64,000 nt of DNA from Corallium rubrum (lineage: Eukaryota > Cnidaria > Anthozoa > Scleralcyonacea > Coralliidae), in assembly GCA_964035015.1 (NCBI GenBank), contig OZ036007.1, positions 3,587,968-3,651,967 on the forward strand, read 5' to 3'. Shown here in pieces: positions 1 through 64,000 of this stretch; position 1 is the first letter of the stretch; each line of letters begins with the position of its first letter. The notes beneath the pieces were generated by a model. That model was given only the letters and a program-made list of their open reading frames with translations, made no database searches and had not been told where the DNA came from. A program made the translations under genes and the position numbers.

Positions 1-130
1 GTTGACATAAACTTTCAAATTCTCCAAACTCACTCTCATGTTTGCATCAGGCATTGCTTTGATCATAATTCCAAATAATATGTATATTAATTTTATTAAT
101 TTATATAGCCTATATTTTCACAAATATGCA

Positions 131-788
131 GGGGGTGGACAAAAAAAAGTGGCCACCATTGAAAGTATGATTAATGTGCATTGTATAACTTTTATTAGAG
201 TACTGTACAGAAAAATGTAAAATTATATGTTTTTAGAATGCATGCTTCAAGATCTGCTCAAATATGATATCAAATTCTAATTTTATCCATTGATTTCAAA
301 AATATATTAATTTTTCATGATTTTCAATCTTGTAACAAATGAAGTGTTAGTCCAATTGGTCTTCAAAATGATTAAAAGAGTTTGTATACTATGAAAATGT
401 TATAACAGCAAAATAGTTAGATATTTTGTTGCCATTTCACTTGATTTCACTACAGCTTCACAGTGTGCCATGCTTTCAAAGTTAATTTATTTTTTAAACC
501 TTTTACAAAATTAGAATTGGATATCATATTTGAGCAGATATTGACGAATGCATACATTCTAAAATACATCACTTTAATTCTTTGAAAGTTTTCATGGTGA
601 TAAATATACAGTAAATAAGTTTTGTGGAAACACCACATAAAATATTTCTTTGCTAAGCTTTCGGCCTGTTTAGCAAAGAAAAATTTCACGTGGTGTTTCC
701 ACAAAACTTATTTATATTATATATCACTTTACATATTCTTCTTTTCTCGAATAATAGTTATAATGGCCACTGTTTTTTGTCCACCCCC
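131..788. mobile_element. Foldback element with ~25-bp inverted ends
   Basis: The left end reads GGGGGTGGACAAAAAA followed by AGTGGCCA, and the right end is its inverse (TGGCCACTG, then TTTTTTGTCCACCCCC). Inside, about 230-290 is inversely repeated at about 510-560 (the ATATGATATC and TGAGCAGAT blocks), so most of the element can fold on itself. A shorter hairpin repeat sits within it. No coding capacity is visible and no target duplication could be fixed. It is a non-autonomous foldback element of unknown superfamily. Confidence 0.6.
600..716. repeat. Hairpin repeat, copy 1 (GTGGAAACACC family)
   Basis: The arms TAAATAAGTTTTGTGGAAAC and its inverse flank a centre holding GCTAAGCTTTCGGCCTG. 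The same arms and centre recur at about 4109-4240, so this is a dispersed hairpin family. Here it is nested inside a larger foldback element. Confidence 0.6.
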
Positions 789-1140
789 TCTACCAAGTAG
801 AACAACGGACAAGAGGTTTCATTTTTAATGACTTCACTAAAGTGCACATATTAAGTACTCACTCTAAAGCTCTTATCTTTGTCAGATTTCAGCTCCGTAT
901 CAAATGCTTTCAACGTGCTTGTAAACCCACGAAATAGCAGATATTCTTTCAAGACCTCGTCCAAACATTGTACAGAGGCAGCCATGTTCAATTACTTTCC
1001 ATATTGTTTCCGACTGCATGCGGAAATGGACATCCAAAGCGGAAGTCGTTTCCAAGAGTAATGAAACAATGAAGTCACAGAATACTACAAGGGATCACTC
1101 AAAAAGACCCCTCAAGCACTGCGTAGGCTAATATACTAAT
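789..1140. other. Unannotated intergenic stretch
   Basis: No gene, repeat or RNA was recognised. Short open frames here have no recognisable protein features. Confidence 0.4.
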
Positions 1141-1231
1141 ATACTACCGAACAGAGATTCAGAGAACGCAGGAGTCTAATGTTTCGAGGGAAGGCCCTTC
1201 TCTCTTACGTTCTCTGTTTCGGCATTATATC
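1141..1231 (-). repeat. Decayed copy of the GAAGGGCCTTCG...CGAAACG inverted tag
   Basis: It contains a diverged palindrome with the blocks ACAGAG...AACG, GTCTAATGTTTCGAG, GAAGGCCCTTC and ACGTTCTCTGTTTCGGCA. The same blocks form the 173-bp palindrome at 52668-52840 and a single copy at 62443-62513. Similar tags are common in metazoan genomes around Penelope-like elements; that link is from general knowledge and is not shown here. Confidence 0.5.
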
Positions 1232-2395
1232 AAACCTTAGTTACTATATATTTTCATATTTTGGAAAAGCCGCGTTAAGACATTACTTTTATTTTCCAAA
1301 ATATGTTTTTGCAAAAAGCTGGGCGGTATAAAACCAGATTTCTGACTAGGGTTAGTGTTTTTGTTGTGGTTAGGTTATCCAGGAAATTGCTAAAACGTTG
1401 ATATTTACTGAAGCTTGAATAGCAGCTTGATGACATATGTTTTTGTAAAAGCCGCACGGAAAGACTGCGAAGGTCCTTTTGAGTTATCTCTTTTAGTTGC
1501 GACCGAACAATTGAAATAAGAAAATGGTAATGTCATTTTTCTAGAACATCGATTGGCTCACTACTGCCGGTCATCTAAAGATTATTTTGTTATTCTTTAT
1601 TTTTTTATATTTTTTTAAAATAAAATAGGATAGCATAAAATTAATTTTTATAATAATTTCGGAATTATTGTTTTGTAAGTGTATTTACGTAATGATCAAA
1701 CACTAAATTCTCCTTAAACATGTTTTAGTCCCCAGATTTCTCACATTGTCTGAAAACGAGGCTGCATCAAACACGAGTTTGCGACAACGCAATGTTCATA
1801 CTTTCGAAAAGTCGTTAAAAAAGTAGAAGATTTTGACGAATTAGAAGCTCATTTCTCGGGAAAAATACTACTGTTTTTGCTTAGAGTTACAAAGGTAAGA
1901 TAATTCACACGAATTTGCTTGTTTTATCGTCAGGAAAACGTAACAATTTGTGGAAATCTTTGGCCTTCGCGCGACCATTTTGGACTTCTGGTTTCTGTTT
2001 GAACAAGAAACGGTTTTAAACATGCTTTCTCGCTTTCTAGATTGACTGCGTCTTGGTAATATTTGTTTAGTTTTCTCTAGTATGACTAAAATGTTTCCTT
2101 TAGGCGATTTGTTTTGCTTTCAAGCCTTTCCATATGCTGACAAGTTTTACTTTCGAAATCAGCGCAACAAAATTACGAAAGGCGAAAGGGATGGGATGGG
2201 TTCAAGGGGGGAGCTACAGGGGCCAAGGAGCACGTGCCTTCCCCACGATAATTTGAAGAACTATAAAGGTGCCAAAAAGTCAATCACATGAGGCACAAAT
2301 TTTTAATTTTTAATAGGTAAATTTCGCTAATAGCTGTAAACTGACTAAATTCTCTTCGACTATGACAATCTTGCCCTGTTGCGTGATTTTTGTGA

Positions 2396-2419
2396 CTACC
2401 GCTGACCTGTCAGCGGTAG
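2396..2419. repeat. Perfect 11-bp-arm inverted repeat
   Basis: CTACCGCTGAC is followed after two bases by its exact reverse complement GTCAGCGGTAG. It could be a protein-binding site or a transcript hairpin; no terminator-like T-run follows. Confidence 0.6.
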
Positions 2420-2493
2420 CCATAATGTCGGCGTGTTGCTTGCTTGCGCGAGTGTCTTGCACCGCACTTACGTCATACTCGTGCAGCCATCGC

Positions 2494-2597
2494 CATATAG
2501 TCAAGAAGATCGCCATTGATCGCCAAGTATTCGGGAAGTACTCGTCATATAGTCAAGAAGATCGCCATTGATCGCCAAGTATTCGGGAAGTACTCGA
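2494..2597. repeat. 52-bp tandem duplication (two copies)
   Basis: The segment beginning CATATAGTCAAGAAGATCGC is repeated directly with a 52-bp period. The copies are almost identical, which points to a recent local duplication. Confidence 0.8.
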
Positions 2598-3305
2598 GTT
2601 GTTTTCGTGGCCTCGCGGGGAATAAACTAAAGTGAATCAAGTCTTTGCATTTTGGTTGCTCTCTCGATGACAGTTTTGATTTTTGAAAGTGTTAATTATT
2701 ACTTTGCAAATCTTTTCTTCTTGGAACGGTTTCTGTCCACATTGATCAGTTTATACAAGGTAAGAAATAGTTTCAAAACTGTGACGTTGTTTATCTTATA
2801 TACTATATACAAAATCTATAAGTACTTGGTCGGAAACAGGGTACTGTACTTATAGCAGTACTAGAAATATTCAGCTTTTGCTAGAAGTTGGGCCTTCAAC
2901 CTTCTTTTATCGAAGAAACTGCTATATACCTAAATTATTTATAATGATAAAATCGCTTTATAAGTTTAATTTTGGTTGAATTGTGTGTTGTGCTCACTGG
3001 TCAGTGACTCATGTTTATACTGCATGTACACATGTATATATCATACACCAGTGCATACACTAAGAGTGAGAAGTGTGTTTTAACCAACTTCGAGCTAGAT
3101 GTTTTGATATTAGAGCAAACACAACTTTCATTGTTTCGTGATCAAACAAATCAGGAAATTAATTGTTTGATCACATACCAAACCTTTGTCTCGCTTATGA
3201 TTTTCCTATCTGTTTGGTTTGTGAATTATTAATGAGTTCGAGAAGTATATATCACAGTGCCCTGTATTTACACTATATACATTGTATATAAGAAATTTAT
3301 GCTAG

Positions 3306-3600
3306 GTGGTGTTGGTGGCATAGTGGTTAGTGCACGTGCCTTTCACCTCTGCGAGCTGGGTTCAATACCTGCACGGTGCAGTTATCTGATTAAAATAATT
3401 CACCTTGGCCGCATGTGAGAAGAGTGCTTCCAGTTTGACTCTACCAAACACCACAGGTTTCCTCCGGGTACTCAGGTTTCCTCCTGTAGTAACACTGGAC
3501 CAATGAGGGTGGGCCCTTACTGGAGCTCTGAGGATAACTGTTTAGATATAACTGATAGAGTTATCCAGTATAAATAAGGTTAGATTAATTTAGTTTAAGC
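3306..3600 (+). mobile_element. tRNA-derived SINE
   Basis: The 5' head (3308-3378) has a Pol III A-box-like TGGCATAGTGGTTAGTGC and a B-box-like GGGTTCAATACC at tRNA spacing. It is followed by a body with a repeated GTTTCCTCC motif and an AT-rich tail. The head is too degenerate to be a functional tRNA. The target duplication was not resolved. Confidence 0.7.
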
Positions 3601-4108
3601 AAAATATGTTGGCTGTTACATAGACATTACAAAACCTTGACTTGGTGCTTTGTTTACTTGTTTTAGGTGTTGTTCAATATCTTGTATAATGAAATTAAGA
3701 AATCAACGTTTGTGGACACCAGAGCTGCTACAGTGATCCGTCCACAGAATAGTAGATACACCAGAAGTCTAACTCTTGTGAAAGTACTGAAACATTCTAT
3801 AATCTACATGCCACCAATTGTATATTTTGATACTGAAATTGTTGTAAAGCTATTGTGAAGTGCTGGGAAACTTAAAGCCTTGAATATGTTGAAAGCCTTG
3901 AAATGAAGAAATATATCTGTTGAAACTACAATACTGAGTATTGTTGTTCTGTGTTATTTAAAATACTAGCAGAATCACAAAATATCAGTGATGTGCATTA
4001 CACGTGAATGCCACTGACAGCATATTTATGGCAGGTAAAATGTTGTTTTGGAACACAATGTTGATTATCTCGAGTGATTAATTCTTTGAAAGTTTTCAAG
4101 GCGATAAT
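3601..4108. other. Intergenic sequence, no gene recognised
   Basis: A 63-codon open frame starting at 3667 follows a splice-acceptor-like TTGTTTTAG. It has no recognisable domain. Nothing else was supported. Confidence 0.3.
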
Positions 4109-4240
4109 GTATATAGATTATTTTTGTGGAAACACCGCAATGAAAATTATTTATTTGCTAACAGTTTCGGCCTGAGTCAACAGGCTGAAAGCTTAGCAAA
4201 CAAATATTTTACGGTGTTTCCACAAAAATAATCTATATGT
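4109..4240. repeat. Hairpin repeat, copy 2 (GTGGAAACACC family)
   Basis: The arms ATATAGATTATTTTTGTGGA and inverse enclose AACACCG...CGGTGTT and a centre with TTCGGCCTG and CAGGCTGAAAGC. It is the same family as the hairpin at 600-716. Confidence 0.6.
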
Positions 4241-4634
4241 ATATGATCTGGGGTGAGTTGTACAAAGCCAAGATAGCTTATCTAGTTGATAAGTTCTAGC
4301 TAAAGAACAGCACTAATCATGCTTTGAACAACCTAATATAAAATTTTATCCACTGATAAAATTTTATCCACAGTGGATAAAAGTTAAATTGGGTTGTTCA
4401 AAGCACCACTAGAGTGGTTCTCTAGCTAGGATTTATCCACCATTTTTTTGTGTGTGTCTGTGCTTTTCACACATTTTCATGCATTTCAAGTCTATATCTC
4501 GTTCTGTACTTAACAGCGGTAGTCACATGTACGCATTGCGTACCTATTTTTTTATTCGCCGTGGTTATAGTTCCGACACCGGATCTTTAGGTTCAATGGC
4601 TATAGATCCGACATTGACAATTTGACATAACTCG

Positions 4635-5430
4635 TAGGGTGAGGCGATAAACTGAAAAAACCCGATGTTTTTTGAAAACCGATTTAACCGATGTTGCTTT
4701 TGCAGGAAAACCGAAAAAATCGAAAGAAAAATCGGTATTTCAATAAAATCGAACCATACTTAAATGGGTTTTTGTTGCGTTTACACACGGAATTGACAGC
4801 AAAACGACTGAAGAGATTTGTGTCTTCAAAATATAGTATGTTTATTGCCAGGTATGATCTCTGATATAAGAACGGAAATTATGGAAAGGCTTCGATTCAG
4901 ATTTGCACGAGCTTGAACGCATAAGTGGATCAAATGAAAATGAATTTTGATTGGCTCAAATGAAGGCAGACCTCTGTGAAGACAAGTTGAAAGTAAAATT
5001 GGTGACTAATTAACCAATTTTCGCTTTCAATGTTATTATCGCATATATTTTCTGACTCGTGCTCTTTCAGCTTTGCCTTTTTAAGTAACTGTTCATTGAA
5101 ACTTGGAATACTTTGTTACGCTGTCCGAAACTTGGTTACTGGTAACATTTCTCTGCCAAAATGAGCCAAAGTGCTGTTTGGTATTTCTTCAAGAAAGCCG
5201 AAAAACCAGATGATTCTCCTGAATGTAAAGTTTATCTTATATACTGCATGTTTCTTTGTAATTCGTAGTTAGGATGTTATAATCAATACAATTGTTTTTG
5301 AAACTGAAATGTTGCGCGAGTAGCGTTATGCATTTTTTTTTAACTATGGTTTTGAACACATTTTAAAAAAATCGGTTCACTCGTTTTTTTCGGGTGGTTT
5401 TCATTTTTTTATAAAAACCACCTCACCCTA
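4635..5430 (+). mobile_element. hAT element remnant (ZBED type), 8-bp TSD
   Basis: The element starts TAGGGTGAGG and ends CCTCACCCTA. It is flanked by the identical 8-bp duplication ATAACTCG (4627-4634 and 5431-5438). An 8-bp duplication with TA-starting ends is typical of hAT elements. It holds the start of a BED-finger reading frame, listed separately, but is far too short (796 bp) to encode a full transposase, so it is internally deleted. Confidence 0.85.
5161..5229 (+). pseudogene. N-terminal fragment of a BED-finger hAT transposase
   Basis: The reading frame begins at an ATG with MSQSAVWYFFKK and continues through EKPDDSPECK. It resembles the start of ZBED-type BED zinc fingers (S-x-V-W-x-F-F followed by the first metal-binding cysteine). 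The frame then runs into non-coding sequence, so finger and catalytic core are missing. It lies inside the hAT element at 4635-5430. The call rests on motif resemblance only. Confidence 0.6.
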
Positions 5431-5438
5431 ATAACTCG

Positions 5439-6158
5439 TGCTCAATATAATACAGTTTATTTCACACTCCAACAGCAGCACAGGGTCCGACATTATCACT
5501 CAGTAACACTTGGGAAGGCTGACAGTGCAGCGATTATAGAAAATAGAAATATAGAAACGGGAAGATTAAGATTCTTCTGCTTTGAATCAGACTAGGTTCT
5601 GTTAAGTATCGAAACCGCAGCTTTCTTTTAAACTTTAATCATTTGAGAGACTGAGAATGTCAACGACAATGCATCTTTCAGACGAGAAACATCAGTATGA
5701 ATAAATTTTCCACACTAGTTAAGTTTTCTTTCTAACCTTTTGCTCAAAACTCAAAACACTAAATAATGTCAGGCCTTGTGCTGGTTGTTGAAAAGATTCG
5801 ACAAGCACTAAATTCAAAATAAACCGTATTTCGCATGCGTTTATGTCAATGTTAAAGATCCGGTTTTTGAACCATGGTGTTTTTTATTTTTTACAACAAT
5901 TTCCTGCAGCTGTGCAAGTTTTCAGCCATTTTATTTGGGGCTGCCCTGGAAATGACTTATTTTCCCAACGTGAGCTTGTGCAAGTTTCACAAGATGGCCA
6001 TGCTAAAAGGCAGCTGAAATTTGATTCCCACCACGCATTTTACAAACTTTCTAGCCCACATGTTTGTGGCTTTTACAGTCTAGCCCACATGTTGCTTAAC
6101 AACACTTCTCCCACAGCAGCTTGGATGTACATAACTTCCACCCTTGATGGGTTAGTGG
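5439..6158. other. Intergenic stretch with a 134-codon open frame of doubtful status
   Basis: An open frame at 5843-6247 (+) has no recognised domain and runs across the boundary of the hAT-like MITE that begins at 6167. It is therefore unlikely to be a conserved gene. Confidence 0.3.
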
Positions 6159-6166
6159 GTAGTACT

Positions 6167-6757
6167 CATAGAAATAATATACCTAGAATGTGGGCTCCTA
6201 TCTCCTGTCAGTCAAAAAATTGTCGCCACAAAATGGCAGATTTATAAGGGCAAAAGGAACTTGCCCTAGGACTTTTTAGCAGTTTTTTACATGGCCGCGG
6301 TTGGTAACCGGTGTGGAGTGGACGGTGGATGTATTTTAGCAATGAATTTCTTTGTTTTTTACGCCGGGAAATTTACTGGATTAGTGAATTTAAAGATAAA
6401 GGCATGTGAAGTGCAATATCCTTCGCCAAAATATTTCGAACATCAAACTCTGGAGGTAGAAATGGTGACGATAGTGGTCTTTTAATATGAATGGTTTTAG
6501 TGTTTTTACTGTTTTACATTATATTTGAATGATTCCCACTTGCTAATCTGTATGTGATTTATACTGAGTGTGGAGGATTAATCCAGGATACAGTAAGTGT
6601 TTTATTCTTTTTTATCCAATCTAATAGGGATTTCTAGACTCTAGATTATCCCTCCCTTTGCAAAATTCAAAATGGCAAATCTATGAGGGCAAAATAAAAT
6701 TTAATTTGGACACTTGTCACGTGACAGAGCACGCATTCTAGGTCTATTATTTCTATG
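6167..6757. mobile_element. hAT-like MITE with 8-bp TSD
   Basis: The ends are CATAGAAATAATA...TATTATTTCTATG with inverted similarity of about 25 bp (CCTAGAATG continues the arm). It is flanked by the 8-bp duplication GTAGTACT (6159-6166 and 6758-6765). A second internal inverted pair (AAAATGGCAGATTTAT and CAAAATGGCAAATCTAT) is present. No transposase is encoded. Confidence 0.85.
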
Positions 6758-6765
6758 GTAGTACT

Positions 6766-8086
6766 ACAAAAAGTGCTGTTTCTAGGTCCAGTCGAGACGT
6801 GAGAAAGACATTAAGGTCTTTGCTTAAAAAATTGCTTATATGGACTTAGGGGAGTATACATATTTCTAATATTTAGACATTTTTGATCAAAATTTGTAAT
6901 ATATCTTCTTTTGCAAAAATTTCATCTTCATGGACCTTTTTGCATGTAAAGTTTGCAATTTTGAGGATTTTCCAAACTTGAGTTATTGGAAGTGATGGCA
7001 ATGAGGGAACCTGATCTTTGAACACAATATTATATAGTGAAAAAACAGTTGGTTTGCAGGACTTCCAACACGGGTATGTACATGTCCAGACGAATCTGGG
7101 TGCATGACGTGTGACTTAATGGCAGCCAAAATTTGCATTGCACATTTTACAAGCTTTTCCTGTCAGAGAGTGAAGATTACAGAGGTGTGTGGTCAACATT
7201 GAAAAGAGGTGCAGAAGAATGTGTCCATCAGCAAAGTTTTTTTTTGAAAGAAACTAAGTTCATGTGACCAAGAAAGAAATGCAAGCCCCCAACTTCTCCA
7301 GGACTAGAAGACATCACAGACAGTGATTGTGAAAGTCTTGCTCGACTGTAAATACTGTAATAATATATTTGTAGCTTACTACCATTCTTACATAAAAGTT
7401 ATAAATAATTTATTTTTCATTACCATTAACCGGGCACTTCTAAAGTTTTTATGGCATTAAATTATTGTCTATCCTTACACCAAAGGGCTTTAATTTCTAC
7501 CACTCTGCTACACAAAACATGTCTTAAAATACAGGCCTCTCTGGGAAATGCAGTCAATCATGTTCGTAAAACATGCCCCAAAACAGCCAGCAAGCTTGGA
7601 AAATCGAGCTCCTTTTATCTAATATCTTACAATAAATATGTAATAGTTTTAAATACACTGTGGAAACTAGACGTGAACAACCAAAAACACTTTATAAAAC
7701 TTGGATGTTTTCACACTATATTGTGCAAATGTTTTGTTTTATCATTGTGGTTGTGCTTGATTGTGGCAGAGTATTAGTGCTGGCATACTTCATGTTTGCC
7801 AATTATTATGTCTTCATATATTATTTCTCAAAACAAAAATGGTGCAGGCCACTGGATTTCTTTGTGATCAGTCCTAGGTGCTTTCCAAGGTTCTCATTTT
7901 AGAGCACCTTACCACTTTTGCAAGCTCTTTTTGTCATTGAGGCTTCTGTTGTTTCTTCCCAGAGTACTGTTAAAATAGCCTCTAAATTAAAAGGCAAGAT
8001 AATTGCATGCCCAACAAGTTTTTCCCGCATGACTATACCGATAACCGCATACGCAATATTCTGAGTTTGAAAGCCCTGGGTTTGTT
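6766..8086. other. Intergenic sequence left of the array, no gene recognised
   Basis: Open frames up to 108 codons (for example 7451-7777, +) have no recognised domains and overlap each other in different frames. Nothing else was supported. Confidence 0.3.
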
Positions 8087-9063
8087 CTTCTCTGGTTTTA
8101 CCAAAGTTGTATCACCAAAATTGTTTCAGAAACACTGCAAAAATTCTGCGTGGTATTTTGGTCTCTTGATTCAAATTGATTGGGTTCCCAATCTGTTATC
8201 ACCTCCAGTAACTAGACCCAGTCTTTTTTTTTCTGATGGTCAAAAAGCCATGAAGATTAAAGTGCCCCTAACCCCAAAATAATTATTTTCTTATATAAAA
8301 GAAAACTTAAAAGTACAAAGTAACACATTTTACAGTTTTTCGTTTACATGCATCGTTTTCGAGATATTTCAATTTGTATTATATGTAAATGAGACAACCT
8401 GTGATGTCATGTAAGGTGGAAGTCATTTGCACTTGTTGAAAAATATGTTGTATCTCCGCGATTAACCGACAAAATCATTTCAAACGCCATACACCGATGA
8501 AGCTAATAAAACTGAATAGCTTCTCGATAAAATTACGTTGTCATAGTAACAACTTCGTTCCCAGAAACATCACCCCTAAAAACAGAAATATTCTTGTTGT
8601 GACGTGATAAAGCAAGATATTTTGCCTTAAGCAAGATAGGTAGTGTGTAAAATACTCAGGTCAGCGTATGTGATTTGTTGAGAATACAAAATATGTCAGG
8701 GGAAAGGCTAGAAAAGAGAATTATAGTTTATAGATTTAAAGGGTTTGGGAACGAATTTTTAACTATGACAACATAATTTCATTGAGAATCTTTTCAGTTT
8801 TATTAGCTTCACCGGTGTATGGAGTTTGAAATAATTTTGTCAGATAATGCGGAGATACAACATATTTTTCAACAAGTGCAAATGACTTCCACCTTACATG
8901 ACGTCACAGGTTGTCTCATTTACATATAACACAAATTGAAATATCTCGAAAACGATGTATGTAAACGAAAAACTGTAAAATGTGTTACTTTGTACTTTTA
9001 AGTTTTCTTTTATATAAGAAAATAATTATTTTGGGGTTAGGGGCACTTTAAATTTTTGCAAAA
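8087..9063 (+). repeat. Array unit U0 (partial, diverged, with MITE)
   Basis: About 8087-8260 matches the end of a unit (for example TTCCCAATCTGTTATCACCT and ACTAGACCCAGT) with many substitutions. The match resumes at 9052 after a 787-bp insertion. It marks the left border of the array and is the most diverged copy. Confidence 0.75.
8261..9047. mobile_element. TTAA-flanked foldback MITE (Kolobok/piggyBac-like)
   Basis: The element begins AGTGCCCCTAACCCCAAAAT and ends with the inverse. Nearly the whole 787 bp is one long imperfect palindrome centred near 8650. It is flanked by TTAA on both sides (8257-8260 and 9048-9051). The paralogous array unit at about 15690-15712 has the uninterrupted site with a single TTAA, which proves the insertion ends. 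A TTAA duplication is used by piggyBac and Kolobok; the purine-purine (AG) terminus favours Kolobok, but no transposase is present to confirm this. Confidence 0.9.
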
Positions 9064-9471
9064 GAAGATATATTACAATTTTGATAGGGAAAGTCTAAAT
9101 ATTGTAAATATGTAAACTCCCCTAGGTCTATATAGGAGTGGGAGAGGCCTTGGCTTAATACTAATCAAGTATATCCACTGCTATTTCAAGATATGTTGGC
9201 TTTGGGCAAGATGACTGCTGAGGTAAATGAATTAGATGAAGAAAACTTCACTTGGTATAGTCACACCACCTTTGATGAACTGGGAAAAGGGTAGCTTCCA
9301 AAACGTAGAATTCAGAAGATTGCTCTGGAAAAGAAATGAAATCCTGACAGAAAATGCCACTCTCCAAGCAATGGTGATATTCCAACATGGATACCAAAAT
9401 CAACAAGCAAGTTTGAAAGTCAATCTCGTTGTATCCAAAGATTTAACTCTGGGTAAACTCTAACAGTTAGT

Positions 9472-9560
9472 CTCGAAATCCGCAGGGAAACCATACTAAA
9501 TGGTTTTAGGGCTTGACGACCCCTCGGACCCGAGTTACATAGAGGTTAAGAACACCTCTG
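9472..9560 (+). ncRNA. Conserved stem-loop motif, type A, unit U1
   Basis: Reading 5' to 3': CTCGAAATCCGCAGGG, a 7-bp hairpin AAACCAT/ATGGTTT with loop ACTAA, TTAGGGCTT, then a hairpin CTCGG-AC-CCGAG, then a 6-bp hairpin AGAGGT/ACCTCT. The blocks outside the first hairpin are nearly identical in the type-B motif of the same unit, while that hairpin differs by compensating changes. It could be a structured RNA element. No known RNA family was recognised, and strand is assigned by the direction in which I read it. Confidence 0.5.
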
Positions 9561-12500
9561 ACAACACAGACAATACATACAGACATTGACAAAGAACTTG
9601 ACATATTTCTCAACGGTGTTAGTGAGAGAGTTTTAATCAAATCTTTGGTTATGACAAACTTGCTACAAAAATCGAAGCAAACAGTTAAAAACATAACTTA
9701 AAACCTGAAAACTAATAGTCTATTTCTAGATTAATTTTCAATTGATTAATTCCCAACTTTTACTACTAATTTTAGTCTTTGTTTTTATAACTTTTAAACT
9801 TCCAGAAACCAACTGAAAAGAAGGAATGATTTTTTCTGAACACACACAAAACTTTAATAAACTTTAAAACATTGAACAGAAATAACAATGACTTGGACAT
9901 AGACGACGGTTATGGTATATTTTGCCATAGTGTCTGCTACAGCAGCAACAACAGCAACAACAATAATATATAGGGCCAGCTTTTTGAAGAATTAGGCCTG
10001 TCAAAATTTTCAACGAACACGAACAAAACTATACTGAGACTAAATGACGACATAAAAGATGAGGAGGAAGAAAGAGGAGGAAGAAGCGTATGCATTGTGA
10101 GTTTAATAACATTGAATGCAAGGTGTGTACGCCATGTTGTGGTACATCTATCACTGGCTTTCTTGAGAGAGATCAAGTTGATCCAATTCAGTTACCAATA
10201 AATGCTCCCAAGATGGAAACATTTCTTTTGGAAATAGACATTGACAAACTAACATCAAACAGAACTGAATCACAACAATATCGTGGTAGTTATTTGACCA
10301 AAAGGCGAATTGCAACCAGATGTTTAAGCTGTAGCAGTAGCAAAAAGAAGCAAAACCATGGATAAGAAAACAGAGCTGTAGCCTAGCATGAGAGACAAAT
10401 CACTTCCTGAAAAATGTACAAGATTTTTTGGACATTCCAAAAATCCTTGAATTTTCCCTTTTGAATTTTTAGAAACTTTTTTGGGTTTTTAGGAATTTTT
10501 CAGGAGTTTTTAAAAGCAATTACAAATTTTCCAGAAATTTTATGGATTTTCCAACAATTTTATGAATTTGTAAACATTGTAATGGTTTTCAAGAATTATG
10601 AGTTCTTTCAATATTTTTGCTAATTTTCCGTGATTTTTACAAAGGTTTTGGGGATTTTTCAAGGATTTTATGGATTTTCCAAAAAATGTAATGTGTTCTT
10701 TTTGCGAATTGTGATTGAAGGATTTTTTGGCAACATATACTAGATTTTTGAAGTGATTTGCCTCAGTTTAGTATTCACAAAAACCTATGCAGCTGATGGT
10801 GGAAACCGCCAATGTGTTAGCAATCAAGAGCTACACCGATCTCAACGTGACACGATAAACGGAACCACTCGTTAACAGAAGACCAATGATAAGAGAGCAA
10901 AGAGTTCCAACTAGTTTAAAACAGAAAAAAGGGAAAATGTATGAAATTGACATCCGTGCTGAATTACCAGTGAAAAACAAGAAATCTACAACAAGAAAAC
11001 ATCGAACTTGCCCACCATAATAACAAAAGCTATGCATCTAAAATGCAAACATACACATGTCGATATATAGATATATATTCTCATACAGTAAGCCGGCAAA
11101 AAAGATGTTCAACGGAGCACCGATCCAAAGCCAAAACAAACAGCAATAAACAATTACATTTCAACAGCTCAAGATGACACTCTGATTGAGTTCGCGATGT
11201 TGACAATTTTAGTATTGACGTTCGACTAACTGAATTTAAAGGCTCTGGCAAAGACTTCGAAGTGAAAGATGTTTGCTGCATTTGATCACAAAAGAAATGC
11301 AGGATTTTTTAACATCGATGATAACAGTACAACTAAACACAAAACTAAGAAAAACGGACGACAAATGATGATGATGATGAAAGATGATGATGACGAACGA
11401 TGCCTTCCTCAATGGCAAGTTACTGCCATAGGATAACAGATATAAACCAAGTCAACCGGTTTTTTGGCAAGAGCTGTGAATCCACAGACTCAGCAAGTGT
11501 TGGCAAAACAAGAGAACAAACGCTAACAATAACTATACTTATAACTAAAAAACGAGAGAGAGTAGCCGAGAGAGAGCACTAGTCTTTGGAAAAGCCATCA
11601 ACAGAATGGTATTAATTGACAGACAACATACTTTAAAAGGCTGTAACTTTGTTTTTGATGCTTGCATTTCAAACAGCTTATTCTTAGATGTTCAACCATA
11701 CTTTGAATATTGCCACTTTATTGCTTCTACAGATTTCAATCATTTTCTCTATCTTTTCGTGACTTGAAAACGTGGAGTATTAAAATAGAAGTACAAAGCT
11801 GAACTTGGAATGCATGCACATCTAAAACAAAGTGAACATGTCTTATTAAATCAACGGACTAGAACACCAACAGACGATACACCATGTGTGCTTTTTTATG
11901 GTTGGGTTATCACAGACACAAGAACCAACTGTGAATTGTATGATATTGTTTTTCTACACCTAACATACTTTGTATAATTAAGCAAGTTGTCAAATTACAC
12001 ATTTTCCACAAAAATGTCTGTTTGTTCATTGTCAAGTACACATAACCATTCTCTAGTTTTTGAACTTGTTTTTATTTATTTAAAATAGAAACTGTTGCGT
12101 GCGATTATCTAGTTTTAGTATGAATACACAGGTGATTATAGAAAATTGATCGCGCTGATTGGTCGAGCTACTTCGGATTAATTCCCAATAATTATATATA
12201 TATATATATATATCCCCCGCCATCCGATTTTGTCAATGTGACAGAAGAGGAAATTAACAATTTTAAAGAAAATGCTGTTCCTAAAAGTACAAAAATGTGT
12301 ATTTAATACTAAAACAAACAATTATTCGCCCCAGGCTCAGTGGATATTGGTAAGTTCGTTTCGGTTATTAGCCATTGATATTCACCTCGCCTCTCGCGAA
12401 TAATTAAAGCGTTAAATAATGGTACAAGAGAGAACGAGAAGTGCTTTGCCAGTTTCTCAAGTGCTGTATGTTAACTTTACCGTCTATTTTTTTTTTGTTG

Positions 12501-13198
12501 TAAAGGAATGCATGCTTTGCCATTACGTTCATTACAAAGAAATCTCTTGTTTGATGCTTCTTGTTTTTTGTTGGTTTTTATTTAGTTTTATTTATTTTGG
12601 CTTTTTTATTGTTTTATGCCTTTTGTTTTTGTTTGTTTTACTTTCAGTCGTAACAATATAATTAAGCTGGTTTTCATTTACTGCTGTGTTTAATCGTTAA
12701 ACTTGCAATGATCTGCGCATAACCTTACGTCATATAGTTCTTATTTCCATATCAAACAAATCTCAAGAGTTTGAGAAGGAAGTGAGCTATGGAAAACTGT
12801 AACAGCCATTGATCATTTTCAGGAGATCTTGGAGATTACAAAAATTTTCATTTAATTTACTTATCTCACGGAAGAAGTAACATTATATGGAAGAGTTGTA
12901 AATGCCAACTACAGACCACTTTCATAAAAGCGACTGCATCTCGTAAGCCTTTCTGGCCTCGTTTGTGTGTCTGTAATTCAAAAGAACCTTTGCTTTATAG
13001 CGAGGTCAGAAAGGCTCATTTAGATGCACATAAAAGAATATTTAAAGCCAGGGCCTTTATGAAAGTGGTCTATTCTAAAAAAAATTTCGAACTTACATTT
13101 TTCACTGTATATCCGATAAGTTCAGAATTAGTGTTTACTCTGTCTTATATTTCATTTGACTGCTGTGGCTGACTTTTGTCACTGAAGAGAACAAATAT

Positions 13199-13296
13199 CT
13201 CGAACAATCCGCAGGGAAGTCACTCGGGTGACTTTAGGGCTTAACGACCCCTCGGACCCGAGTTGTAACGAGGTTAAACTCAGTGAAGTTTACCTC
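13199..13296 (+). ncRNA. Conserved stem-loop motif, type B, unit U1
   Basis: It shares the frame of type A (CTCGAA, TCCGCAGGG, TTTAGGGCTT, ACGACCCCTCGGACCCGAGTT region, GAGGTTAA). The first hairpin is AAGTCAC/GTGACTT with loop TCGG. Relative to type A, three of seven pairs are changed on both sides (A-U to G-C, C-G to U-A, U-A to C-G). The 3' hairpin keeps GAGGT/ACCTC but is longer. Confidence 0.5.
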
Positions 13297-13589
13297 AGGA
13301 CACGAACGACATACAAATCAACGACAGCATTACAGAAGCCGAAGGAAGTCATAACTCGAGTCTTGGGCAACGAGGAATGGTAATTTTACTAACAAAAAGC
13401 CAGGATGTTGCACGAGCAAAAACGAATACATAGACAACAACAACGTATCGAGCACATGCAAGAAAGGCCAGATCTACCTAGTAACTGCAAGGGATGCTGA
13501 ACTCGTAGTTACGGATAAAATGCACAACAAACCTGGAGTTACAGTAACAAGTTGACAATAATGAAGTCACAAGTTAAACCAAACCCAGG

Positions 13590-14130
13590 ATGGAAGATCA
13601 ACAACAACAGCAAATAAGCAACAACAGCAAGTCGACAACAGACAAAGTCAACAACAACAACAACAACAATAACAACAGCAAGTAAACAACAATAGCAAGT
13701 CAGCGACAACTCCACAACAACAGCAAGTCAGCAACAAGTAAACACCAGCAAGTCAGCAACAACTCAACAGCAAGTCGGCAACGACAACAACTCAACAACA
13801 ACAGCAAGTAAACAACAACAGCAAGTCAGCAAGAATAAAGAAACAGCAGGCGCAAATCGGCAGCAACGAATGAGATGTTGCCGCCATAAAGAACAAAGAC
13901 GATAACAAATTCGGTACAAGGACAGTAAAACAACAGCAAAAAGCAGTAGCAACACCAGCAGCAGCAAATCAGCAATAACAGCAAAGCAGCAACAACCACA
14001 GCAGCAAATTAGCAACAACAAATAAGTTGTTGCATGCAGTGATGAAAAACAAACTACAACACCATATTGGATACAAGAACGACTACAACGACCGCAATTC
14101 AGTCAGCAACAACAGCAAATTAGCAACAGT
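13590..14130. repeat. CAA/CAG-rich low-complexity block, U1
   Basis: It is dense in CAACAACAGCAA and AGCAAGTCAGCAA words. Open frames on either strand (poly-Gln/Asn-like on +, Leu/Cys-like on -) follow from composition and are not credited as genes. Equivalent blocks lie in every full unit. Confidence 0.85.
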
Positions 14131-14560
14131 GAGAAGTTGCAGCAGCACAGAGAACCATATTTAACAACCGATGCGACTGCGAGAACCACGCAATGCCACT
14201 ACAAACGGAGCAGAAATCTGAACAAACGAATGAAGAGGATGAAGGTCACGAAGATGAAATTAACGACGCTTACCCGCTTTTGTTTAAACATTTAAAAAAA
14301 AGTTAATAATCCAAAACTTTGGAGAATACGACATACGAATACAAGAACGTTTACATAAGAAACAACTGTCAAAAGAAGAAGAAGAAACCAGAAGAAGAAG
14401 AAGAAACAAATTTCCAAGAACCACTATTCACAGAGGTTCTAATTTTTTTAACGCACTGACGACCGACAGATTCACTTTGCTTTTGACGCTGAGTTCTCAA
14501 ACATTTTCTTGAATGTATCACACTCGAAATTTGTTTTCACAAAAAAAACATTAGAACATA

Positions 14561-14783
14561 AAGGCCGGCTCTCACTTGTCGCAAGAATTGGAATCATTTC
14601 TATTTCGAAAACGCATCCCAGAAGTTACGACATGTGTGAACACTGAAAAACACAGACGATCGGGGACAGGAGAAATCCCCAATTCTTACGATTCGTACAA
14701 GTCACAACAAGTGTGAACATGGCTGTCACAAGAATCGGGGATAGAACTGTCCCCAATTCATACGACAAGTGAGAACTAGGCTT
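14561..14783. repeat. ~220-bp subrepeat with 31-bp inverted ends, one per unit
   Basis: The left end AAGGCCGGCTCTCACTTGTC and the right end CGACAAGTGAGAACTAGGCTT are imperfect inverses. The interior carries further inverted pieces (GGGGACAGGAGAAATCCCC and TTCTTACGA/TCGTACAAG). It is present at the same place in units U1-U4 (for example about 21766, 35180 and 42710), so it predates the amplification. It is likely an old MITE. Confidence 0.55.
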
Positions 14784-16109
14784 AACTATGAAAGGTTACT
14801 TTCAAATAATAATACTTTCAATACAGACAATAGTATCTGTCCGTATTAATTCTGATCTTGAATATCTTTGAAAAATACTATTTTTTGAGTGTCGGTTATC
14901 TTGTGTGATATGGGAGCTCTGTGTCAAATGGAAAGTGGAAATGATTTAACAGACCGACCAAAAAGGATTCTGCTCCACAATCGACAAGAAAGTGTCGAGT
15001 TGTTTGTGGACCGTATGTTTTCAACATTTGTAACTCGGACAGGCATTGTAAACTTTAAAGTTGTGAAATTACATGGTTTCAGTTTAAAAATTGTTGTGTT
15101 TTTTAAGTTACCCAGTTCTGAATAACTTATATGCATACGAAAATTTTCAGTTGAATTTGTGTATGGAATTGCTATTTCTGAAAATGTTTACACTATTGCA
15201 AAACGCATCAGGCCGAATATTAGGTTTGTTAAAAAAAAAATGACCGACCTTCACTAAAGCTGGACTTTTTCGCAGCCAGCCCTGTTTTACATGAAGCGGA
15301 TTGAGTGTTCAAGTCAATTCTGCCATGTTTCTCCTTGTTGTGTTTACATGAAGAAGATTGAAAGTCTTTGGTCTGATCGAAACGAATTGCAGTGGGTTGG
15401 ATTGACTTGAGATTCAAGCAAGGATCGACTTGAATGTCACCAATCTGATTTATGTAAACACGGTCTGACTTGAAAATGACTTGATACGCATGAGTGAAGT
15501 TGGTGCATGTGCTAAATGGTAGGTTTTATGAAAGTTATCACCAACATTGTTTCAAAACACAGTCAATCTACAGATTCTGCAGGGCATTTTGATCTGGTCT
15601 CTAGATTCATATCGACTGTGTTCCCAATCTGTTTTCACCTCTGGTAACTAGACCCAGTTTTTTTTTCTCTATGGTCAAAAGGCCAAAAAAGCCATGAAGA
15701 TTAAATTTTTGCAAAAGAAGATATATTACAATTTTGATAGGGAAAGTCTAAATATTGTAAATATGTAAACTCCCCTAGGTCTATATTGAAGTGAGGGAGG
15801 CCTTGGTGTAATTAATACTGATCAGGTATATCCACTGCTATTTCAAGATCTGATAATCTTGGGCCAGATGGCAGCTGAGGTGAATGAATTAGGTGAAGAA
15901 AATGATGCAGATGTCAATTGGTATAGCCACACCATCTTTGATGAACTGGGAAAAGGGTAGCTTGCAAAATGTAGAATTCAAAAGATTTCTCTGGAAAAGA
16001 AATGAAATCCTGACAGAAAATGCCTTGGATACCAAAATCAATAAGCAAGTTTGAAAGTCAAACTCGTTCTATCCAAAGATTTAATTCTGGGGTAACTCTA
16101 ACAGTTAGT

Positions 16110-16198
16110 CTCGAAATCCGCAGGGAAACCATACTAAATGGTTTTAGGGCTTGACGACCCCTCGGACCCGAGTTGCATAGAGGTTAAGAACACCTCTG
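16110..16198 (+). ncRNA. Conserved stem-loop motif, type A, unit U2
   Basis: It is identical in hairpin 1 (AAACCAT/ATGGTTT) to the U1 type-A copy and differs by one base (GTTGCATAG for GTTACATAG) between hairpins 2 and 3. Confidence 0.5.
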
Positions 16199-16390
16199 AC
16201 AACACAGACAATACATACAGACATTGACAAAGAACTTGACATATTTCTCAACGGTGTTAGTGATAGAGTTTTAATCAAATCTTTGGTTATGACAAACTTG
16301 CTAAAAAAATCGAAGCAAACAGCTAAAAACATAACAACTTAAAACCTGAAAACTGATAGTCGATTTCTAGATTAATTTTTAATTGATTAT

Positions 16391-16729
16391 TCCAGTAAGT
16401 CAACTTCTTATTCAGGATAATGCTTTAAAAATACTAAAAAGTCACTCTTAAAATCATTCCTTCAATTATCTCGAACCAGAACAAAGTTTAAAAAGGAATT
16501 TTAGTCTTGGAAAAGCAAAAATTAGGTAGTGAACTGTTGAGATTTTAGTAACCAAATACTAATGTTTCAAGTCTTTCTCAGAGTAAAATATAATTTCAGA
16601 AATGGAATACTTGCATTTTACTCTGATCAGTCTGATGAACAGCACTGCTTGAAACTTTAGTATTTTTTTACTGAATATCTCAGCAGTCAACTACCTAGTG
16701 TTTGCTTTTTCATATCAAAACTGCACCTA
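16391..16729. repeat. ~340-bp segment present in U2-U5, absent in U1, with a long imperfect palindrome
   Basis: In U1 the flanks meet directly at about 9750 (TTGATTAATTCCCAACTTTT). In U2-U5 the intervening segment contains inverted arms: AAAAGCAAAAATTAGGTAGT near 16511 against ACTACCTAGTGTTTGCTTTT near 16710. It may be an insertion in the ancestor of U2-U5 or a deletion in U1. No clear target duplication was found. Confidence 0.6.
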
Positions 16730-17545
16730 ACTTTTTACTACTAATTTTAGTCTTTGTTTTTATAACTTTTAAACTTCCAGAAATCAACTGAAAAGAAGGA
16801 ATGATTTTTTCTGAACACATACGAAACTTTAATAAACTTTAAAACATTGAACAGAAACGACTTTGACATAGACGACGGTTATGGTATATTTTGCCATAGT
16901 GTCTGCTACAGCAGCAGCAACAACAATAGCAACAACAATAATAATATATAGGGCCACATTTTTGAAGAAGTAGGCCTGTCAAAATTTTCAACAAAGACAA
17001 ACAGAACTATACTGAGACTAAATGACAACGTAATAGAGGAGGAGGAGGAAGAAAGAGGAGGAAGAGGCATATGCATTGTGAATTTAATAACATTGAATGC
17101 ACGGTTTACGCCATGTTGTGGTACATCCATCACTGGCTTTCTTGAGAGATATCAAGTTGATCCAGTTACCATGCTCCCAAGATGGAAACCTTTCTTTTGG
17201 AAATAGACACTGACAAACAAATAACATGAAACAGAACTTTATCACGACAATATCATGGTAGTGATTTGACCAAAAGGCGAATTGCAACCAGATGTTTAAG
17301 CTGTAGCAGTAGCAAAAAGAAGTAAAACGTGGATAAGAAAACAGAGCTGTAGCCTAGCATGAGAGGCAAATCACTTCCTGAAAAATGTACAAGATTTTTG
17401 GACATTCCAAAAATCCTTGAATTTTCCCTTTTGAATTTTTAGAAATTTTTTTTTTGTTTTAGGAATTTTTCAGAAATTTTACTAAAAGCAATTATGAATT
17501 TTCCAGAAATTTTATGGATTTTCCAACACTTTTATGAATTTGTAA

Positions 17546-17773
17546 AGGCCTTGGCCAAACGCTTTCAACATTTCATTCAACATCGTTCAACAATGTTGAA
17601 TTCAACTGTGATTCAACATGTTGAAAGCGTTTGGCCACCTCTGTTGAATGATGTTGAATGGTGTTGAATGATGTCAGTTGGACGAAATTTGAGCATATTC
17701 AAGTTTTCATTCAACATCGTTCAACAATGTTGAACGATGTTGAATGAAATGTTGAAAGCGTTTGGCCAAGCCT
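17546..17773. mobile_element. Harbinger-like MITE, U2 copy
   Basis: The ends AGGCCTTGGCCAAACGC and GCGTTTGGCCAAGCCT extend into about 45-bp arms (TTTCAACATTTCATTCAACA...). It is flanked by TAA (17543-17545 and 17774-17776). U1 has the empty site GTAAACATTG at about 10570. A 3-bp TWA-type duplication fits PIF/Harbinger. It consists mostly of repeats of the word TTGAATGATGTTGAA and its inverse. Confidence 0.85.
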
Positions 17774-19379
17774 TAAACATTGTGATGGATTTTCAAGAAT
17801 TAGGAGTTCTTTCAATATTTTTGCTAATTTTCCATGATTTTTACAAAGGTTTTGGGGATTTTTCAAGAATTTTATGGATTTTCCAAAAAATTTAATGTTT
17901 TTTGAGAATTGTGATTGAAGGATTTTTTGGCAACATATACTAGATTTTGAAGTGATTTGCCTCTCAGTTTAGTATTAACAAAAACCAATGCAGCTGATGG
18001 TGGAAACCGCCAATGTGTTAGCAATTAAGAGCTACACAGATCTCAACGGAACCGTTCGTTAACAGAAGACCGTTGACAAGAGAGCAAAGAGTTCCAACTA
18101 GTTTAAAACTGAAAAAAGGGAAAGTGTATGAAATTGACATTGGAGCTGAATTACCAGTGAAAAACAAAAAATCTACAACAACAAGAAAACATCGAACTTG
18201 CCCACCATAACAACAAAAGCTATGCATCTAAAATGCAAACATACACATGTCGATATATATATACCCACCTGGTTCCCTGGGCGATGTCACACTGTCGTAC
18301 GCTGCCAAAAAAGATGTTCAATGGAGCACCGATACAAAGGCAAAACAAACAACAAACAATTACATTTCAACAGCTCAAGATGACACTGATTGAGTTCGCG
18401 ATGTTGACAATTTTACTATTGACATTCAACTAACTGAATTTAAAGGCTCTGGCAAAGACTTGGGAAAAAAAAAGATGTTTGCTGCATTTGATCACAAAAG
18501 AAATGCAGGTTTTTTGAACATCGATGATAACGGTACAACTAAACACAAAACTAAGAAAAACGGACGACAAATGATGATGATGATAAAAGATGATGATGGT
18601 GATACCTTCCTCAATGGCAAGTTACTGCCATAGGATAACAGATATAAACCAAGCCAACCGGTTTTTGGCAAGAACTGTGAATCCACAGACTCGGCAAGTG
18701 TTGGCAAAACAAGAGAACAAACGCTAACAATAACTATACTTATAACTAAAAAACGAGAGAGAGAGAGCAGTAGTCAGAAAAGCCATCAACAGAATGGTAT
18801 TAATTGACAGACAACATACTTTAAAAGGCTGTAACTTTGTTTTTGATGCTTGCATTTCAAACAGCTTATTCTTAGATGTTCAACCATACTTTGAATATTG
18901 CCACTTTATTGCTTCTACAGATTTCAATCATTTTCTCTATCTTTTCGTGACTTGAAAACGTGGAGTATTAAAATAGAAGTACAAAGCTGAACATGGAATG
19001 CATACACATCTAAAACAAAGTGAACATGTCTTATTAAGTCAACGGACTAGAACACCAACAGACGATACACCATGTGTGCTTTTTTATGGTTGGGTTATCA
19101 CAGATCAAGAACCAACTGTGAATTGTATAATATTGTTTTTCTACACCTAACATACTTTGTATAATTAAGCAAGTTGTCAAATTACACATTTTCCACAAAA
19201 ATGTCTGTTTGTTCATTGTCAGGTACACATAACCATTCTCTAGTTTTTGAACTTGTTTTTATTTATTTAAAATAGAAACTGTTGCGTGGGATTATCTAGT
19301 TTTAGTATGAATACACAGGTGATTATAGAAAATTGATCGCGCTGATTGGTCGAGCTACTTCGGATTAATTCCCAATAAT

Positions 19380-19383
<4 letters not shown>

Positions 19384-19415
<32 letters not shown>
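19384..19415. repeat. TA microsatellite, U2
   Basis: A run of TA dinucleotides sits at the unit position where U1 has a shorter run (about 12195) and U5 carries a SINE insertion. Confidence 0.9.
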
Positions 19416-19416
<1 letters not shown>

Positions 19417-20427
19417 CGTTTATTCAGAATGGCCGCCATCCGATTTGTCAATGTGACAGAAGAGGAAATTAACAATTTTAAAGAAAATGCTGTTCCTAAG
19501 AGTACAAAACTGTGTATTTAATACTAAAACAAACAATTATTCGCCCCAGGCTCAGTGGATATTGGTGAGTTCGTTTCGGTTATTAGCCATCGATATTCAC
19601 CTCGCCTCTGGCGAATAATTGTTAAATAACGGTACACGAGAGAACGAGAAATACTTTACCAGTTTCTCAAGTGCTGTATGTTAACTTTACCGTCTATTTT
19701 TTTGTTATAAAGGAATGCATGCTTTGCCATTACGTTCATTACAAAGAAATCTCTTGTTTGATTCTTCTTGTTTTTTGTTGGTTTTTATTTAGTTTTATTT
19801 ATTTTGGCTTTTTTATTGTTTTATGCCTTTTGTTTTTGTTTGTTTTATGCCTTTTGTTTTTGTTTGTTTTACTTTCAGTCGTAACAATATAATTAAGCTG
19901 GTTTTCATTTACTGCTGTGTTTAATCGTTAAACTTGCAATCATCTGCGCATAACCTTACGTGATATAGTTCTTATTTCCATATCAAACAAATCTCAAGAG
20001 TTTGAGAAGGAAGTGAGCTATGGAAAACTGTAACAGCCATTGATCACTTTCAGGAGATCTTGGAGATTACAAAAATTTTCATTTAATTTACTTATCTCAC
20101 GGAAGAAGTAACATTATATGGAAGAGTTGTAAATGCCAACTACAGACCACTTTCATAAAAGCCACTGCATCTCGTAAGCCTTTCTGGCCTCGTTTGTGTG
20201 TTTGTAATTCAAAGGAATCTTTGCTTTATAACGAGGTCAGAAAGGCTCATTTAGATGCACATAAAAGAATATTTAAAGTGAAGGCCTTTATGAAAGTGGT
20301 TTATTCTAAAAATTTTCGAACTTACATTTTTCACTGTATATCCGACAGGTTCAGAATTAGTGTTTACTCTGTCTTATATTTCATTTGACTGCTGTGGCTG
20401 ACTTTTGTCACTGAAGAGAACAAATAT

Positions 20428-20526
20428 CTCGAACAATCCGCAGGGAAGTCACTCGGGTGACTTTAGGGCTTAACGACCCCTCGGACCCGAGTTGTAACGA
20501 GGTTAAAACTCAGTGAAGCTTACCTC
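20428..20526 (+). ncRNA. Conserved stem-loop motif, type B, unit U2
   Basis: Hairpin 1 (AAGTCAC/GTGACTT, loop TCGG) is unchanged from U1. One extra A in the 3' hairpin (GAGGTTAAAACTC) lengthens it to a 10-bp stem with a bulge. Confidence 0.5.
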
Positions 20527-20819
20527 AGGACACGAACGACATACAAATCAACGACAGCATTACAGAAGCCGAAGGAACTCATAACTCGAGTCTTGGGCAA
20601 CGAGGAATGGTAATTTTACTCACAAAAAGCCAGGATGTTGCACGAGCAAAAACGAATACATAGACAACAACAACGTATCGAGCACATGCAAGAAAGGCCA
20701 GATCTACCTAGTAACTGCAAGGGATGCTGAACTCGTAGTTACGGATAAAATGCACAACAAACCTGGAGTTACAGTAGCAAGTTGACAATAATGAAGTCAC
20801 AAGTTAAACCAAACCCAGG

Positions 20820-21330
20820 ATGGAAGATCAACAACAACAGCAAATAAGCAACAACAGCAAGTCGACAAACAACTCAACAACAACAACAACAGCAAGTAAA
20901 CAACAATAGCAAGTCAGCGACAACTCCACAACAACAGCAAGTCAGCAACAAGTAAACACCAGCAAGTCAGCAACAACTCAACAGCAAGTCGGCAACGACA
21001 ACAACTCAACAACAACAGCAAGTAAACAACAACAGCAAGTCAGCAAGAACAAAGAAACAGCAGGCGCAAATCGGCAGCAACGAATGAGATGTTGCCGCCA
21101 TAAAGAACAAAGACGATAACAAATTCGGTACAAGGACAGTAAAACAACAGCAAAAAGCAGTAGCAACACTAGCAGCAGCAAATCAGCAACAACAGCAAAG
21201 CAGCAACAACCACAGCAGCAAATTAGCAACAACAAATAAGTTGTTGCATGCAGTGATAAAAAACAAACTACAACACCATACTGGATACAAGAACGACTAC
21301 AACGACCGCAATTAAGTCAGCAACAACAGC
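20820..21330. repeat. CAA/CAG-rich low-complexity block, U2
   Basis: It is equivalent to the U1 block, with a different number of CAA words. It is not credited as coding. Confidence 0.85.
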
Positions 21331-23315
21331 AAATTAGCAACAGTGAGAAGTTGCAGCATCACAGAGAACCATATTTAACAACCGATGCGACTGCGAGAAC
21401 CACGCAATGCTACTACAAACGGAGCAGAAATCTGAACAAACGAATGAAGAGGATGAAAGTCACAAAGATGAAAATAACGAAGCTTACCCGCTTTTGTTTA
21501 AACATTTAAAAAAAAGTTAATAATCCAAAACTTTGGAGAATACGACAACAAGAACGTTTACATAACAAACAACTGTCAAAAGAAGAAGAAGAAACCAGAA
21601 GAAGAAGAAACAAATTTCCAAGAACCACTATTCACAGAGGTTCTAATTTTTTTAACGCACTGACGACCGACAGATTCACTTTGCTTTTGACGCTGAGTTC
21701 TCAAACATTTTCTTGAATGTATCACACTCGAAATTTGTTTTCACAAAAAAACATTTAGAACATAAAGGCTGGTTCTCACTTGTCGCAAGAATTGGAATCA
21801 TTTCTATTTCGAAAACGCATCCCAGAAGTTACGACATGTGTGAACACTGAAAAACACAGACGATCGGGGACAGGAGAAATCCCCAATTCTTACGATTCGT
21901 ACAAGTCACAACAAGTGTGAACATGGCTGTCACAAGAATCAGGGATAGAACTGTCCCCGATTCTTACGACAAGTGAGAACTAGGCTTAACTATGAAAGGT
22001 TACTTTCAAATAGTAATACTTTCAATACAGACAATAGTATCTGTCCGTATTAATTCTGATCTTGAATATCTTTGAAAAATACTATTTTTTGAGTGTCGGT
22101 TATCTTGTGTGATATGGGAGCTCTGTGTCAAACGCAAAGTGGAAATGATTTAACAGACCGACGAAAAAGGATTCTGCTCCACAATCGACAAGAAAGTGTC
22201 GAGTTGTTTGTGGACCGTATGTTTAAAACATCTGTAACTCGGACAGGCATTGTAAACTTTAAAGTTGTGAAATTACATGGTTTCAGTTTAAAAATTGTTG
22301 TGTTTGTTTTGTTACCTAGTTCTGAATGCTTATAACTTATATGGATACGAAAATTTCCAGTTGAACTTGTGTATGGAATTGCTATTTCTGAAAATGTTTA
22401 CACTATTGCAAAACGCATGCTATCAGGCCGAATATCAGGTTTGTTAAAAAAATAATGACCGATCTTCACTAAAGCTGGACTTTTTCGCAACCCTGTTTTA
22501 CATGAAGCGGATTGAGTGTTCAAGTCAAATCTGCCATGTTGTTTCTCCTTGTTGTGTTTACAAAGATTTGCGTTTTACGAAGATTGAAAGTCTTTGGTCT
22601 GACCGAAACGAATGGCAGTGCAGTGGATTGACTTGAGATTCAAGCAAGGATGGACTTGAATGTTACCAATCTGATTCATGTAAACACGGTCTGACTTGAA
22701 AATGACTTGATACGCATGAGTGAAGTTGGTGATGTGCTAAATGGCAGGTTTTATGAAAGTTATCACCAACATTATTTCAAAACACAGTCAATCTACAAAA
22801 ATTCTGCAGGGCATTTTGGTTTGGTCTCTAGATTCAAATCGACTGGGTTCCCAATCTGTTATTACCTCTGGTAACTAGACCCAGTTTTTTTTTCTTATGG
22901 TCAAAAGGCAAAAAAAGCCATGACGAAGATATATTACAATTTTGATAGGGAAAGTCTAAATATTGTAAATACGTAAACTCCCCTATGTCTATATTGGAGT
23001 GAGGGAGGCCTTGGTAATTAATACTGATCAAGTACATCCACTGCTATTTCAAGATCTGATAATCTCGGGCCAGATAGCAGCTGAGGTGAATGAATTAGGT
23101 GAAGAAAATGTTGCAGATGTCAATTGGTATAGCCACACCACCTTTGATGAACTGGGAAAAGGGTAGCTTGCAAAATGTAGAATTCAAAAGATTTCTCTGG
23201 AAAAGAAATGAAATCCTGACAGAAAATGCCATGGATACCAAAATCAATAAGCAAGTTTGACAGCCAAACTCGTTCTATCCAAATATTTAACTCTGGGTTA
23301 ACTCTAACAGTTAGT

Positions 23316-23404
23316 CTCGAAACCCGCAGGGAAACCATACTAAATGGTTTTAGGGCTTGACGACCCCTCGGACCCGAGTTACATAGAGGTTAAGAACACC
23401 TCTG
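23316..23404 (+). ncRNA. Conserved stem-loop motif, type A, unit U3
   Basis: Hairpins are unchanged from U1. The only difference is AACCCGCAGGG for AATCCGCAGGG, outside the stems. Confidence 0.5.
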
Positions 23405-24744
23405 ACAACACAGACAATACATACAGACATTGACAAAGAACTTGACATGTTTCTCAACGGTGTTAGTGAGAGAGTTTTAATGAAATCTTTGGTTATGACA
23501 AACTTGCTAAAAAAATCGAAGCAAACAGCTAAAAACATAACAACTTAAAACCTGAAAACTAATAGTCTATTTCTAGATTAATTTTTAATTGATTATTCCA
23601 GTAAGTCAACTTCTTATTCAGGATAATGCTTAAAAAACACTAAAAAGTCAGTCTTAAAATCTTTCCTTCAATTATCTCGAACCAGAACAAAGTTTAAAAA
23701 GGAATTTTAGTCTTGGAAAAGCAAAAATTAGGTAGTGAACTGTTGAGATTTTTAGTAACCAAATACTAATGTTTCAAGTCTTTCTCAGAGTAAAATATAA
23801 TTTCAGAAATGGAATACTTGCATTTTACTCTGATGAACAGCACTGCTTGAAACTTTAGTATTTTTTTACTGAATATCTCAGCAGTCCACTACCTAGTGTT
23901 TGCTTTTTCATATCAAAACTGCACCTAACTTTTTACTACTAATTTTAGTCTTTGTTTTTATAACTTTTAAACTTCCAGAAATCAACTGAAAAGAAGGAAT
24001 GATTTTTTCTTAACACACACAAAACTTTAATAAACTTTAAAACATTGAACAGAAACGACAATGACTTTGACATAGACGACGGTTATGGCATATTTTGCAT
24101 AGTGTCTGCTACAGCAGCAACAACAACAACAATAATATATAGGGCCAGCTTTTTGAAGAATTAGGCCTGTCAAAATTTTCAACGAACACGAACAAAACTA
24201 TACTGAGACTAAATGACGACATAAAAGAGGAGGAGGAAGAAAGAGGAGGAGAAAGCGTATGCATTGTGAGTTTAATAACATTGAATGCAAGGTGTGTACG
24301 CCATGTTGTGGTACATCTATCACTGGCTTTCTTGAGAGAGATCAAGTTGATCCAATTCAGTTACCAATAAATGCTCCCAAGATGGAAACATTTCTTTTGG
24401 AAATAGACATTGACAAACTAACATCAAACAGAACTGAATCACAACAATATCGTGGTAGTGTTATTTGACCAAAAGGTGAATTGCAACCAGATGTTTAAGC
24501 TGTAGCAGTAGCAAAAAGAAGCAAAACCATGGATAAGAAAACAGAGCTGTAGCCTAGCATGAGAGACAAATCACTTCCTGAAAAATGTACAAGATTTTTG
24601 GACATTCGAAAAATCCTTGAATTTTCCCTTTTGAATTTTTAGAAACTTTTTTTTGTTTTAGGAATTTTTCAGAAGTTTTACTAAAAACAATTATGAATTT
24701 TCCAGAAATTTTATGGATTTTCCAACAAATTTATGAATTTGTAA

Positions 24745-24994
24745 AGGCCTTGGCAAACGCTTTCAACATTTCATTCAACATCGTTCAACAATGTTGAATT
24801 CAACTGTGATTCAACATGTTGAAAGCGTTTGGCCACCCCTGTTGAATGATGTTGAAGTTGAATGGTGTTGAATGATATCAGTTGGACGAAATTTGAACAT
24901 GGACGAAATTTGAACATATTCAAATTTTCATTCAACATCGTTCAACAATGTTGAACGATGTTGAATGAAATGTTAAAAGTGTTTGGCCAGGCCT
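24745..24994. mobile_element. Harbinger-like MITE, U3 copy
   Basis: It has the same position and TAA duplication as in U2 (24742-24744 and 24995-24997). It carries a 16-bp internal tandem duplication (GACGAAATTTGAACAT twice) shared with U4 and U5. Confidence 0.8.
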
Positions 24995-27487
24995 TAAACA
25001 TTGTAATGGATTTTCAAGAATTAGGAGTTCTTTCAATATTTTTGCTAATTTTCCATGATTTTTACAAAGGTTTGGGGGATTTTTCAAGAATTTTATGGAT
25101 TTTCCAAAAAATTTAATGTTTGTTTTTTGAGAATTGTGATTGAAGGATCTTTTGGCAACATATACTAGATTTTTGAAGTGATTTGCCTCTCAGTTTAGTA
25201 TTAACAAAAACCAATGCAGCTGATGGTGGAAACCGCCAATGTGTTAGCAATTAAGAGCTACACAGATCTCAACGGAACCGCTCGTTAACAGAAGACCATT
25301 GACAAGAGAGCAAAGAGTTCCAACTAGTTGAAAACAGAAAAAAGGGAAAATTTATGAAATTGACATTCGTGCTGAATTACCAGTGAAAAACAAGAAATCT
25401 ACAACAACAAGAAAACATCGAACTTGTCCACCATAACAAAAGCTATGCATCTAAAATGCAAACATACACATGTCGATATATATATATACCCACCTGATTA
25501 CCTGGGCGATGTCACACTTATTGGCTGGCAAAAAAGCTGTTCAATGGAGCACCAATCCAAAGGCAAAACAAACAAACAATTACATTTCAACAGCTCAAGA
25601 TGACACTCTGATTGAGTTTGCGATATTAACAATTTTACTATTGACATTCAACTAACTGAATTTAAAGGCTCTGGCAAAGACTTGGGAAAAAAAAGATGTT
25701 TGCTGCATTTGATCACAAAAGAAATGCAGGTTTTTTGAACATCGATGATAACGGTACAACTAAACACAAAACTAAGAAAAACGGACGACAAATGATGATG
25801 ATGATGATAAAAGATGATGATGGTAATACCTTCCTCAATGGCAAGTTACTGCCATAGGATAACAGATATAAACCAAGCCAACCGGTTTTTGGCAAGAACT
25901 GTGAATCCACAGACTCGGCAAGTGTTGGCAAAACAAGAGAACAAACGCTAACAATAACTATACTTATAACTAAAAAACGAGAGGGAGTAGCCGAGAGAGA
26001 GCAGTAGTCAGAAAAGCCATCAACAGAATGGTATTAATTGACAGACAACATACTTTAAAAGGCTGTAACTTTGTTTTTGATGCTTGCCTTTCAAAGAGCA
26101 TAATCTTAGATGTTCAACCATACTTTGAATATTGCCACTTTATTGCTTCTACAGATTTCAATCATTTTCTCTATCTTTTCGTGACTTGAAAACGTGGAGT
26201 ATTAAAATAGAAGTACAAAGCTGAACATGGAATGCATACACATCTAAAACAAAGTGAACATGTCTTATTAAATCAACGGACTAGAACACCAACAGACGAT
26301 ACACCATGTGTGCTTTTTTATGGTTGGGTTATCACAGATACAAGAACCAACTGTGAATTGTATGATATTGTTTTTCTACACCTAACATACTTTGTATAAT
26401 TAAGCAAGTTGTCAAATTACAAATTTTCCAGAAAAATGTCTGTTTGTTCATTGTCAAGTACACATAACCATTCTCTAGTTTTTGAACTTGTTTTTATTTA
26501 TTTAAAATAGAAACTGTTGCGTGCGATTATCTAGTTTTAGTATGAATACACAGGTGATTATAGAAAATTGATCGCGCTGATTGGTCGAGCTATTTCGGAT
26601 TAATTCCCGATAATCATGGTATATATATATAACGTTTATTCAAAATGCCATCCGATTTGTCAATGTGACAGAAGAGGAAATTAACAATTTTAAAGAAAAT
26701 GCTGTTCCTAAAAGTACAAAAATGTGTACTTATACTAAAACAATTATTCGCCTCAGGCTCATTGAATATCGGTGAGTTCGTTTCGGTTATTAGCCATCGA
26801 TATTCACCTCGCCTCTGGCGAATAATTGTTAAATAACGGTGCAAGAGAGAACGAGAAATACTTCACCAGTTTCTCAAGTGCTGTGTATGTTAACTTTAGC
26901 GTCTATTTTTTTGTTATAAAGGAATGTATGCTTTGCCATTACGTTCGTTACAAAGAAATCTCTTGTTAGATACTTCTTGTTTTTTGTTTGTTTGTTGTTT
27001 TTATTTAGTTTTTGGATTTTTTTTTTGTTTTATGCCTTTTGTTTTTGTTTGTTTTACTTTCAGTCGTAACAATATAATTAACCTGGTTTTCATTTACTGC
27101 TGTGTTTAATCGTTAAACTTGCAATGATCTGCGCATAACCTTACGTCATATAGTTCTTATTTCCATATCAAACAAATCTCAAGAGTTTGAGAACGAAGTG
27201 AGCTATGGAAAACTGTAACAGCCATTCATAACTTTCAGGAGACCCTGGCCTCGTTTGTGTGTCTGTAATTCAAAAGAACCTTTGCTTTATAACGAGGCCA
27301 GAAAGGCTCATTTAGATGCACATAAAAGAATATTTAAAGTGAAGGCCTTTATGAAAGTGGTCTATTCAAAAAATATTCCAACTCACATTTTTCACTGTAT
27401 TCCGATAGGTTCAGAATTAGTGTTTACTCTGTCTTATATTTTATTTGACTGCTGTGGCTGACTTTTGTCACTGAAGAGAACAAATAC

Positions 27488-27586
27488 CTCGAACAATCCG
27501 CAGGGAAGTCACTCGGGTGACTTTAGGGCTTAACGACCCCTCGGACCCGAGTTGTAACGAGGTTAAAACTCAGTGAAGTTTACCTC
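27488..27586 (+). ncRNA. Conserved stem-loop motif, type B, unit U3
   Basis: Hairpin 1 is identical to the U1 and U2 type-B copies, and the 3' hairpin is the 10-bp version. Confidence 0.5.
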
Positions 27587-27854
27587 AGGACACGAACGAC
27601 ATACAAATCAACGACAGTATTACAGAAGCCGACGGAACTTATGAGTCGTCTTGGGCAACGAGGAATGGTAATTTTTACTCACAAAAAGCCAGGATGTTGC
27701 ACGAGCAAAAACGAATACATAGACAACAACAACGTATCGAGCACATGCAAGAAAGGCCAGGTCTGAAATCGTAGTTCCGGATAAAATGCACAACAAACCT
27801 GGAGTTACAGTAACAAGTTGACAATAATGAAGTCACAAGTTAAACCAAACCCAG

Positions 27855-27960
27855 GATGGAAGATCAACAACAACAGCAAATAAGCAACAACAGCAAGTCG
27901 ACAACAGACAACAAAATCAACAGCAAATTAGGAACAACAGCAAGTCAGCAACAACAACTC

Positions 27961-28039
<79 letters not shown>

Positions 28040-28350
28040 GCAAGTCAGCAACAACAACAGCAAGTAAACAACAACAGCAAGAACAAACAAACAGCAACCG
28101 CAAATCGGCAGCAAGGAATGAGATGTTGCCGCCATAAAGAACAAAGACGATAACAAATTCGGTACAAGGACAGTAAAACAACAGCAAAGCAGCAGCAAAT
28201 TAGCAACAACAGCAAAGCAGCAACAACCACAGCAGCAAATTAGCAACAACAAATAAGTTGTTGCATGCATGCATGCAGTGATAAAAAACAAATTACAACA
28301 CCATATTGGATACAAGAACGACGACGACAGCAATTAAGTCAGCAACAGCA
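27855..28350. repeat. CAA/CAG-rich block with an expanded (CAA)n tract, U3
   Basis: About 27950-28039 is nearly pure CAA. Flanking words match the other units. The tract gives long apparent Asn/Gln or Leu/Cys frames that are compositional only. Confidence 0.9.
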
Positions 28351-28444
28351 AATTAGCAACAGTGAGAAGTTGCAGCAGCACAGAGAACCATATTTAACAA
28401 CCGATGCGACTGCGAGAACCACGCAATGTAGTGCATGAGCCAGG

Positions 28445-29261
28445 TATGGTTGTCGGTACCACGCAGGGGGACAAAGGAAGGTATACTTTTTTAGAGAGAT
28501 TTTTACCTGCGGGTAAAGATTATATGTGATAGCAATTGATATTGCACAGCATTTCATCTATTTTAGGGGGGGGGGGGGAGTCCAGGAGTGGTAGGTAGAA
28601 AATTGGCATAAACCGCCAATTAAAACTTTAAAACTTTCTTCAAACGTTTACTTTAATTTACATCATTTTAACCATATGAAATTGATTAAGAAAAATGATG
28701 ATCTTGCAATATTTTATACAAACAGTTTTCAAACTGTATTTTAGCAAGCTTGAGCCGTCAGTATTTACCGCTGACCAACATGGCGACTGTGAAGTGTTTG
28801 TTTTTGATTTTCTTGAGGTAAGATAGATTTTTTTATTAAATGTTTGTTGAACTTCTGTTATCAGACAATATTAGTCAATATGAAAGGTGAATGAACACTT
28901 TCCGTAACTTTTTTAAACATATAATTGATAAATATAAACGTTTTCAGTCGAAAATACGTCTTTAGAATGACTGTATGTTTTCAATATGGCGGCCGAATCA
29001 CATGTTTGTCTAATTTCGGTGTATTTGCTAGAATTTTTTGATTGACTATTCAAAACATTGCTACAGAGGCTATCTAAAACTGCTCCCAAAGTACTTAAGA
29101 TACTATTTTCTTAAAAAACTCATATACTAAGCTAAAATACAGTGGCCAAACTTGCAATATATACGCACGACACCAATAGTTAACAGTACCATCTAGTAAA
29201 AATAAATGTGTTTTTTCCTTTTCCCAAAAATATAGATATTTACAATGATCACCAGCCAGGT
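28445..29261 (+). promoter_or_regulatory. 5' region of the transposon upstream of the transposase ATG
   Basis: It contains a run of 13 G (about 28565-28577) and two YY1-like CAACATGGCGAC / CAATATGGCGGC words (about 28776 and 28982). ATGGCGACTG at about 28780 opens a 12-codon frame that ends at a good donor (TTGAG then gtaaga), which could be a short first exon, but its phase does not join cleanly to the large exon at the acceptors I tested. It is therefore more likely untranslated leader. Confidence 0.4.
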
Positions 29262-32008
29262 ATGGATAGCTTTTGTATTATACACAATAAGGCTGTAAAG
29301 ATTGACCAAGATGACCGGCTTATAAGCCCCCGAAGTTACGAGTCATGGTTAACTTTATTCGAAGCTGCTAAAGTACGAAATTTTGAGCCAGTCCTTGAAC
29401 TAGCAAAGACTCTAAATGAAAACGAGGTCCCATCCATAGCATATCACCGGCAGTGCAGAAGCAGGTTCACTTTAAAAAGGGATTTACAATCGCTAAGGCA
29501 AGTCACTGGAGGTGTAAAGGAAAATAATAATGAGGATGAAGTAGCTCGCCCAAAGAAAAGAAACACATCTTCAAGTAATTGTGTTGAGAAATGTATCTTC
29601 TGCAGTAAAGACAAGTATGTACGGTCTCTAAATTCACGGGAAAAGCTTGTAAAAGCTGCACCGCTAAGGGTTGACAAGACGTTGCGAGATACAGCAGTCA
29701 AAAAATGCGATGAAAAGATTTTGGCAGTTACCAGCAGGGACATTGTTGCTGCTCAGGCGCATTACCACAGATCATGTTACTGGGAATACACACGGCCTAC
29801 AAAAACCTCACAAGCAAGTGCAAGTTTTGATGAAGAGATGGATGCTGAGTATGATGCCTTTAGCGATCTGTTCGAGTATATCAGAGCAGTGGTGTTAGAT
29901 AAGCAGAAAGTTGTTTCGATGACCGACCTGGCAAAAGAGTTAGAGTTATCTGTTCAGTCAAAACGAGAAGGAAAGCTAAAGGAGTCCTCAAAAAAACACA
30001 TAAGGAGGAAAATAGAAGCAGAGTTTGGATCCACCTTGGAGATCTTTCAGAACGATAAAGGAAAACTTTTGGTAATGGCAGCCAACCTCAGTCTTAGAGA
30101 AACAGTCCAAAGCAAAGTGGCTTTGGAGAATGAAATTGAGACCGTGAAGCTAAAGACCAATGACATGCAAAGTGTGGTTGATCAGTGTGCCTTGTATATC
30201 CGAAGATCTGTATTGGATGCGAAATGGAACTCATCCTGGCCTATCCATCCATCTGATTTAACTGCAGACCACTTCCAAGTACCTGATTGCCTAAACCGGT
30301 TCCTTAAAGGAGTACTAGCAGGCGACCCTGGAATCAATAGCTCCTCTCAACGACTTGAGACTCTGGTGAAGTCATTCAGCCAGGATATCATCTACGCAAC
30401 GACATCTGGCCGGACAAAACCACCGAAACAAATTCTTTTGGCATATGGTGTCAAAACCCTTACAGGAAATGTAGAGCTCATTCAGATGCTGAATAGATTT
30501 GGCCATGGTGTGTCTTATTCTCAGTTAGAAGAAAACGATACAGCTTTGTGTTTGCAAAAAATGGCGTCCAACTTAAATCAAAGCCCGATTCTTCCAGAAG
30601 CTATTAAACCTAACGTGTTTACGAACTTAGCATGGGACAACATTGACCGATTAGAAGAAACTCTAACTGGCGAAGGAACGACCCATCGGGTAAATGGGAT
30701 AGCAATCCAGCCAAGGGTGTATGGTCCACACCTCCCCCAAGCCGCGCTTCCTGTAATTCCAAAGCGTAAACAGAGAAGCATCACACAGGAAGTCCGACCG
30801 CTCCAAACATACATATCAGGAGAACGAGTGGGCCCCCCGCCACTGGCAGTTATAGATAATGATGGTCAACAGCAACAGGAAGCAAAGATGGCAGCAAGGA
30901 AGAATCTCATTTGGTTGCTTGCGCGTAAGGCTGACTGTAACACCGACAAGCAGCAAATTCCAGGCTGGACTGGCTTTAATATTAAGGCGCGTATCCAAGA
31001 GCCTGTTACGCAAGACGTGGTGGGTTACCTGCCAACGATCAATGCTCCTGCAACTCACCTAAGCACCGTTAACGAAATATTGCGTCAGTCCGAAGAAATC
31101 AGGAAGACGCTTAATCTCAAGAAGATCGTGGTTGTCATGGATCAAGCATTGTATGCAAAAGCAGCAGAAGTCGCCTGGAAGAATCAAGATGATTATGGAT
31201 CTGTTCTTCTAAGATTAGGGGCATTCCATACTATCTGCAACATACTTTCCATCATTGGAAAACGTTTTCAAGATGCTGGTTTGCGTGATATTTGCATTGA
31301 GTCGGGAATAATTGCTGAAGGATCTGTATCAAGCGTTCTTGATGGTAAAATGCACAACCGAGCCGTCAGAGTCCATAAGTGCATATACGAAGCTCTGATG
31401 CGTCTGGTATGGCAGCAATTCCTTTCCTGGGTAACGAGTATTCATCCTAACAAGATAGCGAGTGTGCGTACAGTACAAGATAGTGTCAACGAGATGGCTG
31501 ATAGGTTTACTCCGGCACAGCACGACGCGATGATGCAAAGTGAAACTTTGGCAGATGTGCATGACTTATGGAATCAGTTTATACTTTACCTCCGCTATGA
31601 GAATGGTGATTTGTCTGCATTCTGGATGTCTTATATCCAAGTCGTTGAAGATGTGCTTCTAGGACTGATCCGAGCGTCCCGAGAAGGTAACTGGCAGCTT
31701 CATCTTCATGCTGTTCGTCAGATGATCCCCTGGTGCTTCGCTTATGATAAGGTCAACTATGCAAGGTACCTACCAGTGTACTATGCACAAATGATGAATC
31801 TGCCTACCGACCACCCTGATGTGCATCGCGAGTTCATGAATGGACACTTCTCTGTTCAACTAGGAAAGAAAAATCCCTTTGGCCGTTTACCAGTTGACCA
31901 AACAACAGAGGTTACAGTCAATAAAGACACTAAAACGACCGGAGGCGTGACTAAGTTCAGCTTGAAGACAGGCGCTGTAAACAGATTCTACATGACGGCT
32001 GAATACAG
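29262..32008 (+). CDS. Academ-like transposase, exon 1 (N-terminal Cys/His modules and core)
   Basis: The open frame extends up to a GTG at 29208, but the first ATG is 29262. From that ATG the spliced protein is 1524 residues; this exon supplies residues 1-915 and two bases of codon 916. N-terminal features are two Cys/His modules, each ending in YHRxC: C5...YHRQC at 61-65 and C-x2-C (111-114)...YHRSC at 168-172. Mid-protein landmarks are AWDNID near 457-462, VVMDQ near 624-628 and DQTTE at 879-883. The acidic residues D459, D627 and E883 are candidates for a DDE-type catalytic set; this is inference. Related proteins, unnamed but multi-copy, are widespread in invertebrate genomes by my recollection. 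The exon ends at CAG|gtgttt. No frameshift or internal stop is visible, unusual for a resident element and suggesting recent activity. Confidence 0.8.
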
Positions 32009-32163
32009 GTGTTTTATTATTATGCACAATCTTATAAAAATTCATAAAGACCTTTACAGCAGAAATAGAGTGCAATAAAATAGAAATAAACTGTCTATAA
32101 TATAAGTATATTTGTCTTCTTTATATACCTTGATCTTACCAGTAACTTTCAAAATCTTTCCAG
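32009..32163 (+). other. Predicted 155-bp intron in the transposase gene
   Basis: The donor is CAG|gtgttt and the acceptor is aaatctttccag|G. Removing it joins the two large frames in phase (2747 + 1828 = 4575 nt, 1525 codons including stop) and gives the junction AEYRCSFLGQLRD. The second frame's apparent start at 32201 is a GTG inside an already open frame, so it is not a separate gene. Confidence 0.75.
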
Positions 32164-33991
32164 GTGTTCTTTTCTAGGTCAGCTGAGAGATATTGTTCAA
32201 GTGAGGCGACCCTCTTTTCATCATGATGAGTTGCAAACATCAACGATCATTAAGGATGAGAAGGCCGTAGTAATCGTTGAGAATCTTATTCAAAGCTGGA
32301 ATAACCCATTTTCCGAAAGACAAGATCTGATCAGTATATCAACAGCGAAAGAAGCTCCTGCAGAGGTATCGCACGATTTGATGCAAGCTTACGATGTTGG
32401 TGAGAAGGCGTACCAGCAATTCAAGGAGGAAAGGCTGACAAATAATCCGCCGAAGGCAAAGTTTCATGACCCACTAACACAGAAGAAACTTAAAACGTTT
32501 TCATCGCTCACGAAAAAGAAAACGATCAGCATCCAAGGGAGAAGCACTATTCTAAAAGCTGACAGAAGTCTCTTTGGCAGAATGATGATCATTGGTCAAA
32601 GTCGGAAGATTGAGGTGAGAGAATTACTGCACTATAGTCTGGGTCCTTTGCCTTGGTCATTGGCCACACCAGAAGGGTTCCCCAGGAAGACAAACAAGGC
32701 AGCTTTGGCCACGTATCTTCAGAAAGATGTCCAGCTGGCGGACAGGATACCACCAAATTCAGCAACTATAGTAGATGGAATGAGTCTTGTACAAAAGTTG
32801 AATGTTGGCAGCAACCAAACAACATTTGGGCATGTCGCATCTTCCCTTCTATCCATGGTTCTCCACGCGGGCTCACAAAGTAGCCGAATAGATGTGGTGT
32901 TTGATGTGTATAGAGAGAACTCCATCAAGAATGCAGAAAGAACCATCCGTGGAGAAGAACAAGGAGTCCAATTCGCAAATATAACCGCTTCACAACTTAT
33001 ACGGCAGTGGAGAAAGTTTCTTAGTCAATTAAACAACAAGACCAACCTGATACGATTTTTGGTTACGGAGTGGAAAAATCGGCAGTACACCGAAAGACTT
33101 CATGGAAAGGTCATGTACGCCACATGTGATAATCGCTGCTGGAAGATTACAGAAGAAGACAGCGTGGAAGTACCCGAGTTATCTAGCTGCCAGGAAGAGG
33201 CCGACACTCGACTCTTGCTTCATGCTCCGCATGCTTCACAAGAAGGATATGAAGCAGTTGTCATCAATTCTGAGGACACCGATGTTTTCATATTACTAAC
33301 TGCTTTCTCAAACTCCATTGATGCCAGCCTTTTCCAGAAATGTGGTTCTCAAACGCGAACGAAGCTGATAGATATCGACAAGATCGCAACAGCTCTCGGA
33401 CAAAGTCTGTGCAGAGCTATTATCGGACTGCATTCATTTACAGGATGTGACACGGTGAGTGCGTTTGCTGGCAAAGGTAAAATCAAAGCCTTGAAGATGG
33501 CGAAAGCCGACGAGCATGCTAGGAGAGCATTTAGCATGCTGGGCCAGACATGGGATCTACCAGCTGAGCTCTTTGTTCAGATAGAAAAGATCACCTGTGC
33601 ACTGTATACGCCTGGAGCAAACACAAGTAATGTGAACGATGCGAGGTACAACCTGTTCTGTGCAAAAAACGGAGAGATAGAATCCCATCAACTACCCCCA
33701 TGTCAGGACTGTCTCAAGAAACATGTTTTGCGCACTAAGTATCAAGCTTGTATTTGGAAACGAAGCCTAGAGCGAAACCCAGCAATCCCAAGTCCTGTTG
33801 GCATGGGCTGGAAGTTGGAAAACGAAAGTCTCGTTGTTGACTGGATGGATGGAAGACCTGCCCCAGACACTGTTCTGGCACTTCTGGCATGTAAATGCAA
33901 AAGATCCTGTAGCCTTCCTACCTGTGTGTGTTTAGTTAATGGTTTGAAATGTACAGATATCTGCACATTGAAGGACTGCGTTAACCAGTAG
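32164..33991 (+). CDS. Academ-like transposase, exon 2 (XPG/FEN1-like nuclease and CXC-like Cys8 finger)
   Basis: This exon supplies residues 916-1524. It holds the ordered acidic motifs of XPG/FEN1-family nucleases: VDGMSLVQKL (D1120), VVFDVY followed by a basic helix (D1164), EEADTR (E1261, D1263), SEDTDV (D1287, D1289) and GLHSFTGCDT (D1345) followed by GKGK, the helix-hairpin-helix position. All metal-binding positions appear filled. The last 33 residues hold eight cysteines in C-x-C-x3-C-x4-C-x-C-x6-C-x3-C-x4-C spacing (C1492-C1521), resembling a CXC/Tesmin-type finger. A TAG at 33989 ends the frame, but 26 further in-frame codons follow, very acidic, to a second TAG at 34070. The nuclease likely nicks DNA during transposition; this is inferred from the family. 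Confidence 0.8.
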
Positions 33992-34798
33992 CAAACTGAA
34001 GATGACGTTAACATGGAAGAATTAGATAGTGAAGACGAGGCAGACGACGACGAGGCAGAAGAAAACGATTAGCGACATTACGTAAGCAAGACGTTGGCTG
34101 CACGTTGCCAACGTAGCCTACGTATACCGGATTAATATGAGTTTCATAGTGTTTATGTCTACTATTTAATACCTAGGGATATGTCGTCAACGTTTATCAT
34201 GACATGATAGATTTTGGTTAAACTAATGAAAATATGTATACCCAGAGCACGATGTTAATAGTATTTCTTAAAAGGGACTGGGCCCGAGTTTGAGAGAATA
34301 GTATAAAAGCGATCTATGACAATGAAACTAGATAAATATTTTGTTATATTGTTTAACTAACGTATTAAGCTGAAGTTGAGAGACGAAATATTCACAATAA
34401 ATAATGAATTTTTCGAGGGTAAAATGTTTGTCAGCTCTTATTGTAATATTACAGACGTTTAAATCGTGTGACTGATCACGTGATTGCTACAATTGACATT
34501 TTATGCATGGCTATAAGTGATTTGAGGGTATGCCAGATATAACAGTTTTATTTTGTCATGTTTATCTAATATTTCAAGCGTTCAAACTAATTTTATGGAA
34601 CAAATAAGTCCAAAACGATGCCACGCAATAATTTCTGTGGCCCACAGAGGAGGGGTACGTGAACAGTGCTCTTATACCTTAACGCTGTGAGATACACACT
34701 GCTATCAACCGAAAATATAAACTAGGGATATTGATCTTTATATTGAGGGGTATTAGCCTTTGTCCCCCTGAGTGGTACCAATACGCCTTTTATGGGGT
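33992..34798 (+). other. 3' region of the transposon
   Basis: It begins with the acidic in-frame extension (33992-34069) and continues as AT-rich non-coding sequence with several AATAAA-type polyadenylation words (for example near 34400). The subterminal block at 34757-34779 is the inverse of 28455-28477. Confidence 0.6.
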
Positions 34799-36709
34799 CC
34801 TGGCTCATGCACTAATGCTACTACAAACGGAGCAGAAATCTGAACAAACAAATGAAGAGGATGAAGGTCAGGAAGATGAAAATAACGAAGCTTACCCGCT
34901 TTTGTTTAACATTTTTAAAAAAAAGTTAATAATCCAAAACTTTGGAGAATACGACAACAAGAACGTCTACATAACAAACAACTGTCAAAAGAAGAAGAAG
35001 AAGCAAGCAAGCAAGAAGAAGAAGAAATAAATTTCCAAGAGCCACTATTCATAGAGGTTCTAATTTTTAACGCACTGACGACGGACAGATTCACTTTGCT
35101 TTTGATGCTGAGTTCTCAAACATTTTCTTGAATGTATCACACTCGAAATTTGTTTTCACAAAGAAACATTTAGAACAAAAAGGCTGGTTCTCACTTGTTG
35201 CAAGAATCGGAATCATTTCTATTTCGAAAACGCATCCCAGAAGTTACGACATGTGTGAACACTGAAAAACACAGACGATCGGAGACAGGAGAAATCCCCA
35301 ATTCTTACGTTTCGTACAAGTCACAACAAGTGTGAACATGGCTGTCGTAAGAATCGGGGATAGAACTGTCCCCGATTCATACGACAAGGGAGAACTAGGC
35401 TTAACTATGAAAGGTTACTTTCAAATAGTAATACTTTCAATACAGACAATAGTATCTGTCCGTATTAATTCTGATCTTGAATATCTTTGAAAAATACTAT
35501 TTTTTGAGTGTCGGTTATCTTGTGTGATATGGGAGCTCTGTGTGAAACGCAAAGTGGAAATGATTTAACAGACCGACCAAAAAGGATTCTGCTCCACAAT
35601 CGACAAGAAAGTGTCGAGTTGTTTGTGGACCGTATGTTTTCAACATTTGTAACTCGGACAGGCATCGTAAACTTTAAAGTTGTGAAATTACATGGTTTCA
35701 GTTTAAAAGTTGTTGTGTTTTTTAAGTTACCCAGTTCTGAATGCTTATAACTTATATGGATACGAAAATTTTCAGTTGAATTTGTGTATGGAATTGCTAT
35801 TTCTGAAAATGTTTACACTACTGCAAAACGCATGCTATCAGGCCGAATATCAGGTTTGTTAAAAAATGGCCGATCTTCACTAAAGCTGGACTTTTTCGCA
35901 CCCCTGTTTACATGAAGCGGATTGAGTGTTCAAGTCAAATCTGCCATGTTTCTCCTTGTTGTGTTTACATGAAGAAGATTGAAAGTCTTTGGTCTGACCG
36001 AAACGAATGGCAGTGGATTGGATTGACTTGGGATTCAAGCAAGGATCGACTTGAATGTCACCAATCTGATTCATGTAAACACGGTCTGACTTGAAAATGA
36101 CTTGATACGCATGAGTGAAGTTGGTGATGTGCTAAATGGCAGGTTTTATGAAAGTTCTCACCAACATTGTTTCAAAACACAGTCAATCTACAAAAATTCT
36201 GCAGGGCATTTTGGTCTGGTCGCTAGATTCAAATCGACTGGGTTCCCAATCTGTTATCACCTCTGGTAACTAGACCCAGTTTCTTTTCTTATGGTCAAAA
36301 GGCAAAAAAAGCCATGAAGAAGATATATTACAATTTTGATAGGGAAAGTCTAAATATTGTAAATATGTAAACTCCCCTAGGTCTATATTGGAGTGAGGGA
36401 GGCCTTGGTAATTAATACTGATCAAGTATATCCACTGCTATTTCAAGATCTGATAATCTTGGGCCAGATGGCAGCTGAGGGGAATGAATTAGGTGAAGAA
36501 AATGTTGCAGATGTCAATTGGTATAGCCACACCACCTTTGATGAACTGGGAAAAGGGTAGCTTGCAAAATGTAGAATTCAAAAGATTTCTCTGGAAAAGA
36601 AATGAAATCCTTACAGAAAATGCCATGGATACCAAAATCAATAAACAAGTTTGAAAGTCAAACTCGTTCTATCCAAAGATTTAATTCTTGGTAAACTCTA
36701 ACAGTTAGT

Positions 36710-36798
36710 CTCGAAATCCGCAGGGAAACCAAACTAAATGGTTTTAGGGCTTGACAACCCCTCGGACCCGAGTTGCATAGAGGTTAAGAACACCTCTG
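36710..36798 (+). ncRNA. Conserved stem-loop motif, type A, unit U4
   Basis: One base change in hairpin 1 (AAACCAA for AAACCAT) removes the loop-closing pair and leaves 6 bp. GACAACCCC replaces GACGACCCC between hairpins. It is slightly degenerate. Confidence 0.45.
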
Positions 36799-38140
36799 AC
36801 AACACAGACAATACATACAGACATTGACAAAGAACTTGACATATTTCTCAACGGTGTTAGTGATAGAGTTTTAATCAAATCTTTGGTTATGACAAACTTG
36901 CTAAAAAAATCGAAGCAAACAGCTAAAAACATAACAACTTAAAACCTGAAAACTAATAGTCTATTTCTAGATTAATTTTTAATTGATTATTCCAGTAAGT
37001 CAACTTCTTATTCAGGATAATGCTTTAAAAATACTAAAAAGTCACTCTTAAAATCATTCCTTCAATTATCTCGAACCAGAACAAAGCTTAAAAAGGAATT
37101 TTAGTCTTGGAAAAGCAAAAATTAGGCAGTGAACTGTTGAGATTTTTAGTAACCAAATACTAATGTTTCAAGTCTTTCTCAGAGTAAAATATAATTTCAG
37201 AAATGGAATACTTGCATTTTACTCTGATGAACAGCACTGCTTGAAACTTTAGTATTTTTTTACTGAATATCTCAGCAGTCAACTACCTAGTGTTTGCTTT
37301 TTCATATCAAAACTGCACCTAACTTTTTACTACTAATTTTAGTCTTTGTTTTTATAACTTTTAAACTTCCAGAAATCAACTGAAAAGAAGGAATGATTTT
37401 TTCTGAACACATACGAAACTTTAATAAACTTTAAAACATTGAACAGAAACGAAAATGACTTTGACGTAGACGACGGTTATGGTATATTTTGCCATAGTGT
37501 CTGCTACAGCAGCAGCAACAACAATAGCAACAACAATAATAATATATAGGGCCAGATTTTTGAAGAATTAGGCCTGTCAAGATTTTCAACAAAGACAAAC
37601 AGAACTATACTGAGACTAAATGACAACGTAATAGAGGAGGAGGAAGAAAGAGGAGGAAGAGGCGTATGCATTGTGAATTTAATAACATTGAATGCATGGT
37701 TTACGCCATGTTGTGGTACATCCATCACTGGCTTTCTTGAGAGATATCAAGTTGATCCAGTTACCATGCTCCCAAGATGGAAACATTTCTTTTGGAAATA
37801 GACACTGACAAACAAATAACATGAAACAGAACTTAATCACAACAATATCATGGTAGTGATTTGACCAAAAGGCGAATTGCAACCAGATGTTTAAGCTGTA
37901 GCAGTAGCAAAAAGAAGCAAAACATGGATAAGAAAACAGAGCTGTAGCCTACCATGAGAGACAAATCACTTCCTGAAAAATGTACAAGATTTTTGGACAT
38001 TCGAAAAATCCTTGAATTTTCCCTTTTGAATTTTTAGAAACTTTTTTTTTGTTTTAGGAATTTTTCAGAAGTTTTACTAAAAACAATTATGAATTTTCCA
38101 GAAATTTTATGGATTTTCCAACAATTTTATGGATTTGTAA

Positions 38141-38353
38141 AGGCCTTGGCCAAACGCTTTCAACATTTCATTCAACATCGTTCAACAATGTTGAATTCAA
38201 CTGTGATTCAACATATTGAAATGGTGTTGAATGATATCAGTTGGACGAAATTTGAACATGGACGAAATTTGAACATATTCAAATTTTCATTCAACATCGT
38301 TCAACAATGTTGAACGATGTTGAATGAAATGTTGAAAGTGTTTGGCCAGGCCT
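38141..38353. mobile_element. Harbinger-like MITE, U4 copy
   Basis: It has the same TAA-flanked site as U2 and U3. It keeps the 16-bp internal duplication but has lost part of the centre (CAACATATTGAAATGG junction). Confidence 0.8.
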
Positions 38354-40940
38354 TAAACATTGTAATGGATTTTCAAGAATTAGGAGTTCTTTCAATATTT
38401 TTGCTAATTTTTCATGATTTTTACAAAGGTTGGGGGGATTTTTCAAGAATTTTATGGATTTTCCAAAAAATTTAATGTTTGTTTTTTGAGAATTGTGATT
38501 GAAGGATTTTTTGGCAACATATACTAGATTTTTGAAGTGATTTGCCTCTCAGTTTAGTATTAACAAAAACCAATGCAGCTGATGGTGGAAACCGCCAATG
38601 TGTTAGCAATTAAGAGCTACACAGATCTCAACGGAACCGCTCGTTAACAGAAGACCATTGACAAGAGAGCAAAGAGTTGCAACTAGTTGAAAACAGAAAA
38701 AAGGGAAAATGTATGAAATTGACATTCGTGCTGAATTACCAGTGAAAAACAAGAAATCTACAACAACAAGAAAACATCGAACTTGCCCACCATAACAAAA
38801 GCTATGCATCTAAAATGCAAACATACACATGTCGATATATATATATACCCACCTGATTACCTGGGCGATGTCACACTTATTGGCTGGCAAAAAAGCTGTT
38901 CAATGGAGCACCGATCCAAAGGCAAAACAAACAAACAATTACATTTCAACAGCTCAAGATGACACTCTGATTGAGTTCGCGATATTGACAATTTTACTAT
39001 TGACATTCAACTAACTGAATTTAAAGGCTCTGGCAAAGACTTGGGAAAAAAAAGATGTTTGCTGCATTTGATCACAAAAGAAATGCAGGTTTTTTGAACA
39101 TCGATGATAACGGTACAACTAAACACAAAACTAAGAAAAACGGACGACAAATGATGATGATGATGATAAAAGATGATGATGGTAGGATAACAGATATAAA
39201 CCAAGCCAACCGGTTTTTGGCAAGAACTGTGAATCCACAGACTCGGCAAGTGTTGGCAAAACAAGAGAACAAACGCTAACAATAACTATACTTATAACTA
39301 AAAAACGAGAGAGAGTAGCCGAGAGAGAGCAGTAGTCAGAAAAGCCATCAACAGAATGGTATTAATTGACAGACAACGTACTTTAAAAGGCTGTAACTTT
39401 GTTTTTGATGCTTGTATTTCAAAGAGCATAATCTTAGATGTTCAACCATACTTTGAATATTGCCACTTTATTGCTTCTACAGATTTCAATCATTTTCTCG
39501 ATCTTTTCGTGACTTGAAAACGTGGAGTATTAAAATAGACGTACAAAGCTGAACATGGAATGCATGCACATCCAAAACAAAGTGAACATGTCTTATTAAA
39601 TCAACGGACTAGAACACCAACAGACGATACACCATGTGTGCTTTTTTATGGTTGGGTTATCACAGATACAAGAACCAACTGTGAATTGTATAATATTGTT
39701 TTTCTACACCTAACATACTTTGTATAATTAAGCAAGTTGTCAAATTACACATTTTCCACAAAAATGTCTGTTTGTTCATTGTCAAGTACACATAACCATT
39801 CTCTAGTTTTTGAATTTGTTTTTGTATTCATTTAAAATAAAAACTGTTGCGTGCGATTATCTAGTTTTAGTATGAATACACAGGTGATTATAGAAAATTA
39901 ATCGCGCTGATTGGTCGAGCTATTTCGGATTAATTCCCGATAATCACGGTATATATGTAACGTTTATTCAAAATGGCCGCCATCCGATTTGTCAATGTGA
40001 CAGAAGAGGAAATTAACAATTTTAAAGAAAATGCTGTTCCTAAAAGTACAAAAATGTGTATTTATACTAAAACAATTATTCGCCTCAGGCTCAGTGAATA
40101 TCGGTGAGTTCGTTTCGGTTATTAGCCATCGATATTCACCTCGCCTCTAGCGAATCATTAAAGCGTTAAATAACGGTACAAGAGAGAACGAGAAGTGCTT
40201 TGCCAGTTTCCCAAGTGCTGTATGTTAACTTTACGGTCTATTTTTTTTTTGTTATAAAGTAATGCATGCTTTGCCATTACGTTCATTACAAAGAAATCTC
40301 TTGTTTGATGCTTCTTGTTTTTTGTTGGTTTTTATTTAGTTTTATTTATTTTGGCTTTTTTATTGTTTTATGCCTTTTGTTTTTGTTTGTTTTACTTTCA
40401 GTCGTAACAATATAATTAAGCTGGTTTTCATTTACTGCTGTGTTTAATCGTTAAACTTACAATGATCTGCGCATAACCTTACGTCATATAGTTCTTGTTT
40501 CGATATCAAACAAATTTCAAGAGTTTGAGAACGAAGTGAGTTATGGAAAATTGTAACACAGCCATTCATCACTTTCAGGAGATCTTGGAGATTACAAAAA
40601 TTTTCATTTAATTTGCTTATCTCACGGAAGAAGTAACATTATATATGGAGGAGTTGTAAATGCCAACTACAGACCACTTTCATAAAAGCGACTGCATCTC
40701 GTAAGCCTTTCTGGCCTCGTTTGTGTGTCTGTAATTCAAAAGAACCTTTGCTTTATAACGAGGCCAGAAAGGCTCATTTAGATGCACATAAAAGAATATT
40801 TAAAGTGAAGGCCTTGATCAAAAAATTTTCGAACTTACATTTTTCACTGTATATGCGATAGGTTCAGAATTAGTGTTTACTCTGTCTTATATTTCATTTG
40901 ACTGCTGTGGCTGACTTTTGTTACTGAAGAGAACAAATGC

Positions 40941-41039
40941 CTCGAACAATCCGCAGGGAAGTCACTCAGGTGACTTTAGGGCTTAACGACCCCTCGGACC
41001 CGAGTTGTAACGAGGTTAAAACTCAGTGAAGTTTACCTC
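40941..41039 (+). ncRNA. Conserved stem-loop motif, type B, unit U4
   Basis: The hairpin 1 stem is unchanged. Its loop is TCAG instead of TCGG, so variation falls in the loop. Confidence 0.5.
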
Positions 41040-41334
41040 AGGACGCGAACGACATACAAATCAACGACAGCATTACAGAAGCCGAAGAAACTCATAACTC
41101 GAGTCTTGGGCAACGAGGAATGGTAATTTTACTCACAAAAAGCCAGGATGTTGCACGAGCAAAAACGAATACATAGACCAACAACAACAACGTATCGAGC
41201 GCATGCAAGAAAGGCCAGGTATACCAGTAACTGCAAGGGATGCTGAACTCGTAGTTACGGATAAAATGCACAACAAACCTGGAGTTACAGTAACAAGTTG
41301 ACAATAATGAAGTCACAAGTTAAACCAAACCCAG

Positions 41335-42290
<956 letters not shown>

Positions 42291-44204
42291 GTTGCAGCAG
42301 CACAGAGAGCCATACTTAACAACCGATGCGACAGCGATAACCACGCAATGCTACAACAAACGAAGCAGAAATCTGAACAAACAAATGAAGAGGATGAAGG
42401 TCAGGAAGATGAAAATAACGAAGCTTACCCGCTTTTGTTTAAACATTAAAAAAAAAGTTAATAATCCAAAACTTTGGAGAATACGACAACAAGAACATCT
42501 ACATAACAAACAACTGTCAAAAGAAGAAGATTAAGTAAGAAGAAGAAGAAGAAGAAACAAATTTCCAAGAACCACTATTCATAGAGGTTCTAATTTTTAA
42601 CGCACTGACGACCGTCAGATTCACTTTGCTTTTGACGCTGAGTTCTCAAACATTTTCTTGAATGTATCACACTCGAAATTTGTTTTCACAAAAAAACATT
42701 TAGAACATTATGGCTGGTTCTCACTTGTCGCAAGAATTGGAATCATTTCTATTTCGAAAACGCATCCCAGAAGTTACGACGTGTGTGAACACTGAAAAAC
42801 ACAGACGATCGGAGACAGGAGAAATCCCCAATTCTTACGATTCGTACAAGTCACAACAAGTGTGAACATGGCTGTCACAAGAATCGGGGATAGAACTGTC
42901 CCCAATTCATACGACAAGTGAGAACTAGGCTTAACTATGAAAGGTTACTTTCAAATAGTAATACTTTCAATAGTATCTGTCCGTAGTAATTCTGATCTTG
43001 AATATCTTTGAAAAATACTATTTTTTGAGTGTCGGTTATCTTGTGTGATATGGGAGCTCTGTGTCAAACGCAAAGTGGAAATGATTTAAGAGACCGACCA
43101 AAAAGGATTCTGCTCCACAATCGACAAGAAAGTGTCGAGTTGTTTGTGGACCGTATGTTTAAAACATTTGTGACTCGGACAGGCATTGTAAACTTCAAAC
43201 TTGTGAAATTACATGGTTTCAGTTTAAAAATTGTTGTGTTTGTTTTGTTACCTAGTTCTGAATGCTTATAACTTATATGGATACGAAAATTTTCAGTTGA
43301 ATTTGTGTATGGAATTGCTATTTCTGAAAATATTTACACTATTGCAAAACGCATGCTATCAGGGCGAATATCAGGTTTGTTAAAAAAATAATGACCGATC
43401 TTCACTAAAGCTGGACTTTTTCGCAACCCTGTTTTACATGAAGCGGATTGAGTGTTCAAGTCAAATCTGCCATGTTGTTTCTCCTTCTTGTGTTTACAAA
43501 GATTTGCGTTTTACGAAGATTGAAAGTCTTTGGTCTGATCGAAACGAATGGCAGTGGATTGGATTGACTTGAGATTCAAGCAAGGATGTCACCAATCTGA
43601 TTCATGTAAACACGGTCTGACTTGAAAATGACTTGATACGCATGAGTGAAGTTGGTGATGTGCTAAATGGCAGGTTTTATGAAAGTTATCACCAACATTG
43701 TTTCAAAACACAGTCAATCTACAAAGATTCTGCAGGGCATTTTGGTCTGGTCTCTAGATTCAAATCGACTGGGTTCCCAATCTGTTATTACCTCTGTAAC
43801 TAGACCCAGTTTGTTTTTTTCTTATGGCCAAAAAAGCCATGAAGAAGATATATTACAATTTTGATAGGGAAAGTCTAAATATTGTAAAGATGTAAACTCC
43901 CCTAGGTCTATATTGAAGTGAGGGAGGCCTTGCTGTAATTAATACTGATCAAGTATATCCACTGCTATTTCAAGATCTGCTAATCTTGGGAAGAAAATGA
44001 TGCAGATGTCAATTGGTATAGCCACACCACCTTTGATGAACTGGGAAAAGGGTAGCTTGCAAAATGTAGAATTCAAGAGATTTCTCTGGAAAAGAAATGA
44101 AATCCTGACAGAAAATGCCATGGATACCAAAATCAATAAGCAAGTTTGAAAGCCAAACTCGTTCTATCCAAAGATTTAACTCTGGGTTAACTCTAACAGT
44201 TAGT

Positions 44205-44293
44205 CTCGAAATCCGCAGGGAGACCATGCTAAATGGTTTTAGGGCTTGACGAACCCTCGGACCCGAGTTACATAGAGGTTAAGAACACCTCTG
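44205..44293 (+). ncRNA. Conserved stem-loop motif, type A, unit U5
   Basis: In hairpin 1 AGACCAT pairs with ATGGTTT through one G-U wobble, so the stem is kept despite mutation. The following block is GACGAACCC rather than GACGACCCC. Confidence 0.45.
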
Positions 44294-45601
44294 ACAACAC
44301 AGACAATACATACAAACATTGACAAAGAACTTGACATGTTTCTCAACGGTGTTAGTGAGAGAGTTTTAATCAAATATTTGGTTATGACAAACTTGCTAAA
44401 AAAAATCGAAGCAAACAGCTAAAAACATAACAACTTAAAACCTGAAAACTAATAGTCTATTTTTAGATTAATTTTCAATTGATTATTCCAGTAAGTCAAC
44501 TTCTTATTCAGGATAATGCTTTAAAAACACTAAAAAGTCACTCTCAAGATCATTCCTTCTTAAAAAGGAATTTTAGTCTTGGAAAAGCAAAAATTAGGTA
44601 GTGAACTGTTGAGATTTTTAGTAACCAAATACTGTTTCAAGTCTTTCTCAGAGTAAAATATAATTTCAGAAATGGAATACTTGCATTTTACTCTGATGAA
44701 CAGCACTGCTTGAAGCTTTAGTATTTTTTTACTGAATATCTCAGCAGTCAACTACCTAGTGTTTGCTTTTTCATATCAAAACTGCACCTAACTTTTTACT
44801 ACTAATTTTAGTCTTTGTTTTTATAACTTCTAAACTTCCAGAAATCAACTGAAAAGAAGGAATGATTTTTTCTGAACACACAAAACTTTAATAAACTTTA
44901 AAACATTGAACAGAAATGACTTTGACATAAACGACGGTTATGGTATATTTTGCCATAGCGTCTGCTACAGCGGCAACAGCAACAATAACAACAACAATAA
45001 TAATATATATAGGGCCAAATTTTTGAAGAATTAGGCCTGTCAAAATTTTCAACAAAGACAAACAGAACTATACTGAGACTAAATGACAACGTGATAGAGG
45101 AGGAGGAAGAGAGGAGGAAGAGGCGTATGCATTGTGAATTTAATAACATTGAATGCAAGGTGAACGCCATGTTGTGGTACATCCATCACTGGCTTTCTTG
45201 AGAGATATCAAGTTCATCCAGTTACCATGCTCCCAAGATGGAAACATTTCTTTTGGAAATAGACACTGACAAACAAATAACATGAAACAGAACTTAATCA
45301 CGACAATATCATGGTAGTGATTTGACCAAAAGGCGAATTGTAACCAGATGTTTAAGCTATAGCAGTAGCAAAAAGAAGCAAAACATGGATAAGAAAACAG
45401 AGCTGTAGCCTAGCATGAGAGACAAATCACTTCCTGAAAAATGTACAAGATTTTTGGACATTCGAAAAATCCTTGAATTTTCCCTTTTGAATTTTTAGAA
45501 ACTTTTTTTTTGTTTTAGGAATTTTTCAGAAGTTTTACTAAAAACAATTATGAATTTTCCAGAAATTTTATGGATTTTCCAACAATTTTATGGATTTGTA
45601 A

Positions 45602-45839
45602 AGGCCTTGGCCAAACGCTTTCAACATTTCATTCAACATCGTTCAACAATGTTGAATTCAACTGTGATTCAACATGTTGAAAGCGTTTGGCCACCCCTGT
45701 TGAATGATGTTGAACGTGGAATGGTGTTGAATGATGTTGGACGAAATTTGAACATGGACAAAATTTGAACATATTCAAATTTTCATTCAACATCGTTCAA
45801 CAATGTTGAATGAAATGTTGAAAGCGTTAGGCCAGGCCT
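45602..45839. mobile_element. Harbinger-like MITE, U5 copy
   Basis: It has the same site and TAA flanks. It shares the 16-bp internal duplication with U3 and U4 (one copy reads GACAAAATTTG), and the right arm is shortened. Confidence 0.8.
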
Positions 45840-47720
45840 TAAACATTGTAATGGATTTTCAAGAATTAGGAGTTCTTTCAATATTTTTGCTAATTTTCCA
45901 TGATTTTTACAAAGGTTTTGGGGATTTTTCAAGAATTTTATGGATTTTCCAAAACATTTAATGTTTGTTTTTTTGAGAATTGTGATTGAAGGATTTTTTG
46001 GCAACATATACTAGATTTTTGCAGTGATTTGCCTCTCAGTTTAGTATTAACAAAAACTAATGCAGCTGATGGTGTAAACCGCCAGTGTGTTAGCAATTAA
46101 GAGCTACACAGATCTCAACGGAACCACTCGTTAACAGAAGACCATTGATAAGAGAGCAAAGAGTTCCAACTGGTTTAAAACAGAAAAAAGGGAAAATGTA
46201 TGAAATTGACATTCGTGCTGAATTACCAGTGAAAAACAAGAAATCTACAACAAGAAAACATCGAACTTGCCCACCATAACAAAAGCTATGCATCTAAAAT
46301 GCAAACATACACATGTCGATATATATATACGCACCTGATTACCTGGGCGATGTCACACTTATTGGCTGGCAAAAAAGCTGTTCAATGGAGCACCGATCCA
46401 AAGGCAAAACAAACAAACAATTACATTTCAACAGCTCAAGATGACACTCTGATTGAGTTCGCGATATTGACAATTTTACTATTGACATTCAACTAACTGA
46501 ATTTAAAGGCTCTGGCAAAGACTTGGGAAAAAAAAGATGTTTGCTGCATTTGATCACAAAAGAAATGCAGGATTTTTTAACATCGATGATAACGGTACAA
46601 CTAAACGCAAAACTAAGAAAAACGGACGACAAATGATGATGATGAAAGATGATGATGACGAATGATGCCTTCCTCAATGGCAAGTTACTGCCATAGGATA
46701 ACAGATATAAACCAAGTCAACCGGTTTTTTGGCAAGAGCTGTGAATCCACAGACTCAGCAAGTGTTGGCAAAACAAGAGAACAAACGCTAACAATAACTA
46801 TACTTATAACTAAAAAACGAGAGAGAGTAGCCGAGAGAGAGCAGTAGTACTCAGAAATGCCATCAACAGAATGGTATTAATTGACAGACAACATACTTTA
46901 AAAGGCTGTAACTTTGTTTTTGATGCTATCATTCCAAACAGCTTAATCTTAGATGTTCAACCATACTTTAAATATTGCCACTTTATTGCTTCTACGGATT
47001 TCAATCATTTTCTCGATCTTTTCTTGACGGGAAAATGTGGAGTATTAAAATAGAAATACAAAGCTGAACATGGAATGCATGCACATCTAAAACAAAGTGA
47101 ACATGTCTTATTAAATCAACGGACTAGAACACCAACAGACGATACACTATGTGTGCTTTTTATGGATGGGTTATCACAGATATACAAGAACCAACTGTGA
47201 ATTGTATGATATTGTTTTTCTACACCTAACATACTTTGTATAATTAAGCAAGTTGTCAAATTACACATTTTCCACAAAAATGTCTGTTTGTTCGTTGTCA
47301 AGTACACATAACCATTCTCTAGTTTTTGAACTTGTTTTTATTTATTTAAAATAAAAACTGTTGCGTGCGATTATCTAGTTTTAGTATGAATACACAGGTG
47401 ATTATAGAAAATTGATCGCGCTGATTGGTCGAGCTATTTCGGATTAATTCCCGATAATCACGGTATATATATATATATATATATATAAATGATATTGGGC
47501 ATTTCACTCGAGGGCCTGTGTAGTTGCATTTTTCGCAACTGCTCCCGGTTTGGTCTTAAAATGTATATATTCTACACTCGAATTTTCCTTCACCCTAAAT
47601 CCTTAGAACATGCTATGTAATCGAGTGAAATGCCCAATATCATTTATAATATACCCAATTCTCTCCTGGCATTACCACCTTATTATATATACAGAACTCG
47701 CGATCAAGCTCTCGGCAACG

Positions 47721-47791
47721 GCCTCCGTGGCTCAGTGGTCAGAGCATTGCACTAGAATCGCAAGGTCGTGGGTTCAATTCCTGCCGGAGGG
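47721..47791 (+). repeat. tRNA-like head of SINE copy 1
   Basis: The acceptor arms GCCTCCG and CGGAGGG pair at six of seven positions. An A-box-like TGGCTCAGTGG and B-box GGTTCAATTCC are present. The anticodon position would read AGA, but the anticodon stem has mismatches. It is a SINE promoter rather than a working tRNA gene. Confidence 0.75.
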
Positions 47792-47997
47792 CCTGTGTAG
47801 TTGCATTTTTCGCAACTGCTCCCGGTTTGGTCTTAAAATGTATATATTCTACACTCGAATTTTCCTTCACCCTAAATCCTTAGAACATGCTATGTAATCG
47901 AGTGAAATGCCCAATATCATTTATAATATACCCAATTCTCTCCTGGCATTACCACCTTATTATATATACAGAACTCGCGATCAAGCTCTCGGCAACG

Positions 47998-48068
47998 GCC
48001 TCCGTGGCTCAGTGGTCAGAGCATTGCACTAGAATCGCAAGGTCGTGGGTTCAATTCCTGCCGGAGGG
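47998..48068 (+). repeat. tRNA-like head of SINE copy 2
   Basis: It appears identical to the head 277 bp upstream, so the tandem duplication is recent. Confidence 0.75.
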
Positions 48069-48163
48069 CCTGTGTAGTTGCATTTTTCGCAACTGCTCCC
48101 GGTTTGGTCTTAAAATGTATATATTCTACACTCGAATTTTCCTTCACCCTAAATCCTTAGAAC

Positions 48164-48165
<2 letters not shown>

Positions 48166-48227
<62 letters not shown>

Positions 48228-48230
48228 AAC
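48166..48230. repeat. TA microsatellite, U5
   Basis: It is a long TA run directly after the SINE tail. A shorter run at 47463-47487 lies on the other side. Confidence 0.95.
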
Positions 48231-48581
48231 GTTTATTCAAAATGGCCGCCATCCGATTTGTCAATGTGACAGAAGAGGAAATTAACAATTTTAAAGAAAA
48301 TGCTGTTCCTAAAAGTACAAAAATGTGTATTTATACTAAAACAATTATTCGCCTCAGGCTCAGTGAATATCGGTGAGTTCGTTTCGGTTATTAGCCATCG
48401 ATATTCACCTCGCCTCTGGCGAATAATTGTTAAATAACGGTACAAGAGAGAACAAGAAATACTTTACCAGTTTTTCAAGTGCTGTATGTTAACTTTACCG
48501 TCTATTTTTTTGTTATAAAGGAATATATGCTTTGCCATTACGTTCATTACAAAGAAATCTCTTGTTGGATGCTTCTTGTTT

Positions 48582-48640
48582 TTTGTTTGTTTGTTTGTTT
48601 GTTTGTTTGTTTGTTTGTTTGTTTGTTTGTTTGTTTGTTG
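48582..48640. repeat. (TTTG)n microsatellite, U5
   Basis: About 14 TTTG copies replace the short TTTTGTTGG-type sequence of U1 and U2. U3 has an intermediate state (TTTGTTTGTTTG at about 26981). Confidence 0.9.
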
Positions 48641-49257
48641 TTTTTATTTAGTTTTATTTGTTTTGGGTTTTGTTTTTTTTGTTTTATGCCTTTTGTTTTT
48701 GTTTGTTTTACTTTCAGTCGTAACAATATAATTAAGCTGGTTTTCATTTACTGCTGTGTTTAATCGTTAAACTTGCAATGATCTGCGCATAACCTTACGT
48801 CATACAGTTCTTATTTCCATATCAAACAAATCTCAAGAGTTTGAGAAGGAAGTGAGCTATGGAAAACTGTAACAGCCATTCATCACTTTCAGGAGATCTT
48901 GGAGATTACAAAAATTTTCATTTAATTTACTTATCTCACGTAACATATGGAAGAGTTGTAAATGCCAACTACAGACCACTTTCATAAAAGCCACTGCATC
49001 TCGTAAGCCTTTCTGGCCTCGTTTGTGTGTCTGTAATTCAAAAGAACCTTTGCTTTATAATGATGCCAGAAAGGCTCATTTAGATGCACATAAAAGAATA
49101 TTTAAATTGAAGGCCTTTATGAAAGTGGTCTATTCTAAAAAAAATTCGAACTTACATTTTTCACTGTATATCCGATAGGTTCAGAATTAGTGTTTACTCT
49201 GTCTTATATTTCATTTGACTGCTGTGGCTGACTTTTGTCACTGAAGAGTACAAATAC

Positions 49258-49356
49258 CACGAACAATCCGCAGGGAAGTCACTCAGGTGATTTTAGGGCT
49301 TAACGACCCCTCGGACCCGAGTTGTAACGAGGTTAAAACTCAGTGAAGTTTACCTC
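49258..49356 (+). ncRNA. Conserved stem-loop motif, type B, unit U5
   Basis: Hairpin 1 is AAGTCAC/GTGATTT, with one C-to-T change tolerated as a G-U wobble. The leading CTCG is CACG here. Confidence 0.45.
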
Positions 49357-49649
49357 AGGACACGAACGACATACAAATCAACGACAGTATTACAGAAGCC
49401 GAAGGAACGAATGACTCGAGTCTTGGCAACGAGGAATGGTAATTTTACTCACAAAAAGCCAGGATGTTGCACGAGCAAAAACGAATACATAGACAACAAC
49501 AACAACTTATCGAGCGCATGGAGGAAAGGCCGGGTATACCTAGTAACTGCAAGGGATGCCGAACTCGTAGTTACGGATAAAATGCACAACAAACCTGGAG
49601 TTACAGTAACAAGTTGACAATAATGAAGTCACAAGTTAAACCATACCCA

Positions 49650-50420
49650 GGATGGAAGATCAACAACAACAACGACAACAACAGCAAATAAGCAACAACA
49701 GCAAGTCGACAACAGACAACAAAGTCAACAGCAAATTAGCAACAACAGCAAGTCAGCAACAACAGCAAGTAAACAACAATAGCAAGTCAGCGACAACTCC
49801 ACAACAACAGCAAGTCGGCAACGACGACAACAACAACAACAGCAAGTAAACAACAACTGCAAGTCAGCAAGAACAAACAAACAGCAGCCGCAAATCGGCA
49901 GCAACGAATGAGATGTTGCCGCCATAAAGAACAACGACGATAACAAATTCGGTACAAGGACAGTAAAACAACCGCAACAGCAAATTAGCAACATCAAATC
50001 AACAACAGCAAAGCAGCAAATTAGCAACAACAAGTAAGTTGTTGCATGCAGTGATAAAAATAAACACCACCACCACCACCACCACATCGGATACAAGAAC
50101 GACAACAGCAGCAAGTGAACAACAACAGCAGATAAACAAGTTAAGAACAACAGCAAACATGCAGCAAATTGGCAGCAACGAATGAGATGTTGTAGCCATA
50201 AGAACAAAGACGATAACAAATTCGGTACAAGGACAGTAAAACAACAGCAAAGCAGCAGCAACACCAGCAGCAGCAAATCAGCAACAACAGCAAAGGAGCA
50301 ACGACCACAGCAGCAAATTAGCAACAACAAATAAGTTGTTGCATGCAGTGATAAAAAACAAACTACAACACCATATTGGATACAAGAACGACGACAACAA
50401 CAGCAATTAAGTCAACAAAT
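49650..50420. repeat. CAA/CAG-rich block, U5
   Basis: It is equivalent to the other blocks, without a long pure CAA tract but with a short (CAC)n run at about 50066-50085. The internal duplication seen in U4 is also present. Confidence 0.85.
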
Positions 50421-50909
50421 TAGCAACAGTGAGAAGTTGCAGCAGCACAGAGAACCATATTTAACAACGGATGCGACTGCGAGAACCACGCAATGCTACT
50501 ACAAACGGGGCAGAAATCTGAACAAACGAATGAAGAGGATGAAGATGACGAAGCTGAAATAACGAAGCTTACCCGCTTTTGTTTAAACATTTAAAAAAAA
50601 GTTGATCCAAAACTTTGAAGAAGACGGCAACAAGAACGTCTACATAACAAACAACTGTCAAAAGAAGGAGAAGAAACGAGAAGAAGAAGAAGAAATACAT
50701 TTCCAAGAACCACTATTCACAGAGGTTCTAATTTTTAACGCACTGACGACCGACAGATTCACTTCGCTTTTGACGCTTGAGTTCTCAAATATTTTTCACA
50801 AAATCTTGATCTTGTTGGATGTATGACTATCACACTCGAAATTTGTTTTCACAAAAAAAAACTTTACAAGGTTACTTTCACTGCAGCTGTCGTCTGTCGT
50901 GGCAATAGG

Positions 50910-51126
50910 AGCGTTACTAAAATATCGTTGCAATATATTCCTCAAGTTCACCAATTCATTTGATGAAGTAATAAAAATATAATATTGAATTTGATTAGTT
51001 TCTGGTTTTTAAACAACCAGTAAGAAACAGGATTATTTACCAAACACCAATCAAATTCAAAACCGGAAGTTGTCAACGAATCTTGTCACTTGAGGAATAT
51101 ATTGTAACAATATTTTACGGAACGCT
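50910..51126. mobile_element. Palindromic insertion private to U5
   Basis: The arms AGCGTTACTAAAATATCG then AATATATTCCTCAAGT and their inverses (ACTTGAGGAATATATT ... TTTTACGGAACGCT) bracket a short centre with a second inverted pair (TTGAATTTGATT / AATCAAATTC). It replaces the segment found here in other units. It is a likely MITE; no target duplication was fixed. Confidence 0.6.
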
Positions 51127-51550
51127 TAAATTTTGTGTGATACGGGAGCTCAGTGTCAAACGCAAAGTGGAAATGATTTAACAGACCGACCAAAAAAGGA
51201 TTCTGCTCCACAACCGACTAAGAAAGAAAGTGTCGAGTTGCTTGTAGACCGTATGTTTTCACATTTATAACTCGGACAGGCAATGTAAACTTTAAAGTTG
51301 TGAAATTACATGGTTTCAGTTTAAAAAATGTTTTTAGTTACCCAGCTCTGAATGTGTATAAGGCTCTATTTACATTAAGTGGATTGAGTGTTCAAGTCAA
51401 GTCTCGCATGTTGTTTCTCCTTGTTGTGTTTACATGAAGAAGATTGAAAGTTTTCGATCTGATCGAAACGAATGGCTGAAGTCAATCCACGCAGTGGAGT
51501 GGTTGACTTGAGATTCAAGCAACGTCTAGGATCGACTTGAATGTCACCAA

Positions 51551-51964
51551 CAGTGTTGCCAACCTTGGGATTTTATCCCAAGATCTTGGGATTTTTTGAA
51601 GGAGTTGAGATTTTTTGGGGATTTTTTTCTCAGGGATTCAACTTGGGATTTTTCCAGAGCAAACAGTTTCGGTTTTAAAGCTGATTTCAATGTTAATTAT
51701 TATTTTTTTAATTTAATTGATCATTAGATCATAGCCCCTACGTTCTTTATGTATTCGTTTGATTTAGACAAAATGAAGTACGCTATCCAAGTGAAGTTTC
51801 ACTTTTACAGTGGGCTCAGATTGCTGTCAAACGGCGATAGAGACCTGGGAACTAGTCAGTAAATGAAACAGTGAACCTTGGGATTTTTTGGTAAAAAATA
51901 GGGAATCTTGGGATATTTTCAGACCTTTATTGGGATTTTTACGAAACTTGACTTGGCAACACTG
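51551..51964. mobile_element. hAT-like MITE with 8-bp TSD
   Basis: The ends are CAGTGTTGCCAA and TTGGCAACACTG. It is flanked by GTCACCAA (51543-51550 and 51965-51972). Other units have the uninterrupted GTCACCAATCTGATT site (for example at about 36057). CAGTGTTGCCA ends with an 8-bp duplication are typical of hAT MITEs. The interior is rich in TTGGGATTTT. Confidence 0.9.
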
Positions 51965-51996
51965 GTCACCAATCTGATTTTTGTAAACACGACTCT

Positions 51997-52667
51997 GGGG
52001 ACGAGATTGCTTCACTAACGGCTGCCTACTGCACCATCCATTTCAATTTGAATAGCCCAATCACGCCTATAGAACTATGTGTGAAGCTGATCTAATTGAT
52101 CAAAGCACTGAGAAGTGTGTTGAAAAAATAGGTCAGTAAGCAAGTTTGTTTTTCTCAGTGTCGGTTTTGTTTTACAAATTTTGAGGCGTTTTCTAGGCTT
52201 CCTGGGTACGAGGTTGGCTTTCGGGTGTACGGAAATGAATAGCCAGAAAGCTCGAACCATACAGAATCCCATATCAGTAATATTGTTTTTGGATTTATAG
52301 GCACTTAAGACTGTTTATATACATCCTGTAAAAATCTCAAATACCTCAAAGTTCCGTTGAAATCTTAGGAATGTCCTTAAAAATTTCAAGAAAATCCCTA
52401 CTAAAATATTTGTAAAAATGTTGGGTTTTTTTTGAGATCCCCCAAACCCCGTATTCCATTCTGAACGTGGAGTGATGCGTCTCACGATAGCGTATTTTAT
52501 TAGTTGATCGCGCAAATTGTTGCGAGTTTCGACGCAATTTGCAGCAGATGTGTTAATACACTGTGCACAGTGATTAAAAAATCTGTCGCAGCGTTGCCGC
52601 AACCGTACTTGCGAATAGTAGAACCTGATTCTGGCGAGGTATGGTGATTGCAGAGTATGTTATTTTG
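51997..52667. other. Unique sequence between array and ZRANB1, no gene recognised
   Basis: Homology to the array has ended. Overlapping short open frames on the minus strand (52315-52602) have no recognised domain. Confidence 0.35.
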
Positions 52668-52840
52668 AAATATGGTATAGTAGGTTAATACTGCCGAAAC
52701 AGAGAACGTGAGTGGTCTAACGTTTCGAGCGAAGGCCCTTCGTCAGAGAGAAACGTGCTCTCTGACGAAGGGCCTTCGCTCGAAACGTTAGACCACTCAC
52801 GTTCTCTGTTTCGGCAGTATTAACCTACTATACCATATTT
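52668..52840. repeat. 173-bp near-perfect palindrome (GAAGGGCCTTCG family)
   Basis: The sequence from AAATATGGTATAGTAGGTTA to its inverse at 52840 folds almost perfectly around a centre at about 52754. Each arm contains CTGACGAAGGGCCTTCGC, then TCGAAACGTTAGAC and ACGTTCTCTGTTTCGGCAGT. Related single or decayed copies lie at 1141-1231 and 62443-62513. Confidence 0.85.
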
Positions 52841-53031
52841 CGATTGTTGTTTCAACACCGGCCTACGCAGCACACTACTTTTATGTTATATTGAGCTCTT
52901 GCAGTTCGGTACTAAAAGCAATTACACACTTCTAACTGTAAATGGCTAAGCAAATGTATTCCCTGGCTGGGTGGTAAATTCATAAACAAAAGGATTACCG
53001 TTCAATATTGGTCCCACCAACATGGCGACTT

Positions 53032-53320
53032 TGACGTCACTTGCAAGCCTAGCGCAACTTTTATCGTAACAGAATTGTGAGAAAACCAGACACGGTCCGC
53101 AATTAAGTTGCACGAAGCTTGCATAGTGTGGTCTGGGGAATGTGACTGCTGATCTCTATATAAACTTGTGATCTGGGGAATGTGACCAGTATCTGTGCTC
53201 ACTCGTGAGATATTGTCCTTGCCACTCGATATCAGTGAATGTGACGTTATTCAGTGTTTCTCCAATATGGCCGCATGACGTCATGCACCGGAAATAAGCG
53301 TTAACCTCCGTGTGACGTCA
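53032..53320 (+). promoter_or_regulatory. Cluster of three CRE-type TGACGTCA sites upstream of ZRANB1
   Basis: Exact TGACGTCA palindromes are at 53032-53039, 53276-53283 and 53313-53320, plus a half site GTGACGTTA at about 53241. This is the consensus for CREB/ATF proteins. They lie about 400-690 bp upstream of the start codon. The middle site is next to CAATATGGCCGC, a YY1-like word. Confidence 0.6.
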
Positions 53321-53722
53321 CAGAAGGAGTTGCGCAGTTCAGACGTGTTTTCAACCAAAATTTGCATGTAAATATATGTGTTATAGCTATAGAGTGACCG
53401 TGGACAGTTTTATAAACCGTTTCCTTATGATGTTTGTGTGTTTTGTGGCGTTATGAAAACCGTACGAGACCTTTTCACCGCTTAGAAACGCTCATGAAAC
53501 ACTTCAGTCTTAAGCAGACAGGTCGAAGAAAGAAGAGAAGAAGAGGTGACGAGGTGTGCAATATTTCCGTGTCGATATTGTTATATCAAAAACCTCTTTT
53601 GTTATTGTTATTGTTGCTGTGAGGAGTGGATGGCTTTGTTTTTCATACTTTTTTCTCATTACAGCGGACATATATAGTCCGTTTCGTTACGAGGCAGACC
53701 AACTCGAGAAGAGCTCTACGAA

Positions 53723-54866
53723 ATGCCTAAGAAAGAACAGACGGTAAGATGGCCGTGTAAGTATTGTACGTACGACAATTTTCCGTCTGCCATCAAGTGT
53801 AATTTGTGTAATACGTCGAGAGACGGACATCGGAGTTCAAACGGTCGAAAGGAGGACGAGAGAAGCCAAGCGAGCGGCAAAGATGTCAACCGACGTTCGC
53901 CTGACACTTCGGGGGAGAAACTGATATGTCTTGCTCCTGAGGATTCGTCCGAGTTACTAGAAGGCCGATGGTGTTGTGTTTCTTGTACCTATCTCAACTG
54001 GGAGAACTCCCTGAAGTGTGTAATGTGTTCTAGTGCGAGGCCTAACGATGTTATACCTCAATCTGAAAAATCCATCAGTGAAATGCCAGCTAGGAATAGT
54101 AGTGAAATTTCTGGGAAAAATGATGAGCTGGCAGATTTGACTGTGAATAAAAACGAAAGGAACAAGTCGATTTCTAAGAATAAGCCAAAATGGACATGTC
54201 CAAAATGTACTTTTGAAAACTGGGCAAAGTCCAAGAAATGTGCTCTGTGTTTGATACCGAAACCAAAAAGTGATGACTCAGTTATTTTGAAAACAAAAAA
54301 TTCTCAGAATGAGTTGAACTTGAAAAAGAGTGGACGACAACAATTGAGAGTCACTACAAATAAATCTAATGCTTCGAGTTTACAACCAATTAATACGAAA
54401 GAAGATGAGGAACAGTTAATTTATGGACTTGCAGCAACTAAAATATCAAATATCTCACAGCAGTATGAAATCAAGAGTAATCTGCGGGAAACTGACTGGA
54501 TGTGGCTTAATGCTTGTATAGGAGTTGTTGAAGGAGAGTTAATGTCAGTGAAAAGGTTTTTATCAACTGGAGGTAGCCCAACACGGCAGTTAACAGCAGA
54601 TGAAATTTTGGCCCTTAATCGTCCAGGTGTATTTGAATTGAGTGATACATTAGTTCATTTGGGAATCAGGTATCATCGAGAAGATTTACTTGCTATAATT
54701 GTACCTCCAGAAGTTTCGAGAAAGACTTTTAAAAGAATGCCATGTCATGTTAGCCCAGATTTGGCTGCGAGTGTGAGAAAGCAAGCAGCACAAGGACTGA
54801 GGCAAAGGAAAGGAGATTGGCCATGTTATTTTTTTACTGACTTGGTGACATTCACTTTACCTGGAG
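53723..54866 (+). CDS. ZRANB1: ZRANB1/TRABID deubiquitinase, exon 1 (three NZF fingers, AnkUBD)
   Basis: ZRANB1 (TRABID) is an OTU-family deubiquitinase that cleaves K29-, K33- and K63-linked ubiquitin chains and is known from Wnt and stress signalling. This exon encodes residues 1-381. The three NZF fingers have Cys at 12/15/26/29, 85/88/99/102 and 159/162/173/176, each in W-x-C-x2-C-T-(Y/F)-x-N context. The ankyrin-type ubiquitin-binding domain follows from about 250 to 375 (starting near DWMWLNACIGVVEG). The start ATG gives MPKKEQTVRWPCKYC, closely like the family's N-terminus. A splice acceptor-like ctcattacag at about 53664 suggests a 5' UTR intron. The exon ends CCTGGAG|gtaaat in phase 1; the frame that runs on to 54904 is intron. 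Confidence 0.95.
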
Positions 54867-56041
54867 GTAAATATATATACACAAGTCAAAATATAGTTAA
54901 ATAAATTATATTAACTAATATACATAGGGGGATTTCCCATTCAATTTTGAGGTCAAATTATCAAATTAAAATTGGATGATGTGATGTCAAATTTAAAAAA
55001 AAATGCTGTTCATCAAACTTGAACTCATAATAGTGGCACCCATGAAAATATGGGAATAAAAAGTGCGTATGACTAGAAAATTCATATCAGTTTAATTTAA
55101 TGATAATTGTATGTTGAAAAACACTTAAAAGTAATGAAATATGACTTTTACACACCTTTCAGATCTTATCTCATTTTTGAGGAATTAGTACTGTATTGTA
55201 ATTTGAGCTATGTAGAGCTGCTCCCAATTAATCGATTATTTTTTCGTTTTTTTCCACAATCGATTATACTTAACAATAATTGGATCATCTATAACAACCC
55301 TGCACAGCATGATGCCGGAATGATTTAATCTTGTTTTGTTAAACAGATAAGTAATGACTGATTACGAACATGCCTTAGTTAAACCAATTAGTCATAAACT
55401 GATTGGCCAATAGTATCTGAGTATCATTTAGGAGTGTCAGGTGTAAACTAAACATCCTCTCTGTCTTGTCATGTCTCTTGTGTGAACTGTGAGAGCGCGA
55501 GAAAGTGTACAATCTATAACCGTGATTAAACAGTGATTTAAAACATGAATAGTGACTGAATTGTTGGGTGACAACAAGGGAGGCAATCCCCAACAAATTT
55601 AGTAACAACTTTATAAAAGCACCCCCTTCCTTTGAATGGACAAACCACCATGGACATGTTGTATTTAATTCATGACATATTTAATCAATACGATTAATCG
55701 ATTGCTGACAACGATTAATCGATTATGAAAATGAACTGATGGGAGCAGCTCTAGAGCTATGACATCATTTAAGTTGTGCATTGGAAAATCAGCCATACCT
55801 GTAAATAAATGTATCTTTGGATTTGCATGTATAACTATTTTTTCAAACTACAAATGAGGCTAGATCTGGATTAATCTAGTCTACAAAATTTGGTTCACTT
55901 CAATCTAATTAATCAGAGCACATTGTTGCAAAATATCTTGAATATTTCATAATATATCTCTAGGATAATTTATTATTAACACAAGATCAGTATAATTACT
56001 GTATGGTAATTATTTATTTGCTTATTTCTTATTTTAAAAAG
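54867..56041 (+). other. ZRANB1 intron 1
   Basis: It starts gtaaat and ends ttattttaaaaag. It contains a 541-bp hAT-like MITE and otherwise AT-rich sequence with no recognised feature. Confidence 0.8.
55213..55753. mobile_element. hAT-like MITE in ZRANB1 intron 1
   Basis: The ends are TAGAGCTGCTCCCA and TGGGAGCAGCTCTA. It is flanked by the 8-bp duplication GAGCTATG (55205-55212 and 55754-55761). The subterminal inverted blocks ATTAATCGATTA recur on both sides. Confidence 0.9.
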
Positions 56042-56113
56042 AACTACAAGATTTTCCTGGTGCTGTTCAACAGTATGCACTGGATGAAATTGTTGATCAA
56101 AATGCTCAGAGAG
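56042..56113 (+). CDS. ZRANB1: ZRANB1 exon 2
   Basis: This 72-bp exon, phase 1 at both ends, encodes LQDFPGAVQQYALDEIVDQ and the next few residues. It matches the linker between AnkUBD and OTU (the LPPTVQ..L.DEVLD region of the vertebrate protein). The acceptor is aaaaag|AAC and the donor GAGAG|gttagt. It was found by phase and family alignment from memory. Confidence 0.85.
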
Positions 56114-56269
56114 GTTAGTGAAACAATTCCTAATTGTTTTTAGTTTAGTTTAGATGTTAACCCATTGCTGACTAGGATGTTTGAGGGTTCCCCCTTAGAC
56201 AAGTAAAATCATCTGGCATTAAACAGTAAAACAATAAAGGGGCCATCTTTAGCCAGCTTGGGAAATCTA

Positions 56270-56710
56270 AAGCTATAATCAAAGGAGAACGCAAGTCATC
56301 ACAAGTTAGCTTACTAGTAAGTAAGTAACACCTTTATTTCCAGAGGGTAAACACTAAATAGTGCAAAGCACTAATAAACTTATGGCCCCTTACGGTGACT
56401 TGCGATGCCACTAGTCAAACGTTGGCACAAGTCGTCACAAGTTCTGCACTTCCACTAGTTCCCACACCTTTTCGCTAGTTATCATGGCAGTTTCTATGGT
56501 GATGGAGCACGAAAGACTTGCATCGACTTGTGTTTTGTGTTCAAACGTTTTGCAAGCCCTCGCAGGTTGAAGAAAACTTGCGATGAAATTTGAACAAGAT
56601 CAAATTAGTCGCAAGCTAACACAAGTCATCGCAAGCTGGTAATCAAATGAGACAGAAGCAAGCACAAGCTAAAACTTGTGATGACTTGCGTTCTCGTTTG
56701 ATTAGGGCTT
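56270..56710. mobile_element. MITE in ZRANB1 intron 2
   Basis: The inverted ends of about 40 bp (AAGCTATAATCAAAGGAGAACG... against the inverse of CGTTCTCGTTTGATTAGGGCTT) share the core AACGCAAGTCATCACAAGTT. Repeated CTTGCGATGACTTG-like words fill the interior. The target duplication is uncertain. Confidence 0.7.
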
Positions 56711-56757
56711 AATATTATGGATTACTCTAATATTAAATCTTTTCGTGTGCAATTTAG

Positions 56758-56953
56758 TTTTAGAGCTAGAATCAACTATTAACTGGAGTGTTGAGATCAC
56801 CAATCAACTGGACAGTCGTGTGTATGCTTTGTGGAACAGATCAGCAGGGGATTGCTTACTGGACTCAATATTTCAATCCACGTGGGGAATCTTTGATCGA
56901 GACAATGTTCTCAGGAATGCTTTGTATGTTAGCTTGAGTGAAGGTGCTTCAAG
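56758..56953 (+). CDS. ZRANB1: ZRANB1 exon 3 (OTU catalytic cysteine)
   Basis: It encodes VLELESTINWSVEI and continues through LDSRVYALWNRSAGDCLLDS and ATWGIFD-type sequence. The cysteine in AGDCLLDS corresponds to the OTU catalytic Cys (C443 in the human protein). The acceptor is caatttag|TTTT and the donor TCAAG|gtaata; it enters in phase 1 and leaves in phase 2. The following intron is 6.1 kb and full of transposable elements. Confidence 0.93.
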
Positions 56954-56989
56954 GTAATACAGTACTGTGCTACTATTAGTTTTGTACTT

Positions 56990-57420
56990 TTACCACCACC
57001 ATTACTGCCAGTACCCCTATTACCACTACCATGCACCACTACCATGCACCACTATCATTACCTGAGCACCACTGCCACTACCACCATCACCACCACTACA
57101 ATCATCACCAACACAAGTGAACCACCTACCACCACCATTACTACCACCATCATTACTACCACCATCATTACTACCACCATCATTACTACCACCATCACTA
57201 CCACCACCACCACCAAAACTACCAGCACTACCAGCATTACTACCACCATCACTACTACTACTATCATCATCACTACCATCATCACAACCACAGCCATCAC
57301 TACTACCATCACTACCACCAGCATTACCACCACCTTTATCACCACCTTTATCACCACCACTACAACCACCACCACCACTACTACCACCACAACTCCACTA
57401 CTGCTACCACAACTCCACTA
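56990..57420. repeat. ACC/ATC-rich trinucleotide microsatellite in intron 3
   Basis: It consists of degenerate (ACC)n and (ATC)n with a 15-bp higher-order repeat, CCACCATCATTACTA. Long apparent Thr/Ile, Pro/Leu and Val/Met frames here come from this composition. Confidence 0.95.
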
Positions 57421-57429
57421 GGATAAAGT

Positions 57430-57443
57430 CAGGGTTCTGCCCA
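57430..57443 (+). repeat. Inverted terminal-like repeat, left copy
   Basis: CAGGGTTCTGCCCA here is the exact inverse of 62955-62968. Both are followed inward by CCGGCACTC words. The pair may be the ends of one 5.5-kb composite element filling most of intron 3. Flanking target duplications do not match cleanly (TAAAGT and CAAAGT). Confidence 0.5.
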
Positions 57444-57958
57444 CGGTGGGTGGCATCCGGCACTCAGCAGTGCCACCCGGCACTCACACCAAAACGGACC
57501 CTTCCACCCAGCACTCGAAATATGCAATAAGAAAACCTCATGTGTTGTATTTTTTATATATCTTTTAATTAATATACAGTACGTCATTTTGTATTTTTTT
57601 GTCTTTGGTAAATTTATTTAAACAATATTATTTGGTGAAATTCAGCACCACAATGCACACAATATTAGCTACCAGACTTGTGATTCGTTGAAATACATTA
57701 TTCCTTCAAAGCCAGATTGGATTGTCTGATACTTGGGTAAGGCACTAATAATCACGTCGCACTAAATGTTTGTTAATGCCTGTAAGATGATACACCGGCG
57801 TTGGCAGTCGTAGAACGTACGCAGGAAACCTTGCCCTAGCTTTACGTAGAGAATTCGTCATACTGTATATTCTAGCATGCCCTAGCATGTACATAAATAT
57901 AGCTTAAATGTTCATTGTTTAAGTAGAGTGTGGTTGTGTGTTGTAATAGACTAGATTT

Positions 57959-58104
57959 GGTAAGAAATATTATTGCCCAGCATACTGCTTTAAACAAAAC
58001 CATAACACAAAATAATTTTGAAAAAATTTACTAACGTTTTTTCAAAATTATTTTGTGTTATGGTTTTGTTTAAAGCAGTATGCTTGGCAATAATATTTCT
58101 TACC
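57959..58104. repeat. 146-bp near-perfect palindrome
   Basis: The arms begin GGTAAGAAATATTATTGCC and end with the inverse. They share CATACTGCTTTAAACAAAAC and about 40 further bases, with a 10-bp centre (TTTACTAACG). This is a strong cruciform-forming sequence within intron 3. Confidence 0.85.
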
Positions 58105-58345
58105 AGAATTAGATTTCTGCCTGGTTCATCCATTGCGATAATTTTAACTGATAGACTAGATTTTCCCAATATATCCAACAAGTGTTCCACCAGGTCCTTA
58201 TCATTAAACATGTAGTATTCTCAAACATGTCTCTCCTTTCAGTTACTGCATTGTGGTTTTATTAATATTTATATTATCCACATAAATACTTAATAGTAAT
58301 ATGTAATAGTCTGACAAAATCGTGAGAGACATGATGTAAAGGATT

Positions 58346-58622
58346 ATGAATTTCACTTGCTCACAATTTGGAAAATATCATTTCACATTTCTCGACTTCC
58401 GAAAAGCCTTCGATTTAATCGATCACAACCGACTTTTGCAAAACTTTAACGACATTGGTGTACGACCGGGTTTGATTGGATGGTTTGCATCGTATTTACA
58501 AGGACGATCACGGCTGACCACATTTCATGGTATAAAATCTGAACGAATGGAAATCAATGGGGGCATCCCTCAGGGTAGCAAAGTAGGACCAGTCGCCTTT
58601 ATTATAAAAATTAATCAACTTC
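58346..58622 (+). pseudogene. Non-LTR retrotransposon reverse transcriptase fragment 1 (palm motifs A and B)
   Basis: The frame contains FLDFRKAFDLIDH (motif A region) and GIPQGSKVGP (motif B), typical of CR1/Jockey-like reverse transcriptases. It is cut at 58622 by a hAT element and resumes at 59374. The upstream part of the element (endonuclease, ORF1) was not found, so it is 5'-truncated. Confidence 0.85.
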
Positions 58623-59365
58623 TAGGGATGAGCCGATAATCGGAAATTAATCGGTAGAAGCCGATAATCGGCAACTTTCAGGCAGATCGGTTATCGGCCG
58701 ATCACATCGACATATATCGGCATGTATCGGCGGTCCGATAAATATCATTCTGGCCTTTTTACTTGTGATATTTCCTTTTCTTTGTCAAGAAGAACGCCAA
58801 ACGTGAAGCAGTGCCCTTATCAGTGGTGGGCAACAAACAGAGCTTCGTATCCCAATATTTTTTGTATTGCTAAGCGATATCTTAGTGCACCTAGTAGTAG
58901 TGTTTATTCGGAACGACTTTTTAGCGAAGCGGGAAATATTCATTTAGTTGTGCACTGTTAAACTTTTATGAGCTAGATTCTGTAATTTATTGTATATTTT
59001 GCTAACTGTTAGCAGTTAGGCGAGTTCAAAATGTAATGTATTTAAAATACTATAATTTTCACTATTTTTGCTGTAAATAATGAATGTTATTTTACTTACG
59101 CCGTTAGTCATTTACCGGGATAGTTTTCCGAAATAAATTGATTACTAAATTGAGTAAATTCAATCCTCGACTATCGTAATGACATTTCTGTTACTGGTCC
59201 GTTAACTCTTGTTATGTTTTGCTAGCGTTTCGCCCCAATTTCGAGTGTTAGGAATTCCTGTTAACAAATATCGGTAACCACCTATAAATCGGCCGATCGG
59301 ATGGTAAATCGGATCGGAATTTATCGGATCGGTAAATTTGATTTTTCTCGATCGGCTCATGCCTA
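58623..59365 (+). mobile_element. hAT element remnant inserted in the reverse transcriptase frame
   Basis: The ends are TAGGGATGAGCCGATAATCG and CGATCGGCTCATGCCTA. It is flanked by the 8-bp duplication TCAACTTC (58615-58622 and 59366-59373). Subterminal regions are dense in ATCGG words. It contains a C-terminal hAT transposase fragment. This insertion is younger than the retrotransposon it splits. Confidence 0.9.
58790..58930 (+). pseudogene. hAT transposase C-terminal dimerisation (hATC) fragment
   Basis: The residues YPNIFCIAKRYLSAPSSS followed by VYSERLFSEAGNI match the hATC signature (P-x-L-x-x-x-A-x-x-Y-L, P-x-S-S, S-E-R-x-F-S-x-A-G). The rest of the transposase is missing, so it is an internally deleted, non-autonomous copy. 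Confidence 0.85.
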
Positions 59366-59373
59366 TCAACTTC

Positions 59374-59640
59374 CTTCAGTTACAAATTGGAACTCGGGCG
59401 AAACAACCAACCAAGATGGTATTGATGAGGGAGAAACAGTAATGTTTATGGACGACACGACTCTATCCGAGGTGAACGAAACGTCTGGTCACACCTCTGG
59501 GACCTTAATTGGCAATACCCACGAAAATGTTAACAATGTAGCTCTTTTGCAAGACATGAAAGAATGGAATTAAATGTGAAGAAATGCAAAGAAATGATTA
59601 TTGATTTTAGGAAGAATAAAACAACCATCCCGCCAATTAA
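59374..59640 (+). pseudogene. Reverse transcriptase fragment 2 (motif C)
   Basis: It contains VMFMDDTTLSEV, the F/Y-x-D-D motif C region, then LLQDMKEWN and, after a stop at the end of that frame, KKCKEMIIDFRK in another frame. It is degraded by a frame change and ends at a TTAA-flanked MITE. Confidence 0.8.
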
Positions 59641-60301
59641 GGTCTTCGTTAAGGTTTTCAGGGTCATTTCTGTAAAGCGCTCTCAATTCGTCAGAATTTA
59701 TGCAACAAAAATAAAATAGATATCGTTAGAAAGCTATGAATTTGTAGAATACAATGGTGTCTTTGGTTTCGCGATAAACACAAATCGTTAATAGTTGTGA
59801 ATTTTTTAATTAAAACCAGAGGGCTTCACTTGGGGCGACTTAAGAACAAAGCGTTTCATTTTGTTCAAAACAAATTTCGCAGTTTGATTCCGAGATAAGT
59901 GTTCAGCAAAACGGTGTCAGCGTTTTCTTATTTATTGCCTGGTTTCGAATTTATGAGTTATTTTGTCCGAATGTTGGTCGAAAGACAGCATTTTTAAGTT
60001 TGGTCGTCAATAAAATCGGCAAAACTCGACATATCAAAAAACACTGACACCGTTTTGCTGGAAATTTATCTCGGAATCAAAGTACAATAAAAGATTTTGA
60101 ACAAAACGCTTTTTACTCGAGTCGCCCCAAGTGAAGCCCTCTGGTTTTAATTAAAAAATTCACAACTACTAACGGTTTGTGTTTATCTCGAAACCAAAGA
60201 TACCATTGCATTCCACAAATTCATAGCTTTCTAACGATATCTATTTTATTTTTGTGACATAAATTCTGACAGAAATGACCCTGCAAACCTTAACGAAGAC
60301 C
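59641..60301. mobile_element. TTAA-flanked palindromic MITE inside the retrotransposon
   Basis: The ends GGTCTTCGTTAAGGTTTTCA and inverse form a long palindrome, flanked by TTAA (59637-59640 and 60302-60305). Retrotransposon coding sequence continues on both sides. The terminal sequence differs from the AGTG-type TTAA elements at 8261 and 63376. Confidence 0.9.
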
Positions 60302-60305
60302 TTAA

Positions 60306-60665
60306 AATCAACCTATTGCTCGGGTGAAGTCATATAAGCTGTCAGGAGTTTGGCTTGACGATGATATGAAGTGGTCCACGAATACTGAATACATTACCAA
60401 AAAAGCGGCTAAACGGCTTTACTTGTTAAAGATCCTTAAGAATTATGGCGCGTCTAAAAATGATCTAAGTCCTTTTATTGCGCTGTCATAAGGTCTACCC
60501 TCGAGTATGGAGCTCAAGTGTGGCATGGAAACCTGACCCAAGAACAATGTAACAATATTGAAAGAATCCAAAAACGAGCGCTTAGGATTATCCATCCTGA
60601 ATATGGTACAATGAAGGGTTATGAAGCCCTAAAGGAAAGTAAGCTGAAACCACTAAGGAGGTGTT
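60306..60665 (+). pseudogene. Reverse transcriptase fragment 3 (C-terminal part)
   Basis: It contains YKLSGVWLDDDMKWSTN, KRLYLLKILKNYG and, after a one-base frame change near 60490, YGAQVWHGNLT and NIERIQKRALRIIHPEYG, the usual C-terminal region of CR1/Jockey-type elements. It is truncated at about 60665 by a G/C-rich foldback. Confidence 0.85.
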
Positions 60666-60674
60666 CATATGATC

Positions 60675-61490
60675 CCGGTGTCCCAGGAAGTCCGTCCCGC
60701 CGTAATATCGCCCCCCCCCCGGGGGGCGAATTTCCTAGGAATATCGCCCCCCCCCCCGGGGGCGAATTTCCTAGGAATATCGCCCCCCTTTAGGAATTTC
60801 GCCCTCCCCCTTTTAGTCGCAAAACATAAATCGCCCAAATTGGCAAACATTTATATTGCCAACAACACATGGAAGCCAGTCGAGATAAAACTACTACGGC
60901 AACGTGTTTGAACAATTCATTTCGGCAGTTAACCACCTCAGTTTCACTTTAAAATAAAATAAAATATAATATGAAAGTATAACAAACTAACCGATGAAAG
61001 GAATTTTTTTCTTCCGAAAGAAATTTTGGCAAAATACACTTTTGGCCGAAAGGACATTTCACCGAAAGAGCATTCCTTATTTCTGTGTGCCACGATGAGT
61101 CATCGTTGATACAAAGAACGTTTGCAAACGACGTCGGTTCCCAAGAGTAATTTTCACGTCGTCGTGACTCTGTTGACAACGTGAAAAAGCATTTTCACGT
61201 TGCATAGACAACGCGGAACCCGAGTCACTACAGAAGCCTTGGGAAAGTTTAACTTTACTTTCGCGACTAACATAGATTGAACAAGTTTTTCCTCAAGAAT
61301 TTAAGAACAGAATGAGTCCGTGCGATTATGAATGTATAAATCGAAATCGAGAAGGGGGGGGGGGCGAAATTCCTAAAGGGGGGCGATATTCCTAGGAAAT
61401 TCGTCCTCCGGGAGGGCGAGATTCCTAGGAAATTCCCCCCCCCCCCCCCCATGGGCAGGGGGGCGAATTTCCTGTGACACCGGTAAGCGG
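60675..61490. mobile_element. G/C-rich foldback element with tandem sub-repeats in its arms
   Basis: The left arm (60675-60820) starts CCGGTGTCCCAGGAA and the right arm (61340-61487) ends TTCCTGTGACACCGG. Each arm has 2-3 tandem copies of a ~40-bp unit made of a C- or G-homopolymer run and GAATTTCCTAGGAATATCG. The centre (60830-61330) is ordinary sequence with a short inverted pair (CGTTTGCAAACG, AATTTTCACG). Confidence 0.75.
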
Positions 61491-61549
61491 GATGGCCCGG
61501 TAAGCAAAACGAAGTCTGTTTTGTGTTCATATGGTAAGCACGGATGGCG

Positions 61550-61945
61550 TGTGCTGTTAGGGCGCTGCCTCTCACCAATAGTTAAGCCCGGTTGAACGGG
61601 GTTAGTACTTGGATGGGTGACCGTCTGGGAACAGCCCCGTTCTCGAGCTGGGGACTTATGTGAGTAGAGTTTAGTTGGTCTCTCCTGTGCTCCGAGGGTT
61701 TTTCGCCGGGTTCTCCGGTTTTCCTCCCTCCGTAAAATCAACACCTAGGGCTTAGTTGGAATCCGTGGTCTGAACTGTGTCGTATGGCGGCTGCTTAAAG
61801 CGCCTTTGATATGCCTCGACACGGCCACATTGAAAAATCCTTAGGAGTATTCTAAAGAGTGTAATGCGCACATGAACATGCATATTGAAATGTAATATGC
61901 GCAATATAAATTAAATTACTATTATTACTATTATTACTATTTTCA
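61550..61945 (+). mobile_element. 5S rRNA-derived SINE (SINE3-type)
   Basis: 61581-61631 resembles the 5S rRNA internal promoter: GTTAAGC, GGTTAGTACTTGGATGGG and TGACCGTCTGGGAA. A body with TTCTCCGGTTTTCCTCCCTCC and a tail of ATTATTACT repeats (about 61915-61943) follow. The 5' end of 5S is missing or diverged, so this is a SINE head rather than a 5S gene. Confidence 0.8.
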
Positions 61946-62442
61946 TCCCGCCTACCGAGGAGAAATCATGACTAAAATTAGCTTGTCTGATGATCCGTGA
62001 CTAGACATCAGCCATCAAAGATCGCAGTTTTGTCGTATTGCGCATGTTTGTATGCTTCATAATCAATCCTTTTATTATACAATTGTGATTTATATGCCAA
62101 TAAACAATAAAATCTTCAACTATCCTTAATTCCATAAAAAAGAACTAACTTTTGTCCTTAATGACTTCATCCAGGTAAGCGGGACGATGTGTTCATATGG
62201 GAAAATTTCATCCCGCCTACTTACGATCTCGGCACACGTTGCCGAGATCTCGGTAAGCGGGCCAGCCCGCTTTCTCATATGAACGCAAAGCAAATTTTTA
62301 TATGAAAATAACTACGAGGCGAGATCCCCACTAAGCGGGCCAGCCACTAAAAGAGCGAAGGAATGACCTATGCATTGACCTCATCAAGAATATGTTACAG
62401 CCCACACATAAATTACATGAATCGAAATATAGTAAGGTTAGA
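61946..62442. other. Intron 3 stretch with inverted CCCGC/GCGGG pieces
   Basis: It holds repeated pieces such as TTTCATCCCGCCTAC (61942 and 62208) and GGTAAGCGGGCCAGCC (62252 and near 62334). They resemble GGTAAGCGGGATGGCC at about 61490, suggesting fragments of another inverted-repeat element around the 5S SINE. Boundaries were not resolved. Confidence 0.4.
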
Positions 62443-62513
62443 TATACTGCCGAAACAGAGAACGTAGGAGTCTAACGTTTCGAGCGAAGGCCCTTCGTCA
62501 GAGAGAAACGTGG
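62443..62513 (-). repeat. GAAGGGCCTTCG tag, single copy
   Basis: On the minus strand it reads CTGACGAAGGGCCTTCGC, then TCGAAACGTTAGACTCC and TACGTTCTCTGTTTCGGCAG. It is the half-palindrome version of the 52668-52840 repeat. Confidence 0.75.
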
Positions 62514-62844
62514 TCTACTACCAGACAAACATTCGAACATAAAAATGAGGGAAACTATATAGAGCGAACATTTATAAAATTTATAACTTCTTTTGTAGAA
62601 CTGAATGTTTTAAATGTAGTCCCTTAGTTTATTCAATTGATAGATACAACGAAAGTACAGATTCATAGTTTTGATATAAGTTTTACTATAGCTTTTTTAG
62701 ATTAGTGGTTTTAGATTTTATTTATGTTACATATGAACTTGTAAGCACATAATAATTTAGCTGTATTTTGCTATTGAAATGTGTTCAATAAACCATTACC
62801 ATTTCAGATTATACTAATTTTCACATATTCTGGGGGGGGGGGGA

Positions 62845-62938
62845 GCCCCCGGGCCTGTAGGTACCCCCGGGCCTGTAGGTACCCCCGGGCCTGTAGGTAC
62901 CCCCGGGCCTGTAGGTACCCCCGGGCCTGTAGGTACCC
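62845..62938. repeat. 18-bp minisatellite, five copies
   Basis: The unit GTAGGTACCCCCGGGCCT is repeated head to tail with no visible change, after a run of 12 G. It lies just inside the right inverted CAGGGTTCTGCCCA copy. Confidence 0.95.
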
Positions 62939-62954
62939 GGCACTCACATGCTCC

Positions 62955-62968
62955 TGGGCAGAACCCTG
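62955..62968 (-). repeat. Inverted terminal-like repeat, right copy
   Basis: TGGGCAGAACCCTG is the exact inverse of 57430-57443 and is preceded by ACCCGGCACTC, which matches the left copy's neighbourhood. Confidence 0.5.
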
Positions 62969-63090
62969 CAAAGTGCCATTTTCTGAGGCTCATTACAATT
63001 TAACAACTGAAACATTTTGTTCATTTCAACACTGGCAGAGTAGAAGAAATACTTCTCCTGTGTTAACAATTGTCTGTCTTTGTCTCCCAG

Positions 63091-63335
63091 ATTTTTTCCA
63101 CGCTGGAAGGAGTGGGAAGAAATGCAAGCCACTACCATGCAGTTTTCGTTGGATGAGGACCAATGGGAGCAGGACTGGGCTTCAGTTCTGAGCCTAGCCA
63201 GCCAGCCAGGAACCTCATTAGAACAGACGCACGTGTTTGCTCTGGCCCATATTGTTCGTAGACCAATTATTATTTACGGTGTGAAGTTTGTTCGAAGTTT
63301 TCGGGGTGAGACTCTTGGATTAGCACGTTTTCAAG
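63091..63335 (+). CDS. ZRANB1: ZRANB1 exon 4 (OTU domain, continues beyond the window)
   Basis: It encodes FFPRWKEWEEMQ, then SLDEDQWEQDWASVLSLAS, QPGTSLEQTHVFALAHI, RRPIIIYGVKF and RSFRGETLGLARFQG. This is the conserved OTU segment just before the VYLPLLW region in vertebrate TRABID. The acceptor is tgtctcccag|A, completing the AG of exon 3 to give Arg, and the donor is TTCAAG|gtaggt. The catalytic histidine (GHFSAL region) is encoded downstream of the window, so catalytic integrity cannot be judged fully here. Joined coding so far: 53723-54866, 56042-56113, 56758-56953, 63091-63335. Confidence 0.94.
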
Positions 63336-63375
63336 GTAGGTGTTAGCATGGGTGGTGGAACCAGCACTGTCTTAA

Positions 63376-63857
63376 AGTGTATATGAAACGAAAATTAAGT
63401 TTGTCTTATTTGAAAGAACGCTTAAAATAATGGGGAATATCAATTTACAGCTTTTTCATATTTTACTTAGTTCTTGAGATATTTAGACTTAAGTGAAATT
63501 CAAATGAGATAACTTATGGTTCGTTTTTTTCTAATTAACATATTCGAAAATCGTGAATATTTTTAAGATTATTGATCAAAATCACTTGTAACTTGTCTTT
63601 CATGTTTAGTTGCATGAACTGTAGCAATATGCAAAGTTTCAAGTGATTTTGTTCAATAATCTTAAACATATTCGCGATTTCCGAATATGTTAATTAGTGA
63701 AAAAACGAACCATAAGTTATCTCATTTGAATATCGCATAAGTCTAAATATCTCAAGAGCTAAGTAAAATATGAAAAAGCTGTATATTGATATTCCCCATT
63801 ATTTTAAGAGTTCTTTCAAATAAGACAAACTTAATTTTAGTTTCATATATATACACT
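63376..63857. mobile_element. TTAA-flanked palindromic MITE in ZRANB1 intron 4
   Basis: The ends are AGTGTATATGAAAC and GTTTCATATATATACACT, and nearly the whole 482 bp is one imperfect palindrome centred near 63620. It is flanked by TTAA (63372-63375 and 63858-63861). The AGTG terminus is shared with the TTAA element at 8261, although the interiors differ. Confidence 0.9.
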
Positions 63858-64000
63858 TTAACCAACCGCATCCGTCCTTTATACGTCCTTTGTAAAGAAG
63901 GCCAAGCTTGCAAACGTACCACATGTATACGTGCAACTTATCCTATCACTTTAACTACTTCTCATATGCAAACGCTACCATTTTAGCTCTCCATCTGGGC

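Follow-up and report, generated by a model that had tools for sequence, protein, structure and literature searches.

Recent spread of an Academ-like transposon family with a candidate DDE core and an XPG-like region, known from a truncated copy in a tandem array and its genomic sisters

INTRODUCTION

The reason for which certain DNA transposons have a helicase or another nuclease fused or added to their transposase is still open. A reading of the sequence alone had described a near-intact Academ-like transposon in a stretch of Corallium rubrum DNA and had proposed it as a candidate for a currently or recently active family. We asked how complete this copy is, whether it has relatives that still spread, and how firmly its protein can be tied to the Academ superfamily. 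The window, i.e., the whole stretch analysed, has 64,000 nucleotides (G000:C28:3587968-3651967), and the genome searched was the 474-Mb assembly that contains it.

AcademX elements carry XPG, and a Cys8 zinc finger is among their features. PMC10045372, which speaks of a nuclease, gives target site duplications (TSDs) of 3 or 4 bp for AcademX and of 9 or 10 bp for AcademH, and relates them to the encoded nuclease or helicase. The sequence-only reading took only few Academ elements to be characterised, a view that is no longer current: PMC10294476 counts 100 curated Academ consensus elements in bivalves, and for corals PMC11370458 gives thousands of annotated Academ-1 copies. Activity in the superfamily has already been reported as well, since PMC8594854 counts one Academ-1 gain in mutation-accumulation lines of Daphnia magna.

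RESULTS

Ends, target site and host array

The features of the element are collected in Table 1. The perfect 16-bp ends, the ATG duplication and the unoccupied site in other units of the array, all noted from the sequence beforehand, were borne out, the last in all four sister units that were detected. Only the two terminal inverted repeats (TIRs) matched the 16-mer in the window at up to 3 mismatches, where 0.21 matches were expected. The inner inverted blocks are a possible transposase-binding site, judging from their complementarity; the single-strand folds of both element ends were unremarkable. When the flanks were joined without the element, the resulting sequence could be aligned across each of the four sister units, ATG being present once. 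The longest duplicate flanking the window copy is AATG, so that this copy taken singly would allow a 4-bp TSD; that length was dropped, and the TSD was set at 3 bp, because 3 bp were exact in all ten full-length genomic copies and 4 bp in only three of them.

Table 1. Coordinates of the transposon copy, its parts and the corresponding unoccupied sites (positions in the window)
Feature	Position	Strand	Remarks
Whole transposon copy	28429-34814	+	6,386 bp; TIRs, TSD, empty sites in four sister units, nine further full-length genomic copies
Left TIR	28429-28444	+	16 bp, TAGTGCATGAGCCAGG
Right TIR	34799-34814	-	16 bp, exact complement of TAGTGCATGAGCCAGG
Inner inverted block, left	28455-28477	+	23 nt; 96% complementary to 34757-34779
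Inner inverted block, right	34757-34779	-	partner of 28455-28477
Left target duplication	28426-28428		ATG, 3 bp
Right target duplication	34815-34817		ATG, 3 bp
Unoccupied paralogous target site	14189-14199	+	one mismatch to CGCAATGCTAC
Unoccupied paralogous target site	21403-21413	+	CGCAATGCTAC, exact
Unoccupied paralogous target site	42344-42354	+	CGCAATGCTAC, exact
Unoccupied paralogous target site	50489-50499	+	CGCAATGCTAC, exact
Possible 5'-UTR intron	28818-29235	+	GTAAGA donor, pyrimidine-rich AG acceptor; predicted from the sequence
Coding exon 1	29262-32008	+	N-terminal Cys/His motifs and candidate DDE transposase region
Cys/His motif (CIFC ... HYHRSC)	29592-29777	+	residues 111-172; aligned counterparts in two relatives
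GT-AG intron	32009-32163	+	8 of 10 copies retain donor and acceptor, 2 have lost the acceptor by deletion
Coding exon 2 with stop	32164-33991	+	XPG-like nuclease region and CXC-like finger
XPG-like acidic positions	32771-33451	+	D1120, D1163, E1261, D1263, D1287, D1289, D1345
Cys8 finger resembling the CXC (Tesmin/TSO1) domain	33890-33979	+	residues 1492-1521; PF03638, E = 0.0017
Acidic codons 3' of the stop	33992-34069	+	26 in frame, 16 of 26 Asp/Glu; coding in sister copies

The host unit belongs to a tandem array whose units follow one another at about 7.2 to 8.3 kb. The array runs from 9386 to 51318; three 300-nt blocks are each present in five copies, 87 to 99% like its reference copy, and in one listed unit the longest open frame has 114 aa. 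By eye, the array copies resemble one another more closely in some stretches of the unit than in others, a pattern that gene conversion would leave. Over 1.2 kb, the right flank of the occupied unit differs by 4.0 to 4.7% from three sister units and by 21% from the fourth, whereas the window copy has 6 singletons in the gap-free columns of the ten aligned full-length copies (8 private states when gapped columns are included). The insertion is therefore most likely much younger than the duplications of the array.

Copies in the genome

We then searched the genome for further copies by their ends, as the sequence-only reading had proposed. At up to 1 mismatch, the 16-bp end gave 44 matches (25 of them exact) and its reversed control none. 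Ten exact end pairs, that of the window copy included, enclose full-length copies of 6,107 to 6,489 bp, with the TSDs ATG, TAG, CTA, TAA, TTT, TAA, ACA, TTA, TTA and AAA; one further exact pair encloses a deletion derivative of 811 bp with the TSD TAA. Two more copies, on C37 and C15, lack one end beside runs of N, and at C1:12037008-12038037 there is a 3' fragment, roughly 1 kb long and 97.5% alike.

The left 332 bases of the element, used as a query, found 13 places in the genome, all 92 to 100% identical, and the right 315 bases found 13 ends of the family and 16 other ends at 69 to 79%. Three other 3' ends, L086 and L087 on C23 and L079 on C8, are 72 to 77% like the last 115 bp of the family, and their termini are one base off its 16-mer. 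More distant relatives are numerous: at 28 to 46% protein identity there are at least 90 matches to exon 2 (70 of 418 candidates scored), and exon 1 has at least 69 matches (50 of 398 candidates scored). No old copies of the family itself were found in the genome searches with its ends, despite these many relatives, and the family is thus young; its youth may reflect a recent arrival or the loss of older copies. Six places of equal score and 35% identity (C1:38386080, C1:53677364, C8:29056428, C28:14904432, C37:308794 and C39:1080094, in genome coordinates) belong to a related family, possibly a second young Academ-like one.

The joined flanks of one of the ten copies, C46, matched their own two sides and 13 repeat relatives in this one assembly, and no allelic empty site. 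Three of the 13 relatives run across the junction at 79 to 81% and make up a second set of unoccupied paralogous sites. Beyond the genome, no relatives were confirmed in viral contigs, in bacterial and archaeal genomes, the latter searched with an 86-aa piece, or in phages, searched with the DNA of exon 2; in our judgement this says little, since those collections hold little eukaryotic DNA.

Subfamilies and broken forms

The ten full-length copies differ by 0.07 to 0.29% within subfamilies and by 0.7 to 1.3% between groups. Subfamily A comprises four copies (0.08 to 0.17% different), subfamily B the window copy and two others (0.07 to 0.25%), and subfamily C two copies (0.29%), while the tenth copy stands alone; shared sites agree with this division (26, 20 and 34 for A, B and C, respectively). 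Two A copies, one of them C46, are open over 1,550 codons and differ from each other by 0.14%, and each of the remaining two A copies carries a single 1-bp coding indel. The stop found at codon 1525 of the window copy is present throughout B, whose two other copies also have a common deletion over the intron acceptor. Subfamily C is marked by six 1-bp coding indels plus an in-frame 9-bp deletion, present in both its copies, and in the lone copy there are four coding deletions. The prospect that all copies would prove old and mutated was thus looked for and did not materialise: the ten differ by 0.07 to 1.31%, and two keep the whole frame.

The deleted form of B is found at two sites whose flanks differ, and so is the form of C; both were therefore copied after they broke. 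The broken forms were probably moved in trans by the transposase of full-length copies.

Gene structure and truncation of the window copy

After splicing, the open reading frame of the window copy has 1,524 codons and one terminal stop, so that the frame and the single intron described from the sequence both stand. The copy is not complete, however. The frame continues through 26 acidic codons to a stop at 34070-34072, and in seven of the ten copies a sense codon stands at the position of the window copy's stop; the window copy is therefore truncated at its C terminus relative to the family. The exon 2 frame has 660 aa in three sister copies and 633 in the window copy. A stop that is read through was also considered for the window copy and ranked below plain truncation, given the sense codon in the seven copies. 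An upstream ATG at 28780 was rejected, as by eye no obvious splice sites join it in frame to exon 1.

The splice model, in which the two exons make one protein, is supported by a relative at C8:30900305-30903712, in which, by coordinates and frame, both halves lie in one open frame of 1,638 aa.

Candidate DDE core in the N-terminal half

Exon 1 was aligned with five relatives drawn from its genome matches. D459, D462, D627, G653 and H656 are invariant in all six rows, and E883 is kept in the four of four rows that reach it. The conserved Asp/Asp/Glu set suggests a DDE transposase core, for which the profile searches run returned no matching profile. As the first half carries this set, the XPG-like part would probably be an accessory nuclease and not the transposase itself.

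XPG-like region

The sequence-only reading had credited the protein with all XPG metal-binding positions. Seven acidic positions are indeed present in an order that we take to be that of the FEN1 metal ligands, and they are conserved: in an alignment of exon 2 with eight relatives from the genome matches, the nearest 44% identical in the exon 2 part, the first six occur in all nine rows and D1345 in eight, the ninth row leaving the aligned frame just before it. The standard profiles do not recognise the region as XPG. Searches with Pfam, NCBIfam, PHROGs and single sequences against the PDB returned nothing or chance-level rows for XPG, and a profile search of the PDB with the region gave no match. 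Pfam XPG_I (PF00867) matched 43 places in the genome, and none of those listed falls within the ten copies. Many of the 43 are short and fall into near-equal groups; their number exceeds what we would expect of host repair genes, and they are perhaps another repeat family with an XPG domain.

To compare the region with FEN1, we used 30 archaeal sequences (53 loci fetched, 34 listed, 4 dropped for internal stops). The family alignment matched them in hhalign with E = 0.0025 and a score of 33.2, at a probability of only 11.7%, and the XPG-core alignment with E = 0.0042 and a score of 28.7, at a probability of only 8.1%. The controls were made for the core; 40 column-shuffled cores reached at most 27.5, and the reversed core reached 14.75. 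Two motifs fall in register with FEN1, DTDVF with DYDSLLF and TGCDT with VGTDY.

The tests on the single sequence failed. With the profile of the 30 archaeal FEN1 sequences (hmmsearch), the window region came second, behind one of 200 shuffles; single-sequence hhalign gave 22.06, where the best of 60 shuffles scored 22.11; and a five-block XPG score lay below the shuffle mean, being reached by 666 of 1,000 shuffles and exceeded by the reversed region. A five-motif pattern, written after the protein had been seen, occurred in none of 100,000 shuffles; as written it misses all 30 archaeal FEN1 sequences (a relaxed form finds 30 of 30) and is weak evidence for that reason. These failures limit the XPG claim, for which we regard the family alignment as the better test. 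The profile search proposed for the exons thus came out negative with Pfam XPG_I and gave a weak match in register between the family profile and FEN1. On motif conservation and this weak match, the region is a candidate nuclease.

C-terminal Cys8 finger

The Cys8 finger reported from the sequence was confirmed, with all eight cysteines in place, and it further resembles the CXC domain, a DNA-binding domain, with its cysteine spacing over nearly the whole PF03638 profile. The score of 19.1 bits is below the curated cut-off of 23.5 and denotes a resemblance only. PF03638 matched two of four tails of the family and none of six shuffles. The canonical CXC domain has nine cysteines against the eight here. 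The literature search found no paper on a CXC domain in Academ, which is not proof of absence.

Selection on the protein

Coding differences between copies were compared with the 24.9% expected to be synonymous. The window copy and the open copy C46 differ by 24 synonymous and 26 non-synonymous changes (P = 0.0003), and C46 and the lone copy by 19 and 18 (P = 0.0005). The corresponding counts were 22 and 25 for the window copy and the other open copy, 14 and 19 for the window copy and the lone copy, and 20 and 43 for C46 and a broken C copy. Within subfamilies, the counts were too small or showed no excess (e.g., 2/5, 0/4 and 3/7). In our reading, the protein was under selection while the main subfamilies diverged.

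DISCUSSION

Relation to known systems

By its features, i.e., TIRs, a 3-bp TSD, an XPG-like region recognised by motif and the lack of a detectable helicase, the window element best fits AcademX, with which its Cys8 finger also agrees. Its XPG-like part differs from AcademX in being too divergent for Pfam XPG_I, and the family stands at some distance from its relatives, of which the nearest aligned has 44% identity in the exon 2 part. A Pfam search of both exons for families at E ≤ 1 gave none and hence no helicase, which is modest evidence because Pfam is also blind to the XPG-like region. AcademH, a sister lineage in the superfamily, is tied in the same passage of PMC10045372 to a helicase and the longer TSD, unlike the window family. 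With the FEN1/XPG nucleases, the region shares the seven acidic positions in the same order and a similar spacing, and it differs from them in escaping the Pfam models.

According to PMC9587614, KolobokE, KolobokD and KolobokP likewise pair a DDD/E transposase with a second nuclease, and their accessory nucleases have other folds. The varied 3-bp TSDs of the window family set it apart in a further respect. Kolobok targets TTAA, which does not fit them. On these comparisons, the window element appears to be a new family of the Academ kind and not a new kind of system.

Proposed mechanism and alternatives

Taken together, the results make it very probable that the window element belongs to a recently spread cut-and-paste family of the Academ type, as judged by features, whose broken sisters were apparently moved by working copies. 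With its N-terminal Cys/His motifs and its CXC-like finger, the spliced protein would bind the 16-bp ends and possibly also the inner inverted blocks. An RNase-H-like DDE core would then cut and join the 3' ends into a target staggered by 3 bp, and the fused XPG-like nuclease would trim or cut the other strand (its 5' end or a flap), a step that a DDE core does not in every case carry out by itself. This division of labour between DDE and XPG parts is inferred. More speculatively, and with rather less than even confidence, one may suppose that the family is a recent arrival that still moves and that probably came by horizontal transfer; that a DDE-XPG-CXC fusion from at least two full-length copies mobilises at least two broken forms besides its own copies; and that the XPG part makes the second-strand cut that DDE cores leave undone, in the way of TnsA in Tn7.

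The near-identical copies and the two full frames uphold the earlier suggestion of a recently or currently active family as far as recent spread is concerned; the copy on which it was made is truncated. The family may by now be extinct here, with every copy left by a short recent burst, the two open ones included, silent or non-functional. We give this somewhat less than an even chance: in eight of the ten full-length copies the frame is disrupted by a stop, frameshift or deletion, and only 13 left ends were found, but the two fully open copies are hardly diverged, and, under an assumed transition bias and assumed indel rates, the frame is expected to gain 3.3 to 4.8 disabling changes per 1% of neutral divergence. 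It is also conceivable, if doubtful, that the window copy itself is competent, its tail-removing stop being harmless or read through, and that subfamily B supplied the protein for its own movement. The protein is preserved as far as the Cys8 finger, and the B lineage spread after the stop arose, since all three of its closely similar copies carry it. The sense codon retained at that position in most copies speaks against this, as does the lost acceptor in the other two B copies, because of which they probably needed help in trans.

Two further alternatives concern the identity of the element and the means by which its broken forms multiplied. It seems improbable that the element falls outside Academ, in another superfamily, and has an unrelated acidic nuclease where XPG would be. 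No profile names Academ or XPG, but neither did any of the profiles run point to another superfamily, a best match to which had been envisaged as telling against the assignment. At 3 bp, the TSDs lie within what PMC10045372 gives for AcademX (3 or 4 bp) and far from its figure for AcademH (9 or 10 bp), and the order, conservation and FEN1 register of the XPG motifs argue in the same direction. Still harder to credit is that the several sites of the broken copies arose by segmental duplication and not by transposition in trans. Tandem duplication does occur in this genome, as the sister units around the window copy show; the paired broken copies, however, differ in the 20 bases compared on each side, one pair having the TSDs TAA and TTT and the other TTA at both sites with different neighbours.

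The family brings together what a cell assay needs to ask whether, and for which strand, the XPG part is necessary: near-identical copies of full length, a non-autonomous short derivative, ends and a target that are defined, and natural broken forms that continue to spread. The case also illustrates that an open reading frame read in a single window can lead one to take a truncated copy for a complete one, a matter that the other copies in the genome decide.

Other features of the window

An open frame at 53678-54904 encodes an ankyrin ubiquitin-binding domain (E = 2.5e-21) and three RanBP2-type zinc fingers, the domain set of ZRANB1/TRABID, and further likely exons were seen by eye near 56706 and 63044. 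At 47510-48165, a 277-bp unit is repeated in tandem 2.4 times with 100% identity between copies; two tRNA-Ser(AGA) genes accompany this repeat. Open frames at 58340-58958 resemble, by eye, a reverse transcriptase fragment and a hAT-type C terminus. Short tandem repeats lie at 60704-60788 (36 bp, 97% matches) and at 62846-62938 (18 bp, 100% matches).
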